The notes under the pieces are model-generated. The model saw only the letters and a program-made list of their open reading frames with translations. It ran no database searches and was not told the origin of the DNA. Shown piece by piece: positions 1 through 64,000 of a DNA stretch of 64,000 nt (positions are counted from its first letter, which is position 1; every line of letters begins with the position of its first letter). The DNA comes from Halomonas getboli (GTDB taxonomy: Bacteria > Pseudomonadota > Gammaproteobacteria > Pseudomonadales > Halomonadaceae): positions 860,757 through 924,756 of the forward strand of contig NZ_JALMEW010000001.1 in the NCBI RefSeq assembly GCF_023094245.1, written 5' to 3'. Position numbers and translations under genes: made by a program.

Positions 1-33
1 CGACAACCGCCTGGGCGTCGCCATCAGGCGACA

Positions 34-579
34 TCACTCGGGGCGAAAGTCGCGCCACGACGCCCCCTTGCCGCGCCCTCGCCCGCCGCCGCCGTAGCTG
101 CCCTGACGGATCAGCCCGAGCCGGGCGTAGGCATGGGTCAGGGCGATGGCCAGGGCGTCGGCGGCATCGGCCTGGGGCGTGCCGGAGAGGCCCAGGATGG
201 CGGTCACCATGTGCTGAACCTGGGCCTTGTCGGCCGCCCCGCCGCCGGTGACCGCCTGCTTGATCTGGCGCGGACCGTACTCGCTGACCGGCAGGCCGTG
301 ATTGGCCGCACAGACGATGGCGGTGCCCCGCGCCTGACCGAGCTTGAGTGCCGAGTCGGCGTTCTTCGACATGAACACCTGCTCGATGGCGAACTCGCCG
401 GGACCGTGCAGGCCGATCACCTCGCTGACCCCGGCATAGACCTGGGCCAGACGCTGGGCCAGATCGTCGCCGCGGGTGCGGATGCAGCCGCTGGTCACGT
501 ACTTCGGCCTGGGCTCGGTCACGTCCAGCACCCCGTAGCCGGTGATCCGCGAGCCCGGATCGATGCCCAGGATCAGCAT
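34..579 (-). CDS. ruvC: Crossover junction endodeoxyribonuclease RuvC
   Basis: RuvC resolves Holliday junctions by paired nicking, working with RuvAB in recombinational repair. The 181-residue protein opens with [15 protein letters not shown] and carries the four acidic catalytic residues at the positions known from E. coli: D7, E66 (in AIEQVF), D138 and D141 (in [11 protein letters not shown]). The C-terminal tail is Gly/Arg-rich. It is the third gene of an aspS-yebC-ruvC series on the minus strand, the usual gammaproteobacterial order, in which ruvA would follow. Only 33 bases lie beyond its stop, too few to see ruvA. The ribosome binding site is weak, but no better in-frame start exists upstream. 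Confidence 0.97.
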
Positions 580-669
580 GTGCGTTCGCTCGTCGTGAAA
601 GGATTCGTCATCGTGCCGCTTATCGAGAATGTCATCATTGCCGGATCGAGAGCGCGTTGGTGTTCGGCT

Positions 670-1422
670 TCAATCATGCAGCTCTTCCAGAATGTCATCC
701 GAGAAGTCGGCATTGGTGTAAACATTCTGCACATCGTCCAGGTCCTCCAGCCGGTCGACCAGCTTGACGATACGCCGGCCGAGCTCGGCGTCGTCGATGC
801 GGCTGTAATTGTCCGGATAGCGCCCGACGTCGCTGGCCTCGGGGTCGATGCCCGCCGCTATCAGCGCATCCTTGACCGTACCGAAGGTATCCGGCGTGGT
901 GACGACCTCCAGGCGGCCATCCTCGAGGGCCTCGATGTTCTCGGGCTCGGCGGCCAGGGTCGCCTCCATGGCCGTCTCCTCGTCGACGCCTTGCGGCAGC
1001 GTCAGCCGCCCCTGCTTGTGGAACATGAAGGCCACGGAGCCGGAGGTGCCGAGATTGCCGCCGTGTTTGCCGAAGGCGTGTCGCACCTCGGAGACAGTTC
1101 GATTGCGGTTATCGGTCATGGCCTCGACCATCACCGCCACGCCTTCGGGGCCGTAGCCCTCGTAGACGACCTCTTCCATGGCGTCGCCGTCGGTGTTGCC
1201 GGCGCCGCGGTCCACCGCCCGCTGCACGGTGTCCTTGGGCATGTTGTTGCCGAGCGCCTTGTCCATGGCGGCGCGCAGGCGCGGGTTGTCCTCGGGGTCG
1301 CCGCCGCCCTGCCGCGCGGCCACGGTCAGCTCGCGGATCAGCTTGTTGAAGATCTTGCCGCGCCTGGCGTCCTGAGCCGCCTTGCGATGCTTGATATTGG
1401 ACCATTTGCTATGGCCGGCCAT
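670..1422 (-). CDS. yebC: YebC/PmpR family protein
   Basis: Member of the YebC/PmpR (TACO1-like) family, long annotated as DNA-binding regulators and more recently linked to translation of difficult sequences; the exact role here cannot be told from sequence. The 250-residue length is standard. It starts with the family signature MAGHSKWSNIKHRKAAQDA, followed by GKIFNKLIRELTVAARQGG and the NNMPKDTVQRAVDRG helix, and has an acidic C-terminus. It lies between aspS and ruvC on the same strand. A terminator-like hairpin and a palindromic repeat separate it from aspS, so it may have its own promoter. Confidence 0.95.
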   Translation of the reverse strand: MAGHSKWSNIKHRKAAQDARRGKIFNKLIRELTVAARQGGGDPEDNPRLRAAMDKALGNNMPKDTVQRAVDRGAGNTDGDAMEEVVYEGYGPEGVAVMVEAMTDNRNRTVSEVRHAFGKHGGNLGTSGSVAFMFHKQGRLTLPQGVDEETAMEATLAAEPENIEALEDGRLEVVTTPDTFGTVKDALIAAGIDPEASDVGRYPDNYSRIDDAELGRRIVKLVDRLEDLDDVQNVYTNADFSDDILEELHD

Positions 1423-1498
1423 ATTCCCTCCTTCGTGTCTCGTCGGTGAGTCAGGAAACCGGATTGAATCATCGGCCAGATGAGCTCTCCCGACGACC

Positions 1499-1575
1499 AG
1501 CCTTCACGAGGACGCGGTAAACCCTTCCCTGGGCGCTTCTTTTGACATCCATGTCAAAAGAACCTCGCTTCGGCT
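1499..1575. repeat. Palindromic intergenic repeat, copy A
   Basis: A ~77-bp repeat in the aspS-yebC spacer. The reverse complement of 35963-36041 aligns with it along its length with scattered substitutions. The centre is a perfect 10-bp stem, CTTTTGACAT (1539-1548), with a CC loop and ATGTCAAAAG (1551-1560). The outer ends (1499-1511 and 1563-1575) are imperfect inverted repeats. It has no coding capacity. This looks like a small non-autonomous (MITE/REP-like) element, an inference from structure and copy number. Confidence 0.7.
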
Positions 1576-1620
1576 GGTCCTCGGTGCTCAGGTCGAGTGT
1601 TGGAGCCATATCACCCCCAG

Positions 1621-1653
1621 AAACGACACCGGCGCCACAAGGGGCGCCGGTGC
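1621..1653 (-). terminator. Terminator-like hairpin after aspS
   Basis: Perfect 10-bp stem CACCGGCGCC (1627-1636) / GGCGCCGGTG (1643-1652) with a 6-nt loop, just downstream of the aspS stop. On the minus strand it is followed by TCGTTT, a weak U-tract, so termination is probably partial. Confidence 0.6.
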
Positions 1654-1673
1654 GTTGACGGAAGACTCGCCGC

Positions 1674-3467
1674 TTATTCGGCGGTGCCCTCTTCTGCCTT
1701 TTCCGCCTTGGCCTTCTGGCGCAGGCGAATGTTGAGCTCCTTGAGCTGCTCGCCGCTGACCTCGCCCGGGGCATCGGTCATCAGGCAGGCCGCGCTCTGG
1801 GTCTTCGGAAAGGCGATCACCTCACGGATGGTGCGGGCACCGCTCATCAGCATCACCAGACGGTCGAGGCCGAAGGCCAGGCCACCGTGGGGCGGCGCGC
1901 CGTACTGCAGGGCGTCGAGCAGGAAGCCGAATTTCTCGCGGGCCTCTTCCTGGCCGATGCCGAGCAGCTCGAGCACGCTCTGCTGCATGGCCTGGTCGTG
2001 GATACGGATCGAGCCGCCGCCCAGCTCGGTGCCGTTGAGCACCATGTCGTAGGCGCGGGACAGCGCCTCGGCCGGGTTGGCCTTGAGCGTTTCCACGTCG
2101 CAGGAAGGCGCGGTGAACGGGTGGTGCAGGGCCTGCAGGCGGGCGCTGCCGTCGTCCTCGAACATCGGGAAGTCGACCACCCACAGCGGCGACCACTCGG
2201 CGGTGTAGAGGTCGAGGTCCTCGCCCAGCTTGACGCGCAGCGCGCCCAGCGCCTCGTTGACGATGGTGGCCTTGTCCGCGCCGAAGAAGATGATGTCGCC
2301 GTCCTCGGCGCCGACGCGATCCAGCAGCTGCTCGACCACGCCTTCCATGAACTTGACGATCGGCGACTGCAGGCCCTCGAGACCCTTGGCACGCTCGTTG
2401 ACCTTGATCCAGGCCAGGCCACGGGCGCCATAGATGCCGACGAACTTGGTGTACTCGTCGATCTCCTTGCGGCTCAGGCTCGCACCGCCCTTGACCTTGA
2501 GCGCGGCCACGCGGCCGTCATCGGCATTGGCCGGGCCGGAGAACACCTTGAAGTCCACGTCCTTCATCAGGTCGTCGACGTCGGTCAGCTCGAGCGGGAT
2601 GCGCAGGTCCGGCTTGTCGGAGCCGAAGCGCTGCATGGCCTCGGCATAGGGCATGCGCGGGAATGCCGGCAGCTCGACGTCCAGCACGTCCTTGAACAGG
2701 TTGCGCACCATGTTCTCGGTGATCGACATGATGTCCTCTTCCTCGACGAAGGAGGCCTCGAGGTCGATCTGGGTGAATTCGGGCTGGCGGTCGGCGCGCA
2801 GGTCCTCGTCGCGGAAGCACTTGGCGATCTGGTAGTAGCGATCGAAGCCGGACACCATCAGCAGCTGCTTGAACAGCTGCGGTGACTGCGGCAGCGCGAA
2901 GAAGCTGCCCGCATGGGTGCGGCTCGGCACCAGATAGTCACGGGCGCCTTCCGGGGTGGCGCGGGTCAGGATCGGCGTCTCGATGTCGAGGAAGCCCTGC
3001 CCCTCGAGGTAGGCACGCACGCTGTGGGAGATGCGCGAGCGAAGGCGCAGCTTCTCGATCATCTCCGGGCGGCGCAGGTCGATGTAGCGATGCTTGAGGC
3101 GCACTTCCTCGCCGACCTTGCCGTGCTCGTCGAGCTGGAACGGCGGGGTGGCGGCGGTGTTGAGGACCTCCACGTCCTTGGCCAGCACCTCGATCAGGCC
3201 GGTCGGCATGTTCGGGTTCTGGGTGCCCTCCGGGCGCAGACGCACGCGGCCGCTGATGCGCAGCACGTATTCGCTGCGGGCGCGGTCGGCATTGGCGAAG
3301 GCCTCGGCGGTGTCGGGGTCGACCACGACCTGGGCGATGCCGTCCCGGTCGCGCATGTCGAGGAAGATGACCCCGCCATGGTCACGGCGGCGATGGACCC
3401 AGCCGCACAGGGTGACCGTCTGATCCACCATGGTCTCGTTCAGCTGGCCGCAATAATGGCTGCGCAT
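1674..3467 (-). CDS. aspS: Aspartate--tRNA ligase, probably non-discriminating (Asp/Asn)
   Basis: Class IIb aminoacyl-tRNA synthetase charging tRNA-Asp. At 597 residues it is the long bacterial form with a GAD insertion. Motif 2 is seen in [18 protein letters not shown] and motif 3 in [13 protein letters not shown] near the C-terminus. The N-terminal anticodon-binding domain reads [12 protein letters not shown] with His at residue 30. That matches the Pseudomonas aeruginosa enzyme, where the equivalent His marks a non-discriminating AspRS that also makes Asp-tRNA-Asn for GatCAB; E. coli has Leu there. The non-discriminating call is inferred from this position and the overall Pseudomonas-like sequence. 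First gene of the aspS-yebC-ruvC series. Confidence 0.97.
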
Positions 3468-3518
3468 GTCGTATCCTGTTCTGTTGCGTGAAATGGGGTA
3501 AGGAGGCGACGACCGCGG

Positions 3519-3752
3519 TCAGGCCGCCGACCCGGATGTCTCGCCGCCGCCGGCCAGGTTCTTCTTGCTGCCCGACTTGAAGTCGGTCTCGTACCAGCCG
3601 CTGCCCGCCAGGCGGAAGCCCGCCGCGGAGACCAGACGGTCGAGCTCGGCCTGGTCGCAGGCCGGGCAGTCGGTCAGCGGCGCGGCACCGATCTTCTGCA
3701 GCTTCTCCAGGCGATGGCCACAGGCCTTGCACTCGTATTCGTAGATGGGCAT
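3519..3752 (-). CDS. FmdB-family zinc ribbon protein
   Basis: A 77-residue protein of the FmdB/CxxC_CxxC_SSSS family. It starts MPIYEYECKACGHRLEKLQ and has two Cys pairs, CKAC near residue 8 and CPAC near 30, expected to bind one zinc ion. The tail, GSGWYETDFKSGSKK, is the usual family end. No biochemical function is firmly known. The start at 3752 is preferred because GGGAG sits just upstream; the frame stays open further but encodes no family sequence. It lies upstream of aspS on the same strand, 51 bp away, a common arrangement in proteobacteria that suggests co-transcription. Confidence 0.9.
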   Translation of the reverse strand: MPIYEYECKACGHRLEKLQKIGAAPLTDCPACDQAELDRLVSAAGFRLAGSGWYETDFKSGSKKNLAGGGETSGSAA

Positions 3753-3943
3753 GGTTCGATATCTCCCGGTAACGACGTCCCAGAGGGCGATGCGGGCCAA
3801 CCATGCCCGCGACACGTTCTGCGATATAGGGTCGGGCGGCGAAAATTCCAACCAGGCCTGCCCTGAAAGCCCGCTATTATAGCCTGCCGCCGGGCCCCAG
3901 GCCCAGCCCCGCAGCGACGTCTCCAACCACAAGGAAGACCGCC

Positions 3944-4876
3944 ATGCATGCCGTGATTCTCGACGCCGCCAGCCTCGGCGACGATATCGATCTGACGCCG
4001 ATCCGCGAGCAGGTCTCTCGCCTCGATGTCCACGACTTCACCGAGCGCGACGAGGCCGTCGCCCGGCTCGCGGGCGCCGAGGTCGCCATCGTCAACAAGG
4101 TGGTGCTCGATGCCGAGGCCCTGGCCGCCCTGCCCGACCTCAGGCTGATCTGCGTGCTGGCCACCGGGACCAACAACATCGCCATGGACGAGGCCGAGCG
4201 CCGCGGCATCGTGGTGCGCAACGTCGCCGCCTACGGCACCGCCAGCGTGGCGCAGCACACGATGATGCAGCTGCTGGCCCTGGCCGGGCGGCTGCGGCGC
4301 TATCAGCGCGACGTGGCCGAGGGCCGCTGGGGCGAAAGCCCCTTCTTCTGCCTGATGGATCACACCACCCTGCAGCTCGAGGGCAAGCGGCTGGTCATCG
4401 TCGGCCAGGGCGAGCTCGGCACCCGGGTCGGCGAACTCGCCGGCGCCTTTGGCATGGACGTCGTCTTCGCCGCCCGCCCCGGCGCCGAGCAGGATGCGCG
4501 CCCGACGCTGGCCGAGCTCGCCCCCACCGCCGATGCCATCAGCCTGCACTGTCCGCTCACCGAGGCCAGCCGCCACCTGATCGACACCGACCTGCTGGCG
4601 ACGCTCAAGCCCTCGGCGCTGGTGGTCAACTGCGCCCGCGGCGGCATGATTGACGAGATCGCCGCGCTCGAGGCCCTGCGCGAGGGCCGGATCGGCGGCC
4701 TGGCCGTCGACGTGCTGCCCGAGGAGCCGCCGCGCGACGGCCATCCGCTGATCGACGCCCTGAGCGAGCCGCTCAACCTGATCGTGACGCCCCACAGCGC
4801 CTGGATCAGCCCCGAGGCTCGCCAGCGCATCGTCCAGCTCACCGCCGACAACCTGAGTCGCCCCATCCGCGACTGA
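3944..4876 (+). CDS. D-2-hydroxyacid dehydrogenase (hydroxypyruvate reductase-like)
   Basis: NAD(P)-dependent D-2-hydroxyacid dehydrogenase of 310 residues, closest in appearance to glycerate dehydrogenase/hydroxypyruvate reductase (HprA). The Rossmann motif is GQGELGTRVG. The catalytic triad is visible as Arg in NCARGGMIDE, Glu in VLPEEPPRDGHPL and His in TPHSAWIS. AAGGAAG precedes the ATG at good spacing. The substrate is not settled by sequence; hydroxypyruvate or glyoxylate is the best guess. A ribokinase and a nucleoside hydrolase follow on the same strand after about 150 bp. Confidence 0.9.
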   Translation: MHAVILDAASLGDDIDLTPIREQVSRLDVHDFTERDEAVARLAGAEVAIVNKVVLDAEALAALPDLRLICVLATGTNNIAMDEAERRGIVVRNVAAYGTASVAQHTMMQLLALAGRLRRYQRDVAEGRWGESPFFCLMDHTTLQLEGKRLVIVGQGELGTRVGELAGAFGMDVVFAARPGAEQDARPTLAELAPTADAISLHCPLTEASRHLIDTDLLATLKPSALVVNCARGGMIDEIAALEALREGRIGGLAVDVLPEEPPRDGHPLIDALSEPLNLIVTPHSAWISPEARQRIVQLTADNLSRPIRD

Positions 4877-4878
4877 AA

Positions 4879-4933
4879 ACCGTTATTCCGTCAGGCTTGA
4901 GCTTGGCGGCTGAGGAAATAGATAACGGTATAA
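4879..4933. repeat. Inverted repeat with 14-mer AGATAACGGTATAA (copy 1 of 3)
   Basis: The 14-mer AGATAACGGTATAA occupies 4920-4933 and recurs exactly at 15199-15212 and 42231-42244. Here its ATAACGGT core (4922-4929) is matched by the inverted ACCGTTAT at 4879-4886, giving an 8-bp stem with a 35-nt loop. It lies between the hydroxyacid dehydrogenase stop and the ribokinase start. The role is unknown; its TATAA end resembles a -10 box, but no -35 is convincing. Confidence 0.55.
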
Positions 4934-5032
4934 AGTCGATATCGGGTCGCTACCCGGCTTGCGAAGGTCGTCTTGGCCCCCGATACTCTCGCCGGTATCG
5001 CTTTCACCCAAGCCTCTCATCCGGACGACGGC

Positions 5033-5947
5033 ATGCTGCACAATTTCGGGTCGATCAATCTCGACCATATCTATCGCGTTCCCCACCTGGTCACGCCCGG
5101 CGAAACCCTCACCAGCCATGGCTATCGCGTCGGGCTCGGCGGCAAGGGCGCCAACCAGTCGCTGGCCATGGCTCGCGCCGGCGGCCAGGTACGCCACTGG
5201 GGCCGACTCGGCCGCCAGGACGCCTGGGCCCGCAACCTGCTCGAGGCGTCCGGCGTCGACGTCGGCAGCGTCGAGCTGGTCGACGAACCCAGCGGGCACG
5301 CCATCATCCAGGTCGACGATGCCGGTGAGAACGCCATCCTGCTGTTCCCCGGCGCCAATCACGGTTTCACCGAGGCGGCGCTGGACACCCGGCTGGCCGA
5401 GGCCGCGCCCGGCGACTGGCTGCTGGCCCAGAACGAATGCATCGCCCTGCCCTACCTGTTCGAGGCGGCGCGCGAGCGCGGGCTGCATATCGCCTTCAAT
5501 CCGGCACCGATGACCGCCGATGCCGCCGAGCTGCCGCTGGAGGCCTGCCGGCTGCTGTTCGTCAATCGCAGCGAGGCGGAAATGCTCACCGGCCTGCCTG
5601 CCGGCAGCGCGGCCTCCGCCCTGCTCGACGCACTGGCCGAGCGTCTGCCCACCACCGAGACCGTGCTGACCCTGGGCGGCGACGGCGCCTGGTATCAGGT
5701 CGGCGAGACGCGCCACTTCCAGCCGCCGATGCCGGTCACGCCGGTCGACACCACCGCCGCCGGCGACACCTTCATCGGCTACTATCTGGCGGCGCTGCAG
5801 GACGGCCAAGGCCCCGAGGCATGCCTGGAACGGGCCGCCGCGGCCGCCGCCCTCGGCGTGCAGCGCTCCGGTGCGGCCGAAAGCATCCCCGAGGCCGCCG
5901 AGGTGGCCCGGTGGCAGCGCCAGACCCAGACCCCGAACACTCCCTGA
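5033..5947 (+). CDS. rbsK: Ribokinase (PfkB family)
   Basis: Sugar kinase of the PfkB family, predicted to phosphorylate D-ribose to ribose 5-phosphate. The substrate-binding motif GGKGANQSLAMARAGG is near residue 33 and the C-terminal anion-hole/catalytic motif is DTTAAGDTFIGYYLAAL. The ATG at 5033 is chosen because family homology begins at MLHNFGSINLDHIYRV; an in-frame TTG at 4973 would add 20 unrelated residues. This gives 304 residues, normal for ribokinase. The nucleoside hydrolase starts 19 bp after its stop, so ribose released from nucleosides is the likely substrate. Confidence 0.92.
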   Translation: MLHNFGSINLDHIYRVPHLVTPGETLTSHGYRVGLGGKGANQSLAMARAGGQVRHWGRLGRQDAWARNLLEASGVDVGSVELVDEPSGHAIIQVDDAGENAILLFPGANHGFTEAALDTRLAEAAPGDWLLAQNECIALPYLFEAARERGLHIAFNPAPMTADAAELPLEACRLLFVNRSEAEMLTGLPAGSAASALLDALAERLPTTETVLTLGGDGAWYQVGETRHFQPPMPVTPVDTTAAGDTFIGYYLAALQDGQGPEACLERAAAAAALGVQRSGAAESIPEAAEVARWQRQTQTPNTP

Positions 5948-5966
5948 ACCGACCGCCGAGGACGCC

Positions 5967-6908
5967 ATGTCTGAACCGATCATCTTCGATACCGATCCGG
6001 GCGTCGACGACGCCCAGGCCATCGCCATCGCCCTGCGCCATCCCGACATCGAGCTGCTGGGCATGACCACCACCTTCGGCAACGTCGACGTGGAGACCGC
6101 CACCCACAACGCGCTGCTGCTGTCCGAGCTGGCCGGCCAGCGCATCCCGGTGGCCCAGGGCGCGGCGGTGTCGATGGTCAAGCCGCGTCATCCGGCGCCG
6201 GCGCACATCCACGGCGCCAACGGCCTCGGCGACATCGACCTGCCCGCGGTGACCGGCCAGGCCGACGCCCGCAATGCCGCGCAGTTCATCGTCGATACCG
6301 TCAACGCCCGCCCCGGCGAGGTGTCGCTGGTGGCCGTGGGGCCGCTCGGCAACCTGGCCGCGGCGCTGCAGATCGACCCGAGCATCACCGAGCGGGTCAA
6401 GCGCGTGGTAGTGATGGGCGGCTCGATCAAGGAAGGCGGCAACGTCACCCCGGTGGCCGAGGCCAACATCTTCAACGACCCCCACGCCGCCCAGCGGGTG
6501 CTGACCGCCGGCTGGCCGCTGACCCTGGTCGGTCTGGACGTCACCCACCGCTGCGTGCTGGCCCCGCAGCACATGGAACGCATCGCCGCCGGCCAGGGTG
6601 CGCTGGGCGAGGTGCTCGCCGGCAGCTACGCCTTCTACCGCGAGTTCTACCAGGGCGCGCTGGGCATCGACGGCTGCTGCCCGCACGACAGCCTGGCCCT
6701 GGCCTGGCTGGTGCGCCCGGAGCTGTTCACCGTCGCCAGCGGCCATCTCAACGTGGCCACCGAAGGCCCGGCGGAGGGCCAGACCCTGTTCGCGCCCGAG
6801 GGGCGCGAGTTCATCGCCCCGCGCTGGTCGCAGACGCCGCTGGCCGACGTCTGCCTGGGCGTCGACGGCGAGGCCGTGGTCGAGTGGATCACCGAGACCC
6901 TCGCCTGA
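5967..6908 (+). CDS. Inosine/uridine-preferring nucleoside hydrolase
   Basis: Hydrolyses the N-glycosidic bond of ribonucleosides to give free base and ribose. The 313-residue protein has the family calcium-site signature DTDPGVDDAQAIAIAL at its N-terminus and the active-site His in CCPHDSLALAWL. The ATG at 5967 is preferred because the signature starts four residues later; an earlier in-frame ATG only adds read-through from the ribokinase 3' end. It forms a two-gene salvage operon with ribokinase and is closed by a strong terminator. Base preference cannot be read from sequence. Confidence 0.93.
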   Translation: MSEPIIFDTDPGVDDAQAIAIALRHPDIELLGMTTTFGNVDVETATHNALLLSELAGQRIPVAQGAAVSMVKPRHPAPAHIHGANGLGDIDLPAVTGQADARNAAQFIVDTVNARPGEVSLVAVGPLGNLAAALQIDPSITERVKRVVVMGGSIKEGGNVTPVAEANIFNDPHAAQRVLTAGWPLTLVGLDVTHRCVLAPQHMERIAAGQGALGEVLAGSYAFYREFYQGALGIDGCCPHDSLALAWLVRPELFTVASGHLNVATEGPAEGQTLFAPEGREFIAPRWSQTPLADVCLGVDGEAVVEWITETLA

Positions 6909-6937
6909 TGCAGCGAGCATCGCGAAGCAGAACGACA

Positions 6938-6966
6938 CCGCCGGCCCACTGGGCCGGCGGTTTTCG
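6938..6966 (+). terminator. Rho-independent terminator after nucleoside hydrolase
   Basis: Perfect 10-bp stem CCGCCGGCCC (6938-6947) / GGGCCGGCGG (6951-6960), loop ACT, followed on the plus strand by TTTTCGTT. It ends the ribokinase-nucleoside hydrolase operon. Confidence 0.88.
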
Positions 6967-6996
6967 TTGGCGTGCCGTGTCGCGCTCGTGCCAGCG

Positions 6997-7278
6997 TCAG
7001 CCGGTGATGAAGTCGTCGGGCGCCTCGCCTTCCGCCAGCGTGATCTGCTCGGTCTCGACGCTCGTGACCTCGGCGTTCGGCGGCCCCTGCCACAGCCAGG
7101 CCGCCACGGCCTCGACGTCTTCCCGCGCCCCGCACAGCAGCACCTCCACGCGCCCGTCGACGAGATTGATGGCGTAGCCGGTCACCCCGGCCTGCCTCGC
7201 GCGTTCCTGGGTGGAGCGGCGATACCAGACGCCCTGGACGCGGCCGCTGACGCGCGCCTTGATGGCATGAGCTTCCAT
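6997..7278 (-). CDS. acyP: Acylphosphatase
   Basis: Small enzyme (93 residues) hydrolysing acyl phosphates. The acylphosphatase fold signature VSGRVQGVWYRRSTQERA supplies the phosphate-binding Arg, and GYAINLVDGRVEVLLCG supplies the catalytic Asn. AAAGGAGA precedes the ATG. It is transcribed towards the nucleoside hydrolase and divergently from the leucine dehydrogenase-like gene, so it is probably monocistronic. Confidence 0.93.
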   Translation of the reverse strand: MEAHAIKARVSGRVQGVWYRRSTQERARQAGVTGYAINLVDGRVEVLLCGAREDVEAVAAWLWQGPPNAEVTSVETEQITLAEGEAPDDFITG

Positions 7279-7408
7279 ACGACGTCTCCTTTCGTGAGCG
7301 GTTGGCGGTGTCGATGTCCTAATCTACAGGGTGACACCGGCGCTGCCGCGGCCACAAGCCTCGCGGCGCCGCCTCGCCGTCCCGGTTTCCTCACAAGGGA
7401 GACGCCTC

Positions 7409-8449
7409 ATGCCGGTCTTCGATCATCCCGACTTCGACCACCATCAGCAGGTCATTCACGGCTGCGACGCCGCCAGCGGCCTGCGTGCCATCATCGCCAT
7501 CCACGACACCACGCGAGGCCCCGCGCTCGGCGGGCTGCGCATCTATCCCTACGCCAGCGAGGCCGACGCTCTCACCGACGTACTGCGGCTCTCCCGCGGC
7601 ATGACCTACAAGTCGGCGCTGGCCGATCTGCCACTGGGCGGGGGCAAGGCGGTGATCATCGCCGACCCGCACCGCGACAAGACGCCCGAGCTGCTGCATG
7701 CCATGGGCCGTCTGATCGATTCACTGGTGGGCCGCTATATCACCGCCGAGGATTCGGGCTCCGACGAGGCGGACATGCGTGTCATCGCCGAGGTCACCGA
7801 ACACGTCAGCGGGCTCGGCCGCGATGGCGCCTCCGGCGATCCCTCTCCCTGGACCGCCCTCGGCGTCTTTCATGCCATGCAGAGCGCCGTCTACCACGGC
7901 CTCGGCCGGGCGGAATCCGAGGATCAGTTCGCCGGCCTGCGCATCGCCATTCAGGGTGTCGGTCACGTCGGCGCCTCCCTGGCCCGGCGTCTCCACGATG
8001 CCGGCGCCGGGCTGGTGCTGGCAGACGTCGACCGCGACGCCGCGGCCCGGCTGGCCGGGGAGCTCGACGCCAGGATCGTGGCGCCCGAGGCCATCGTCGA
8101 TGCCGAGGTCGACGTCTTCGCCCCCTGTGCCATGGGCGCGGCGCTGACGCCGGAGGTGGTCAGGCGCCTGAAGGCGCGGGTGGTATGCGGCGCAGCCAAC
8201 AATCAGCTGGCCAGCCCCGAGGTGGCGGATCGGCTGCGCGATCGCGGTATCCTCTACACGCCCGACTACGTGGCCAACGCCGGCGGCGTGATAGAGATCG
8301 CCTGGCAGCGCCGCGAGGCGGTGACGGCGCATATCGCCAGGATCGGCACGACCCTCGACGAGATCTTCGCCAGGGCCGCCCAGGAGGGCCGCAGCCCGGC
8401 GCTGGTCGCCGACGACCTGGCCCGGGAGCGCTTCGAGACCGCCGGCTGA
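7409..8449 (+). CDS. Leucine dehydrogenase-like Glu/Leu/Phe/Val dehydrogenase
   Basis: NAD-dependent oxidative deaminase of the Glu/Leu/Phe/Val dehydrogenase family, 346 residues. The N-terminal domain shows RGPALGGLR and MTYKSALADLPLGGGKAVI with the catalytic Lys. The C-terminal Rossmann domain has QGVGHVGASLA and ends in NAGGVIEIAW. The length and GLRAIIAIHDTTRGPALGG resemble leucine dehydrogenase more than glutamate dehydrogenase, but phenylalanine or valine activity cannot be excluded. AAGGGAGA precedes the chosen ATG. It converges with the BrkB-family gene, with only 9 bp between stops. Confidence 0.88.
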   Translation: MPVFDHPDFDHHQQVIHGCDAASGLRAIIAIHDTTRGPALGGLRIYPYASEADALTDVLRLSRGMTYKSALADLPLGGGKAVIIADPHRDKTPELLHAMGRLIDSLVGRYITAEDSGSDEADMRVIAEVTEHVSGLGRDGASGDPSPWTALGVFHAMQSAVYHGLGRAESEDQFAGLRIAIQGVGHVGASLARRLHDAGAGLVLADVDRDAAARLAGELDARIVAPEAIVDAEVDVFAPCAMGAALTPEVVRRLKARVVCGAANNQLASPEVADRLRDRGILYTPDYVANAGGVIEIAWQRREAVTAHIARIGTTLDEIFARAAQEGRSPALVADDLARERFETAG

Positions 8450-8458
8450 GGCTCAGCG

Positions 8459-9571
8459 TTACTGGCGCGCCTCTCGAGAAGAGGAAGGCGAGTCGGAAGG
8501 CGACGCTTCCGGGTCTTGTGCCTCTGCGGTCGACTCATCAGAGGAGGAAGAGACGCGCTCGTCGGCGGCCGTGTCAGCCGATGCCTCGTGGGGCGACGTG
8601 TCGTCCCGGTGGCGGCCGGGCCACCAGCGACGGCCGTTCGAGGCCGTGTCGCGCGACGCCTCCTCGATCAGCTCGTGATGCACCAATACGGCGGTATTGC
8701 GCGGGATCACCTTGCCGCCGCGGGCCAACAGCAGGCTCTTGGTGAAGGCGGCGCCAAACAGGAGAATGAGAGACGAGTAATAGACCCACAGCAGCACGAC
8801 CACCACCGAGCCCGCCGCGCCGTAGGTGGAGGCGGTAGCGGTATAGGCCAGATAGGTGGCGATGGCGCTGCGCCCCACGGCGAACAGCAGCGCGGTGACC
8901 ACGGCGCCCACCAGCACGTCGCGCCAGCTCAGCACCACGTCCGGCAGCACCCGGAAGATGGTCGCGAACAGGGCGCTGACCAGCGCCAGCGAGACCAGGA
9001 ACTCGATCCCGGTGGTCAGGGCGCCGACAAACGGCATCAGGTCATTGGCCGCGTGGAGCAGCGACTTGACCGCCACGCCCAGCACCAGCGACACCAGCAG
9101 GATGAAGCCGATAGCCAGCACCACCGTCATCGACAGGGTGCGCTTCTTGAGCAGCAGCAGCACGCTGTTGGCCTTGGGGTGGGCGGTGACGCCCCACAGC
9201 GTATTCAGCGAGTACTGCATCTGGCCGAACACGGTGGTCGCGCCGACCAGCATGGCGCCGAGCCCCATCAGCGTCGGCCACAGGCCGGAGGCCTCGATGC
9301 GCGACTGAGCCACGGCATCCTGGATCGCCTGGGCCGCGCCGGTGCCCATGGTGCCCTCGAGCTGGGCGACGATCTGTCCCTGGGCGGCCTCCTCGCCCAG
9401 CACCAGGCCGATCACGGTGACCGCGATGATGATCGTCGGCGCCAGCGAGAACAGCGTGTAGAACGCCAGCGAGCCGGCATAGCTGAAGGCGTTGCGCTCG
9501 ACCCACAGCTTGACGGCGTCGCGGGTCACGCCCCACCAGAAGAGGACGACCTGCTTGATACGGCTCCACAT
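8459..9571 (-). CDS. YihY/BrkB family inner membrane protein
   Basis: Integral membrane protein of the YihY/BrkB (UPF0761-like) family. The N-terminal family region includes WVERNAFSYAGSLAFYTLFS and about six hydrophobic segments extend to roughly residue 285. BrkB was once called a serum-resistance factor and the family is sometimes annotated as ribonuclease BN in error; the true function is unknown. The last ~60 residues form a Ser/Asp/Glu-rich tail that looks disordered and is longer than in most relatives. The start at 9571 is supported by AAGGAGA. Total 370 residues. Confidence 0.85.
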   Translation of the reverse strand: MWSRIKQVVLFWWGVTRDAVKLWVERNAFSYAGSLAFYTLFSLAPTIIIAVTVIGLVLGEEAAQGQIVAQLEGTMGTGAAQAIQDAVAQSRIEASGLWPTLMGLGAMLVGATTVFGQMQYSLNTLWGVTAHPKANSVLLLLKKRTLSMTVVLAIGFILLVSLVLGVAVKSLLHAANDLMPFVGALTTGIEFLVSLALVSALFATIFRVLPDVVLSWRDVLVGAVVTALLFAVGRSAIATYLAYTATASTYGAAGSVVVVLLWVYYSSLILLFGAAFTKSLLLARGGKVIPRNTAVLVHHELIEEASRDTASNGRRWWPGRHRDDTSPHEASADTAADERVSSSSDESTAEAQDPEASPSDSPSSSREARQ

Positions 9572-9692
9572 CACGATGTCTCCTTCACAGTCCCTTGCCG
9601 GCCCAGCATACCCGAGCGCTTCCGACGTCACGAGCATTGCGCGGCCTGTGGCGGCTCACCATAATGGGCCCTTTTCCCGCCGGAGCCCCGCC

Positions 9693-10787
9693 ATGTGTCC
9701 GCCGCCGGACGCCGAGCCGTCATCCCCCGACTTCGATTGCCTGGTCTTCATCGGCCGCTTCCAGCCCCCGCATCTGGGGCATCTGGCGGTGATCCACGAG
9801 GCGCTCAAGCGGGCCCGGCAGGTGATCGTGCTGGTCGGCTCCGCCTGGCAGGCGCGTTCGCTGCGCAACCCCTGGCGTTTCGACGAACGGCGCCGGATGC
9901 TGAGGAGCGCCTTCGACGCCGACGACAACGCCCGGCTCGAGATCGTGCCGCTGCTCGATGCGCTCTACAACAACGACGTCTGGGTGCGCGACGTGCAGCG
10001 CAAGGTGCGCGACATCGCCTCGCCCAGCCATGCCCGCCTGCCGCGCATCGGCCTGATCGGCGCCAGCCGCGGCCAGTCGAGCTACTATCTTTCGCTGTTC
10101 CCGCAGTGGGAGTCGGTCAGCGTGCCGATGGTCGAGGGCATCTCCGCCAGCCAGATCCGCGAGCGCCTGTTCCGCTCGTCGATCGCCGCCGCGGACTACG
10201 CCAGCGCAGGCGCCTCTCATGACCTGCCGCCGGGCGTGGTGGACAGCCTCAAGGGCTTTCTCGAGACCGAGGCCTTCGAGCAGCTGGTGGAGGAACAGGG
10301 GCTGCTGGAGCAGTACCGCCAGGCCTGGGCCCAGGCGCCCTACCCGCCGGTGTTCGTCACCGCCTGCGCGGTGGTGGTGCAGTCGGGGCACGTGCTGCTG
10401 GTCAAGCGCACCGCGGCCCCCGGCAAGGGGCTCTATGCTCTGCCCGGCGGCTTCATCAGCCCCCAGGAGCGGCTGCTGGATGCCTGCCTGCGCGAGCTGC
10501 GCGAACGGGTGCGGCTGAAGGTGCCGGAGCCGGTGCTGAAGGGATCGCTGCGCGGGCAGCGGCTGTTCGACGAGCCGCATCGCAGCTGGCGGGGACGCAC
10601 CCTGGCCGAGGCCTTCTACTTCGCCCTGCGTCCGGAGCAGCAGCTGCCGCAGCTCAAGCCGGTCAAGGGCGGCGACCACGCCCGCTGGGTGCCGCTGGCC
10701 GACCTCGAACCCGACGCGCTGTTCGAGGACCACTTCTTCATCATCCAGAACTTCCTGGGCCTGCCCGCCGACTTCGGTGGGCCGTGA
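9693..10787 (+). CDS. Bifunctional NMN adenylyltransferase / Nudix hydrolase (NadM-Nudix)
   Basis: Two-domain protein of 364 residues. The first ~190 residues are a NadM-type nucleotidyltransferase with IGRFQPPHLGHLAVI and a C-terminal SASQIRERLF motif, predicted to make NAD from NMN and ATP. The second half is a Nudix domain with PGGFISPQERLLDACLRELRE split here as PGGFIS and LDACLRELRER, predicted to cleave ADP-ribose or similar nucleotides. Fused NadM-Nudix proteins are known from Synechocystis and Francisella. In the Nudix box the usual REL...EE(G/L) positions read RELRERVRL, slightly degenerate. GGAG lies upstream of the ATG. Confidence 0.9.
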   Translation: MCPPPDAEPSSPDFDCLVFIGRFQPPHLGHLAVIHEALKRARQVIVLVGSAWQARSLRNPWRFDERRRMLRSAFDADDNARLEIVPLLDALYNNDVWVRDVQRKVRDIASPSHARLPRIGLIGASRGQSSYYLSLFPQWESVSVPMVEGISASQIRERLFRSSIAAADYASAGASHDLPPGVVDSLKGFLETEAFEQLVEEQGLLEQYRQAWAQAPYPPVFVTACAVVVQSGHVLLVKRTAAPGKGLYALPGGFISPQERLLDACLRELRERVRLKVPEPVLKGSLRGQRLFDEPHRSWRGRTLAEAFYFALRPEQQLPQLKPVKGGDHARWVPLADLEPDALFEDHFFIIQNFLGLPADFGGP

Positions 10788-10834
10788 CAGGGGACGGCGA
10801 GTCCCTCCAACCCCAGCAGTGATGCTTGAACGCT

Positions 10835-10978
10835 AAAAAAGTCGAGATTTCCGTAACGAGCGAAGATTAGGTCGGTCACCGCCGCAGCGCAGCTACCGGA
10901 GTGTAGCCTGCTACATGAGGATAGCGAGCAGCGCCGGTGGCCGAGCTATCGAGCGCAGTAGGAAATCCCGCCTTTTTC
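10835..10978. repeat. 144-bp imperfect palindromic element
   Basis: A long imperfect palindrome fills the gap between the NadM-Nudix and LysR genes. The outer arms AAAAAAGTCGAGATTTCC (10835-10852) and GGAAATCCCGCCTTTTTC (10961-10978) match at 15 of 18 positions when inverted. Inner arms pair over about 20 of 30 positions, and the apex is TGTAGC-CT-GCTACA. The right end runs into the LysR stop codon. It could act as a bidirectional terminator for the two convergent genes and has the form of a miniature mobile element. No second copy was noticed in the window. Confidence 0.6.
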
Positions 10979-11894
10979 AGGCCTGCAGGAAATCCCGCGG
11001 CAACTTCATCATCTGCCGCCACAGCTTCTCCACTCCCGGCTTGTGCACCAGCGAACAGCGATAGAGGCGGATCTCCAGCGGCACGTCGTAATGCTCGGCG
11101 CCGGCGCGCACCAGGCGACCGCTCTTGAGTTCCTCGCGGATACAGAAGTCGGGAATCCAGGCCATGCCCACGCCCTGCAGCACCATCCCCTTGAGGCCCT
11201 CGGCCATGGCCGTCTCGTAGACCACCCGCAGCCGCATGCGCAGCGGATCGTTCTTGAGCAGCATGCGCACGCTACGGCCGAGGAAGGCGCCCTGGGTGTA
11301 GGCAAGATATGGCACCTCCTGACGCCCCTCCAGCGAGAAGCGTGGCGCGCCCGCCTCGTCCGGCAGGCTCACCGGCACCATCTGGACCTGGCCGATGGAG
11401 AACGACGGGAAGACCTCGGCGTCGAGCTGCATGGTGGCGTAAGGATCGTAGTAGGCCAGCATCAGGTCGCAGTTGCCTTCCCGCAGCACGTGGATGGCAT
11501 CGCCCACGTTCATGGCCACCAGCCGCGTCGGCAGCTCGCCCACGCCCTTCTGCAGCCGCGAGATCCAGGGCGGGAAGAAGCTCAGCGCCAGGGAGTGGGC
11601 GGCGACGATGTCGAGCGCCTCGTTGGCCATGGACAGCCCGCGCAGGTGGCCGAGGCTCTCGTTGAGCTGCTCGACCATGTTGCGGGCGGTGACCAGGAAC
11701 AGCTGGCCCTGGGGGGTGAGATCGACCGGCGTGGTGGAGCGGTCGACCAGGGTCACGCCCACGGCCTGCTCCAGGGAGCGGATGCGGCGACTGAAGGCCG
11801 GCTGCGTGACGTGACGCTGGCGGGCCGAGGCGGAAAAGCTGCGGGTATTGGCCAGGGCGACGAAGTCTTCCAGCCACTTGGTCTCGAGGTTCAC
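10977..11894 (-). CDS. HypT-like LysR family transcriptional regulator
   Basis: LysR-type regulator of 305 residues. The N-terminal winged HTH reads NLETKWLEDFVALANTRSF and QPAFSRRIRSLEQAVGV, which closely resembles E. coli HypT (YjiE), a hypochlorite-responsive regulator activated by methionine oxidation. Other HypT-like segments are IVAAHSLALSFFP and GVGMAWIPDFCIREELKSGRL. The start codon is GTG at 11894 with GGGAG upstream. The target genes are not evident; cardiolipin synthase lies upstream on the same strand. The HypT assignment is from remembered sequence resemblance and should be treated as probable. Confidence 0.85.
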   Translation of the reverse strand: MNLETKWLEDFVALANTRSFSASARQRHVTQPAFSRRIRSLEQAVGVTLVDRSTTPVDLTPQGQLFLVTARNMVEQLNESLGHLRGLSMANEALDIVAAHSLALSFFPPWISRLQKGVGELPTRLVAMNVGDAIHVLREGNCDLMLAYYDPYATMQLDAEVFPSFSIGQVQMVPVSLPDEAGAPRFSLEGRQEVPYLAYTQGAFLGRSVRMLLKNDPLRMRLRVVYETAMAEGLKGMVLQGVGMAWIPDFCIREELKSGRLVRAGAEHYDVPLEIRLYRCSLVHKPGVEKLWRQMMKLPRDFLQA

Positions 11895-11986
11895 CGGGAC
11901 TCCCGATCACGGATGCATTAGCGGCCCTGGGGCCAGCCCGGTCGCTAATGTACCCCAGGCGCCGATGCGACCCAAGCGAGAAAGCC

Positions 11987-13405
11987 TCACTGCACCGGCG
12001 CGAACAGGTAGGCCCCCCGGGAGACCAGCTTTTTCCACAGCGGGCGCGAGCGGATCTCCTCCAGCGAGACCTCGCGGCAGTTGGCGAAGTCCCGCTCCAG
12101 CATGGCCTCCACCTCGGTGGCGAAGCCCTGGTCCGGCACGAAGGCGGTGACCTCGAAGTTGAGCCGGAAGGAGCGATTGTCGAGGTTGACGGTGCCGACG
12201 CAGGCCGCGGCCTGGTCGATCAGGATCACCTTCTGGTGGAGGAAGCCCGGCTGGTAGCGATAGACCCTGACCCCGGCGCGCAGCATGTCGGGCAGGAAGG
12301 AGAAGGCCGACAGGAACACCAGCAGGTGATCGGGCCGCTCGGGCATCATGATGCGCACGTCCACCCCGCGCATGGCCGCCAGACGCAGGGCATCCTGCAC
12401 GCTGTGATCGGGCACGAAGTAGGGACTGGTGATCCATAGCCGTTCGTGGGCCCGGTGGATGGCGTGCTGCACCAGCAGGCTGGCGGTTTCCTGGGGGTCC
12501 GCCGGCCCCGAGGGCACGATGACCACGTTGCGACACGCCTGATCGCTCTCGTGCGGCACCCAGTCCAGGCGGATCACCTCGCCGGTGGCCCAGTGCCAGT
12601 CCTCCCAGAAGGCCTCCTGAAGCCCCAGCACGCTCGGCCCGACCAGTTTCAGATGGGTGTCACGCCAGTGGCCGTGTCGGGCATTGTAGCCGAGATACTC
12701 GACGCCGACGTTATGCCCCCCCACCCAGCCCATGTGGCCGTCGACCACCACGATCTTGCGATGGTTGCGGAAGTTGAGCTGGAAACGATGACGCAGTCCG
12801 CGGGACGAGTGGAAGGCGCTGACCTCGATGCCGGCCTCGCGCAGCGCCTTGAGGTAACTCTCCGGCAGCGAGTGACTGCCGATCTCGTCGTACAGGAAGC
12901 GTACCCACACCCCCCGTTCCGCCGCCGCGCGCAGATGCTCACTGAGCCGACGGCCCAGCTCGTCGTCGCGCACGATGAAGAACTGGATCAGGATATAGTC
13001 CTCGGCGGCGTCGATCCCGGCGAACAGGCTCTCGAAGGTGGCCTCGCCGTCGATCAGCAGCTCGGCGTCGTTGCCGCTGGTCATCGGCATCATCGCCAGC
13101 TTCTCCACCGCTCGCACGTCGGCTTCCCGGGCACCGGCCAGATAGGGCGCGACCCGCTCGCGATAGCCCTCCAGCACGCGACGCAGCACGGTGTCGCGCT
13201 CGCCGCGCGCGGAGACGTAGCCGTAGAAGCGCGGACGCCCGAACACCCAGTAGGCCGGCACCGCCAGATAGGGCACGGTGACCAGCGACAGGATCCAGGC
13301 GATCGCCCCCTGGGAGGTACGTGCCGACATCAGCGCCTGCACCGCCGACAGCATGCCGAGCAGATGGAAGGCGAGGATCACCAGGCCGAACAGCCAAGAC
13401 GTCAT
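11987..13405 (-). CDS. cls: Cardiolipin synthase (ClsA-type)
   Basis: Phospholipase-D-superfamily enzyme joining two phosphatidylglycerols into cardiolipin at the inner membrane. Two N-terminal hydrophobic helices (about residues 4-22 and 34-55) are followed by two HKD motifs: NHRKIVVVDGHMGWVGG and FLHQKVILIDQAAACVGT. The 472 residues match the ClsA size. The start at 13405 has GGGAG upstream and begins directly with the first membrane helix. A terminator-like hairpin of the upstream fumarase gene lies between the two, so this gene is likely transcribed separately. Cardiolipin content often rises with salinity, consistent with a halophile. Confidence 0.94.
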   Translation of the reverse strand: MTSWLFGLVILAFHLLGMLSAVQALMSARTSQGAIAWILSLVTVPYLAVPAYWVFGRPRFYGYVSARGERDTVLRRVLEGYRERVAPYLAGAREADVRAVEKLAMMPMTSGNDAELLIDGEATFESLFAGIDAAEDYILIQFFIVRDDELGRRLSEHLRAAAERGVWVRFLYDEIGSHSLPESYLKALREAGIEVSAFHSSRGLRHRFQLNFRNHRKIVVVDGHMGWVGGHNVGVEYLGYNARHGHWRDTHLKLVGPSVLGLQEAFWEDWHWATGEVIRLDWVPHESDQACRNVVIVPSGPADPQETASLLVQHAIHRAHERLWITSPYFVPDHSVQDALRLAAMRGVDVRIMMPERPDHLLVFLSAFSFLPDMLRAGVRVYRYQPGFLHQKVILIDQAAACVGTVNLDNRSFRLNFEVTAFVPDQGFATEVEAMLERDFANCREVSLEEIRSRPLWKKLVSRGAYLFAPVQ

Positions 13406-13462
13406 GAGCAGACTCCCTTTCCGTGGGACGTTCGCGAAGCCTCCAGCATACGCAAAACGACA

Positions 13463-13488
13463 ACGGCCCCGCCAGATGGCGGGGCCGT
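13463..13488 (-). terminator. Terminator after fumarase
   Basis: Perfect 11-bp stem ACGGCCCCGCC (13463-13473) / GGCGGGGCCGT (13478-13488), loop AGAT. On the minus strand it is followed by TGTCGTTTTGC. It lies 25 bp after the fumarase stop. Confidence 0.8.
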
Positions 13489-13512
13489 CGATCGTCAGGC
13501 TTGCTTTCGGGA

Positions 13513-15018
13513 TCAGACGCGCTCGGCGATGATCTCCTTCCACTTGGCCGGACCGGTCTGGTGGACCGAGGTACCCGCGCTGTCCACGGCCACGGTCACC
13601 GGCATGTCCTCCACCTCGAACTCGTAGATGGCTTCCATGCCCAGGTCCTCGAAGCCGACCACGCGCGCCTGCTTGATGGCCTGCGCCACCAGATAGGCGG
13701 AGCCGCCCACGGCCATCAGGTAGACCGCCTTGTTGTCGCGGATCGCCTCGATGGCCGCCTCGCCCCGCTCGGCCTTGCCGACCATGCCCTGCAGGCCGGT
13801 CTGCTCGAGCATGGTACGGGTGAACTTGTCCATGCGGGTCGCGGTGGTGGGGCCGGCCGGGCCGACCACCTCGTCGCCGACCGGATCGACCGGGCCGACG
13901 TAGTAGATGAAGCGGCCCTTGAGGTCCACCGGAAGGCTCTCGCCCTTGGCCAGCATGTCGACCATGCGCTTGTGGGCGGCGTCACGGCCGGTCAGCAGCT
14001 TGCCGTTGAGCAGCAGGGTGTCGCCGGGCTGCCAGCTCTGCACCTCTTCCGGGGTAATATCGTCGAGGTTGACGCGCTTGACGTTGTCGCCCGCCTCCCG
14101 GGTGATCTCAGGCCAGTCCTCGAGCTTGGGCGCCGGCAGCGCCGCCGGGCCGGTGCCGTCCAGCGTGAAGTGGGCGTGACGGGTGGCCGCGCAGTTGGGG
14201 ATGATCGCCACCGGCTTGTTGGCCGCATGGGTCGGGTAGTCCTTGACCTTGATGTCGAGCACCGTGGTCAGGCCACCGAGGCCCTGGGCGCCGATGCCGG
14301 TCTGGTTGACCTTGTCGTAGAGCTCGAGGCGCAGCTCCTCGGCGCGATCGGACGCCCCCCGGGCCTGCAGGTCCTGGATGTCGATCGGATCGAGCAGCGA
14401 CTCCTTGGCCAGCTCCATGGCCTTCTCGGCGGTACCGCCGATGCCGATGCCGAGCATGCCGGGCGGGCACCAGCCGGCGCCCATCTTGGGCAGCTGCTCG
14501 AGCACCCAGTCGACCACGCTGTCGGAGGGGTTGAGCATGGCGAACTTGGACTTGGCCTCGCTGCCGCCGCCCTTGGCCGCCACGTGCACTTCCACGGTGT
14601 CACCGGGCACCAGCTTGTGGTGGATGATCGCCGGGGTGTTGTCCTTGGTGTTCTGACGCTTGCCGTCCGGGTCGGCCAGCACCGAGGCGCGCAGGATGTT
14701 GTCGGGCAGCTTGTAGGCCCGGCGCACGCCCTCGTTGACCATGTCGTCGAGGCTCATGTCGGTCTCGAAGCGCACGTTCATGCCGACGTGGACGAAGACG
14801 GTGACGATGCCGGTGTCCTGGCAGATCGGGCGATGGCCGGTGGCGCACATCCGCGAGTTGATCAGGATCTGGGCGATGGCGTCCTTGGCCGCGGGATTCT
14901 CCTCGCGCTCGTAGGCCGCCGCCATGGCGTCGATGAAGTCCTTGGGGTGGTAGTAGGAGATGTACTGCAGGGCATCGGCGACGCTCTGGATGAGGTCATC
15001 CTGGCGGATCACGGTCAT
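13513..15018 (-). CDS. Fumarate hydratase, class I (Fe-S)
   Basis: Oxygen-sensitive [4Fe-4S] fumarase of the FumA/FumB type, interconverting fumarate and malate in the TCA cycle. Three candidate cluster cysteines are visible in HRPICQDTG, GWCPPGMLGIGIGG and IPNCAATRHAHF. The C-terminal beta domain has VGPAGPTTATRMDKFT and SAGTSVHQTGP. The start at 15018 (MTVIRQDDLIQ) is preferred, with GGAGCG upstream; the longer in-frame start adds ten unrelated residues. This gives 501 residues. A terminator closes the gene and nei lies upstream. Confidence 0.95.
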   Translation of the reverse strand: MTVIRQDDLIQSVADALQYISYYHPKDFIDAMAAAYEREENPAAKDAIAQILINSRMCATGHRPICQDTGIVTVFVHVGMNVRFETDMSLDDMVNEGVRRAYKLPDNILRASVLADPDGKRQNTKDNTPAIIHHKLVPGDTVEVHVAAKGGGSEAKSKFAMLNPSDSVVDWVLEQLPKMGAGWCPPGMLGIGIGGTAEKAMELAKESLLDPIDIQDLQARGASDRAEELRLELYDKVNQTGIGAQGLGGLTTVLDIKVKDYPTHAANKPVAIIPNCAATRHAHFTLDGTGPAALPAPKLEDWPEITREAGDNVKRVNLDDITPEEVQSWQPGDTLLLNGKLLTGRDAAHKRMVDMLAKGESLPVDLKGRFIYYVGPVDPVGDEVVGPAGPTTATRMDKFTRTMLEQTGLQGMVGKAERGEAAIEAIRDNKAVYLMAVGGSAYLVAQAIKQARVVGFEDLGMEAIYEFEVEDMPVTVAVDSAGTSVHQTGPAKWKEIIAERV

Positions 15019-15136
15019 GGGCAAGACGCTCCATTGGTGGGTCGACACGCCCGCTTCTCAAGGCAGATGCCGGACTCAACGCTGCTCCGACAGATGCCTG
15101 CGGCCGGAAGCCGGTGGCGGGCTCGAACGGGGCGAC

Positions 15137-15142
15137 ATTATA
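15137..15142 (-). promoter_or_regulatory. Possible -10 box for fumarase
   Basis: TATAAT on the minus strand, about 120 bp before the fumarase start and inside the nei-fumarase spacer. No good -35 hexamer sits 16-18 bp upstream, so this is a weak prediction. Confidence 0.3.
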
Positions 15143-15198
15143 TCGCACTTGCCTTCCGCCGGCAGTGCTACCGAGGTTAGCGAGGTAAGGACAATGCG

Positions 15199-15212
15199 AG
15201 ATAACGGTATAA
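15199..15212. repeat. 14-mer AGATAACGGTATAA (copy 2 of 3)
   Basis: Exact match to the 14-mers at 4920-4933 and 42231-42244. Here it begins 24 bp past the nei stop, so on the minus strand it reads TTATACCGTTATCT within the nei-fumarase spacer. Confidence 0.55.
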
Positions 15213-15236
15213 AATTTCGACGACGCGTCGCAACGT

Positions 15237-16046
15237 TCAGTCCGGCTGGCAGGACGGGCAGCGATAGAGTCGCCGCGAGGCCACGCTGAGCTTCTCGATC
15301 AGCCGTTCGCAGCGATGACACGGGAGGCCTTCACGCTCGAAGGCGGCGAAGCGCCAGCGCCCCTCGCTTCGATCGGCGGCGGCCCAGTCGTCGCGATTGG
15401 TCACCCCGCCGGTCTCGTAGGAACGCCGCGTCAGCGCCAGCATCTGCTCGGCCAGCTGCCTACGCTGATTGTCGGTCAGGTCGATCGGCCGGGCCCGGTG
15501 CGAGAGCGCGGCGAAGAACAGGATCTCCGAGCGCAGGTAGTTGCCGAGCCCCGCCACCAGGGACTGGTCCAGCAGCAGGCCGCCCAGGCGACGTCCGCGC
15601 CAGCGCGGGTCCATCAGCCGCTCGAGGATGGTGTCGACCGTCACCTCGTGGGTCAGCAGGTCGGGGCCGAGCCGCGACAGGAAGGGATGCTCGTGCAGGC
15701 GCCCTTCTTCCCACAGCGACACGTCGGAGGCGCTGTAGAGGCTCGCCATGCGATCCCCGGCGGTCAGGCGCACGCGCAGCGAGCGTTGGGTGTCCGGCTC
15801 GCGCTCGGCGTCGTGGAGCTTCCACACGCCATATAGCTGGTTGTGCGAATACAGCACCCGACCGTCGTCGAAGCGGGTCAGCAGTGCCTTGCCCCAGCTG
15901 TCGACCGCCCTCACCTCGCGGCCGATCAGCGAGCCGGCCTGCTCCGCCAGCTCGGGAAACGCGAACCAGGCGTCGTCGAGGCGACGCCCGGCGATATGGT
16001 CGTGCAGCGCATCGGCCGCACGACGAATCTCGGGTCCTTCCGGCAT
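15237..16046 (-). CDS. nei: Endonuclease VIII (DNA glycosylase/AP lyase)
   Basis: Base-excision repair enzyme for oxidised pyrimidines. The N-terminus MPEGPEIRRAADAL gives the catalytic Pro2 and Glu3. The segments LYSHNQLYGVW and LLLDQSLVAGLGNYLR match E. coli Nei rather than Fpg. The C-terminal zinc finger is CHRCERLIEK with CPSCQ. At 269 residues it is full length. It lies downstream of uvrB on the same strand (gap 78 bp), a DNA-repair neighbourhood, though co-transcription is not shown. Confidence 0.95.
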   Translation of the reverse strand: MPEGPEIRRAADALHDHIAGRRLDDAWFAFPELAEQAGSLIGREVRAVDSWGKALLTRFDDGRVLYSHNQLYGVWKLHDAEREPDTQRSLRVRLTAGDRMASLYSASDVSLWEEGRLHEHPFLSRLGPDLLTHEVTVDTILERLMDPRWRGRRLGGLLLDQSLVAGLGNYLRSEILFFAALSHRARPIDLTDNQRRQLAEQMLALTRRSYETGGVTNRDDWAAADRSEGRWRFAAFEREGLPCHRCERLIEKLSVASRRLYRCPSCQPD

Positions 16047-16124
16047 GCTTTCTCCTTACCAACACATTTCATATCGACCAGGCGATGCCTGAAAGGCGAC
16101 GAGTGCAGCCGTCTTCAGGCGCAT

Positions 16125-18146
<2,022 letters not shown>

Positions 18147-18170
18147 CGGATCTCCTGGTCTTGTGAGGGC

Positions 18171-18584
18171 TCAGTCGCGCTGCCGGGTGGTGATCTCCAC
18201 CGTGGCGGCGGTCATCAGGCGGTGGATCGGGCACTTGTCGCTGATTTCCTCGAGCCGCGCCCGCTGGTCGTCGTCGAGATCGCCGAGGAAGGCCATGACA
18301 ACCTCCAGACGATAGACGCCGCGACGCTCCTCGCGTTCATCGCGATTGACCGTCACCTCGACGCCCTCCAGCGGCCATTCCTTGCGCTGCGCGTACATCT
18401 GAGCGGTGATCGCCTTGCAGGCGCCCAGCGACAGGTCGAAGTAGTCGTGGGGATCCGGCGCGCTGCCCTCGCCGCCGAAGGCCTCGGGCACATCGACGAA
18501 CAGGTCCTCGACGCCCTCGAGCTCGACCCGCTGGCGGAACACGCGACCGCGCTGGCTGGTGACGCGAATCGGCGGCTTCATCAC
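18171..18584 (-). CDS. OsmC family protein
   Basis: OsmC/Ohr-fold protein of 137 residues, probably a thiol peroxidase or a related redox protein. The two conserved cysteines are in SLGACKAITAQMYA and SDKCPIHRLM. It resembles the YhfA-like OsmC subgroup more than Ohr, so hydroperoxide reduction is not certain. Start: ATG at 18584 or the adjacent ATG at 18581. The first overlaps the stop of the upstream small HMA-fold gene by 4 bp, implying translational coupling. Confidence 0.88.
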   Translation of the reverse strand: MMKPPIRVTSQRGRVFRQRVELEGVEDLFVDVPEAFGGEGSAPDPHDYFDLSLGACKAITAQMYAQRKEWPLEGVEVTVNRDEREERRGVYRLEVVMAFLGDLDDDQRARLEEISDKCPIHRLMTAATVEITTRQRD

Positions 18585-18778
18585 GACACCTCGATGCCGA
18601 GCCCCAGCTTCTTGACGGCCTGGATCAGCGCCTCGCGGCGCGCCCGGCCGTCGACCTCGGCGCCGTGGCGGCCGACCTCGACACTTTCGACGCCGTCGAG
18701 CATCATCAGGGCGGTGGTGATGCGATTGACCTGATCGGCGTTCTCGACGCCCTTGAAGGTAAGGCTCTGCTGGGCCAT
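18581..18778 (-). CDS. Small HMA-fold protein lacking the metal-binding CxxC
   Basis: A 65-residue protein with the beta-alpha-beta pattern of heavy-metal-associated domains: QSLTFKGVENADQVNRITTA, then LDGVESVEVGRHGAEVDGR and a final helix to KKLGLGIEV. It contains no cysteine at all, so it cannot bind copper in the usual way. The start at 18778 is chosen for GGAGAG upstream. It overlaps the OsmC gene by 4 bp, so the two are probably co-translated. The function is unknown; interaction with the OsmC partner is only an inference from coupling. Confidence 0.75.
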   Translation of the reverse strand: MAQQSLTFKGVENADQVNRITTALMMLDGVESVEVGRHGAEVDGRARREALIQAVKKLGLGIEVS

Positions 18779-18919
18779 GGGCTGGCTCTCCGGTCGGCTG
18801 GATGGGAATGGCACGAGTCTAGCATGCCGCTTCGGGGCCCGGCAGCGGTTGCAATGCCGCTCCGACGCCCTCATCTCAGGGGACCACAGGCCTAAGGAAA
18901 GAGACGAGGAAGATCTCAC

Positions 18920-19957
18920 ATGAATGATTGGCTCGACCGCCTCGGCGGCCGCCGGGAAGACGACACGCGCCTCGTCTTCGACACGCCGGACCAGGCCCAT
19001 CTCGCCATGGACGCCACCGTGATGACGCCGCTGGTCCACCTGGGCATCCTCGATGTCAGCGGCGCCGACGCCGAACGCTTCCTGCAGGGCCAGACCAGCG
19101 CCCAGGTGTCACTGGCCGACGGCGCCTTCGCGCCGCTGACCGTCTTCTGCACGCCCAAGGGGCGGATGCTGGCCAACGCCCAGCTGTGGCGGGTGGCCGA
19201 GGGCCACTACCGGCTGCTGATGCATCGCAGCCTGGTGCAGGGCCTGCACGACCAGCTCAAGAAGTTCGCGCCCTTCTACAAGGCCGAGCTGACGATCCGC
19301 GACGACCTGGCGCTGATCGGGCTGATCGGCCGCGAGGCGCCGGCGGTGGCCGAGGCGCGCCTGGACGTGCGGCCGCCCACGGCCTGGCATCAGGCCAACG
19401 GCGATGACCTGCAGCTGCTTGCCCATCCCGGGCCGCGCCCCCGCCTGCTGGCCTGCCTGCCCGCCGAGCGCGCCGAGACCGTCTGGCAATCGCTGGCCGA
19501 TCAGGCCACTCCGGTCGATAACGCCGTCTGGCGCCTGCACGACATCCAGGCCGGGCTGGCCTGGCTCACCGCCGACCAGGCCGACGCCCATCTGCCGCAG
19601 ATGCTCAACTGGGAGGCGCTCGGCGGCATCAGCTTCAAGAAGGGCTGCTATACCGGCCAGGAAGTCGTGGCCCGCGCGCACTTCCGGGGCCAGGTGAAGA
19701 AGCGCCTGGTACGCGGCCAGCTCGAAGGCGAGCGACTGCCCGCCGAGGGCAGCGCCGTGGAGGATGCCAACGGCAAGCGCCTGGGCGAGGTGCTGTGCGC
19801 CGAGCTCGACGCCTACGGCCAGCCGGAAGTGCTGGCGGTGATGAGCACCAAGGAAGCCCCCGAACCGCTCAGCGTCGACGGTCAGCAGTTCAAGCGCCTG
19901 CAGCTGCCCTACCCGCTCGAGCGTCTGGATCCGGAGAGCCTGGCCGCCAGGGCCTGA
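18920..19957 (+). CDS. ygfZ: tRNA-modifying / Fe-S cluster protein YgfZ
   Basis: Folate-binding YgfZ/CAF17 family protein of 345 residues, needed for activity of some Fe-S enzymes such as MiaB. The diagnostic motif K-G-C-Y-T-G-Q-E is present in ISFKKGCYTGQEVVARAHF, and FLQGQTSAQV lies near the N-terminus. It shares its fold with GcvT, but the CYTGQE motif separates it. AGGAAG precedes the ATG. It converges with tatD, with 9 bp between stops. Confidence 0.93.
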   Translation: MNDWLDRLGGRREDDTRLVFDTPDQAHLAMDATVMTPLVHLGILDVSGADAERFLQGQTSAQVSLADGAFAPLTVFCTPKGRMLANAQLWRVAEGHYRLLMHRSLVQGLHDQLKKFAPFYKAELTIRDDLALIGLIGREAPAVAEARLDVRPPTAWHQANGDDLQLLAHPGPRPRLLACLPAERAETVWQSLADQATPVDNAVWRLHDIQAGLAWLTADQADAHLPQMLNWEALGGISFKKGCYTGQEVVARAHFRGQVKKRLVRGQLEGERLPAEGSAVEDANGKRLGEVLCAELDAYGQPEVLAVMSTKEAPEPLSVDGQQFKRLQLPYPLERLDPESLAARA

Positions 19958-19966
19958 TCGTCCGCG

Positions 19967-20737
19967 TCACTCAGACGCCGGCAGGCCGAACAGCCACCGA
20001 GCGGTGGCGGTGCTGTCCGCCGCCACCCGCTCGGCGGACTGCCCCCGCAGCTCGGCCACACGACGACACACCTCGCTGACCCGGACCGGCTCGTTGCGCT
20101 CGCCCTGATGGCCGGCCGGCGGCATGTCCGGACTATCGGTCTCCAGCACGTAGCCATCGTCCGGCAGTTCCGCCACGCTGCGCTGCAGGCGCCTGGCTCT
20201 CTCATGGGTCAGCGCCCCGCCGAGCCCCACCGCGAAGCCGAGTTCGAGAAACGCCTTCGCCTGCTGCGGCGAGCCGGCGAAGGCGTGGATCAGCCCGCCG
20301 GCCTCGGGCGCCAGCTGACGCAGCCGCTTGGCCAGCCGGTCGTTGGCCCGCACGCAGTGGATCACCAGCGGCAGGTTCCGCGCCCTGGCGAGGCGGACCT
20401 GGGCGTCGAACAGCGCCCACTGGGCGTCCAGGGTGTCGGTGAAGCGCGCATCGATGCCGCACTCGCCCAGCGCCACCACCTCGGGATGACGGTCCAGCGC
20501 CGCCGCCAGGGCATCGATATCGCCCTCGCGGTGATCGTCCATGAAGTACGGATGCAGCCCCAGGCAGACGCTGACGTCGTCTCGCGCCCCCAGCGCCAGC
20601 ACCCGCGGCCAGTCACACCGCCGCGTGCCCGGCACCACGAAGTGCCCGACGCCCGCCGCATGGGCACGCGCCAGCACCGCCTCGCGGTCGGCGTCGAAGT
20701 CGGGGAAGTCCAGATGGCAGTGGGCGTCGATGAGCAT
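19967..20737 (-). CDS. TatD family metal-dependent hydrolase
   Basis: TIM-barrel metal-dependent DNase/hydrolase of 256 residues. Metal ligands are H6 and H8 in MLIDAHCHLDF, Glu in LGECGID, His in LVIHCVRAND, and Asp in ETDSPDMPP. The family includes TatD, YcfH and YjjV; this one most resembles YjjV. The heptad array ends 5 bp upstream of the ATG, so its ribosome binding region lies in repeat-derived sequence and is weak. RF3 (prfC) lies upstream on the same strand but is separated by a strong terminator hairpin. Confidence 0.92.
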   Translation of the reverse strand: MLIDAHCHLDFPDFDADREAVLARAHAAGVGHFVVPGTRRCDWPRVLALGARDDVSVCLGLHPYFMDDHREGDIDALAAALDRHPEVVALGECGIDARFTDTLDAQWALFDAQVRLARARNLPLVIHCVRANDRLAKRLRQLAPEAGGLIHAFAGSPQQAKAFLELGFAVGLGGALTHERARRLQRSVAELPDDGYVLETDSPDMPPAGHQGERNEPVRVSEVCRRVAELRGQSAERVAADSTATARWLFGLPASE

Positions 20738-20742
20738 GGGCT

Positions 20743-20936
20743 CAAGCTACAAGCTGCAAGCTGCAAGCTGCAAGCTGCAAGCTGCAAGCTGCAAGTCAGG
20801 AGCATGAAACCGCCCGCAGCAAAAGAAAACCCGAAGGCCAAGGCCTTCGGGTTTTCTTGTAGCTCGGCGCTTGTAGCTCGGCGCTTGTAGCTCGTCGCTT
20901 GTAGCTCGGCGCTTGTAGCTCGGCGCTTGTAACTCC
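20743..20936. repeat. Composite heptad-repeat element, copy 1
   Basis: Left array: seven 7-bp units CAAGCT(A/G) at 20743-20791. Next comes a spacer beginning CAAGTCAGGAGCATGAAAC, then the hairpin at 20823-20858. The right array holds five 14-bp units CTTGTAGCTCGGCG (20856-20925, third unit with one change) and a diverged sixth. Read on the opposite strand, the right units are two joined heptads close to the left heptad, so the two arrays face each other around the hairpin. The same arrangement and spacer recur at 31693-31838. Confidence 0.8.
20823..20858 (-). terminator. Strong hairpin terminator after prfC
   Basis: Perfect 17-bp stem AAGAAAACCCGAAGGCC / GGCCTTCGGGTTTTCTT with an AA loop. 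Both flanks provide A/T runs, so it could work in either direction; on the minus strand it ends prfC transcription before tatD. It is the core of the heptad-repeat element. Confidence 0.8.
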
Positions 20937-20950
20937 GGACGCAGCCCGGT

Positions 20951-22540
20951 TCAGTGCTCCCGGGTCGGGCTGAAGCGCACGTCCGGCCAGCGCTCCTGGG
21001 TCATCTGCAGGTTGACCCGGGTCGGCGCGATATAGGTCAGGTAACCGCCGCCGTCGATAGCGAGGTTCTGGCTGGCCTTGCGCTTGAACTCCTCGAGCAT
21101 CTTGGCGTCGTCGCAGTAGATCCAACGGGCGGTCTGGACGTTGATGCCCTCGTAGATGCAGTCGACCTTGTACTCTTCCTTGAGGCGATGGGCGACGACG
21201 TCGAACTGCAGGGTGCCCACGGCGCCGAGGATCAGGTCGTTGTTGTCCATCGGCATGAACACCTGGGTGGCGCCCTCCTCGGACAGCTGCTGCAGGCCCT
21301 TCTGCAGCGCCTTCATCTTCAGCGGGTCCTTGAGGCGTACGCGCTTGAACAGCTCCGGCGCGAAGTGCGGAATGCCGGTGAAGCGCATGTCCTCGCCCTG
21401 GGTGAAGGTGTCGCCGATCTGGATGGTGCCGTGGTTATGCAGGCCGATGATGTCGCCCGGCCAGGCCTCCTCGACGTGGGCGCGATCCGAGGCCATGAAG
21501 GTCAGGGCATCGGCGATCTTGACGTCCTTGCCGATGCGCGTGTGGCGCATCTTCATGTTCTTCTCGTACTTGCCCGAGCAGACCCGCAGGAAGGCGATCC
21601 GGTCGCGGTGGTTCGGGTCCATGTTGGCCTGGATCTTGAACACGAAGCCGGTGAACGTGCCATCCTCGGCCTCCACCGTGCGCAGGTTGGTCTCCCGCGA
21701 CTGGGGCGGCGGCGCGTACTCGACGAAGCCGTCCAGCATCTCGCGCACGCCGAAGTTGCCCATGGCGGTACCGAAGTACACCGGGGTCAGCTCGCCGCGA
21801 CGATAGGCCTCGAGATCGAACTCATGGGAGGCGCCGCGCACCAGCTCCACTTCCATGCGCAGTTCCTCGGCGGCATCCTCGCCCAGGATCTCGTCGACCT
21901 CGGGGCTGTCGAGGCCCTCGATGCGCTTGTCCTCGGGGATGCGGTTGCCCTGGCCCTGGGTATAGAGGTGGATCACGTCGTTGTAGAGGTGATAGACGCC
22001 CTTGAAGTGGCGGCCCATGCCGATTGGCCAGGTCATGGGCGCGCACTGGATGTTGAGCACCTTCTCGACCTCGTCCATCACCTCGATCGGATCACGGATG
22101 TCGCGGTCCATCTTGTTGATGAAGGTCAGGATCGGCGTGGTGCGCAGCCGGCAGACCTCCATCAGCTTGATGGTGCGGTCCTCGACGCCCTTGGCGCCGT
22201 CGATCACCATCAGCGCCGAGTCTACCGCGGTCAGCGTGCGGTAGGTGTCCTCGGAGAAGTCCTCGTGGCCCGGGGTGTCGAGCAGGTTGACGATACGCCC
22301 GCCGTAGGGGAACTGCATCACGGAGGTAGTCACCGAGATGCCGCGCTCCTGCTCCATCTTCATCCAGTCGGAGGTGGCATGACGATCGTCGCGCTTGCTC
22401 TTCACCGAACCCGCCATCTGGATGGCGTTTCCGAACAGCAGCATCTTCTCGGTGATGGTGGTCTTACCGGCGTCGGGGTGCGAGATGATCGCGAAGGTGC
22501 GGCGCAGCGCGGCTTCTTGGGCGATAGGGTCGGTCGACAT
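20951..22540 (-). CDS. prfC: Peptide chain release factor 3
   Basis: Translational GTPase that recycles RF1/RF2 after peptide release. The P-loop is [14 protein letters not shown]3 is [14 protein letters not shown] and G4 is NKMDRD. Starting at the ATG at 22540 gives 529 residues, the length of E. coli RF3. An in-frame ATG at 22579 would add 13 residues without family character. Neither start has a strong ribosome binding site. The stop is followed by a heptad-repeat element with a strong hairpin. Confidence 0.96.
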
Positions 22541-22784
22541 TGAGGCTCGTTGCTGATTTGTACTCACCCTTGTACTCATTTTTCAAAGTGCTCGGGTGAT
22601 GGTGGCTGTGAGAATGGTGCGGATTGTACCGCTCGGCCCGCCCGCTGTCTCGACGGCGTGGGGTCGGGTCGGAACCCGTGCCGCAGGCTGATGACGTACA
22701 TTCGATGTCAGCCATTGCCTACAGGGCTCGCGCGCGCCGACAGACTACCATCAGCGCTGACATCACCTAATAGAGAAATATCGA

Positions 22785-22997
22785 ATGAACGATATCACGC
22801 TGATGCCGGAGCCGCGCGGGGGCTGGCTCATGATGTGTTCTTGCGGAACCAGTGAAATTCGCCCCTCGGCGATGGACACCTGGCACGAATTCGCCGTCAC
22901 CGCCGTTGAAGATCGCACCTACCAGCTGGTCTGCAGCCAGTGCCACCAGCGGAGCCTCTATCATCAGCCGACGCCGGCCGCGGAAGACGACCGCTAG
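22785..22997 (+). CDS. Small hypothetical protein with two cysteine pairs
   Basis: A 70-residue protein not assigned to a family. It has CSC near residue 18 and CSQC near residue 50, spaced like the two knuckles of a small zinc ribbon, plus a Trp/His-containing middle (DTWHEFAVTAVEDRTYQLV). AGAG lies upstream of the ATG, and TAATAG just before it could be a -10 box. The frame ends 9 bp before the convergent gene. The conserved-looking cysteine layout supports coding; a metal-binding role is inferred. The 244 bp before it, back to prfC, hold nothing I recognise. Confidence 0.55.
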   Translation: MNDITLMPEPRGGWLMMCSCGTSEIRPSAMDTWHEFAVTAVEDRTYQLVCSQCHQRSLYHQPTPAAEDDR

Positions 22998-23006
22998 CCT
23001 GCTCCC

Positions 23007-23312
23007 CTACACCACCTCGCCCAGCGCCTCGCCCAGCGCCTCGATGATGAAGGCCTTGACCTGCGGATCGTCGGGCTCGGCCACTTCCACCGCCAGCAGG
23101 CGCATGGCCAGGATGTCGCTGCCGCGGCTGACGTCGTAGAGCGGGTAACAGCGCGCCCCGGACTGCAACATCAGGAAGAGCCCCTGACGCGGATCCCAGC
23201 CGACGCCGCGTAGCGGCTCTCGACGCGGGACGACGAAGACCACCTCGGGCGCGTCGCCGCCGCGCTCGTGCAATCGGTGAAGGGGACGCCGCTCGACCTC
23301 GACATGACACAT
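23007..23312 (-). CDS. Hypothetical protein
   Basis: A 101-residue soluble protein without a recognised family. It starts MCHVEVERRPLHRL with GGAGG at good distance upstream, which is why 23312 is chosen over the longer frame from 23381. The middle is beta-rich (EVVFVVPRREPLRGVGW, GLFLMLQSGARCYPLYDV) and the end is an acidic amphipathic helix (VKAFIIEALGEALGEVV). It lies downstream of cysQ on the same strand after a 128-bp gap. Function unknown. Confidence 0.6.
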   Translation of the reverse strand: MCHVEVERRPLHRLHERGGDAPEVVFVVPRREPLRGVGWDPRQGLFLMLQSGARCYPLYDVSRGSDILAMRLLAVEVAEPDDPQVKAFIIEALGEALGEVV

Positions 23313-23440
23313 GTGACCGCCTCCGGCTGACCAGATGGGTCCTATACCATAGTCCAAAGGGGAGACGACGAAGGGCGCCATGCGGATGAAAGTTTTGCGT
23401 CCGCGACGTTGTCGAACAGCGGTCGATGTCCGGCTTGGGG

Positions 23441-24301
23441 TCAGTCCACCTCCTCAAGGCTTGCGGCCAGCGCCTGCTCCCAGCGTGAATCGCGCTCGCC
23501 GCAGGCGATGAAGGCCGGGTTGAGCAACGAGGCCTGATAATTGCAGCGCAGCGGCATCAGGGTCCGCGCATCCAGCACCTCGCCCCCGGCCGCCGTCACC
23601 ACCGCCTGCCCCGCCGCCGTGTCCCACTCGCTGGTCGGCCCGAAGCGCGGATAGAGATCGGCCACGCCCTCGGCCACCAGGCACAGCTTGAGCGAGCTGC
23701 CTCGTGAGACCAGCGCGTGGCGCGGCAGGCGTTCCATGAATGCCGCCAGCGCCGACAGGCCATGGGAGCGGCTCCCCATGACACACCAGGGCTCGCGGTC
23801 CGGATCCGGCAGCGCGCGAACGCCGATCGTGTGCGTCTCAACGCCCTCGCGACGCCAGGCGCCCTCCCCGAGCTGACCGAACCAGCTCACGCCGAGCGTC
23901 GGCGCATGCACGATGCCGAAGGTCGGCACGCCGTCCTCGATCAGCGCCACGTTGAGCGTGAAGTCGCCGCTGCGCCGGATGAACTCCTTGGTGCCGTCCA
24001 GCGGATCGACCAGCCAGTAGCGCCGCCAGGCGCGGCGAATGGCGTAGGGCACGGCCTCCGACTCCTCGGAGAGCACCGGCACCGCCGGCGTCACCTCGTC
24101 GAGCAGCTCGAGAAGCGCATGGTGGGCGCAGAGATCGGCCTCGGTGACCGGGCTGTCGTCGGCCTTGGTCTCGACATCGAAGGGTCGCCGATAGATCGCC
24201 ATCACCGCCTCGCCCGTCGTCTCGACGCCCGCCAGCAGCCGCTCGCGCAGCGCGGGTGTGACGAAGGCGCGTCCTGCTTGCCCCGACTCGGCGATCACCA
24301 T
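23441..24301 (-). CDS. cysQ: 3'(2'),5'-bisphosphate nucleotidase CysQ
   Basis: Magnesium-dependent, lithium-sensitive phosphatase removing the 3'-phosphate from PAP/PAPS during sulfate assimilation. The 286-residue protein has VLSEESEAVPY, the metal-site motif LVDPLDGTKEFI, and the C-terminal EWDTAAGQAVVTAAGG. DGTKEF distinguishes CysQ from the inositol monophosphatase branch (DGTVNF) seen elsewhere in this window. Its ATG overlaps the stop of the upstream SDR gene by several bases, so the two are translationally coupled. Confidence 0.93.
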   Translation of the reverse strand: MVIAESGQAGRAFVTPALRERLLAGVETTGEAVMAIYRRPFDVETKADDSPVTEADLCAHHALLELLDEVTPAVPVLSEESEAVPYAIRRAWRRYWLVDPLDGTKEFIRRSGDFTLNVALIEDGVPTFGIVHAPTLGVSWFGQLGEGAWRREGVETHTIGVRALPDPDREPWCVMGSRSHGLSALAAFMERLPRHALVSRGSSLKLCLVAEGVADLYPRFGPTSEWDTAAGQAVVTAAGGEVLDARTLMPLRCNYQASLLNPAFIACGERDSRWEQALAASLEEVD

Positions 24302-24960
24302 GGCAGGCGCTCGCCGTTGCTGTGCCAGAAGGCGCCGCTGGTCTCCAGCGTCAGCGCCTCGATGCGCGTGGCCAGCCCGGCGGCGGCCTCTTCCGGCGAA
24401 ATCAGGCCGCCGAAGCCGACCATCCGCGTCTGCACGTAGCCCGGATGCAGCTGGGCCACGGCGATGCCGCGCGGCGCCAGGTCCACCGCCAGTGACTTGC
24501 CGAAGGCGTTCAGCGCCGCCTTGGAGGCGCGGTAGCCGTAGCGGCCACCCGAGTCGTTATCGGCGATCGAGCCCATACGGCTGGTGATGTTGGCGATCTT
24601 CGCCCCCTCGCCCAGGCGCGGCAGCAGCGCCTCGACCACACGCAGCGGGGCATAGACGTTGATCTCCATCTGGGCGCGGATCGCGTCGAAGTCGAGCGCG
24701 CCCAGCACCTCGTCGTGGAGCATCCCGGCGTTGTTGATCAGCAGATCGAGCGGCTGACCTTCGAGCGCCTCGGCCAAACCAGCGACATCGGCCTCCTGCG
24801 TCACGTCGATGCCTTCGATGACGCGAGCCGCCACCTCGGCCAGCTCGAACGAGGCCTCGCGGCAAACGCCGATCACGGCCCAACCCGCCTCGTGGTAGTG
24901 GCGTGCCAGCGCCAGCCCGACGCCACGATTGGCGCCGGTGATCAGCACGGTGGTTGTCAT
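24295..24960 (-). CDS. Short-chain dehydrogenase/reductase (CsgA/C-factor-like)
   Basis: NAD(P)-dependent SDR of 221 residues. The cofactor motif is TGANRGVGLALARHY, then LLINNAG, and the active site is YGYRASK (Y-x3-K). The short length and GMLHDEVLGALDFDAIRAQ-type middle region match the C-factor/CsgA-like subgroup whose substrates are mostly unknown. The start at 24960 has GGGAGA upstream. It precedes and overlaps cysQ; no functional link between the two is obvious. Confidence 0.88.
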   Translation of the reverse strand: MTTTVLITGANRGVGLALARHYHEAGWAVIGVCREASFELAEVAARVIEGIDVTQEADVAGLAEALEGQPLDLLINNAGMLHDEVLGALDFDAIRAQMEINVYAPLRVVEALLPRLGEGAKIANITSRMGSIADNDSGGRYGYRASKAALNAFGKSLAVDLAPRGIAVAQLHPGYVQTRMVGFGGLISPEEAAAGLATRIEALTLETSGAFWHSNGERLPW

Positions 24961-25040
24961 GCTTGTGTCTCCCTGATGGGGTGGCGGTGTTCGGATCCAT
25001 GTTCGCACGCTCATCCGACTCATGGCAGCCGAGACACCGG

Positions 25041-28000
25041 TTACCTCGATTCCGCCACGCGACCGAAGCGCTCGCGCAGATGCTCGAGATAGCTGAGCAG
25101 CGCCGGAATCACCGCCAGCACCAGCAGCGTCGAGAGCCCCAGCCCGAAGGCGATGGACACCGCCATCGGGATCAGGAACTGGGCCTGCAGCGAGGTCTCG
25201 AACAGCAGCGGCATCAGCCCGCCGATGGTTGTCAGCGAGGTCAGCAGCACCGCGCGGACCCGCTGCACCACCGCCTCGTTCAGCGCAGCGTCGATGGCCA
25301 GTCCCCGATGGCGCTGCTGGCGGTAGAAGGCCACCAGGATGATGGCGTTGTTGACCACGATGCCGGAGAGCCCGAACAGGCCGAACAGCGACAGCATGGT
25401 CAGGTCGAGCCCCATCAGCCAGTGGCCCAGCAGCGCGCCCACCAGCGCCAGCGGAATCGTCGCCATCACGATCAGCGGCAGGCTCCATGACGCGAACACC
25501 CAGACCAGCACCACGTACATCAGCGCCAGCCCCACCAGCAGCCCGACGCGCATGTCGGCGAAGGTCTCGCGCTGGTCGGCGGCGCGGCCCTCGAAGCTGT
25601 AGCGCACGCCGTGTTCGCGTATCAGCGCCGGCAACACCGTGGCGTCGAGATCGGCCAGGATGCGGTCGGGCGTGTTGACCGCGGCGTCCACCTCGGCGGT
25701 GACCTCCACCGCCAGCCGCCCGTCGGCATGGCGCAGCGTCTCGAAGCCCTGGCGATAGTCGAAGCGAGCCACCTGATCGAGGGGCACGAAGTCGCCGTCC
25801 GGGGTGCGAATCGACAGCCGCGACAGCGAGCTCAGTCGTTCGCGCTGCTCGCGCGGCAGCAGCACCCGCACCTCGACCTCGTCCGGGCCGTCCTGATAGA
25901 CCTGCACCAGCCGGCCGTCGTAGGCCGCACGCAGCTGGCGTCCCAGCTCACGGGTGGTCAGCCCCAGTGCCTCGCCGCGCGGGCTGACGCGGTAGATCAG
26001 CTGCTCGCGCCCCCAGGGCATGTCGTCCTCGGTGGCCAGCACCCCGGGCAGCTGGGAAAGCGAACGCGACAGCGACTCGGCCGCCGCCTTCAGGGCCTCG
26101 GCGGACTCTCCGGTGAGGCGCACGTTGACGTCCTTGCCCGGCGGGCCGGCACTGCGCTCGCTGATGGTCAGGTTCTCGATGCCCGCGGGCGGGTCGAGGC
26201 GCGCGCGCCAGCCGCGGATGATCTCGGCGTTGCGCGCCGTGCGATCGTCGGAGGGAATCAGCTCGACCATGATCGAGCCCAGGTTGTCGCCGCTGCGCCC
26301 GGCCTGCCCCTCGGCGATCACCGCGCCGTGGCGCGTCACCGCCTGGGCCACCAGGCCGCCGCCCAGCGCCTCGTCGGTGGCCTCGAGGGCGGCCTCCATG
26401 TCGCTGAGGAAATCATCGACCCGAGCGCGATCGGTGCCAGCGACGAAGCTGGCGTTGGCATAGAGCACGTTGGGCTCGGGCGTGGGAAAGAAGTTGAAGG
26501 CCAGCCGCCCGCCGGCCAGCAGCCCCACCGTGGCCAGCACCACGGCCACTGCGCCCGCCAGGGTCGCGGCCCGGTAGCGCAGCGTCAGCGCCGAGAAGCG
26601 TCGGAAGGGCCCCTCGCGGAAGGCATCGAAGGCGGCATCGAAACGGGCGCGGGGACGCGCCAGCGGCGAAGGCCTCGGTGCCCTGCCATCTTTCGAAGGG
26701 GCGGCGGGCACGAAGGCGTTGCGCAGGTGGGCGGGCAGCACCACGAAGCACTCCAGCAGCGAGGCGACCAGCACGCAGATCATCACCACCGGGATGTCGC
26801 CGAGGATGCTGCCGATCACCCCGCCCACCATCAGCAGCGGCATGAAGGCCGCCACCGTGGTCAGCGAAGAGGCCATCACCGGCCACAGCATGCGCCGCGC
26901 CGCGCCCTCCGAGGCGCGCTGCGACGGCTCGCCCTGGCGGAAGTGGGCGTCGGCGTCCTCGCCGACCACGATGGCATCATCGACGATCACCCCCAGCGCC
27001 ATGATCAGGGCGAACAGCGAGATCATGTTGATCGAGCCGCCGATGATCCAGAACGTGGCCATGGCGCCGAGGAAGGCGGTGGGAATGCCGACCGCCACCC
27101 AGAAAGCCACCCGCGCCGGCAGGAAGAAATACAAAAGCCCCAGCACCAGCAGCAGGCCGCCCAGACCGTTGCTGATCAACAGCCCGATGCGCTCGGCGAT
27201 CAGCTGCCAGGTCTGGTCGTGGACCTCGAGCGTCACCGTGGGCGGCAGCAGCGGGCGCGTCTCGTCGAGCCATTCCCGCAGCGTCTCGGCAGCCGCCAGG
27301 GAGTTGCCGTCCTCGCTGCGCTGGAGCAGCAGCTCCACCGCCCCCTGGCCGTCACGGCTCAGCGTCACCTCGCCCTGCTGGGGCTCCTGGCGGATGATGG
27401 CAATGTCGCCCAGGCGCAGCTGCACGCGATCGCTGCCGAGAATCGGCAGCTCGGCGAAGCCGGCCGGCGAGCGGCGCTGCTCGACGGCGCGCAGCTCGCG
27501 GGCGCTGTCGCGCTGGCCGACCAGCCCCGCCGGCAGGTCCCGGGACATGGCCTCGACGCGCTCGGCGATCTCGTCCAGCGACAGCTGCAGCCCTTCCAGG
27601 CGCTGGGCCGGCACCTCGATGCTGATCTGCTGCTCGGGCAGCCCCTCGATCTCCACCCGATCGAGCCCCGCCTGCAGCAGCGAATCCTCGAGTCGATTGG
27701 CCAGATGGCGCAGCTCGTCGTCGGACAACTCACCGTGAATCAGCAGCCGCGCCACCGGCTCGAAGTGAGCCACCCGGCTGATGCGTGGCTCTTCCGCATC
27801 GACCGGCAGATGGGTGAACTCGGCGACCCGCTGGCGCACGTCGTCCAGCGCCAGCACCGGATCGGTGCCCTCGCGGAACTCCAGACTGATGCTGGACACG
27901 CCCTGGGCCGAGGTCGAGGTCATGCGCTTCAGCCCCTCGATGCTGCGCAGGCGCTGCTCCAGCGGCCGGGTGATGCCCTGCTCCACGTCCTCGGCGGCGG

Positions 28001-28172
28001 CCCCGCTCCACACCGTGCTCACGCTGACCACGTCGAGGGCAAAGTCGGGGAAGAACTGGACGTTCATGCGCGCGAGGCCGAGCGCGCCGCCCAGCAGCAT
28101 GACCAGCATCACCAGATGGGCGGCGACGCGGTGGTGGACGAAGAAGCTCAGCGGGCCGCGACGCCGGCTCAT
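25041..28172 (-). CDS. RND efflux transporter permease (AcrB-like)
   Basis: Resistance-nodulation-division pump subunit, 1043 residues, inner membrane with two large periplasmic loops. After a cytoplasmic start the first helix is followed by NVQFFPDFALDVVSVSTVW, a typical porter-domain entry. TM4 carries the proton-relay aspartates in GVIVDDAIVVGED. The second half repeats the fold with FGLSGIVVNNAIILV. The substrate cannot be told; the sequence looks like the VexF/MexK-type branch more than AcrB itself. It overlaps the adaptor gene by 4 bp (ATGA). No outer-membrane factor gene is adjacent, so TolC would be recruited from elsewhere. Confidence 0.95.
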   Translation of the reverse strand: MSRRRGPLSFFVHHRVAAHLVMLVMLLGGALGLARMNVQFFPDFALDVVSVSTVWSGAAAEDVEQGITRPLEQRLRSIEGLKRMTSTSAQGVSSISLEFREGTDPVLALDDVRQRVAEFTHLPVDAEEPRISRVAHFEPVARLLIHGELSDDELRHLANRLEDSLLQAGLDRVEIEGLPEQQISIEVPAQRLEGLQLSLDEIAERVEAMSRDLPAGLVGQRDSARELRAVEQRRSPAGFAELPILGSDRVQLRLGDIAIIRQEPQQGEVTLSRDGQGAVELLLQRSEDGNSLAAAETLREWLDETRPLLPPTVTLEVHDQTWQLIAERIGLLISNGLGGLLLVLGLLYFFLPARVAFWVAVGIPTAFLGAMATFWIIGGSINMISLFALIMALGVIVDDAIVVGEDADAHFRQGEPSQRASEGAARRMLWPVMASSLTTVAAFMPLLMVGGVIGSILGDIPVVMICVLVASLLECFVVLPAHLRNAFVPAAPSKDGRAPRPSPLARPRARFDAAFDAFREGPFRRFSALTLRYRAATLAGAVAVVLATVGLLAGGRLAFNFFPTPEPNVLYANASFVAGTDRARVDDFLSDMEAALEATDEALGGGLVAQAVTRHGAVIAEGQAGRSGDNLGSIMVELIPSDDRTARNAEIIRGWRARLDPPAGIENLTISERSAGPPGKDVNVRLTGESAEALKAAAESLSRSLSQLPGVLATEDDMPWGREQLIYRVSPRGEALGLTTRELGRQLRAAYDGRLVQVYQDGPDEVEVRVLLPREQRERLSSLSRLSIRTPDGDFVPLDQVARFDYRQGFETLRHADGRLAVEVTAEVDAAVNTPDRILADLDATVLPALIREHGVRYSFEGRAADQRETFADMRVGLLVGLALMYVVLVWVFASWSLPLIVMATIPLALVGALLGHWLMGLDLTMLSLFGLFGLSGIVVNNAIILVAFYRQQRHRGLAIDAALNEAVVQRVRAVLLTSLTTIGGLMPLLFETSLQAQFLIPMAVSIAFGLGLSTLLVLAVIPALLSYLEHLRERFGRVAESR

Positions 28173-29431
28173 GGGCGTTCCCCATTGCTGTCGTCTTCTT
28201 CCCCGGCGACCTCGACCCTGAGGCCCTCCGCGGCGTTGGGCAGATGGGTGACGATCACCTGCTGACCGTCGGCCAGGCCCGCGCCACTGACCAGCACCCA
28301 GCCGTCGCCATTGCCGTCGCCGGGCACCGTGGCGTCGTCCACCGGACCATGGCGCTCGACGCGCAGCCGGCGCATTCGGTCATTCTCGTCGCGCAGGTAG
28401 AGCACCTCGTCGCCGTAGAGCGCGGTGGCCGGCACCGCCAGGCTATCCGCCACCGCCGGGCGGCGCAGCGTCACGTCGACCAGGCTGCCCGGCCGCAGCC
28501 CCCGGGGCTCGTCCGCCAGGCGCAGGATCGCCTCGGTGCCGCCGGGGGCACTCTCGCCGACGAAGCCATCGAGGCGAAACCGCGCCCCCTCGCCCGTGGC
28601 GACGGGATGCTCGCCGTTGTCCAGCGCCGCCTGCAGCTCGTCGAGATAGGCGCTGGGCACCTGGGCCCGCAGCTCCAGGCCATCGCGCGGGTAGATCGAC
28701 AGCAGCTCGGCGCCCTCGCCGACCCGCTCCCCGGGCGCCACCGTCACGCCGCTGACGATGCCCTCGAAGGGCGCCAAGACCCTGGCCCGTTCGGCGTCGC
28801 GACGCGCCTCGGCGAGCCCCGCTCGGGCCTCGGACAGCCCGGCCTCGAGCTGGGCCAGCCGGGCGGGATGGCCGGCCAGGGCGCCTTCCCGGGCGTCGAC
28901 GGTCACCCGCGCCTGGGACAGGGCGTCACGAGCGTCGTCCAGCGACGAGGCCGAGGCCAGATTGCGCTCGGACAGCGAGCGGGCACGCTCGAGCCGGCGG
29001 CGGGCGTTGTCGAGCAGCTCGCGCTCCCGGGCCAGCGCGGTGCGATCGCTTTGCTGACGCACCCGCTCGGCTTCGATCTGCGCCTCCAGGTCCGCGACCC
29101 GGGCCTCGGCCCGCGCCACCACCGGGGCCACGTCCGCCTCGTCCAGGGCCACCATCAGCTCGCCTTCGCCCACCCGCTGGCCGTCGCGCACCGGCCGTTC
29201 GGCGATGCGCGCGGGCAGTGGCGCAGTGAAGGTCACCGACTCCGGGGCGACGATCTCGCCGTAGAGCGGCAGCAGCGGCGCATGGCTCGCAAGCGCCACG
29301 GTCAGCGTCTCGACCCGCCAGCTGCGCTCCTGAGGCGCCACCTCGGCGGGCTCGGGACGCGTCGCCCGCAGGCCAAGAAAGGCACCGGCGCCGAGCACCA
29401 GGAACAGCAAGGGAATCAGCAATCGTCGCAT
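28169..29431 (-). CDS. RND efflux periplasmic adaptor (membrane fusion protein)
   Basis: HlyD/AcrA-type adaptor of 420 residues that would link the permease to an outer-membrane channel. An N-terminal membrane anchor (MRRLLIPLLFLVLGAGAFLG) is followed by the lipoyl half-motif PARIAERPVRDGQRVGEG. A coiled-coil hairpin rich in Arg/Glu/Ala runs from about residue 100 to 210, then comes the second lipoyl half, APFEGIVSGVTVAPGERVGEG. No lipobox Cys is present. The ribosome binding site is weak. First gene of the two-gene efflux operon, divergent from the RegB-like kinase. Confidence 0.93.
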   Translation of the reverse strand: MRRLLIPLLFLVLGAGAFLGLRATRPEPAEVAPQERSWRVETLTVALASHAPLLPLYGEIVAPESVTFTAPLPARIAERPVRDGQRVGEGELMVALDEADVAPVVARAEARVADLEAQIEAERVRQQSDRTALARERELLDNARRRLERARSLSERNLASASSLDDARDALSQARVTVDAREGALAGHPARLAQLEAGLSEARAGLAEARRDAERARVLAPFEGIVSGVTVAPGERVGEGAELLSIYPRDGLELRAQVPSAYLDELQAALDNGEHPVATGEGARFRLDGFVGESAPGGTEAILRLADEPRGLRPGSLVDVTLRRPAVADSLAVPATALYGDEVLYLRDENDRMRRLRVERHGPVDDATVPGDGNGDGWVLVSGAGLADGQQVIVTHLPNAAEGLRVEVAGEEDDSNGERP

Positions 29432-29517
29432 CGGACAACCATCGGCCAGGATTCGAAAGGCCCAATATACCGCCTGAACCGCGGGGAGAAACCCGTGATC
29501 CGGCCTCGGCTTGCGCG

Positions 29518-29535
29518 CCGTCATCGTTCCGTCAT
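29518..29535 (+). promoter_or_regulatory. Pho-box-like direct repeat
   Basis: Two copies of CCGTCAT (29518-29524 and 29529-29535) separated by CGTT, the 11-bp period of PhoB half-sites (consensus CTGTCAT). A TATCGT about 10 bp downstream could serve as -10. It lies ahead of the 66-residue open frame at 29581. Confidence 0.4.
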
Positions 29536-29580
29536 CCCTGCCCCCTATCGTCGTGCCCCGCTTTTATCAGGAGACGATCA

Positions 29581-29781
29581 ATGCAACAGGGACGCAATAT
29601 CCTGGGCCTGGGCGCCCAGCCCCCGGGCAGCCGGCCACAGAACGTGCACGACACCATCACGCCATCATCGTCACGCCGGCCGGCGGTGACCTCCGGGGTG
29701 ATGAGCGTGGACCTGCTGACCGGGCGCGCCATGCGCTGGTCACGGGGCGGCGGCCACAACCGATCGGGGAGCGACGCCTGA
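29581..29781 (+). CDS. Small hypothetical protein
   Basis: A 66-residue open frame with an excellent ribosome binding site (CAGGAGAC, 6 nt before the ATG). The protein is Ser/Arg/Gly-rich (THD-like turns, TITPSSSRRPAV, GRAMRWSRGGGHNRSGS) with no membrane helix or recognised domain, and its base usage is not clearly coding. It lies in the 423-bp gap between the divergent efflux adaptor and RegB-like kinase genes, downstream of a Pho-box-like repeat. It could be a small regulated protein or a leader. Coding status is uncertain. Confidence 0.4.
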   Translation: MQQGRNILGLGAQPPGSRPQNVHDTITPSSSRRPAVTSGVMSVDLLTGRAMRWSRGGGHNRSGSDA

Positions 29782-29854
29782 CCGCACCCCGCCGCGGGAC
29801 GCGGCGCGGCGCGATCGGGTATCATCGCGGCCACGATTCTGCCGCGGAGCCCTC

Positions 29855-31126
29855 ATGCCAGCCGCCCTCCCCCTGCCGCTGTCCACTCCCAACCGCAACA
29901 TGGTGCGCCTGACTATCGTCCGAGGCATCACCTGGACCGGTTTCCTGTTCGGCATCGTGATCGGCGTATCGGGCCTCGGCTTCGAGCTCGACCTGCCCGC
30001 CGTCGGCGCGGTGATCGTGGTGATGGCGCTGATCAACATCGGTACCTGGTGGCGGCTGGGTCGCCCGCGTGACGTCAGTCATCGCGAATACCTGGCGCAT
30101 CTGCTGGCCGACATGGCTGGCCTGACGCTGCTGTTCTACTTCACCGGCGGCGCCACCAATCCTTTTATCAACTACTACCTGGTGCCGGTGACCATCGCCG
30201 CCGCCACGCTGCCCTGGCGCTATGCCTGGGGCGTGGCCGCTGCGGGCCTGGCCGGCACCAGCTTCCTGATGGTCTTCTACCATCCGGTGCCCCAGCTCGG
30301 CATGCCGCATCTGCAGGACGGCATCAGCCTGCATATCCTCGGCGTATGGATGAACTTCGCGCTGTCCGCGGGACTCGTCACCTTCTTCATCTACAAGATG
30401 GCCCGCGCCCTGCGCGGCCGCGAGCAGGCCCTGTCGCGCACCCGCGAGGCGGTGCTGCGCAACGAGCAGGTGCTGGCCGTGGCCACCCAAGCCGCCGGTA
30501 CCGCCCACGAGCTTGGCACACCGCTGTCGACCATGGCGGTGCTGCTCAACGAGATGCGCGAGGACGCCAGCGGCAACGAGCTGCTGGAGAAGGACATCGA
30601 CCTGCTGCGCGAGCAGGTCGACACCTGCAAGTCGCGGCTGCGCCATCTGGTGGACAACGCCGACCGGCGCCGCATGGCCAGTCCCGAGATCCGCGAGGCG
30701 ACCGAGTGGCTCGAGGAAGTGGTGCAGCGCTGGCTGGTGCTGCGCCCCGACGTTGCCCACCGCCTCGAGGTGACCGGCCGTCGCGGCACGCCGCGCCTGA
30801 GCGTGGACACCACGCTCGCCCAGGCGCTGACCAACCTGCTCAACAACGCCGCCGATGCCAACCCGGACAACATTGTCATCCAGCTCGACTGGAACGCCGA
30901 CGAAGTGGTGATCGACATTCGCGATCACGGGCCCGGCGTCGCGCTGGACATCGCCGACCAGCTCGGCGAGACCTTCGTCTCCACCAAGAGCAAGGGGCTC
31001 GGCATCGGCCTGTTCCTGACCCATGCCACCATCAACCGCTTCGGCGGCGGCGTGAGACTGTACAATCACCCCGAGGGTGGCACCCTGACCGAGGTGACCC
31101 TGCCCCGCAGCGCCCCCGCGGCCTGA
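29855..31126 (+). CDS. RegB/PrrB/RoxS-type redox-sensing histidine kinase
   Basis: Membrane histidine kinase of 423 residues. About six hydrophobic segments fill residues 20-180, including the quinone-site motif TGGATNPF (97-104) characteristic of RegB. The phospho-acceptor is H218 in GTAHELGTPLSTM. C258, in REQVDTCKSRLRHL, matches the position of the redox-active cysteine of RegB. The ATPase boxes are NLLNNAADAN and DHGPGVALD with GLGIGLFL. It is followed 26 bp later by the RegA-like regulator. The system should sense respiratory redox state; targets here are unknown. Confidence 0.93.
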   Translation: MPAALPLPLSTPNRNMVRLTIVRGITWTGFLFGIVIGVSGLGFELDLPAVGAVIVVMALINIGTWWRLGRPRDVSHREYLAHLLADMAGLTLLFYFTGGATNPFINYYLVPVTIAAATLPWRYAWGVAAAGLAGTSFLMVFYHPVPQLGMPHLQDGISLHILGVWMNFALSAGLVTFFIYKMARALRGREQALSRTREAVLRNEQVLAVATQAAGTAHELGTPLSTMAVLLNEMREDASGNELLEKDIDLLREQVDTCKSRLRHLVDNADRRRMASPEIREATEWLEEVVQRWLVLRPDVAHRLEVTGRRGTPRLSVDTTLAQALTNLLNNAADANPDNIVIQLDWNADEVVIDIRDHGPGVALDIADQLGETFVSTKSKGLGIGLFLTHATINRFGGGVRLYNHPEGGTLTEVTLPRSAPAA

Positions 31127-31152
31127 GCGGCCCCGATTCCAGCGAGGATGCC

Positions 31153-31692
31153 ATGCAAGTGAACGACGAACGCCTGCTGATCGTCGACGACGACGAGATG
31201 TTCTGCCACGTGCTGCATCGCGCCATGAGCCGGCGCGGCTTCGAGGTACTGGTGGCCCACGATGCGGAGCACGCCCTGGCCCTGGCGCGCCAGCATGAGC
31301 CCACCATGGCCACCCTGGACCTCAAGCTGGAGCAGGAATCGGGCCTCAAGCTGCTGCCCGAGATGCTCGAGGTGGTGCCGGACTGCCGCGTGGTGGTGCT
31401 GACCGGCTACTCGAGCATCGCCACCGCGGTACAGGCGATCAAGCTCGGCGCGGTCAACTACCTGTGCAAGCCCGCCGACGCCGAGGAGATCCTCGCCGCC
31501 CTGTCGCAGGAAGAGGCGGACCCAGAGGCCGAGGTCGCCGAGCACCCGCCGTCGATCAACCGCCTGACCTGGGAGCACATCCAGAAGGTGTTGCAGGAGC
31601 ACGACGGCAATATCTCCGCCACCGCGCGGGCCCTGGGCATGCATCGCCGCACCCTGCAGCGCAAGCTGCAGAAGCGGCCGGTCAGGCGCTGA
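31153..31692 (+). CDS. RegA/PrrA/RoxR-type response regulator
   Basis: Response regulator of 179 residues, the compact size of RegA. The receiver domain has LLIVDDDEMFCHVLHRAM, phospho-acceptor D56 in TMATLDLKLE, and KPAD near residue 105. The C-terminal Fis-type helix-turn-helix reads GNISATARALGMHRRTLQRKL. It starts at the ATG at 31153 and forms an operon with the RegB-like kinase. RegA regulators globally control redox-linked genes such as terminal oxidases. Heptad repeats begin a few bases after its stop codon. Confidence 0.95.
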   Translation: MQVNDERLLIVDDDEMFCHVLHRAMSRRGFEVLVAHDAEHALALARQHEPTMATLDLKLEQESGLKLLPEMLEVVPDCRVVVLTGYSSIATAVQAIKLGAVNYLCKPADAEEILAALSQEEADPEAEVAEHPPSINRLTWEHIQKVLQEHDGNISATARALGMHRRTLQRKLQKRPVRR

Positions 31693-31838
31693 GGCTGCAA
31701 GCTGCAAGCTGCAAGCTGCAAGCTGCAAGCTGCAAGCTGCAAGCTGCAAGTCAGCAGCATGAAACCGCCCGAGCTACAAGAAACCCCGAAGACCAGGGCC
31801 TTCGGGGTTTCTTGTAGCTCGGCGCTTGTAGCTCGGCG
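31693..31838. repeat. Composite heptad-repeat element, copy 2
   Basis: Directly after the RegA stop: a partial unit, then seven CAAGCTG heptads (31698-31746). Next is a spacer CAAGTCAGCAGCATGAAAC, differing by one base from the spacer at 20792, then the 21-bp hairpin. Two 14-bp units CTTGTAGCTCGGCG follow (31811-31838). The bdhA stop codon begins one base later. It thus fills the whole gap between two convergent genes. Confidence 0.8.
31771..31820. terminator. Bidirectional terminator between regA-like gene and bdhA
   Basis: Perfect 21-bp stem between 31771-31791 and 31800-31820 (arms begin GAGCTACAAGAAACCCC), with an 8-nt loop. TTTCTT and the complementary AAGAAA flanks let it act on both strands. 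Core of the second heptad-repeat element. Confidence 0.75.
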
Positions 31839-31839
31839 C

Positions 31840-32610
31840 CTACTGCGCCGTCCACCCCAGATCGATATTCCAGCTGGCCCCGGTCACCGCTCCCGCGGCG
31901 TCGGAGGCCAGATAGCCCACCAGCGATGCCACCTCGCCAGGATCGATCAGTCGCTTGACGGCGGCGTTCTTGAGCATGATCTGCTCGACCACTTCCTGCT
32001 CGTCCATCTGGTTGAGCTTCGCCTGGTCGGCGATCTGGTTCTCCACCAGCGGGGTCTTCACGTAGGCCGGGCACAGGGCGTTGGCGGTGATGCCCTGGGA
32101 GCCGCCTTCCAGGGCCGCGGTCTTGGTCAGCCCGATCAGGCCGTGCTTGGCGCTGATATAGGCGGCCTTGCCCGGCGAGGCGACCTGGGCGTGGATAGAG
32201 GCAACGTTGACGATGCGCCCCCAGCCGTTTTCCCGCATCGACGGCCAGGCGGCCTGGGTCAGCAGGAAGGGCGCGGTCAGCATCAGATCGATGATCCGCC
32301 GCCACTGCGTCTCGGGGAATTCCTCGATCGACGACACGTGCTGGATGCCGGCGTTGTTGACCAGGATATCGAGCCGGCCGAATCGGCTCAGGGCATCGGC
32401 CACCGCCGCCTTGCAGGCCTCGCCGTCGGTCAGATCGGCCTGGAAGAAGGCGGCGCCGGCTCGCTCGGCGATCGCCTGGCCCTCGGGATTGAAGTCCACC
32501 GCCAGCACCTGATGGCCCTGCTCGCGGAAGTGGCGCACCACGGCCTCGCCGATGCCGCTGCTGGTGCCGGTGACGAGCGCCACGCGCGGCGTGGGAGTTT
32601 GAGCGGTCAT
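31840..32610 (-). CDS. bdhA: 3-hydroxybutyrate dehydrogenase (SDR)
   Basis: NAD-dependent SDR of 256 residues converting D-3-hydroxybutyrate to acetoacetate. The cofactor motif is VTGTSSGIGEAVVRHF; the active site shows Ser in NVASIH and Y-x3-K in GKAAYISAKHG. ASPGKAAYISAKHGLIGLTK and CPAYVKTPLVENQI are typical of bacterial BdhA, not of general SDRs. The start at 32610 follows GGAG. It pairs in function with the 3-oxoacid CoA-transferase genes 2.7 kb away, giving a path to acetoacetyl-CoA. The stop codon abuts a heptad-repeat element. Confidence 0.92.
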   Translation of the reverse strand: MTAQTPTPRVALVTGTSSGIGEAVVRHFREQGHQVLAVDFNPEGQAIAERAGAAFFQADLTDGEACKAAVADALSRFGRLDILVNNAGIQHVSSIEEFPETQWRRIIDLMLTAPFLLTQAAWPSMRENGWGRIVNVASIHAQVASPGKAAYISAKHGLIGLTKTAALEGGSQGITANALCPAYVKTPLVENQIADQAKLNQMDEQEVVEQIMLKNAAVKRLIDPGEVASLVGYLASDAAGAVTGASWNIDLGWTAQ

Positions 32611-32793
32611 GGAGTCTCCTCGTTCCAGTTCCATGGGAAAGGTGAAGATACGACGCTGCGATCCCAGCATATGAACCTTTGCCGCACTGCACCAGAGCGA
32701 CCTTATGCCAACGCGACCGCCGGCAGTCGATCTGGCCATCGCCAGGGAAGATGCTGCTAGCATGGTAGGCCTACGACACCCCGAGGAGCCGCC

Positions 32794-33615
32794 ATGACAC
32801 CCGAACAGCGCCTGGAGATCGCCGTCGACATCGCCACCCATGCCGGACGGATGATCGTCGAGGCCCGCGAACAGGGCGATTTCGACCACCGCTACAAGCA
32901 CGGCCAGGAACTGGTCACCGACATCGACCTGCAGGTGGACACCTACATCGGCGAGCGGCTGCAGGCGAGCTTCCCCGAGGAAGCGCGGCTCAGCGAGGAG
33001 CTCGCCCCGGACCGCGAGGTCCTGGAGCGCCCCGATGCGCTGTGGGTGGTGGACCCGATCGACGGCACCGTCAACTTCGCCCACGGCCTGCACCACGTCG
33101 CGGTCTCGGTCGGCTGGGCCAGCGGCGGCAAGGTCCGCCTCGGCGTGGTCCACGCGCCCTTCCTCGGCGAGACCTACACCGCGCTGGCCGGGCGCGGCGC
33201 CTGGTGCAACGGCGAGCCGATCCGCACCAGCGGCAACAGGGAGCTGGCCACCAGCCTGGTCGGCACCGGCTTCCCCTATCGCCGCGACAGCCGCCCGCCG
33301 CTGATGCGCCGGCTGCTGGCGGTGCTTACCCACTGCCAGGACGTGCGCCGTGCCGGCTCCGCGGCCCTCGACCTGTGTGCGGTGGCCAGCGGCCGACTCG
33401 ACGCCTACTACGAGAGCGTCTCGCCCTGGGACCTGGCCGCCGGCCTGCTGATCGCTCGGGAAGCCGGCGCCCGCACCGGCCATCTCTATCCCGTTCCCGG
33501 CGGCATCCCGGAGGATCTCTACGGCGAGAACCTGCTGGTCGCAAGCCCCGACCTGCACGAGCCGCTTGGCGACCTGCTTCGCCACGCCGACGCCAGCGAC
33601 CAGGACGCCCTCTAA
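32794..33615 (+). CDS. Inositol monophosphatase family protein
   Basis: Mg-dependent phosphatase of 273 residues, SuhB/IMPase branch. Metal-site motifs are LSEELAP, VVDPIDGTVNFAHGL and SPWDLAAGLLIAREAGA. DGTVNF places it with inositol monophosphatases, unlike CysQ in this window. The real substrate could be inositol-1-phosphate or another sugar phosphate. GGAG is upstream of the ATG. It is divergent from bdhA, and grxA follows after about 160 bp. Confidence 0.92.
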   Translation: MTPEQRLEIAVDIATHAGRMIVEAREQGDFDHRYKHGQELVTDIDLQVDTYIGERLQASFPEEARLSEELAPDREVLERPDALWVVDPIDGTVNFAHGLHHVAVSVGWASGGKVRLGVVHAPFLGETYTALAGRGAWCNGEPIRTSGNRELATSLVGTGFPYRRDSRPPLMRRLLAVLTHCQDVRRAGSAALDLCAVASGRLDAYYESVSPWDLAAGLLIAREAGARTGHLYPVPGGIPEDLYGENLLVASPDLHEPLGDLLRHADASDQDAL

Positions 33616-33777
33616 TCCATGCCGCCGGGGCACATGCCCCGGCGTCAGCCCCCTATAGCGCGATGCAATCGCCGCCCCAGCCGACGCCTATTGGCCAGAC
33701 GCACGTCGCTGGGGCAAAATGGCGCTCGATTTTCCCTTCTTCCCTTTCGATGCATCGTTGATGCAAGGAGTCATGTC

Positions 33778-34053
33778 ATGTTCGTCGTCATCTTCGGTCG
33801 TCCCGGCTGCCCGTTCTGCGTCCGCGCCAAGGACCTCGCCGAGAAGCTCGAGAGCGCCGGCGCCATCCAGGGACATCGCTATGTCGACATCCACGAGGAA
33901 GGCATCACCAAGGCCGACATGGAGAAGACCATCGGCAAGCCGGTCGAGACCGTGCCGCAGATCTTCGCCGACCAGACCCACATCGGCGGCTTCACCGAGT
34001 TCGACCAGTACGTCCGCGAACAGGCGCTGCTGCCGGCCGAGGCCGCCCAGTAA
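33778..34053 (+). CDS. grxA: Glutaredoxin 1
   Basis: GSH-dependent disulfide reductase of 91 residues, resembling E. coli GrxA. The active site is GCPFC (E. coli CPYC) at residues 10-14, with the GSH-binding TVPQIF and GGFTEF segments and the GrxA-typical RAKDLAEKLE and EGITKADMEK. The start at 33778 is favoured by AAGGAG at good spacing; longer in-frame starts encode unrelated sequence. A terminator follows. It probably supplies electrons to ribonucleotide reductase or PAPS reductase, as in E. coli. Confidence 0.94.
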   Translation: MFVVIFGRPGCPFCVRAKDLAEKLESAGAIQGHRYVDIHEEGITKADMEKTIGKPVETVPQIFADQTHIGGFTEFDQYVREQALLPAEAAQ

Positions 34054-34073
34054 GCGTCCCGCCGCCCCGCTGA

Positions 34074-34101
34074 GAAGGCCGCCTACGGGCGGCCTTCGTG
34101 C
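34074..34101 (+). terminator. Terminator-like hairpin after grxA
   Basis: Perfect 10-bp stem GAAGGCCGCC (34074-34083) / GGCGGCCTTC (34088-34097), loop TACG. The following bases are GTGC, so a U-tract is missing and termination is uncertain. Confidence 0.55.
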
Positions 34102-34197
34102 GTTCAGGGGCCGCGCACTGCCTCGTTGAATCCGCCCACACCCGCGCGGCTTACACTGCCTGAAAGGATAAAAAACGCGGATAGAGGACGAGGCAGG

Positions 34198-34965
34198 ATG
34201 CAGCGGGAAGAATTCATCCAGCAGCTGTGGCTGGATTACGTTCACCAGCACCCGGACCTGAGCGGGCTGCGGCTATGGCCGGTAGAGGCCGCGCCGGAAT
34301 ACCTGACGCTGCTGACGCTCAACCATGGTCCCTGGGCCATGGAGGCCCTGCTGCCGACCCTGGTGCGCTTCGGCTATCGCCCCCTCCAGCGCTACGCCAT
34401 GGCCGACCGCGGCCTGCTCGCCACCCTGCTCAAGGCCCCGGACGAGGGCGCCTGGATCGTGCTCGTCGAACTGCAGCTCGGCACCCTGTCACGTCCCCCG
34501 CGCGACGCCCTGCGGCAGCTGGTAGGCCAGGCCCATGACGCCGATACCAGGGGACAGAATCTGCTGTGTCGCGGCCGCCCCTGGCCGATGCCGGACTGGA
34601 GCACCTATCAGACGCTGGTGGCGGCCCATCCCCTGGCCGGCTGGCTCGCGGTGATGGGCCCACGCCTGCACCATCCGGGCTTCGACTGCGCTCGCCTCGG
34701 CCAGCGCCTCGACCAGCTCGACGGCGCCATCGCCCAATCGGGTTTCGACGGCAACGCCGACCGCCATCACGGCATGCTGCCGGTCTCGCCACTGCTCGAC
34801 TATCGCTTCTATCCGGGGCCGGCCCGACGTCAGGTCTTCGCCGAAGGCGACGAGCATCGCATCCCCAGCGGCGGCCTGGCACTGGTGCAGAAACAGGTCA
34901 GCGCCAACCAGGAGCGCGCCGCCGAGCTGCTGCTGCCCCACCATACCCGCTGCGAGCTCAGCTGA
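34198..34965 (+). CDS. DUF1338 family protein (HglS-like)
   Basis: A 255-residue protein resembling DUF1338, the family that includes the Fe(II)-dependent 2-oxoadipate dioxygenase/decarboxylase HglS and YdcJ. Visible family features are FIQQLWLDYVHQHP at the start, the metal-region-like LTLNHGPWAMEALLPTLVRFGYRPL and a VELQLGTLSRPPRDALRQLV segment. It is a short form of the family. The start at 34198 has GAGGACGAGG upstream. Whether it acts on 2-oxoadipate is unproven, and no lysine-degradation gene is next to it. Confidence 0.72.
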   Translation: MQREEFIQQLWLDYVHQHPDLSGLRLWPVEAAPEYLTLLTLNHGPWAMEALLPTLVRFGYRPLQRYAMADRGLLATLLKAPDEGAWIVLVELQLGTLSRPPRDALRQLVGQAHDADTRGQNLLCRGRPWPMPDWSTYQTLVAAHPLAGWLAVMGPRLHHPGFDCARLGQRLDQLDGAIAQSGFDGNADRHHGMLPVSPLLDYRFYPGPARRQVFAEGDEHRIPSGGLALVQKQVSANQERAAELLLPHHTRCELS

Positions 34966-35003
34966 CGCGATACTCCCGAGGCCCCGCCCACCCGGCCAGA
35001 CAC

Positions 35004-35026
35004 GCCCGCTCGAGCGGGCCTTTTTG
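35004..35026 (+). terminator. Rho-independent terminator after DUF1338 gene
   Basis: Palindrome GCCCGCTCGAGCGGGC (35004-35019; six-bp stem closed by TCGA), followed on the plus strand by CTTTTTGC. Confidence 0.75.
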
Positions 35027-35088
35027 CGTGTCCACGCCTTGACGCTTCGACCTCGAGCCGCATCGACTCGAACGCCGCCCGAGGGTCC

Positions 35089-35110
35089 ATCCACAGATTC
35101 TGTGGATAAC
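35089..35110. promoter_or_regulatory. DnaA-box palindrome
   Basis: ATCCACAG (35089-35096), spacer ATT, then CTGTGGAT (35100-35107), an 8-bp perfect inverted repeat. The right half extends to TGTGGATAA, a perfect DnaA box (TTATCCACA on the minus strand). It lies in a 295-bp gap between convergent genes. A single box pair is no origin; it may titrate DnaA or be a chance hairpin. Confidence 0.35.
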
Positions 35111-35147
35111 GCTGTGCATCAGCTCGGCCCAAGCGGCGACGAGCCCC

Positions 35148-35165
35148 ATGACAGCGCCATGACGC
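35148..35165 (-). promoter_or_regulatory. Orphan Pho-box-like repeat
   Basis: On the minus strand GCGTCAT and CTGTCAT lie with a 4-bp spacer, the PhoB half-site layout. No minus-strand gene follows for more than 2 kb, so it is either a chance match or drives an unannotated RNA. Confidence 0.25.
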
Positions 35166-35203
35166 TCGGAATGATCAGTTTTTCGGCACTCGCCAGCAAC
35201 GAG

Positions 35204-35227
35204 ATGGCCCGGGCAAACCCGGGCCAT
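35204..35227 (-). terminator. Hairpin after scoB
   Basis: Perfect 10-bp stem ATGGCCCGGG (35204-35213) / CCCGGGCCAT (35218-35227), loop CAAA, 33 bp past the scoB stop. The T-run lies before rather than after the stem in the scoB direction, so its terminator activity is unclear. Confidence 0.45.
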
Positions 35228-35260
35228 GAAAGGAAAAAATGCTTGACGACGTCAACGAGT

Positions 35261-35923
35261 TCAGTCGGCGAAGACCATCTCCGGCACATGATCCGGCACG
35301 ATCAGCTTGCCGGCGGTCTTTTCCTTGATCTCCTCGACCGAGACGCCAGGCGCGCGCTCCTTGAGCACGAAGGCGCCGTTCTCGATCTCGAGGTAGGCCA
35401 GGTCGGTCAGCACGCGGTTGATGCAGCCGGCGCCGGTCAGCGGCAGATTGCAGGATTCCAGCAGCTTGGACTCGCCGTGCTTGGAGGCGTGGGTCATGGT
35501 GCAGATGATGTTCTCGGCGCCGGCCACCAGGTCCATGGCGCCGCCCATGCCCTTGATCAGCTTGCCAGGGATCATCCAGGAGGCGATGTTGCCGTTCTGG
35601 TCGACCTCGAAGGCGCCGAGCACGGTCAGGTCCACGTGGCCGCCGCGGATCATGGCGAAGGATTCCGCAGAGGAGAAGATCGCCGCGCCGGGGCGGGCGG
35701 TGACGGTCTGCTTGCCGGCGTTGATCATGTCCGGGTCCACTTCCTCTTCGGTGGGGAAGCGGCCCATGCCCAGCAGGCCGTTTTCGGACTGCAGCATGAC
35801 GTCGATATCGTCCGGCACGTAGTTGGCCACCAGAGTGGGAATGCCGATGCCCAGGTTGACGTAGAAACCGTCCTCGAGTTCGCGCGCCACGCGCATTGCC
35901 ATCTGTTCGCGAGTCAGTGCCAT
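35261..35923 (-). CDS. scoB: 3-oxoacid CoA-transferase, subunit B
   Basis: Subunit carrying the catalytic glutamate, in MLQSENGLLGMG. The enzyme moves CoA from succinyl-CoA (or acetyl-CoA) to acetoacetate. The N-terminal MALTREQMAMRVARELEDG and NLGIGIPTLVANYVP are typical of ScoB/AtoA/PcaJ, at 220 residues. AGAGG precedes the ATG. It follows scoA on the same strand, but the 162-bp gap is unusually wide for this pair and contains a palindromic repeat. With bdhA it would convert 3-hydroxybutyrate to acetoacetyl-CoA. Confidence 0.93.
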   Translation of the reverse strand: MALTREQMAMRVARELEDGFYVNLGIGIPTLVANYVPDDIDVMLQSENGLLGMGRFPTEEEVDPDMINAGKQTVTARPGAAIFSSAESFAMIRGGHVDLTVLGAFEVDQNGNIASWMIPGKLIKGMGGAMDLVAGAENIICTMTHASKHGESKLLESCNLPLTGAGCINRVLTDLAYLEIENGAFVLKERAPGVSVEEIKEKTAGKLIVPDHVPEMVFAD

Positions 35924-35962
35924 CGTGATTGCCTCTTGTCTGTCATGATTGACGACCGTCGG

Positions 35963-36041
35963 GGAAAGGCGGAGCGAGGGTCTTTGCCATGGATGGCAAA
36001 AGTAGCGCCCAAGGATGGGGTCACAGCACCTCGCGCAGGCT
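35963..36041. repeat. Palindromic intergenic repeat, copy B
   Basis: Inverted relative to copy A at 1499-1575. The central stem is TTTGCCAT (35983-35990), GG, ATGGCAAA (35993-36000). Where copy A has an A-T pair, this copy has C-G, so the stem is kept. The outer ends (CCTCGCGCAGGCT at 36029-36041 and GGCGGAGCGAGGG at 35968-35980) are imperfect inverted repeats. It sits between scoA and scoB. Confidence 0.7.
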
Positions 36042-36085
36042 TTCCCGGACAGGCTCGCCTCATCGTTGATCGTGTAATGACGCGC

Positions 36086-36787
36086 TTAGCCCTGGTGCAC
36101 GGTGCGCTTCTCGATGCGCTTCTCGAAGGTGCCCTGGATGATGCGATCGACGTAGATGCCCGGGGTATGGATCTGGTCCGGCTTGAGCTCGCCGGGCTCG
36201 ACGATCTCCTCGACCTCGACCACGGTGATCTTGCCCGCGGTGGCGGCCATGGGATTGAAGTTCTGGGCGGTGTCGCGATAGACGACGTTGCCGTAGCGGT
36301 CGGCCTTCCAGCCCTTGACGATGGCGAAGTCACCGACCACGGATTCCTCGAGGATGTAGTGGCGACCGTTGAACTCGCGCACTTCCTTGCCCTCGCCGAT
36401 CGGCGTGCCGTAGCCCGTGGCGGTGTAGAAGGCCGGGATGCCGGCGCCGCCGGCGCGCATCTTCTCGGCCAGGGTGCCCTGAGGCGTCAGCACGACCTCG
36501 ATGTCGCCATCCAGCATCTGCTGCTCGAACAGCGCGTTCTCGCCGACATAGGACGCATAAATGGTGCCGATCTGACGGTCCTCGAGCAGCAGGCCAAGGC
36601 CGAAGCCGTCCACGCCGCAGTTATTGGAGTAGACGGTCAGGTCCTTGACGCCGCGGCGCTTGATCTCGCCGATCAGGTTCTCGGGGATGCCGCACAGCCC
36701 GAAGCCACCGGCAATCACCGTCATACCGCTCTCGATGCCGGCCATCGCCTCTTCATAGGAACCCACTCGCTTGTCGAATCCGGCCAT
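36086..36787 (-). CDS. scoA: 3-oxoacid CoA-transferase, subunit A
   Basis: CoA-binding subunit of the succinyl-CoA:3-ketoacid transferase, 233 residues. The glycine-rich motif is [16 protein letters not shown] near residue 25, followed by [19 protein letters not shown] and [11 protein letters not shown]. The sequence is closer to ScoA than to the PcaI branch. GAGG precedes the ATG. It is divergent from a LysR-type gene across a 141-bp AT-rich gap, the usual layout for a LysR-controlled catabolic operon. Confidence 0.93.
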
Positions 36788-36842
36788 ATCTGCCTCGCCT
36801 GGTTGGAAAGTGGTTGTTGTTGCGGAGCCACATTGAAGACTC

Positions 36843-36915
36843 CTGCAGTGTCGACGGGTAGCATATATTTGTTAAGTTTGATTTTTTTATGGATTATTTT
36901 AGTTAATAAATAGAC
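36843..36915. promoter_or_regulatory. AT-rich divergent promoter/operator region
   Basis: The centre of the scoA-LysR gap is strikingly AT-rich against its surroundings. It holds ATATTTGTTAAGTTTGA and TTATT-TTAGTT-AATAA (an inverted repeat near 36893-36908), compatible with LysR operator architecture and two back-to-back promoters. No single site can be fixed from sequence. Confidence 0.45.
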
Positions 36916-36928
36916 TAGCGGAGCGCCC

Positions 36929-37822
36929 ATGACCGTCAAGCAGCTTCGCGCCTTCCTCGCCGTGGCGCAGACGCTCAGCTTCACCCAGGCCTGCGAGCGG
37001 CTGCACCTGTCGCAGCCGGCGCTCAGCTTGACCATCAAGAGCCTGGAGGAATCGCTCGGCGGCCGCCTGCTGACCCGCAGCACCCGCAGCGTGCGGCTGA
37101 CGCCCGAGGGCGAGTCGCTGGTGCCGCTGGCCAAGCGTCTGCTGGCCGACTGGGACAACACCGAGGAGCTGCTGCGCCAGCGCTTCACCCTGCGCCTGGG
37201 GCGAGTCGCCGTGGCGGCCATGCCCTCCTTCGCCGGCAACCAGCTACCCACCGTGCTCGGGGCCTTTCGCGCCCGCTACCCGCAGATCAACGTCACCGTG
37301 CACGACGTGATCAACGAGCAGGTCATCGAGATGGTGCGCCAGGGGCGGGTCGAGCTGGGCATCGCCTTCGCCCCCGAGGCCACCGAGACGCTGCATTTCA
37401 CGCCGCTGTACGAGGATCGCTTCGTGGCGGTGGTACCGGCCGATTCGCCGCTGGCCGAGCGCCGGCAGGTGGACTGGCGGACGCTGCTGTCCGAGGACTT
37501 CATCACCCTGCAGCGGCCGTCCATGGTGCGGCTGATGCTCGAGCAGCAGCTGCGCGCCCGGGGCATCGACCTGCCGGTGGCCTTCGAGAGCTACCAGCTC
37601 TCTACGGTGGGGCGCATGGTCGCCGCCGGGCTGGGCGTCAGCGCCGTACCGTCGCTGTGCATCGAGCAGATGCACGAGCTCGGCGCGCGCTGCCTGACCC
37701 TGGAGGCACCGACGATCTCGCGCGCCGTGGGTGTGCTATCGACCAACGCCGAGGCGCTCTCGGTAGCGGCACAGGCGCTGAAGGACGTCATTCAGGAGAC
37801 CATTACCACGCCCACGCTCTAG
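36929..37822 (+). CDS. LysR family regulator, probable scoAB regulator
   Basis: LysR-type regulator of 297 residues. The HTH reads TVKQLRAFLAVAQTLSFTQA and LSQPALSLTIKSLEESLGG, with a full periplasmic-binding-like effector domain from about residue 90. GGAG precedes the ATG. It is divergent from scoA, so control of the CoA-transferase genes by a ketone body or hydroxybutyrate-derived ligand is the natural inference. The effector cannot be read from sequence. Only 103 bp separate its stop from the acyltransferase gene on the same strand. Confidence 0.9.
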   Translation: MTVKQLRAFLAVAQTLSFTQACERLHLSQPALSLTIKSLEESLGGRLLTRSTRSVRLTPEGESLVPLAKRLLADWDNTEELLRQRFTLRLGRVAVAAMPSFAGNQLPTVLGAFRARYPQINVTVHDVINEQVIEMVRQGRVELGIAFAPEATETLHFTPLYEDRFVAVVPADSPLAERRQVDWRTLLSEDFITLQRPSMVRLMLEQQLRARGIDLPVAFESYQLSTVGRMVAAGLGVSAVPSLCIEQMHELGARCLTLEAPTISRAVGVLSTNAEALSVAAQALKDVIQETITTPTL

Positions 37823-37925
37823 ATGCCGACCGATCCAGACGGCCGGATGGCCCACAGCGCTGGGCACCCATGCCACGATCCATTAGCATTGACGCCTACA
37901 CGCTTTGTTCAAGGAGACCAACGGC

Positions 37926-38795
37926 ATGTCGACCCTCAGGGGCGTCGTCAGCCTGCTGCTGCTGACCCTCAACACCCTGTTCTGGGCGGTGCCGCTGATC
38001 GCGCTCACCCTGCTCAAGCTGATCACCCCGGGCCGCCCGCTGCGGCGCCGGGTGCTGCGCTGGCTCAACGGCGTGGCCCTGGGCTGGGTCGACGTCAACC
38101 TGTGGTGGATTCGCCACTGGATTCGCCCCGACCTGCGTACCGAGCTGCCGGACGGGCTCAGCCGCGACGAATGGTGGCTGGTGCTGTCCAACCATCGCAG
38201 CTGGACCGATATCTTCGCGCTGTTCCTGGCCCTGCACCGCCGGCTGCCGATGCCGCACTTCTTCGTCAAGCGCCAGCTGATCTGGATCCCGGTGGTCGGG
38301 CTGGCCTTCTGGGCGCTGGAGTTCCCGATGCTACGCCGCCTGACCCGCGAACAGCGCGAACGCCATCCGCACCTGGCCCGCCGCGATCGGGAGGCCACCG
38401 AGCGCATGTGCGAGCACGCCCGCGAGCGGCCGATCGCCATCTACAACTTCGTCGAAGGCACCCGTTTCACTCCGGCCAAGCACGCCGCCCGCCACAGCCC
38501 CTATCGGCATCTGCTGCCGCCCCGCGCCGGCGGCATCGCCCAAGTGCTGGGCCTGCTCGGCGACCGGCTGGGCGGCATTCTCGACGTGACCCTGCGCTAC
38601 TCGCGCCCCGAGCCCCGCTTCTGGGACTTCCTCTGCGGCCGCGAGGGCAGCATCCATCTGAGCGCCCGTCGGCTGACGGTGCCCGAGTGGATGACCCAGG
38701 GCGACTATCACCAGGACCCCGCCTACAAGGAACGCTTCCACACATGGCTCAACGCCCAGTGGCAGGCCAAGGACGCCGCCCTCGATACGCCCTGA
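37926..38795 (+). CDS. PlsC-family acyltransferase (YihG-like)
   Basis: Membrane-bound 1-acylglycerol-3-phosphate-type acyltransferase of 289 residues. Two N-terminal hydrophobic stretches are followed by the H-x4-D catalytic motif in NHRSWTDIF and the substrate-binding FVEGTRFTPAKH. The layout resembles E. coli YihG, a PlsC paralogue that influences acyl-chain composition. AAGGAG supports the ATG at 37926. It overlaps the next gene by 52 bp, unusually long for same-strand neighbours. Confidence 0.9.
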   Translation: MSTLRGVVSLLLLTLNTLFWAVPLIALTLLKLITPGRPLRRRVLRWLNGVALGWVDVNLWWIRHWIRPDLRTELPDGLSRDEWWLVLSNHRSWTDIFALFLALHRRLPMPHFFVKRQLIWIPVVGLAFWALEFPMLRRLTREQRERHPHLARRDREATERMCEHARERPIAIYNFVEGTRFTPAKHAARHSPYRHLLPPRAGGIAQVLGLLGDRLGGILDVTLRYSRPEPRFWDFLCGREGSIHLSARRLTVPEWMTQGDYHQDPAYKERFHTWLNAQWQAKDAALDTP

Positions 38796-39649
38796 CCCTT
38801 ATCGCGCTGCTGCTCCTCCTGCTGACCGGCTGCGCCGGCCCCGGCGGGATGCGCAGTTCACCAGCCGGCCATTGGGTCACCATCCAGCGCGGCGACACCC
38901 TGGGCGAGATCGCCCGGCGGGCCGACGTGCCACTGGTGCGCCTTCGTCGCTTCAACCCCGGCGTGGATCCGCGCGGGCTGGCCGTGGGCCAGCGCATCCT
39001 GGTGCCCAGCCGCCAGGAGCGCGCGCCCTCCGGCGGCCCCTATCGCTACCAGATCCGCCCCGGTGACACCTACAGCGCCATCGCCCGGCGCTTCGGCACG
39101 TCACCGGTCAGCATCGCCGCAGCCAACTCGGGCGTCAGCCCCACCGACCTGAAGATCGGCCAGCTGGTCTCGGTGCCGCTGCACGGCGGCGCGAGCGCGT
39201 CCTCGAGCCATCGCCGCACGACCTCGTCGTCTTCGCGCTCCGTATCGGTGCCCGACCCGGGCCCGATGCCGAGCAGTGCCCGTGGCTGGCCCTGGCCGCT
39301 GGACAAGTATCGGGTCGCCCGTGCCTTCGGCAAGGACAGTCGCGGCACCCTGCAGCCCATGCTGCTGGCCACCGACCAGGGGGCCCGCGCCAAGGCCGTG
39401 GCCGACGGCGAGGTACGCTTCGCCGACAGCATGCGCCAGCTCGGCCGGGTGGTGATCGTGCACCATGCGGACAACCTGCAGAGCGTTTACGCCCTGTGCG
39501 ACACCCTGCTGGTGGACAGCGGCACCCGGGTCAACCAGGGCACGCCGCTGTGCACCGTGAGCCGGCACGCCTCCACCGGGCGCTATGACCTGCTGTTCGA
39601 CATGCGACACGGCGGCAAGCCCATCGATCCGCGCACCGTGCTGCGCTGA
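38744..39649 (+). CDS. LysM/M23 lipoprotein, probable amidase activator (NlpD-like)
   Basis: Outer-membrane lipoprotein of 301 residues. The signal helix ends in the lipobox LLTGC (Cys about residue 28). Two LysM domains follow: HWVTIQRGDTLGEIARRAD and YRYQIRPGDTYSAIARRFG. After a Ser-rich linker comes an M23 (LytM) domain starting AFGKDSRGTLQ. The zinc ligands of active M23 enzymes are missing: the HxxxD region reads LLATDQGARA and the HxH region reads YDLLFDMRHGG. That points to an NlpD/EnvC-type activator of cell-wall amidases rather than a hydrolase. The start lies inside the acyltransferase gene; no closer start upstream of the lipobox was seen. Confidence 0.82.
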   Translation: MAQRPVAGQGRRPRYALTLIALLLLLLTGCAGPGGMRSSPAGHWVTIQRGDTLGEIARRADVPLVRLRRFNPGVDPRGLAVGQRILVPSRQERAPSGGPYRYQIRPGDTYSAIARRFGTSPVSIAAANSGVSPTDLKIGQLVSVPLHGGASASSSHRRTTSSSSRSVSVPDPGPMPSSARGWPWPLDKYRVARAFGKDSRGTLQPMLLATDQGARAKAVADGEVRFADSMRQLGRVVIVHHADNLQSVYALCDTLLVDSGTRVNQGTPLCTVSRHASTGRYDLLFDMRHGGKPIDPRTVLR

Positions 39650-39666
39650 GCCGATCCGCTCCGACA

Positions 39667-39706
39667 CTGTCATCGCGGCGTCATGACGATGTCGCGGTGC
39701 TGTCAC
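39667..39706 (+). promoter_or_regulatory. Double Pho box
   Basis: Four heptamers at exact 11-bp steps: CTGTCAT (39667), GCGTCAT (39678), ATGTCGC (39689) and CTGTCAC (39700), each separated by 4 bp. This is the architecture of tandem PhoB dimer sites. It begins 17 bp after the lipoprotein stop and ends 63 bp before the glycosyltransferase start. No clear -10 can be singled out. Confidence 0.7.
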
Positions 39707-39769
39707 CCCTCCAGGCCATCCTGAATCGTCAACGGGGCCACTCCGGCCGCCGACGTCACGAGGATGGAC

Positions 39770-40927
39770 ATGCGCATCTGCCTGGTCAGCGAAACCTGGA
39801 CGCCGGACATCAACGGCGTGGCCCACACCCTGGCCCAGCTCAGCGGCCAGCTGCGGAAACGCGGCGTCTCGCTGCAGCTGGTGCGCCCGCGCCCCGCCGA
39901 CGGCGAGCATCGCGCCGAGGGCATGGACAGCGAACTCCAGGTGCGCGGCGCCTCCGTGCCGGGCTACCGCGAGGTGCGCCTTGGCTTTCCCGCCGGCGGC
40001 CGCATCCGTCGACTGTGGCAGGCCGAGCGCCCCGACGTCGTCTACGTGGCCACCGAGGGCCCGCTCGGCTGGTCGGCGCTGGCCGCCGCCGAGAAGCTGG
40101 GCATCCCGGTGGTCAGCGGCTGGCACACCAACTTCGATCACTACTGCCGCGACTACGGCGTCGACTGGCTGCGCCCGCTGGTCACCCAGCGCCTGCGCCG
40201 CTTCCACAACCGCTGCGGCGCCACCCTGGTGCCGACCCATGCCCAGGCTCGCGACCTCGGCCAGCGCGGCTTCGAGCGGGTCAAGGTCATGGCGCGCGGC
40301 ATCGACGGCGAGCGTTTCTCGCCGGCCCATCGCGACCCGACCCTGCGCGAGCAGTGGGGCGCCGACGAGCATCGTCCGGTAGCGCTGTACGTCGGCCGCC
40401 TGGCACCGGAGAAGAACCTCGACCTGCTGCGAGATACCTTCGCCGCCATGCTCGACGCCCACCCCGGCCTCACGCTGGTGGTGGTCGGCGACGGCCCCGG
40501 CCGCACCAACCTGGAGCGTGCCCTGCCCCAGGCCCACTTCGCCGGTTTCGTGTCGCCGGATGACCTGATCCGCTACTACGCCAGCGCCGACCTGTTCGTC
40601 TTCCCGTCGATCTCCGAGACCTGGGGCAACGTGCTGCTCGAGGCCATGGCCAGCGGCCTGGCCACCGTCGCCTTCCGCCACGCCGCCGGCGCGGAGCTGA
40701 TCGAGGACGACGTCAACGGCGTGCAGCTGGCGGTCGGCGACGAAGCTGGCTTCCGCGACGCTGCGGTGGCGCTGTGCCAGCAGCCGGCTCGCTACGGCCG
40801 CCTCGGCCGCGCCGCTCGCCAGCGTGCCCTCGGCTATCGCTGGCCCGCCATCACCGATGACTTTCTCGCCGCCCTGACCCACGCCCGGGAGATGTCCGAT
40901 GAAACCTCGCGCCCCTGCCGTGTTTGA
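39770..40927 (+). CDS. Glycosyltransferase family 4, probable glycolipid synthesis
   Basis: GT-B retaining glycosyltransferase of 385 residues, similar in layout to MgtA/SqdX-type enzymes that glycosylate diacylglycerol or other lipids. The N-terminal MRICLVSETWTPDINGVAHT and GWHTNFDHYCRDYG are typical of that branch. The donor site shows YVGRLAPEKNLDLL and the E-x7-E motif in SETWGNVLLEAMASG. The ATG at 39770 is chosen over 39764 because GAGG is then correctly spaced. It overlaps the PAP2 gene by 29 bp and is preceded by a double Pho box, suggesting induction in phosphate starvation. Confidence 0.9.
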   Translation: MRICLVSETWTPDINGVAHTLAQLSGQLRKRGVSLQLVRPRPADGEHRAEGMDSELQVRGASVPGYREVRLGFPAGGRIRRLWQAERPDVVYVATEGPLGWSALAAAEKLGIPVVSGWHTNFDHYCRDYGVDWLRPLVTQRLRRFHNRCGATLVPTHAQARDLGQRGFERVKVMARGIDGERFSPAHRDPTLREQWGADEHRPVALYVGRLAPEKNLDLLRDTFAAMLDAHPGLTLVVVGDGPGRTNLERALPQAHFAGFVSPDDLIRYYASADLFVFPSISETWGNVLLEAMASGLATVAFRHAAGAELIEDDVNGVQLAVGDEAGFRDAAVALCQQPARYGRLGRAARQRALGYRWPAITDDFLAALTHAREMSDETSRPCRV

Positions 40928-41441
40928 CCGCCTGGATACGCTCGAATGGCACCTCTGCCAGCGCCTGGCCGGATTCAGCATCCACCGCCCCTGGCTGTGG
41001 TCGCTGCGCCTGGCCAGCAAGGCCGGCGACTGGCCGATCTGGGTGGTGCTGATCGCCGCCCAGCCCTGGCTGCACGACCGCGACGAGGGCTCGCGTCTGG
41101 CACTGCACTACACGCTGACCGCGCTGGTGGCACTCGCCTTCTACCGGCTGGTGAAGACGCGGCTGTGCCGCGAGCGTCCCTTCATCACCTTCGCCACCAT
41201 CGCCTGCCAGGAGCCGGCGCGGGATCGCTACAGCTTCCCCAGCGGCCACACCATGCACGCGGTGCTGTTCTGCACCCTGTCCGCCGCCCACTCGCCCTGG
41301 CTGCTGCCGGCGCTGATCCCGGTGGCAGCGCTGATCGCGGTCTCGCGGGTCGGCCTCGGCCTGCACTACATCAGCGACGTCATCGCCGGTGCGGCCATTG
41401 GCTATGCCATGGCGCTGACGAGCCTGGCGCTGGCTTCCTGA
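40899..41441 (+). CDS. PAP2-family phosphatase
   Basis: Membrane phosphatase of 180 residues of the type-2 phosphatidic acid phosphatase family. The three signature motifs are KTRLCRERP, PSGHT and SRVGLGLHYISDVIAG, with several hydrophobic helices between. Likely substrates are phosphatidate, phosphatidylglycerophosphate or undecaprenyl pyrophosphate. Coupling to the upstream glycosyltransferase by a 29-bp overlap suggests it makes diacylglycerol for glycolipid synthesis, an inference. GGGAG precedes the ATG. Confidence 0.9.
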   Translation: MKPRAPAVFDRLDTLEWHLCQRLAGFSIHRPWLWSLRLASKAGDWPIWVVLIAAQPWLHDRDEGSRLALHYTLTALVALAFYRLVKTRLCRERPFITFATIACQEPARDRYSFPSGHTMHAVLFCTLSAAHSPWLLPALIPVAALIAVSRVGLGLHYISDVIAGAAIGYAMALTSLALAS

Positions 41442-41464
41442 CACCAGGGCTGTCACCCTGAGAC

Positions 41465-42082
41465 ATGGACCTGTTTTCTCCCGCCGCCAATGACGACGAG
41501 TGCCTGCTCGACCAGCCGCCGCTGCATCGCTTCGCCCGTCTGCTGGGCACCGATGCCGCCGACGCGGCACTCGCCAGGCTCGACCGCGAGCTCGACTGGC
41601 AGCGCCCGACGCTGCGACTCTATGGACGCGACCACCCGATTCCCCGCCGCCAGGTGTGGATGGGCGACGCCGCCTACCGGTACTCGGGCCGTGACTTCGC
41701 GCCGGATCCCTGGCATCCCACGGTCTTGATCATCCGTGACGCCGCCGTCGCACGACTGGCCACCGCGGGCTACGACACTCGCTTCAACAGCGTATTGCTC
41801 AACCGCTACGCCGATGGCGACGAGCGCATGGGCTGGCACTGTGACAACGAGCCGGAGCTGGGCGCGGCGCCATTGATCGCCGCCGTCAGCCTCGGCGCCG
41901 ACCGCCCGCTGCGCTTCCGCTGGAAGGACCGCCGCGCCCCGGCCTTCAACGTCGGCCAACCCCACGACGGCCTGCTGCTGATGGGCCCAGGCGTGCAGGC
42001 CGACCTCGAACATGCCCTGCTGCCCAGGCGCGGCCACGGGCTGCGCATCAGCCTCACGTTTCGCTGGGTGCTGGACGACTGA
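41465..42082 (+). CDS. alkB: AlkB-like Fe(II)/2-oxoglutarate dioxygenase
   Basis: DNA/RNA alkylation repair dioxygenase of 205 residues, closer to the ALKBH2-type subgroup than to E. coli AlkB. Iron ligands are His and Asp in GWHCDNEPELG and His in LEHALLPRRGHG, with the oxoglutarate-binding Arg in RISLTFRW. FNSVLLNRYADGDERMGWH is the conserved nucleotide-recognition segment. The ribosome binding site is poor, and the gene starts 23 bp after the PAP2 stop, so it may be read as a third gene of that operon. Heptad repeats follow its stop. Confidence 0.9.
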   Translation: MDLFSPAANDDECLLDQPPLHRFARLLGTDAADAALARLDRELDWQRPTLRLYGRDHPIPRRQVWMGDAAYRYSGRDFAPDPWHPTVLIIRDAAVARLATAGYDTRFNSVLLNRYADGDERMGWHCDNEPELGAAPLIAAVSLGADRPLRFRWKDRRAPAFNVGQPHDGLLLMGPGVQADLEHALLPRRGHGLRISLTFRWVLDD

Positions 42083-42091
42083 CGGCTCCAC

Positions 42092-42147
42092 CACCTCGCA
42101 CCTCGCACCTCGCACCTCGCACCTCGCACCTCGCACCTCGCACCTCG
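42092..42147. repeat. Heptad array CACCTCG x8
   Basis: Eight perfect tandem copies of CACCTCG, starting 9 bp after the alkB stop. Period 7 is the same as in the elements at 20743 and 31698, but with a different unit sequence. No facing array is seen on the other side of the following terminator. Confidence 0.85.
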
Positions 42148-42169
42148 CGATTCTCCCTCACCGACATAC

Positions 42170-42199
42170 AAAAACGGCCACCCCTTCCGGGATGGCCGT
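42170..42199 (-). terminator. Terminator of the gcvT operon
   Basis: On the minus strand ACGGCCA-TCCC... folds with ...GGGG-TGGCCGT (arms 42174-42184 and 42189-42199, one mismatch), loop GGAA, followed by TTTTTGT. Confidence 0.75.
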
Positions 42200-42230
42200 C
42201 GATGTTGCGGCGGGCTCGGCCGAAGACCGG

Positions 42231-42244
42231 AGATAACGGTATAA
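42231..42244. repeat. 14-mer AGATAACGGTATAA (copy 3 of 3)
   Basis: Exact copy of the 14-mer at 4920 and 15199, two bases beyond the gcvT stop codon on the minus strand and ahead of the terminator. As at nei, it lies just downstream of a gene end. Confidence 0.55.
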
Positions 42245-42246
42245 GA

Positions 42247-43356
42247 TCAGCCGCGATAGTAGCCTGGCGCCACGAAGGGCATCTTGCTGACCACCATCGG
42301 CAGACGCTTGCCGCGAACCTCGGCGAAGACCGTGGTGCCGACCTCGGCCCGCTCAATGGTCACATAGCCCATCGCCACCGGCTTGCCAACGCTGGGGCCG
42401 AAGCCGCCGGACGTCACCAAGCCGATGGCGTTGCCTTCATCGTCGAACAGCTCGGCGCCCTCGCGCACCGGGGCGCGCCCCTCGCCGAGCAGGCCCACGC
42501 GCTTGCGGCGATGATCTTTCTCGGCCACCTGATGCAGGATCAGATCGGCGCCGGGGAAGCCGCCGGCCCGTTCGCCGCCGCGGCGGCGCGGCTTGCCGAT
42601 GGCCCAGATCAGCCCGCCCTCCACCGGCGTGGTGGCGGTGTCGATGTCGTGGCCGTAGAGGCACAGCCCGGCCTCGAGACGCAGCGAATCTCGCGCCCCC
42701 AGACCGATGGGCTCGACCTCTTCCTCGGCCAGCAGGCGACGCGCCAGGGCCTCGGCGTCCTCGGCGGCCACCGAGATCTCGAAGCCATCCTCGCCGGTGT
42801 AGCCGCTGCGGCTGACCCAGGTCTCGATACCGTCGAGGGTGAACCGGCCATGCTGCATGAACACCATCTTGCAGGCCTCGGGGCACAGCCGGCGCATGAC
42901 GTCGGCCGCCTTCGGCCCCTGCAACGCCAGCAGGCCGCGGTCGAGCACCTCGACCTCGTGGCCGCTCAGGCCGCGACGCAGATGCGCGATGTCCTGCTCC
43001 TTGCAGGCCGCGTTGACGACCAGATAAAGGTGATCGCCACCGTTGACGATCATCAGATCGTCGAGGATGCCGCCTTCCTCGGAGGTGAACAGCCCGTAGC
43101 GCTGCTGCCCTTCGGCCAGTCCGACCAGATCGGCGGGCACCAGGGTCTCCAGCGCCACGGCCGGCTCGGGGCCGCGCACCAGCACCTGGCCCATGTGCGA
43201 GACATCGAACAGACCGCAGGCCTGGCGAGTGTGCTCATGTTCCTTTTTCACCCCCAGCCCGTACTGCACCGGCATGCTGTAGCCGGCAAAGGGCACCATC
43301 TTGGCGCCCAGTTCGAGATGGAGATCGTGAAGCGGTGTCTGGTGTTGTTCGTTCAT
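42247..43356 (-). CDS. gcvT: Glycine cleavage system T protein (aminomethyltransferase)
   Basis: Tetrahydrofolate-dependent subunit that releases ammonia and transfers the methylene group from the H-protein-bound intermediate. The 369-residue protein shows FDVSHMGQVLVRGP, the folate-site SGYTGEDGFEI, and GLGARDSLRLEAGLCLYGHD. A family-specific region reads IWAIGKPRRRGGERAGGFPG, slightly Arg-rich. The start at 43356 gives MNEQHQTPLHDLH. It follows the AGCS symporter gene on the same strand with a 63-bp gap and is divergent from gcvH-gcvP. Confidence 0.95.
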   Translation of the reverse strand: MNEQHQTPLHDLHLELGAKMVPFAGYSMPVQYGLGVKKEHEHTRQACGLFDVSHMGQVLVRGPEPAVALETLVPADLVGLAEGQQRYGLFTSEEGGILDDLMIVNGGDHLYLVVNAACKEQDIAHLRRGLSGHEVEVLDRGLLALQGPKAADVMRRLCPEACKMVFMQHGRFTLDGIETWVSRSGYTGEDGFEISVAAEDAEALARRLLAEEEVEPIGLGARDSLRLEAGLCLYGHDIDTATTPVEGGLIWAIGKPRRRGGERAGGFPGADLILHQVAEKDHRRKRVGLLGEGRAPVREGAELFDDEGNAIGLVTSGGFGPSVGKPVAMGYVTIERAEVGTTVFAEVRGKRLPMVVSKMPFVAPGYYRG

Positions 43357-43419
43357 CGCAGTGGTATCACTCTCAGAGTCGAGCGCGGAGCGGCCGGGCC
43401 GCCCCACGCGGAGGCTGGT

Positions 43420-44796
43420 TTACTTGTTGAGGTCTTCGCCCGGCAGCACGTCCTTGCCGTCGAAGTAGTCGCGGGTCAGCTTGAACACCACCGGCGACAG
43501 CAGCGCCAGAGCGATCAGGTTCGGGATCGCCATCATGGCGTTGAACACGCTGGCCAGCAGCCACACGAAGCCGAGCGGCAGCACCGAGCCAACGAAGATC
43601 GCCAGGATGTAGATCACCCGGTAGAACTTGATCGCGCCCACGCCGAACAGGTACTCGAAGCACTTCTCGCCGTAGAAGGCCCAGCCGAGGATGGTGGTGA
43701 AGGCGAACACCGCCAGGGCGAAGGACACCACGTACTGGCCGATACCCGGCAGTGCCTCGTTGAACGACAGCGTGGTCAGGGCCGCGCCGGTCTCGCCGGA
43801 GGTCCAGCCGGTGGTGAGGATCGCCAGCGCGGTGATCGAGCACACCACGATGGTGTCGATGAAGGTGCCGAGCATGGCGATCAGGCCCTGGCGGACCGGG
43901 TTCTTGGTCTGCGCCGCCGCGTGGGCGATCGGCGCGCTGCCGAGGCCGGCCTCGTTGGAGAACACGCCGCGGGCGACACCGAACTGGATCGCCTTGGCCA
44001 CGGCCGCGCCGGCGAAGCCGCCCGCCGCGGAGATCGGCGTGAAGGCGTGGCCGAAGATCAGGCCCAAGGCGTGGCCAATCTGGTCGGCATTGATGATCAG
44101 CACCAACAGGCCGCAGACGATGTAGGCCACGGCCATGATCGGCACCAGCTTGCCCGCCACCTTGGCGATGCGCTTGATGCCGCCGAGGATGACCGCGCCG
44201 GCCAGCACCATGATCACCAGGCCGGTGATCCAGTGCGGCAGGCCGAGGGATTGCCCCAGGCCGTCGGCCACCGAGTTGGACTGCACGGTGTTGCCGATGC
44301 CGAAGGCCGCCACGGCGCCGAACAGCGCGAAGGCGCCGCCCATCCAGGCCCACTTCTGGCCCAGGCCGTTGCGGATGTAGTACATCGGGCCGCCGACGTG
44401 ATCGCCGGCCTCGTCGACCTGGCGATAGCGCACGGCCAGCACCGCCTCGGAGAACTTGGTGGCCATGCCCACCAGGGCGGTGATCCACATCCAGAACACC
44501 GCGCCCGGGCCGCCAAGGAAGATGGCGGTGGCCACGCCGGCGATGTTACCGGTGCCGATGGTCGCGGACAGTGAGGTCATCAGCGCGTTGAACGGCGACA
44601 CCTCGCCTTCGCCTTCCTCACCCTTCTCGGTGCTTCGCCCCTGCCACAGCAGCTTGAAGCCCATGCCCAGCTTGCGGATGGGCATCACCTTCAGACCGGC
44701 CTGCAGATAGAGGCCGACCCCGAGCAGCAGCACCAGCATCAGAGGGCCCCATACGACCCCCTCGATGGCCGACAGAAAATTGGTCAAGGTTTCCAC
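43420..44796 (-). CDS. Sodium:alanine/glycine symporter (AGCS family)
   Basis: Inner-membrane Na+-coupled amino acid symporter of 458 residues with about eleven helices. AGCS signatures are SPFNALMTSLSATIGTGNIAG near residue 66 (split here as ALMTSLSATIGTGNIAG) and GVFSNEAGLGSAPIAHAAA. The start codon is GTG at 44796 with AGGGAGA upstream. Being in series with gcvT and divergent from gcvHP, it most likely imports glycine (or alanine) for cleavage, an inference from context. Confidence 0.93.
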   Translation of the reverse strand: METLTNFLSAIEGVVWGPLMLVLLLGVGLYLQAGLKVMPIRKLGMGFKLLWQGRSTEKGEEGEGEVSPFNALMTSLSATIGTGNIAGVATAIFLGGPGAVFWMWITALVGMATKFSEAVLAVRYRQVDEAGDHVGGPMYYIRNGLGQKWAWMGGAFALFGAVAAFGIGNTVQSNSVADGLGQSLGLPHWITGLVIMVLAGAVILGGIKRIAKVAGKLVPIMAVAYIVCGLLVLIINADQIGHALGLIFGHAFTPISAAGGFAGAAVAKAIQFGVARGVFSNEAGLGSAPIAHAAAQTKNPVRQGLIAMLGTFIDTIVVCSITALAILTTGWTSGETGAALTTLSFNEALPGIGQYVVSFALAVFAFTTILGWAFYGEKCFEYLFGVGAIKFYRVIYILAIFVGSVLPLGFVWLLASVFNAMMAIPNLIALALLSPVVFKLTRDYFDGKDVLPGEDLNK

Positions 44797-45306
44797 GTCT
44801 TGTCTCCCTAGAGATTGTTGTTATGCACCAACGTGCATGGTCTTGCGGGCGGGTGATACCAAGGATGATACGAACTCGCGTACCATAGCGGATCATTCCG
44901 TTGGGGCTCCAGTCTCCTATAGGAAAATATGGCGATTGCGTCGAGCGACAGCATGAAGCTTAGCCGACATCGCTTCGGGCGAGGCGCGGCGACAGCCCCC
45001 TGCCGTCCCGGGAGCCGCAAAGAAAGAAATTTTTTTCTTATCGGAAACGCCGGCCACTCTAGCCGCCCGTCATCCCCCTCGCAAGCCCCTAGGCACCACG
45101 CTACGAACGCCCGCCAGGCGGTGGCATGTCAGCTCGAGCGGCCGCAAACGGGCAGGAAGTCTCCCGTCCGCCTACGCTGTGAGAGGCGCCACGCACCGCG
45201 CCGCGCAGAGCCCCGTACGACCCCAGGCTTTCCGGGGCTCGCCAAATGTCGTCGGGGGCGTTAGGATGCCCCTGCGTCTGAAACCTTTTTCGTATAGGAA
45301 AACGTC
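44797..45306. promoter_or_regulatory. Divergent intergenic region of the glycine locus
   Basis: A 510-bp gap between the symporter and gcvH. Near the symporter lies a perfect inverted repeat ATGCAC-CAAC-GTGCAT (44823-44838). On the gcvH side two successive hairpins are visible: GAGCCCC (45208-45214) with GGGGCTC (45234-45240), and GGGGC (45255-45259) with GCCCC (45268-45272). They end 35 bp before the gcvH start and could form a structured leader. ATAGGAAAA occurs on both sides of the gap. I could not match the conserved core of the glycine riboswitch on either strand. No gene is supported here. Confidence 0.45.
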
Positions 45307-45699
45307 ATGAGTGCTATCCCCGCCAACCTGCGCTACGCCGAAAGCCACGAGTGGATCCTGGACAACGGCGACGGCACGGTGACCATCGGCATCACCGACC
45401 ATGCCCAGCAGTCCCTCGGCGACGTGGTCTTCGTCGAGCTGCCCGAGGTGGGCGCCGCCCTGGCCAAGGGCGACGAGTTCGGCGTGGTCGAGTCGGTCAA
45501 GGCCGCCTCCGACCTCTACGCCCCGCTGTCCGGCGAGGTGATCGCGGTCAACGAGGAGCTCGAGGACGCCCCCGAAACCCTGAACGAATCCCCCTACGAG
45601 GACGGCTGGATCCTGAAGCTGCGCCTCGAAGAAGCCGGTGCTCTCGACGAGCTGCTGGACGCCGACGCCTACCAGGCGCTGGCCGACGCCGAGGACTGA
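45307..45699 (+). CDS. gcvH: Glycine cleavage system H protein
   Basis: Lipoylated carrier of the aminomethyl intermediate, 130 residues. The lipoyl-accepting lysine is K65 in [15 protein letters not shown]. Other family segments are [14 protein letters not shown] and [26 protein letters not shown] precedes the ATG. It is followed by gcvP after 118 bp; the gap has no hairpin, so the two are probably one operon. Confidence 0.97.
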
Positions 45700-45817
45700 T
45701 CCGACCCCGTCGGTCCCGGCGGCGGGGCATCGCGCCAAGGCCACCCCTCGCGCCATGCCCCGCGCCCCCTTTCCCTTTTCCCTGCCCGCATCGGGCGCGA
45801 CCGCAATAGGGTATTCC

Positions 45818-48712
<2,895 letters not shown>

Positions 48713-48736
48713 TCTCGTACGGATGACCGCACGCAA

Positions 48737-48769
48737 AGCGCCCCGCCATTCGGCGGGGCGCTGTCGTTT
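48737..48769. terminator. Terminator between gcvP and convergent LysR gene
   Basis: Perfect 11-bp stem AGCGCCCCGCC (48737-48747) / GGCGGGGCGCT (48752-48762), loop ATTC, followed on the plus strand by GTCGTTTG. It closes the gcvHP operon. Confidence 0.8.
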
Positions 48770-48821
48770 GCGGGGATATCACATAAGAGGATGGGACCTG
48801 CGGGGCCCGCGGTCAGCGGCG

Positions 48822-49784
48822 CTAGACGTCAGCCGAGCGACCCGCCGGCACCTCGCCCAGGTCGGCCGAACCGGCGTCGCCGTGGCCATAGCGCTCGTGA
48901 TGCCGATGCTCGCGGAAGGCCTCCAGCAGGCGGGTGTAGCGCCGCGGCATGCGCATGCCGCGACGGGTCACCAGGTAGAGCGTTTCCTGCACCGGGTGCG
49001 GCAGCGACAGCTCCCGCACCTGGCGCTGCCAGGGCGAGGTCTCGAGCACCAGCCGCGAGACCACGGTAAAGCCCAGGCCGCGGGCCACGGCGTCGAGCAC
49101 CATGCTGACCTCGTTGGTGAAGCCCTGGCGCGGAAAGTGACTCATGGAGCGGAACTCGCCGGGGAAGTTCTGGCGCAGGAGTCCACCGGCGCGATTGACG
49201 CCGTCCGCGTAGCCGATGAAGCCCAGCGCCATCAGATCGGCCAGGCCGGTGCCGGTGAAGTCCGCCGGCACCACCAGGCACAGCGGCTCCTGATGCCAGG
49301 CCTCGCACTCGAGCTCGGGGTGACGCACCGCCTCGGTGACGATGCCCAGGTCATGGCGGCCGGCCTGCACGTCGGTGACGATCTCGTGATTGAAGGCGAA
49401 GCTGTAGCTCACCGTCAGCCCCGGATGCATCTGCTGCTGGCCGAGGATGAAGGGATAGAACATCAGCCCCACGCTGCCCGGCGAGGCGATGCGGCACTCA
49501 CCGCTGTCGAGGCTCTCGTCGTCCAGCGAGTGGCGAAACTGTTCGTGCTCGGCAAACAGCTTGAGGGCGTAATCGTAGGCGCGGCGACCGGCCTCGGTCA
49601 GCACGAAGCGACGGCCCTGGCGGTCGAGCAGCGACTTGTCGAGGTAGCGCTCCAGCTTGCGGATATGCTGGCTGACCCCGGGCTGGGTCATCTCCAGACG
49701 CTGGGCGGTCCGAGTGAAGCTGCCGGTCTCGACGAGCGTGATGAAGGTGCGGAAATACAGGGCGTTGAACATGGCGAGGGGCAT
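48822..49784 (-). CDS. LysR family transcriptional regulator
   Basis: LysR-type regulator of 320 residues. The HTH is seen in FRTFITLVETGSFTRTAQRLEM and QPGVSQHIRKLERYLDKSL, with an effector domain to about residue 290 and an extended His-rich tail (REHRHHERYGHG). The start may be the ATG at 49784 or 49772; neither has a strong ribosome binding site. It is divergent from ppnN across about 200 bp and convergent with gcvP. Possible targets include ppnN or the gcv genes, but nothing in the sequence decides this. Confidence 0.88.
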   Translation of the reverse strand: MPLAMFNALYFRTFITLVETGSFTRTAQRLEMTQPGVSQHIRKLERYLDKSLLDRQGRRFVLTEAGRRAYDYALKLFAEHEQFRHSLDDESLDSGECRIASPGSVGLMFYPFILGQQQMHPGLTVSYSFAFNHEIVTDVQAGRHDLGIVTEAVRHPELECEAWHQEPLCLVVPADFTGTGLADLMALGFIGYADGVNRAGGLLRQNFPGEFRSMSHFPRQGFTNEVSMVLDAVARGLGFTVVSRLVLETSPWQRQVRELSLPHPVQETLYLVTRRGMRMPRRYTRLLEAFREHRHHERYGHGDAGSADLGEVPAGRSADV

Positions 49785-49981
49785 CTTGACCAGGGGAGCC
49801 GAGCGTCAACATTCTACCAGCTCACCCCGAAGCGCGCAGCGCTGCGCCTCCGGCGGGGGCGTGGTAGCATCGAAGCAGGCGGCATCGAGCCGTCATTCAG
49901 GCGCGATCCGACGCGCCGGCAAGCGAAGGCCAGGCACGCTCGGACACCGCCGCTCCCTTTCCAGTGACACGGACGCGCTGC

Positions 49982-51343
49982 ATGGCCAATACCATTTCCA
50001 GCATCATCTCCCCGGAAGGCAGCCTCGAGATCCTCTCCCAGCACGAGGTCAACCGGCTGCACGACACCTCCCGCAGCGGGCTCCACGGGCTCCTGCGCAG
50101 CTGCGCCCTGGCCGTGCTGAATTCCGGCAATCCGACCGACGACGGCCTGGCGCTGATGGAGACCTACCCCGATTTCGACATCGAGATCATCCAGCAGGAC
50201 CGCGGCGTGCGCCTCAAGCTGACCAATGCCCCGGCGGAGGCCTTCGTCGACGGCAAGATGATCCGCGGCATCCGCGAGCACCTGTCCTCGGTGCTGCGCG
50301 ACATCGTCTACGTCTACAACGAGATCCAGTCAGGCGATCGTTTCGACCTGACCACCGGCGAAGGCACCACCAACGCCGTCTTCCATATCCTGCGCAAGGC
50401 CGGCACCCTGCACCCCAGCCGCGACCCGAGCATGGTGGTGTGCTGGGGCGGCCACTCGATCTCCCGCGAGGAATACGACTACACCAAGCACGTCGGCTAC
50501 CACCTGGGACTGCGCGAGCTGGACATCTGCACCGGCTGCGGCCCTGGCGCCATGAAGGGACCGATGAAGGGTGCCAACGTGGCCCACGCCAAGCAGCGCC
50601 GCGCCGAGGGCCGCTACCTGGGCGTCTCCGAGCCCGGCATCATCGCCGCCGAGGCGCCCAATCCGATCGTCAACGAACTGGTGGTGATGCCGGACATCGA
50701 AAAGCGCCTCGAAGCCTTCGTGCGCCTGGGCCACGGCATCATCGTGTTCCCCGGCGGGGTCGGCACCGCCGAGGAGATCCTCTATCTGCTCGGCATCCTG
50801 CTGCACCCGGACAACGCCGACATGGAGCTGCCGGTGATCCTCACCGGCCCCGCCGACGCCGCCGACTACTTCAAGCGCATCGACGAGTTCCTGGTCTATA
50901 CCCTCGGGGAATCCGTGCGCCGGCTCTACGACATCATCATCGACGATCCGGTCGAGGTGGCGCGCACCATGCGCAAGGGGATCGATAGCGTCACCGAATA
51001 CCGCCGCAGCCGTCAGGACGCCTTCTATTACAACTGGCGCCTGACCGTGGCCCGCGACTTCCAGGCACCCTTCGACCCGACCCACGAGGCCATGGCCGGC
51101 CTGGCCCTGCATCGCGAGCAGCCGGTGCACGAGCTGGCCGCCAACCTGCGCCGGGCCTTCTCCGGCATCGTCGCCGGCAACGTCAAGGAGCGCGGCATCC
51201 GGCTGATCGAGGCCCACGGCCCCTTCCGCCTCAACGCCGAACCGGAGCTGATGGCGAGGCTCGACGAACTGCTGAACTCCTTCGTCGCCCAGGGACGGAT
51301 GAAGCTGGCCGGCGAGTACAAGCCCTGCTATACGCTGGGCTGA
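49982..51343 (+). CDS. ppnN: Pyrimidine/purine 5'-nucleotide nucleosidase PpnN
   Basis: LOG-family nucleotide 5'-monophosphate nucleosidase (formerly YgdH), 453 residues against 454 in E. coli. The core LOG motifs are CTGCGPGAMKGPMKGA and PGGVGTAEE. The N-terminal domain (MANTISSIISPEGSLEILSQ) and C-terminal extension identify the long PpnN form, which is controlled by (p)ppGpp in E. coli. The start at 49982 is chosen by alignment to the family; the GTG at 49964 is less likely. Heptad repeats begin directly after the stop. Confidence 0.94.
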   Translation: MANTISSIISPEGSLEILSQHEVNRLHDTSRSGLHGLLRSCALAVLNSGNPTDDGLALMETYPDFDIEIIQQDRGVRLKLTNAPAEAFVDGKMIRGIREHLSSVLRDIVYVYNEIQSGDRFDLTTGEGTTNAVFHILRKAGTLHPSRDPSMVVCWGGHSISREEYDYTKHVGYHLGLRELDICTGCGPGAMKGPMKGANVAHAKQRRAEGRYLGVSEPGIIAAEAPNPIVNELVVMPDIEKRLEAFVRLGHGIIVFPGGVGTAEEILYLLGILLHPDNADMELPVILTGPADAADYFKRIDEFLVYTLGESVRRLYDIIIDDPVEVARTMRKGIDSVTEYRRSRQDAFYYNWRLTVARDFQAPFDPTHEAMAGLALHREQPVHELAANLRRAFSGIVAGNVKERGIRLIEAHGPFRLNAEPELMARLDELLNSFVAQGRMKLAGEYKPCYTLG

Positions 51344-51444
51344 GTGAGGGGTGAGGGGTGAGGAGTTATCGAGCAGTGGGGCGAGGCGTTGAACGACGAG
51401 CCCTGCCGCCCCTCTCGCCTCACCCCTTGCGCCTTACCCCTTAC
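51344..51444. repeat. Facing heptad arrays between convergent genes
   Basis: Left array: GTGAGGG, GTGAGGG, GTGAGGA (51344-51364), adjoining the ppnN stop. Right array read on the minus strand: GTAAGGG, GTAAGGC, GCAAGGG, GTGAGGC, GAGAGGG (51444-51410), which includes the stop codon of the membrane protein gene. The arms face each other with about 45 bp between and differ mostly by A/G transitions. Same architecture as the elements at 20743 and 31693, different unit. Confidence 0.65.
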
Positions 51445-51812
51445 TTGCTGACCACCGGCCTGATCCAGATGCCCAGCGCATGCAGCAGCAGCCCCAGGGT
51501 CGTGCCATGGGAGGCCAGCAGCGCCAAGCCGCTCCAGCCGGCGACGAGCCCCTGCCAGGCCGCCATCGCCACCAGGCCGACGATCAAGCAGATCAGCAGC
51601 CGGCGCAGCAGCGCCGGCAGCCTGGCGCGGGCTTCGGCGGCCAGCAGCCGCCACTGGGCCAGCGCCACGCCGAGCACCGCCACGATGGCGAGCGCCAGCA
51701 GGGTCAGGCGGGTGTGGTGGCCGCCGACCAGGTAGCGCGGCAGGGTCGCCGCCATCATCGCCGCCAGCCCGACCAGCAGACTGAGCCGCTCCGGGCTCGA
51801 GGTCGCGCCCAT
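51441..51812 (-). CDS. Small hypothetical membrane protein
   Basis: A 123-residue protein with four predicted membrane helices: about residues 12-30, 36-54, 68-86 and 92-115. No family was recognised. The ATG at 51812 overlaps the flavodoxin stop codon (TGATG), so it is translationally coupled to the flavodoxin. The stop codon lies within a heptad array. A role near the flavodoxin redox protein is possible but unsupported. Confidence 0.7.
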   Translation of the reverse strand: MGATSSPERLSLLVGLAAMMAATLPRYLVGGHHTRLTLLALAIVAVLGVALAQWRLLAAEARARLPALLRRLLICLIVGLVAMAAWQGLVAGWSGLALLASHGTTLGLLLHALGIWIRPVVSK

Positions 51813-52282
51813 CAGGTCACCTTCAGCTGCTGGGTGGCGATCCACTCCTCGACCCATGGCACGGCCGCGTCGTCGGCCATGAAGGTCTCCATGGCGTCGA
51901 TCTCGAGGCGCTCGCCCAGGCGCGTGGCGCCCTGCCCCTGCAGCCGTTCGTCCAGGGCGCGACCGGCGCCGCAGAAGGAGTCGACGTAGGAGCCATCGCC
52001 CAGCGCGATCATGCCATAGCGCAGCTCGGTGAGCCCGGGGCTCTGGGCCTCAAGTTCGCGCACGAAGGGCACCAGGTTGCCGGGCACGTCGCCGCTGCCG
52101 GTGGTGGACACGCAGAACAGCGCCAGATCGGTGGGCGTATCGATCAGATCGGCCAGGGTCGGCTGGTCGAAGATCTCGACCTCGTAGCCGGCGCCCTCGA
52201 ACAGCGGTTGGACCTGCTCGGCCACATCCAGGGCACCGCCGTACATGGTGCCGACGAAAATCTTGAGCTTGGGCATGGACAT
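51812..52282 (-). CDS. Flavodoxin (MioC-like)
   Basis: FMN-binding electron carrier of 156 residues. The phosphate-binding loop is in KIFVGTMYGGALDVAE, and the isoalloxazine-stacking loops are STTGSGDVPGN and LGDGSYVDSFCGAG. Length and sequence resemble MioC and other short-chain flavodoxins that serve as diaphorase-type partners. The start is ATG 52282 or 52276; both have weak ribosome binding sites. Coupled to the downstream membrane protein gene. Confidence 0.9.
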   Translation of the reverse strand: MSMPKLKIFVGTMYGGALDVAEQVQPLFEGAGYEVEIFDQPTLADLIDTPTDLALFCVSTTGSGDVPGNLVPFVRELEAQSPGLTELRYGMIALGDGSYVDSFCGAGRALDERLQGQGATRLGERLEIDAMETFMADDAAVPWVEEWIATQQLKVT

Positions 52283-52411
52283 GTCTTGGATTTGCCTGAG
52301 AAATTCGCTCGGATTTTAACACGGCCCCGGCCACGGTCGCATCTTCGCCCCTCCCCTAGCCTGGTGAGTATCAATAAGATGGAATGACTTTCCATATAAA
52401 AGGAGCCCGCC

Positions 52412-52618
52412 ATGACCCAGACCTTCGAAGCCTGGATCACCCCCCTGATGATCGGCGGCCTGATGCTGTTCATGTGCTTCATCATCTGGGATCTGGCCAG
52501 GCAGTCGAAGGCCGGTCGTTTCGGCACCCTGATGTTGTTCGTGGTGCTCGGTGCCGGCATGCTGGGCTACGTGCTCAAGGTGGTCATCACCTGGTGGCTG
52601 GAAAGGGGCGCATTCTAG
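52412..52618 (+). CDS. DUF2788 family membrane protein
   Basis: A 68-residue inner-membrane protein with two helices (about residues 9-28 and 38-60) joined by a basic loop, DLARQSKAGRFG. It resembles the DUF2788 family found in gammaproteobacteria; the function is unknown. AAAGGAG sits 6 nt before the ATG, so expression is well supported. It converges with ihfA across a strong terminator. Confidence 0.8.
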   Translation: MTQTFEAWITPLMIGGLMLFMCFIIWDLARQSKAGRFGTLMLFVVLGAGMLGYVLKVVITWWLERGAF

Positions 52619-52637
52619 CGGCCGTACCGACAGGCAT

Positions 52638-52673
52638 AAAAAAGCCGACGCCACCCCGGGGGATGGCGTCGGC
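52638..52673 (-). terminator. Terminator of the thrS-to-ihfA cluster
   Basis: Perfect 10-bp stem GCCGACGCCA (52644-52653) / TGGCGTCGGC (52664-52673) with a GC-rich loop. On the minus strand it is followed by TTTTTTATG. It lies 22 bp after the ihfA stop. Confidence 0.88.
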
Positions 52674-52695
52674 ATGTCGCATGAAGGAGGCCTGG

Positions 52696-52998
52696 TCAGC
52701 CCTCCTCGGGATGGTACTCCTCGACCTGCGTCTTGAGCTTCTGCCCCGGCCGGAAGGTCACCACCCGCCGGGCGGAGATCGGAATCTCCTCTCCCGTCTT
52801 GGGGTTACGGCCCGGCCGCTCGCTCTTGTCCCTGAGGTCGAAGTTCCCGAAGCCCGACAGCTTGACCTGCTCGTTCTCGCGCAGGCAGGCGCGGATCTCC
52901 TCGAAGAAGGCTTCCACCATGGACTTGGCCTCACGCTTGGAGAGACCGAGGTCGGCGTGCAGATGTTCGGCCAGTTCGGCCTTGGTCAACGCCCCCAT
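52696..52998 (-). CDS. ihfA: Integration host factor subunit alpha
   Basis: DNA-bending nucleoid protein of 100 residues, partner of IhfB. The family segments are [34 protein letters not shown] and the DNA-intercalating arm [18 protein letters not shown] with its Pro. The start at 52998 has GAGGGAAG upstream. It is the last gene of the cluster, 38 bp after pheT, as in E. coli. Confidence 0.97.
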
Positions 52999-53036
52999 GT
53001 CGCTTCCCTCTCGCTGCTGGTCGAGCCCGGAATCCC

Positions 53037-55418
53037 TCATGCGCGAAGCTCGGCGCCCAGATGCAGCCGCGACTCCTCGACGATGGCATCGACCAAGTGG
53101 TTGATTTCCTCGTCATTTAGCGTGCGCGAAGGATGCTGCCAGGTCAAGCCCAGGGCGACGCTCTTGCGACCCTCGGCCACACCCTTGCCCTGATAGACGT
53201 CGAACAGGCGCGCCTCCACCAGCCATTCGCCGGCCTGGGCGTGGACGGTGTCGAGCAGCGCCTGGACCGGGCACTCGGCGTCGACCAGAAAGGCCAGGTC
53301 GCGACGCACCTCGGGATAGCGCGACAGCGGCGCGAAGGCCGGCACCTGCCCCTGTGTCAGCGCCTCGAGGCGAACCTCGAACAGCACCGCATCGACCTTG
53401 AGGCCCAGCTCGGCGCGCACCGCCGGGTGCAGAGTGCCGATCCAGCCGGCCTCCTCGCCGCGGTACAGCACCCGTGCGCTCTGGCCGGGATGCAGGGCCG
53501 GATGTTCGGCCGGCTCGAAGCGCCAGGCCTCGGGCTCGCCGCCCATGGCCAGCAGCGTCTCCAGGTCGCCTTTCAGATCGAAGAAGTCGACCTTGTCCTT
53601 GCCGCCGCTCCAGCCTTCCGGCTCGCGGGCGCCGCAGACCAGGGCACCGAGCATCGGCACCTGATGCAGGCCATCGAGCTCGCCGCGGAACACCAGGCCG
53701 GTCTCGAACAGCCGTACCCGGGTCTGCTGGCGATTGAGATTGTGCTGCAGCGCACGCACCAGGCCCGGGAACAGGCTCGCCCGCATTACCGAGAGATCGC
53801 TGGAGATCGGGTTGGCCAGCGCCGGGGAGACCGACTCGGGCAGCAGCGTGGACTGCAGCTCGGGCGCGACGAAGCTGTAGGTCACCGCCTCGAAGTAGCC
53901 GCGCGCGACCATCTGGTTGCGCAGGCGGGACAGCGGCGTGCGCGCCTCGTGATCGGGCTCGAGGCCCAGGCGCGCCTGGGGACGACGCACCGGCAGGCGG
54001 TTGTAGCCGTGGATGCGTGCCACTTCCTCGATCAGGTCTTCCTCGATGGCCAGATCGAAGCGCCAGCTCGGAATGCGCGCCTGCCAGCCGGCCTCGACGC
54101 TCTCGACCGCGAGGCCGAGGCGCTCGAGGATCTCGCCGACTTCCTCGCCGTCGAGCACCTTGTCCAGCGCCTGGTCCAGGCGCTCGCGGCGCAGCAGCAC
54201 CTCGCGATCGCCGGGCAGGCGTTCGGCGTCGACCACCTCGACCAGCGGGCCGGGCTCGCCGCCGACGATCTCCAGCAGCAGCGCGGTGGCACGCTCGGCG
54301 GCCTCGCGGGCCAGCGCCGGGTCCACGCCGCGCTCGAAGCGGTGAGAGGCGTCGGTGTGCAGGCCATAGGAGCGAGCCTGACCGGCCACCGCCAGCGGCG
54401 AGAAGTGCGCCGCCTCGAGGAAGATGTCGCGGGTCTCGGCATTGACGCCGGAGTGCTCGCCGCCCATCACGCCGGCGATGGCCAGCGGGCCGCGCTCGTC
54501 GGCGATCACTAGGGTGCTGTCGACCAGGGTGATCTCCTGGCCATCGAGCAGCACCAGCCGTTCACCCTCGCGGGCGCGACGCACCACCACGGCCTCGCTG
54601 AGGTTGGCGCGGTCGAAGGCGTGCAGCGGCTGGCCGAGCTCGAGCATCACGTAGTTGGTGACGTCGACCACCGGGTCGATGGCGCGAATGCCGCTGCGAC
54701 GCAGGCGCTCGACCATCCACAGCGGCGTCTCGGCGGTCACGTCGACGCCCTTGATCACACGGCCCAGATAGCGCGGGCAGCCGTCAGCATCCTCGACGCG
54801 CACCGGGAAGGTCTCGTCGTGGCTCGCTGCCACCGGCGCGATGGCCGGGCCTTCGACCGGCAGGCGGTTGAGCACGCCGACCTCGCGGGCCATGCCCTTG
54901 ACGCTCAGGCAGTCGCCGCGGTTGGGGGTCAGGTCGACCTCGATGGTATGGTCGTCGAGGCCGAGGTAGCCGCGCACGCCCTCGCCCACCGGCGCCGCGG
55001 CCGGCAGCACCAGGATGCCCGCCGAGGCGTCCTCTTCCATGCCCAGCTCGGAGGCGGAGCAGATCATGCCGCGGGACTCGACGCCGCGCAGCTTGGCCTT
55101 CTTGATCTTGAAGTCACCCGGCAGCACCGCCCCGACTCGGGCGAAGGGCACCTTCTGGCCCACGTCGACATTGGGCGCGCCGCACACGACCTGAACGCGC
55201 TCGCCGCTGCCGTCCTCGACCTGGCAGACATTGAGCTTGTCGGCGTCGGGATGCTGTTCGCGGGCGACGACCTCGGCCACCACCACATCGCTGAACTCGG
55301 CCGCCACCGGCTCGATGGCATCGACCTCGAGGCCGGCCATGGTGACCTGGTCGGCCAGTGCCTGGGTCGCCAGCGCCGGGGAGACCCATTCACGCAGCCA
55401 CTGTTCGGAAAATTTCAT
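53037..55418 (-). CDS. pheT: Phenylalanine--tRNA ligase beta subunit
   Basis: Large subunit of the heterotetrameric PheRS, 793 residues. Domains in order are the tRNA-binding EMAP-like domain (about 40-150, with [30 protein letters not shown]), B3/B4 editing domain (about 210-370), B5 (about 400-470), the inactive synthetase-like core, and the C-terminal ferredoxin-fold anticodon-binding domain ([19 protein letters not shown] onward). AGGAA precedes the ATG. It follows pheS by 33 bp in one operon. Confidence 0.97.
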
Positions 55419-55451
55419 GTCGGTTCCTGTTTCCGCGTAGTCGGTGGTCGA

Positions 55452-56501
<1,050 letters not shown>

Positions 56502-56510
56502 TCACATGCC

Positions 56511-56545
56511 AAAAAAACAGGGGAAGAGCGGCTGCTCTTCCCCTG
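56511..56545 (-). terminator. Attenuator-like terminator upstream of pheS
   Basis: Perfect 12-bp stem CAGGGGAAGAGC (56518-56529) / GCTCTTCCCCTG (56534-56545), loop GGCT on the plus strand. On the minus strand it is followed at once by seven T residues (56517-56511). It lies 40 bp before the pheS start. As strong as any terminator in the window, yet inside an operon, so it is likely an attenuator. Confidence 0.85.
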
Positions 56546-56555
56546 CGACGATCCG

Positions 56556-56590
56556 TGGCAGGGAACGCTCACGGGGAGCGCGCCCTGCCA
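56556..56590 (-). promoter_or_regulatory. Leader hairpin between rplT and the pheS attenuator
   Basis: TGGCAGGG (56556-56563) pairs with CCCTGCCA (56583-56590); inside, CGCTC (56566-56570) pairs with GAGCG (56576-56580). It precedes the attenuator terminator by 10 bp. No Phe-rich leader peptide was found in the 130-bp spacer. Confidence 0.55.
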
Positions 56591-56602
56591 GCACGAGATC
56601 AC

Positions 56603-56956
56603 TTACTGGGCAGCCTTGGCCTTCTCGACGATAGCGGCAAAGGCAGCCTTTTCGTTGACGGCCAGATCGGCCAGGACCTTGCGGTCGATCTCGATGCCGG
56701 CCTTCTTCAGGCCACCGACGAAGCGGCTGTAGGACAGACCGTGCTGACGGGCACCGGCGTTGATACGCTGGATCCACAGGGCGCGGAACTGACGCTTGCG
56801 CTGGCGACGGTCACGGTAGGCGTACTGACCGGCCTTGATGACGGCCTGCTTGGCAACGCGGAAGACGCGTGAACGGGCACCGTAGTAACCCTTGGCCTGG
56901 CTGAGAATCTTCTTGTGACGACGACGTGCGACGACACCACGCTTGACGCGAGTCAT
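56603..56956 (-). CDS. rplT: 50S ribosomal protein L20
   Basis: Early-assembly 23S rRNA-binding protein and, in E. coli, translational repressor of its own operon. The 117-residue protein has the basic N-terminus [20 protein letters not shown] and the folded end [26 protein letters not shown] precedes the ATG. It lies 37 bp downstream of rpmI. Confidence 0.98.
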
Positions 56957-56993
56957 GGCTTACTCCTGACGTTTAAATATGGTCTACCAAGGA

Positions 56994-57188
56994 TTACAGG
57001 TTCGGCAGCATGCGCTGCACGAGCTGCTTGTCGGCGTCGTGGATCTGCTTCATACCACGCAGCTGACGCTTACGCTTGGTGGACTTCTTGGTCAGGATGT
57101 GGCTACGGAACGACTGCTTGTGCTTGAAGCCGTTGGCCGTCTTCTTGAAGCGCTTGGCAGCGCCGCTGTTGCTCTTGATTTTCGGCAT
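56994..57188 (-). CDS. rpmI: 50S ribosomal protein L35
   Basis: Ribosomal protein of 64 residues, [20 protein letters not shown], highly basic ([12 protein letters not shown]). The start at 57188 has GGAG upstream. It lies between infC and rplT; a 10-bp stem hairpin just upstream may be part of the L20 control structure. Confidence 0.98.
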
Positions 57189-57229
57189 GAGATGAACTCC
57201 GCTCGAGGTTTTTGAGAAAATCCGGGGCC

Positions 57230-57254
57230 AATGGCCGGCTAGGCGCCGGCCATT
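57230..57254 (-). promoter_or_regulatory. Hairpin in the infC-rpmI spacer (possible L20 leader)
   Basis: Perfect 10-bp stem AATGGCCGGC (57230-57239) / GCCGGCCATT (57245-57254), 5-nt loop. It lies between the infC stop and the rpmI ribosome binding site, where L20 represses rpmI-rplT in E. coli. No U-tract follows directly, which argues against a terminator. Confidence 0.45.
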
Positions 57255-57273
57255 CGTTTGACGGGCCGTCGGA

Positions 57274-57813
57274 TCACTTCTTCTTGGGGGCAATGATCAT
57301 GATCATCTGCCGCCCTTCCATCTTCGGGAAGGACTCCACGGTACCGATCTCCTCGAGATCGGCGGCGATCCGCTCCATCAGCTTGCGACCGAGGTCCTGA
57401 TGGGCCATTTCGCGTCCGCGGAAGCGCAGCGTGACCTTGCCCTTGTCGCCACCTTCGAGGAAACGTGTCAGGTTCTTCATCTTGACCTGATAGTCGCCCT
57501 CGTCGGTGCCAGGCCGGAATTTGACTTCCTTGACCTGGATCTGCTTCTGCTTCTTCTTCTGAGCCGCCTTCTGCTTCTTCTGCTCGAAGACGAACTTGCC
57601 GTAATCCATGATCTTGCAGACGATCGGATCGGCATTGGAAATCTGGACGAGGTCCATACCGGCGGCTTCCGCACGCTCCAGGGCATCGCTGGTCGGCAGA
57701 ATACCCAGCTGCTCGCCGTCACTGTCGATCAGACGAACCTGGTCTACGGTAATACGCTCGTTCATCGGTGGGCGCTTGTCCTGCGGGCGCCCTCTGGGGT
57801 TGCTTCGCTTGAT
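57274..57813 (-). CDS. infC: Translation initiation factor IF-3, ATC start codon
   Basis: IF-3 discriminates initiator tRNA and start codon on the 30S subunit. The usual ATG candidate (57765) gives 163 residues and has no ribosome binding site. Extending in frame to an ATC at 57813 adds [16 protein letters not shown], a basic N-terminus like that of other IF-3 proteins, for a total of 179 residues (E. coli 180). GTGGAGA lies 8 nt before the ATC, and an in-frame TGA lies six codons upstream, with no ATG, GTG or TTG between. E. coli infC starts at ATT and is autoregulated through it. Domain signatures: [19 protein letters not shown] and [14 protein letters not shown]. Confidence 0.9.
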
Positions 57814-57847
57814 GGTTCCGTCTCCACTTCAGTCTTGGAAGATGTCG

Positions 57848-59746
57848 TTATAGCCGTTCGGCCAGCACCTTGTCGATGAAGGTCTCCACCGTCATGGTGC
57901 CGAGGTCTTCCCCGGTGCGCGTGCGCACGGCGACCGAATCGGCGTCGACTTCCTTATCTCCCACCACCAGGAGATAGGGGACCTTCTGCAACGTATGCTC
58001 GCGAATTTTAAAGCCGATCTTCTCGTTCCTCAAGTCCGCCTTGACGCGCATGCCGACTTTCTGCAAGCGACGCTCGAGATTTTCGACGAAATCGCGCTGC
58101 GAATCGGTGATGTTGAGGATCACGGCCTGCTCCGGGGCGAGCCACAGCGGCATGGCACCGGCGTAGTGCTCGATGAGGATGCCGAGGAAGCGCTCGAAGG
58201 AGCCCAGGATAGCACGATGCAGCATGACCGGCGTCCTGCGCTCGCCGTGCTCGTCGACGAACTGCGCGCCCAGGCGGCCGGGCAGGTTGAAGTCGAGCTG
58301 CAGGGTGCCGCACTGCCAGACGCGATTCAGGCAGTCGCGTAGCGAGAACTCGATCTTGGGCCCATAGAAGGCGCCCTCGCCCGGCTGCAGCTCCCAGTCC
58401 AGACCGGTGCTGTTGAGCGCGGCCTCTAGGCCGGCCTCGGCGCGATCCCACAGCTCGGCCTCGCCCATGAAGTCGTCCGGGCGGGTGGACAGCTTGAGTT
58501 CGACGCCCTCGAAGCCCAGCTCCTTGTAGACCTGAAGCGTCAGCGCGATGAAATCCTCGGCCTCGGACTGGATCTGGCCCTCGGTGCAGAAGATGTGGGC
58601 ATCGTCCTGGGTGAAGCCGCGCACGCGCATCAGACCGTGCAGCGAGCCGGAGGGCTCGTTGCGATGGCAGCTGCCGAACTCGGCCAGGCGCAGCGGCAGA
58701 TCGCGATAGCTCTTCAGGCCCTGGTTGAACACCTGCACATGGCAGGGGCAGTTCATCGGCTTGACCGCGTATTCGCGCTTCTCCGACTCGGTGGTGAACA
58801 TCAGCTCACTGTAGTGCCCCCAGTGACCGGAGGCCTTCCACAGCGAGAGATCGACCACCTGGGGCGTCTTGATCTCGCGATAGCCGTGCTCGATCTGCAC
58901 CCGGCGCATGTACTGCTCCAGCGCCTGGTACATGGTCCAGCCGTTGGGGTGCCAGAAGACCATGCCCGGCGCCTCTTCCTGCAGGTGGAAGAGGTCCATC
59001 TTCTTGGCCAGCTTGCGGTGATCGCGCTTCTCGGCCTCCTCGAGGCGCTTGAGATAGGCCTTGAGCTGCTTCTTGTCGCCCCATGCGGTGCCGTAGATAC
59101 GCGTCAGCATCGGGCGCTCGGCGTCGCCGCGCCAGTAGGCGCCGGCCAGCTTGGTGAGCTTGAAGGCCTTGAGGTGGCGGGTGTTCGGCACGTGCGGACC
59201 GCGGCACATGTCGGTGTATTCCTGATGATGGTAGAGACGAATGGTCTCGCCATCGGGAATCTCGCGCACGATCTCCTGCTTGTAGGGCTCGTCGCGATGC
59301 AGGAAGGTCAGCATGGCCTTGTCGCGGTCGACGTACTCGCGCACCACGTCGTAGCCGGTGTCGATCAGCGCCTTCATGCGCTGCTCGATGGCCTCGAGGT
59401 CCTCGGGGGTCGCCGAGCGGCCGAAGTCGACGTCATAGTAGAAGCCGTCGTCGATCACCGGGCCGATCGCCATCTTGGCATCGGGATAGAGCTGCTTCAC
59501 CGCGTGGCCGATCAGGTGGGCGCAGGAGTGGCGGATGATCTCCAGGCCGGCCTCGTCGCGCGCGGTGATGATGGCCACCTCGGCGTCACGGTCGATGACG
59601 TCCGCGGCGTCCACCAGCTCGCCGTCGATGCGCCCGGCCACGCAGGCCTTGGCCAGGCCGGCGCCGATGCTCTCGGCCACCTGCATTACGGTGAGCGGTT
59701 CGTCGTAGGTTCTCTGACTGCCGTCCGGCAGGGTCACGATGGGCAT
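57848..59746 (-). CDS. thrS: Threonine--tRNA ligase
   Basis: Class II synthetase of 632 residues with all domains: TGS (1-60), editing domain with [16 protein letters not shown] (near 72) and [13 protein letters not shown], catalytic core with [21 protein letters not shown], and motif 3 in [19 protein letters not shown]. The zinc ligands are the Cys of NCPCH, a His and a later His. The ATG at 59746 is supported by AAGGAAA; the longer frame adds 13 unrelated residues. First gene of the thrS-infC-rpmI-rplT cluster. Confidence 0.97.
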
Positions 59747-59903
59747 GTAAAGAATTTCCTTTTGCGCAGTGGTGATCCACACCAAGGATCACATGTCGCC
59801 AGAAAGAATGGTCGTCGAAAGCGCTTACGAAAGCGTCGCCTAGCCTAGCAGACGGCCCCCGTGCGAGGCCATGCCGGCGCCACGAAACATACCGCGGCAA
59901 CGA

Positions 59904-59929
59904 AAAGAGGCGCCCGAAGGCGCCTCTTT
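59904..59929 (-). terminator. Terminator after OmpA-like lipoprotein gene
   Basis: Perfect 11-bp stem AAAGAGGCGCC (59904-59914) / GGCGCCTCTTT (59919-59929), loop CGAA, followed on the minus strand by TCGTTGCC after the TTTT of the stem. It lies 47 bp past the stop. Confidence 0.85.
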
Positions 59930-59976
59930 CACTCTCGAGATGCCCCGGCGAACCGGGGCGAGGGCTCAGTCGGAGA

Positions 59977-60792
59977 TCACTCCCACTCGCCCAGCTCGAC
60001 GCGACGGTTCTCGGCACGGCCGGCGTCGGTCTCGTTGGTGGCGACCGGCTGGGACTCGCCGTAACCGATGGTGCGCATGCGGTTGCGGTCGACGCCCTGA
60101 GCGGCCAGGTAGTCGGCCACGGAATCGGCGCGACGCTGGGACAGATCCTTGTTGTAGCTGGCGCTACCCACGGAATCGGTGTGACCTTCGATGCGAACGC
60201 GGACGTTCTCATTGGCCATCAGCTTCTCGGCGACGCCGTCGAGGATGCCTTCGGCACCCATGGTCAGGGTCGCGGAGTCGAACTCGAAATTGACGTCACG
60301 CAGCACCAGGTCCTCGACGCAGCCCAGGGCATTGACCTCGGCGCCGGCCGGGGTACCCGGGCACTGGTCCTGGTAGTCCGGCACGCCGTCGGCGTCGGAA
60401 TCCAGCGGGCAGCCCACGGCATCCACGGCCACGCCAGCCGGGGTACCCGGGCACTGGTCGTTGGCGTCGATCACGCCATCGCCATCGGTGTCCTGCGGCG
60501 CAGGCTCGGCCTTCTTGTTGGGCTCGGCACACAGCAGGGCACCGATGGTGGCGCCGGCGGTGCCGCCCACGGCCGCACCGGTGTCTTCGTCGGAATCGCT
60601 GGAAGTGGCATAGCCGATCCCGCCGCCGATCAGGCCGCCGGCCAGACCGCAAACCGCCGGATGCTGGTACCAAGCACGATCGGAAGAGGCGCTATCGCCC
60701 ATGCTGGAGGATTGAGAAGCCGAACTCGCGCAGCCGGACAGGCCAACGACGAGAGCGGAACCGAGCAGCAAGCCAGTCGTAGATTTTTTCAT
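59977..60792 (-). CDS. OmpA-family lipoprotein with TSP3 repeats
   Basis: Outer-membrane lipoprotein of 271 residues. The signal helix MKKSTTGLLLGSALVVG ends in the lipobox LSGC (Cys about 21). A glycine-zipper segment (GLAGGLIGGGIGY) follows, and then two thrombospondin type-3-like calcium motifs, DTDGDGVIDANDQCPGTPAG and DSDADGVPDYQDQCPGTPAG. The C-terminal OmpA domain carries the peptidoglycan-binding NFEFDSATLT, IEGHTDSVGSASYN and SQRRADSVADYL. It probably tethers the outer membrane to peptidoglycan. AAGGAG precedes the ATG at 60792. The 278 bp beyond, towards the DUF2489 gene, show nothing definite. Confidence 0.93.
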   Translation of the reverse strand: MKKSTTGLLLGSALVVGLSGCASSASQSSSMGDSASSDRAWYQHPAVCGLAGGLIGGGIGYATSSDSDEDTGAAVGGTAGATIGALLCAEPNKKAEPAPQDTDGDGVIDANDQCPGTPAGVAVDAVGCPLDSDADGVPDYQDQCPGTPAGAEVNALGCVEDLVLRDVNFEFDSATLTMGAEGILDGVAEKLMANENVRVRIEGHTDSVGSASYNKDLSQRRADSVADYLAAQGVDRNRMRTIGYGESQPVATNETDAGRAENRRVELGEWE

Positions 60793-61070
60793 GTAAGACT
60801 CCTTCTTCACACAAATCTGCATGGCCATCGCGGAGACGCCATCCAGGAGGTCCGGTGGTTCATAGCCAACGGCGACGAACAGCGTTCGCCTACATCGTTA
60901 AGAAAGCACGAAAATATGATTTCAGCCAGCAGAGACCGTGAGATGGCACTGGCATCCTTCCGCATATGAGCCATCTACGGTGCCTGTACAAGCTTGCCCA
61001 AGGTGATCGCGGGATGCAATCGCTGTCTGCGTCAGCGATCGCCCATGTCTCCGCGCGCCGAGGCCCGACC

Positions 61071-61538
61071 TCAGTGCAGGGACGCCGGCCAGTCGCGGCG
61101 GAACCGCAGCACCGCGCCCGCGGCCTCGATCACCGCCGCACGCATCTCGTCCTCGACCGCCAGGCGCTCGCGATCCTCCTGGAAGCGCTCCTTGGGCGTC
61201 AGCGCCTGCCGCGCGGAGTGCGTGTGCAGATGACGGGTACGGCCGTGAACCTCGCCGAAGGCCTGGAATTCGGGGCGCTCGACCAGCGAAGGATCGAGGA
61301 TGTCGAGCAGCGTCTTGCAGCGCCAGGAACCCTCGGTGACATCGACCTGCTGCTGCTGAAGGGCCGAGGCCACCAGCTCCAGGTTTTCCAGGCAGTTCTC
61401 GTGGGCACGACGCAGTTCATCCTCGCGAAAGACCTTGCGGCGGCGCACCTCGCGCCACAGCGTCACGGCATAGGCCGCCAGGCCGGCCACGATGGCCACA
61501 GCAATCCCCAGCAGGATCAGCGCGGTAGTATGGGACAT
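61071..61538 (-). CDS. DUF2489 family protein
   Basis: A 155-residue protein with one N-terminal membrane helix (about residues 6-28), then a basic stretch (WREVRRRKVFREDELRRAHE) and an alpha-helical cytoplasmic part. It resembles DUF2489 proteins of gammaproteobacteria; the function is unknown. GGGAG precedes the ATG at 61538. It is divergent from the SLC13 transporter, 96 bp away. Confidence 0.8.
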   Translation of the reverse strand: MSHTTALILLGIAVAIVAGLAAYAVTLWREVRRRKVFREDELRRAHENCLENLELVASALQQQQVDVTEGSWRCKTLLDILDPSLVERPEFQAFGEVHGRTRHLHTHSARQALTPKERFQEDRERLAVEDEMRAAVIEAAGAVLRFRRDWPASLH

Positions 61539-61634
61539 GCAGGCTCCCGAAGCATCGAAGGGTAAGGCCACGCATTTTATACTCTGCCTCGCACGGTCCC
61601 AATCCCCCCGGGCCGACACGGCAAGGAGCCAGGC

Positions 61635-63074
61635 ATGAGCGATTCGGCAAGTCACCCCACCACCGTGGCCCGCGTCGGGCTGATACTCGGCCCGCTGTGG
61701 CTGTTGATGACGCTGGTGTTGCCGCCGCCGGGCGGCATGAGCGAGAGCGCCTGGGCCTGCGCCGGGCTGGCCCTGCTCATGGCGACCTGGTGGTCGACCG
61801 AGGCGATCCCGATTCCCGCCACCTCGCTGGTGCCGCTGGTGCTGATCCCGGCACTGGGCCTCGGCGACATCCAGCAGGCCGCCGCGAGCTACGCCAACCC
61901 GATCATCTACCTGTTCCTGGGCGGTTTCCTGCTCGGCATCGCCATGCAGCGCTGGAACCTGCACCGGCGCATCGCCCTGCACGTGCTGCGCGTGGTCGGC
62001 CACGAGCCGCGCCGCCAGATCGGCGGCTTCATGCTGGCCACCGGCTTTCTGAGCATGTGGGTCTCCAACACCGCCACGGCGATCATGATGCTGCCCATCG
62101 GCATGTCGGTGATCAGCCTGCTGGACGACAGCGACCCCGACGAACTCGCTCGGTATGCCACCGCCCTGCTGCTGGCCATCGCCTATTCCGCCAGCATCGG
62201 CGGCATCGCCACCCTGATCGGCACCCCGCCCAACGCGCTGCTGGCCGGGTATCTGGCCGACAGCCGCGGCATCGATCTCGGCTTCGCCCAGTGGATGCTG
62301 GTCGGCCTGCCGGTCAGCGTGACGATGATGGCCTGCGCCTGGTGGTGGCTGACGCGGCGCCGCTTTCATTTGGCGGGCGGCGACGACAGCGCCGACATGG
62401 TTCGCCGCGAACTGGCCAAGCTCGGCCGCACCAGCGCCGCCGAACGTCGCGTCGGCCTGATCTTCCTGCTGGCCGCCCTCGCCTGGGTGTGTCGCCCGCT
62501 GCTCAACCAGGCCGGGCTCGACTGGCTGTCGGACACCGGCATCGCCATCGCCGCCGGCATCGCGCTGTTCCTGGTGCCCTCGAGGGACAGCAGCGGCGAA
62601 CGTCTGATGACCTGGGACGCGGCCCAGTCGCTGCCCTGGGGCATCCTGCTGCTGTTCGGCGGCGGCCTGACCCTGGCCGGCGCCATCAGCCGTTCTGGGC
62701 TGGCCGAGTGGATCGCCCAGCGCCTCGAGGTCTTCGGCGCCTTCCCGCTGCTGGCCCTGATCGGTGTGGTGGTGCTGGTGATCATCTTCCTCACCGAGGT
62801 GACCTCCAACACCGCCACCGCGGCCGCCTTCCTGCCGCTGCTCGGCGCCCTCGCCGTGTCGCTGGACATCTCGCCGCTGCTGGTCACGGTGCCCGCCGCC
62901 ATTGCCGCCAGCTGCGCCTTCATGATGCCGGTGGCCACGCCGCCCAACGCCATCGTGTTCGCCACCGGCCATATGCGCATCCAGTCGATGATCCGCGCAG
63001 GCTTCGCCCTCAACCTGATCGGCACCCTGCTGGTGACGCTGCTGGCCTATCCGCTGGTGACGCTGTTCTGGTGA
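61635..63074 (+). CDS. SLC13/DASS family anion:sodium symporter
   Basis: Inner-membrane Na+-coupled transporter of dicarboxylates or sulfate, 479 residues, about twelve hydrophobic segments. The two SNT-type motifs of the DASS fold are SMWVSNTATAIMMLPIGM and TEVTSNTATAAAFLPLL. AAGGAG precedes the ATG. The substrate (succinate/citrate or sulfate) cannot be told. Its 3' end overlaps the convergent heme A synthase gene by 28 bp on the opposite strand. Confidence 0.92.
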   Translation: MSDSASHPTTVARVGLILGPLWLLMTLVLPPPGGMSESAWACAGLALLMATWWSTEAIPIPATSLVPLVLIPALGLGDIQQAAASYANPIIYLFLGGFLLGIAMQRWNLHRRIALHVLRVVGHEPRRQIGGFMLATGFLSMWVSNTATAIMMLPIGMSVISLLDDSDPDELARYATALLLAIAYSASIGGIATLIGTPPNALLAGYLADSRGIDLGFAQWMLVGLPVSVTMMACAWWWLTRRRFHLAGGDDSADMVRRELAKLGRTSAAERRVGLIFLLAALAWVCRPLLNQAGLDWLSDTGIAIAAGIALFLVPSRDSSGERLMTWDAAQSLPWGILLLFGGGLTLAGAISRSGLAEWIAQRLEVFGAFPLLALIGVVVLVIIFLTEVTSNTATAAAFLPLLGALAVSLDISPLLVTVPAAIAASCAFMMPVATPPNAIVFATGHMRIQSMIRAGFALNLIGTLLVTLLAYPLVTLFW

Positions 63075-64000
63075 ATCCGGCCCGCGGCGACGATCCGAGA
63101 CGTCGCCGCGACCGGCCAGCGCCAGCGCCACGCCGCCAGCACCAGGCCGGCCACCAGGCAGGCGGCCCCTGCCGTATGCAGCAGTGCCAGCCATAGCGGC
63201 AGCCACAGCAGCACGTTGGCCACGCCCAGCGCCGCCTGAGCCAGCCCGGCGCCGACCGCCAGCGCCAGCCAGGGCCGCATCGCCCGGTCACGGCCATGGC
63301 GCCAGCCCAGCGCCAGCAGGCAGGCCAGCAGCGCCGCGGCGCCCAGGCGATGGGCCACCTGGATGGCACTGCGCGCCTCGGCGTGGAGCTGACCATTGAG
63401 ATAGCTCGGCCCCACCGCTTGGGTCAGATGAAAGCCCTCCCCCCAGTCCAGTGCCTCGACCCATCGCCCGTTGCAGGCAGGAAAGCCCTGACAGGCGATG
63501 CCGGCATAGTTGCTCGAGGTCCAGCCGCCCAGCGCCAGCTGCAGCACCAGCGCCAGCAGCGTCGCCCGCCACAGCAGCGTCAGGCGCCGTGGCCGCATCA
63601 CCGCGGGGGCATCGAACGCCAGCCGGCGCAGGCACAGATGCAGCCACAGGAACATCGCCATCACCGACAGTCCACCGAGCAGATGCAGGGTCACCACCTG
63701 CGGCCACAGCTTGAAGGTCACGGTGAAGGCCCCGAAGGCGCCCTGCACCGCCAGTGCCACCAGCAGTCCCAGCGTCAGCCGCCAGGGGTAGCCGTCGCGG
63801 CCGCGGCACAGCCGCCGCCCGCGCGCCGCCAGCAGCAGCGCCACGGCGATCAGTCCCGCCGCCAGATAGCGGTGCAGCATCTCCATCCAAGCCTTGGTGG
63901 CCTCAAGCGGCAGGTGGGGGCTATGCGCCAGGGCCCGCTCGGCATCGGGCACCAGCGGCGCTCCGTAGCAGCCCGGCCAGTCGGGGCAGCCGAGCCCCGC
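63047..64000 (-). CDS. ctaA: Heme A synthase CtaA/COX15 (5' end beyond window)
   Basis: Integral membrane protein that converts heme O to heme A for cytochrome aa3 oxidase. The frame runs off the right edge, so the N-terminus is missing. The first visible residues GLGCPDWPGCYGAPLVPDAE are the conserved loop after helix 1, and EMLHRYLAAG carries a heme-ligand His. Further ligands are in VTLHLLGGLSVMA, QVAHRLGAAALLA and LLHTAGAACLVAG. The second CxxxxxC loop (ACQGFPACNG) is present. A cyoE/ctaB homologue may lie beyond the window. The 3' end overlaps the SLC13 gene on the other strand. Confidence 0.9.
   Translation of the reverse strand, partial: AGLGCPDWPGCYGAPLVPDAERALAHSPHLPLEATKAWMEMLHRYLAAGLIAVALLLAARGRRLCRGRDGYPWRLTLGLLVALAVQGAFGAFTVTFKLWPQVVTLHLLGGLSVMAMFLWLHLCLRRLAFDAPAVMRPRRLTLLWRATLLALVLQLALGGWTSSNYAGIACQGFPACNGRWVEALDWGEGFHLTQAVGPSYLNGQLHAEARSAIQVAHRLGAAALLACLLALGWRHGRDRAMRPWLALAVGAGLAQAALGVANVLLWLPLWLALLHTAGAACLVAGLVLAAWRWRWPVAATSRIVAAGRIHQNSVTSG

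Follow-up and report, generated by a model that had tools for sequence, protein, structure and literature searches.

The closest described systems are the PlcP-Agt lipid-renovation systems, known from Pseudomonas aeruginosa (PA3219-PA3218 and PA0842), Sinorhizobium, Phaeobacter and SAR11. According to excerpts of PMC8528852, Agt2 makes glucuronosyl-diacylglycerol from UDP-glucuronate and diacylglycerol, and it has a Pho box and rises four-fold when phosphate is low. In the same excerpts some GADG persists in P. aeruginosa after deletion of plcP, and another source of diacylglycerol would therefore exist. PlcP is the marker enzyme by which phosphate-starvation lipid renovation is traced in marine genomes and metagenomes, and phosphatidate phosphatases have been proposed as the diacylglycerol source in cyanobacterial lipid remodelling (both from excerpts of PMC4796936).

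Here we analyze a predicted operon in the genome of Halomonas getboli, within a 64-kb stretch of DNA (the window). It pairs a GT4 glycosyltransferase with a PAP2 membrane phosphatase behind a predicted double Pho box (Table 1). A first-pass annotation of the window had read this pair as a possible lipid-remodelling module in which the phosphatase takes the role of PlcP.

Table 1. Features of the predicted operon and its promoter, in window coordinates
Feature	Position	Strand	Basis
Double Pho box, four heptamers (predicted)	39667..39706	+	11-bp steps; matrix score 32.4; conserved in the family
Probable -10 element CATCCT	39717..39722	+	10 bp past the Pho box; promoters aligned on the box
GT4 glycosyltransferase, Agt2 type, predicted glycosyl-diacylglycerol synthase	39764..40927	+	Pfam GT4 domains, identity, tree, GT-B model
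PAP2 membrane phosphatase, predicted diacylglycerol supplier from phosphatidate	40899..41441	+	PF01569, motifs, model, position behind GT4
AlkB-like 2OG-Fe(II) oxygenase	41465..42082	+	PF13532; 23 bp past the PAP2 stop

The predicted Pho box and promoter

Four heptamers with a period of exactly 11 bp are present where the first-pass annotation had placed them: CTGTCAT at 39667, GCGTCAT at 39678, ATGTCGC at 39689 and CTGTCAC at 39700. Upstream, a LysM/M23 peptidase gene has its stop at 39649; 114 bp separate it from the GT4 ORF, and the heptamers lie in this gap, the first of them beginning 17 bp past the stop. The 40-bp pattern of the box, which was derived from the site itself, occurs once in the window at up to three mismatches and is absent from 100 shuffles. 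A heptamer matrix was built from 22 distinct sites of phoB and pstS promoters, themselves chosen by the consensus CTGTCA[CT]. By this matrix, which is independent of the GT promoters and not of the consensus, the box is the top site in the window. Only two other positions in the window reach 5 (7.6 and 6.1), both of them shifted registers that overlap this box, and the highest score in 20 mononucleotide-shuffled windows, scanned on one strand each, is 10.9.

The box is also rare in the genome. The strict pattern YTGTCAYNNNNNYGTCAY, composed with the GT4 and phoB sites already in view, has two matches in the whole 3.66-Mb assembly, the GT4 promoter and the phoB promoter, and its reversed control has none. 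The looser pattern TGTCAYNNNNNNGTCAY has four matches (the GT4 box, phoB, the pstS1 promoter and a site before a GAPDH gene), and its reversed control has one. The GAPDH gene with this site upstream adjoins pst genes. Across 30 phoB loci, the phoB promoters carry a heptamer pair at 11 bp, with 11 to 14 of 14 matches in the best pair, and the organism's own pstS1 promoter carries ATGTCATGAAGCTGTCAT at -80. We found no clear box before a second pstS gene, ~7 kb from phoB. In heptamer, spacing and strand, the GT4 box matches the phoB and pstS1 promoters of the same organism.

Aligning promoters on the box (96 loci with a matrix score of at least 10, thinned to 77) brings out a -10 element, CA..CT, 10 bp downstream, with 1.9 bits at the A and 1.8 bits at the T. 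In the same alignment the information content is 0.94-1.47 bits per base in the heptamers, 0.15-0.32 in the spacers and 0.07 in the 5' flank; the heptamer information is partly there by construction (matrix anchoring), and the -10 signal lies outside what the anchoring selects. A promoter scan returned no sigma-70 consensus site and no consensus -35. Where PhoB stands in for it a consensus -35 is not expected, and a spacing of ~10 bp between box and -10 is typical. The one terminator-like site from the promoter scan is on the opposite strand.

We searched 151 genomes of the family Halomonadaceae and found a strong GT4 orthologue in 130 (E 2.4e-58 or better; two are broken copies). The analysis covers 110 of these 130 loci; one of the 20 left out (L194) was examined only for PAP2. 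Scored with the phoB/pstS matrix, 103 of the 110 regions ahead of the orthologues lie above the 99.9th percentile of mononucleotide shuffles, and the best site is on the + strand in 100 of them and on the - strand in three (L108-L110). The box is the top site of the ~4-kb locus, both strands considered, in 104 of the 110. Weak or missing boxes occur at seven of the 110 loci, which score below 4.6, and at four more, which score 5.4. The first-pass annotation had tied its reading to a box kept before orthologous operons in other Halomonadaceae, and there we find both the GT4-PAP2 pair and the box conserved. Rarity in the genome, conservation in the family and the -10 element downstream together support the double PhoB site that had been proposed, and we predict with great confidence that the four heptamers form such a site and place the GT4 operon under Pho control.

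The glycosyltransferase

The GT4 ORF encodes 387 amino acids. The true start is probably the ATG at 39770, since the first ATG (39764) directly adjoins a GAGG motif (39760-39763). The protein is 49% identical over 376 amino acids to a P. aeruginosa glycosyltransferase whose gene lies next to plcR and a gene for a phospholipase C, and which we take to be PA0842/Agt2 by gene order and PAO1 numbering (the record carries no PAO1 tags). It is 35% identical to an Agt1-type P. aeruginosa glycosyltransferase behind a PlcP-type gene, presumably PA3218/Agt1 behind PA3219/PlcP by the same numbering. The tree separates 106 Agt2-type rows from three Agt1-type rows (SH-aLRT 100, quick method) and places the GT4 of H. 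getboli in the Agt2-type clade. An E-x7-E motif is present in 105 of 106 orthologues. The structural model has a GT-B fold (pLDDT 90.1) and lies near MshA, BshA, PimB' and PimA. Among NCBIfam models, N-acetylglucosaminyl-PG synthase scores best, below threshold at 145 of 480 bits.

An earlier assignment of this protein to the lipid-glycosylating GT4 enzymes holds, given its 49% identity to the Agt2-type enzyme and its place in the same clade, and it is very likely a glycosyl-diacylglycerol synthase. At this identity its sugar donor may differ from the UDP-glucuronate used by Agt2. Some relatives encode a 747 amino acid GT4 protein (L152) with no Pho box in front.

The PAP2 phosphatase

The neighboring ORF encodes 180 amino acids. 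PAP2 phosphatases have three catalytic motifs, K-x6-RP, PSGH and SR-x5-H-x3-D. All three are intact in 106 of 106 translated orthologues (106 of 108 loci were translated; two dropped out). The model shows a helical membrane PAP2 fold (pLDDT 87.2), and it matches Bacillus subtilis PgpB (5jki; Z 17.5, 163 residues aligned, 2.6 A) and Aquifex aeolicus LpxE (6ebu; Z 17.4, 158 aligned, 2.4 A); one locus with a suspected frame problem (L306) was omitted from the model alignments. The PgpB and LpxE folds tie, and the substrate is fixed by neither fold nor sequence. The best NCBIfam model is the undecaprenyl-diphosphatase SepP, far below threshold (44.5 of 250 bits), and a PHROGs search with the protein gave no matches. 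Two further PAP2 genes are present elsewhere in the genome.

We predict phosphatidate as the substrate, and the phosphatase is probably the diacylglycerol supplier of the GT4. The active sites of PAP2 enzymes are usually periplasmic and UDP-sugars are cytosolic; diacylglycerol would therefore have to flip across the membrane, which counts against this reading.

Gene order within and beyond the family

The ORF coordinates confirm the 29-bp overlap of the two genes that had been noted at first. In 108 of 110 family loci the gene right after GT4 is PAP2, and in the other two PAP2 is absent. H. eurihalina also carries the operon. The genes overlap in 106 of these 108 pairs, by exactly 29 bp in 57, with overlap lengths that depend on automatically chosen start codons. 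The overlap may reflect a coupled enzyme pair.

The alkB gene is probably co-transcribed with the pair in H. getboli, judging by the gene layout. In the family, 53 of 110 loci have a same-strand alkB behind GT4-PAP2, and in 46 of the 53 a gap of at most 51 bp would allow co-transcription. The first-pass annotation had suggested alkB as an unexpected third member of the module; we reject this, with 57 of 110 loci lacking a same-strand alkB behind the GT, and regard it as a neighbor rather than a conserved member. We also reject the upstream YihG acyltransferase and LysM/M23 peptidase as members. Of 108 GT-PAP2 loci, 39 lack M23 upstream but keep the pair and mostly the box. Because M23 and alkB vary around the pair, we take the GT4-PAP2 pair itself as the unit.

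A search of 390 genomes of the order gave 68 with a strong GT, 50 of them outside the family, and 47 of the 50 were fetched (three were omitted, as were some second copies). PAP2 is behind the GT in 29 of the 47, which belong to five families (f5, f20, f36, f38 and f43), and not in the other 18 (f9 and the Pseudomonas-like f21). Boxes before the pairs score 15.0-41.5 in f20 (13 loci), 10.2-33.8 in f38 (11 loci), 12.6 in f43, 11.0 in f5, and 25.0 and 18.3 in f36. One of the three f36 pairs has no box (-1.1). Among the named loci described below, the two Thioalkalivibrio pairs also have none (-27.1 and -24.1).

The pair also occurs in one Acinetobacter baumannii record (CP035931), behind the heptamers ATGTCAG-CTGTCAT-TTATCAT-GTGTCAA at 11-bp steps. 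The gene order and the four-heptamer box are the same as in H. getboli, with 36% identity for PAP2 and 41% for the GT, whereas the A. baumannii genes are separated and those of H. getboli overlap. A 2025 study of A. baumannii lipids at low phosphate leaves a lipid, U3, without identity in the parts available (PMC11828411), and a word search of its main text found zero occurrences of glycosyltransferase or diacylglycerol.

PAP2 and PlcP at the glycosyltransferase loci

Among the best 80 of 581 confirmed matches at named loci, PAP2 is directly behind the GT in 55 (52 Halomonadaceae, two Thioalkalivibrio and one gammaproteobacterial MAG). In five of the best 80, PlcP takes this position; all are MAGs, four betaproteobacterial (Azovibrio, Comamonadaceae, Rhodocyclaceae and Azoarcus) and one of Opitutales. 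In another five of the 80, PlcP lies upstream and is separated from the GT by a further GT4; 13 have neither gene (nine are Pseudomonas) and two are cut off. No locus has PAP2 and PlcP together among these 80, 52 loci of the order and 110 of the family. Both neighbors were called with two tblastn queries apiece (E 1e-4 or 1e-5), a search that distant kin may escape.

At the level of whole genomes, PlcP is present (E 1e-40 or better) in all 18 order genomes whose fetched GT has no PAP2 neighbor and in 13 of 47 with one. The Fisher p values are 1.4e-6 for the 47 outside-family genomes and 4e-8 with 18 family genomes added (PAP2 is at all 18, the 18th being L194), and we do not count them as significant because the tree gives only one or two independent contrasts (one pair on starred branches, two on all branches; sign test p = 1). 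The alternation of PAP2 and PlcP is thus set aside as statistical support. The distribution fits a non-orthologous displacement of the diacylglycerol source.

The H. getboli genome encodes its own PlcP homologue (contig 23, 47% identical), so PAP2 is not the only possible source of diacylglycerol, and absence of PlcP, which we had considered as support, is false for this genome. The promoter of the homologue has a weak four-heptamer Pho-like box (6.6) followed by the same CATCCT 10 bp behind; PlcP promoters score 6.6 to 36.3 across the 20 PlcP loci scanned. Of the 151 family genomes, 39 have GT4 and PlcP, 91 GT4 only, two PlcP only and 19 neither, with PlcP counted at E 1.9e-46 or better. From this tally, PAP2 would act beside PlcP in H. 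getboli and alone in most relatives. The first-pass proposal that PAP2 fills the role of PlcP therefore stands in part: the pairing is conserved in the slot that PlcP holds in five other loci, but it is no simple replacement in H. getboli, where a PlcP homologue is also encoded, preceded by a weaker Pho-like box.

Proposed pathway and alternatives

We favor, as the likely reading, a PhoB-activated lipid-renovation operon of the PlcP-Agt kind in which PAP2 supplies the diacylglycerol; PhoB binding, induction, the PAP2 substrate, the sugar and the product are predictions from sequence. At low phosphate, PhoB would occupy the two adjacent dimer sites of the box and, in place of a -35, recruit RNA polymerase to the -10 element. 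The transcript would carry the Agt2-type GT4 and PAP2 genes, which overlap and are probably coupled in translation. PAP2 would convert phosphatidate to diacylglycerol and free phosphate, and the GT4 would add a sugar to the diacylglycerol, with glucuronic acid (from UDP-glucuronate) the most likely choice and glucose the other candidate. The product would be a phosphorus-free glycolipid in place of an anionic phospholipid. In H. getboli the PlcP homologue may add diacylglycerol from existing phospholipids; PAP2 would serve as the dedicated source in the 91 family genomes where GT4 comes without a strong PlcP match.

A broader proposal, for and against which we see about equal weight, is that the pair represents a second renovation route, independent of a phospholipase. 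New phosphatidate would be turned into diacylglycerol and then into a glucuronosyl lipid before it becomes phospholipid, and in several families of the order PAP2 would have replaced PlcP behind one and the same glycosyltransferase, with the route present also in Acinetobacter.

Other readings of the phosphatase deserve consideration. It could be a phosphatase of undecaprenyl diphosphate or another periplasmic lipid phosphate, co-induced for carrier-lipid recycling and phosphate gain, with the GT drawing diacylglycerol from PlcP or from turnover. SepP is the best sub-threshold NCBIfam model not only here but also for the Acinetobacter PAP2, the title of an Escherichia coli PgpB structure names PGP and C55-PP phosphatase, and the genome has a PlcP homologue. 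We nevertheless consider this function unlikely: the two further PAP2 genes could serve housekeeping, and the fact that several families pair the phosphatase specifically with an Agt2-type GT, and that PlcP occupies the same slot elsewhere, points to a role in making the substrate of the GT. The PlcP homologue, with its weak Pho-like box and identical -10, likewise speaks for a pathway of the ordinary PlcP-Agt type, in which PlcP is the main worker and PAP2 a minor helper, and the 39 family genomes with both GT4 and PlcP are consistent with it. This too seems rather improbable, since GT4 occurs without a strong PlcP match in 91 of the 151 family genomes and only two of 110 loci have lost PAP2 or never had it.

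Two further alternatives concern the lipid acceptor and the regulator. The GT may act on another lipid such as phosphatidylglycerol (GlcNAc-PG type), and PAP2 would then be a phosphatidylglycerophosphate phosphatase feeding it, a reading suggested by the best sub-threshold NCBIfam model of the GT4 and by a PGP phosphatase among the top fold matches of PAP2. However, the Agt2-type enzyme scores alike with that model (135 bits) yet uses diacylglycerol (excerpts of PMC8528852). A phosphorus-containing product would also be at odds with Pho control, and we consider this alternative very unlikely. OmpR-family regulators can share 11-bp direct repeats. The genome has 31 places that match the PhoB model at E 1e-3, one of which passes its curated cut-off, and the box could in principle be bound by another member of that family; the agreement in heptamer, spacing and strand with the phoB and pstS1 promoters makes this extremely improbable. 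We therefore retain the PhoB-activated operon with PAP2 as the likely diacylglycerol supplier.

Comparison with known systems

A search of titles and abstract starts, confined to the open-licence PMC literature, found no description of a lipid operon that joins GT4 and PAP2 under Pho control. If the proposed pathway is true, PlcP as a marker would miss lipid renovation in many halophiles, Acinetobacter and other Gammaproteobacteria without plcP. PAP2 would also be a candidate type for the enzyme that still provides diacylglycerol in P. aeruginosa once plcP is deleted.

The cyanobacterial proposal of phosphatidate phosphatases is the same chemical idea. There it is a general one made from gene presence, whereas here the phosphatase is the partner of a GT in a Pho-box-controlled operon.

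The H. getboli locus is predicted to have in common with PlcP-Agt renovation a Pho box, a diacylglycerol-glycosylating GT4, here of the Agt2 kind, and a dedicated partner that makes diacylglycerol. Agt2 (PA0842) itself forms one supported clade with the GT4 described here. The surroundings differ: in the P. aeruginosa record the Agt2-type gene comes after plcR and a gene for a phospholipase C, and the Agt2 type of the Pseudomonas-like f21 has a PAP2 neighbor in none of 14 genomes. The partner in PlcP-Agt is the phospholipase C PlcP, whereas in H. getboli a PAP2 membrane phosphatase is in the operon, and the lipid from which diacylglycerol is made, a finished phospholipid in PlcP-Agt, would here be phosphatidate.

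Pho-like promoters elsewhere in the genome

Outside the window, the H. getboli genome encodes a PlcP homologue (PlcP being the phospholipase C of known PlcP-Agt lipid renovation). The gene is preceded by a weak four-heptamer box, and its promoter has in common with that of the window's GT4 gene a CATCCT -10 element at 10 bp. An AGCTTCC repeat run lies directly upstream in this promoter region, and the homologue adjoins a gene for S-adenosylhomocysteine hydrolase.

A GAPDH gene (Pfam) begins ~90 bp downstream of a Pho-like heptamer pair and is separated from it by an AT-rich repeat; the adjoining ABC ATPase gene is read as pstB. Because GAPDH genes of such a kind can be part of arsenate detoxification, this promoter may be a meeting point of Pho and arsenic control. 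In the window, a tandem array was found between alkB and a gcvT gene.

Locations of the features discussed
Feature	Location	Remarks
Pho-like heptamer pair TGTCACCGGATCGTCAC	G000:C18:212885-212901 (L250, around 1500-1517)	Own genome, outside window
PlcP homologue promoter region	L180 1363-1506	Own genome, contig 23
CACCTCG tandem array, 7-base unit	Window 42092-42148	8.1 perfect copies
747-aa protein with GT4	L152 1470-3713	Comparable ORFs of ~750 aa in other relatives
PlcP-Agt1 pair and Agt2-type glycosyltransferase	L108, with L154 and L174	Relative G002

Related glycosyltransferases

The 747-aa protein carries its GT4 part at the C-terminus (about 33% identity to the window's enzyme). Judged by eye, its long N-terminal part reads like a membrane-anchored metallophosphoesterase; Pfam reported the glycosyltransferase part only. 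No Pho box was found in front of this locus.

Genomes of family f38, a non-Halomonadaceae family, encode a second Agt2-type glycosyltransferase without PAP2 (L227, L229, L232, L242, L245), on the opposite strand about 5-13 kb from the glycosyltransferase-PAP2 pair. The Agt2-type gene of relative G002 also has no PAP2 neighbour. This genome encodes a PlcP-Agt1 pair with 83% and 67% identity, respectively, to the P. aeruginosa proteins.
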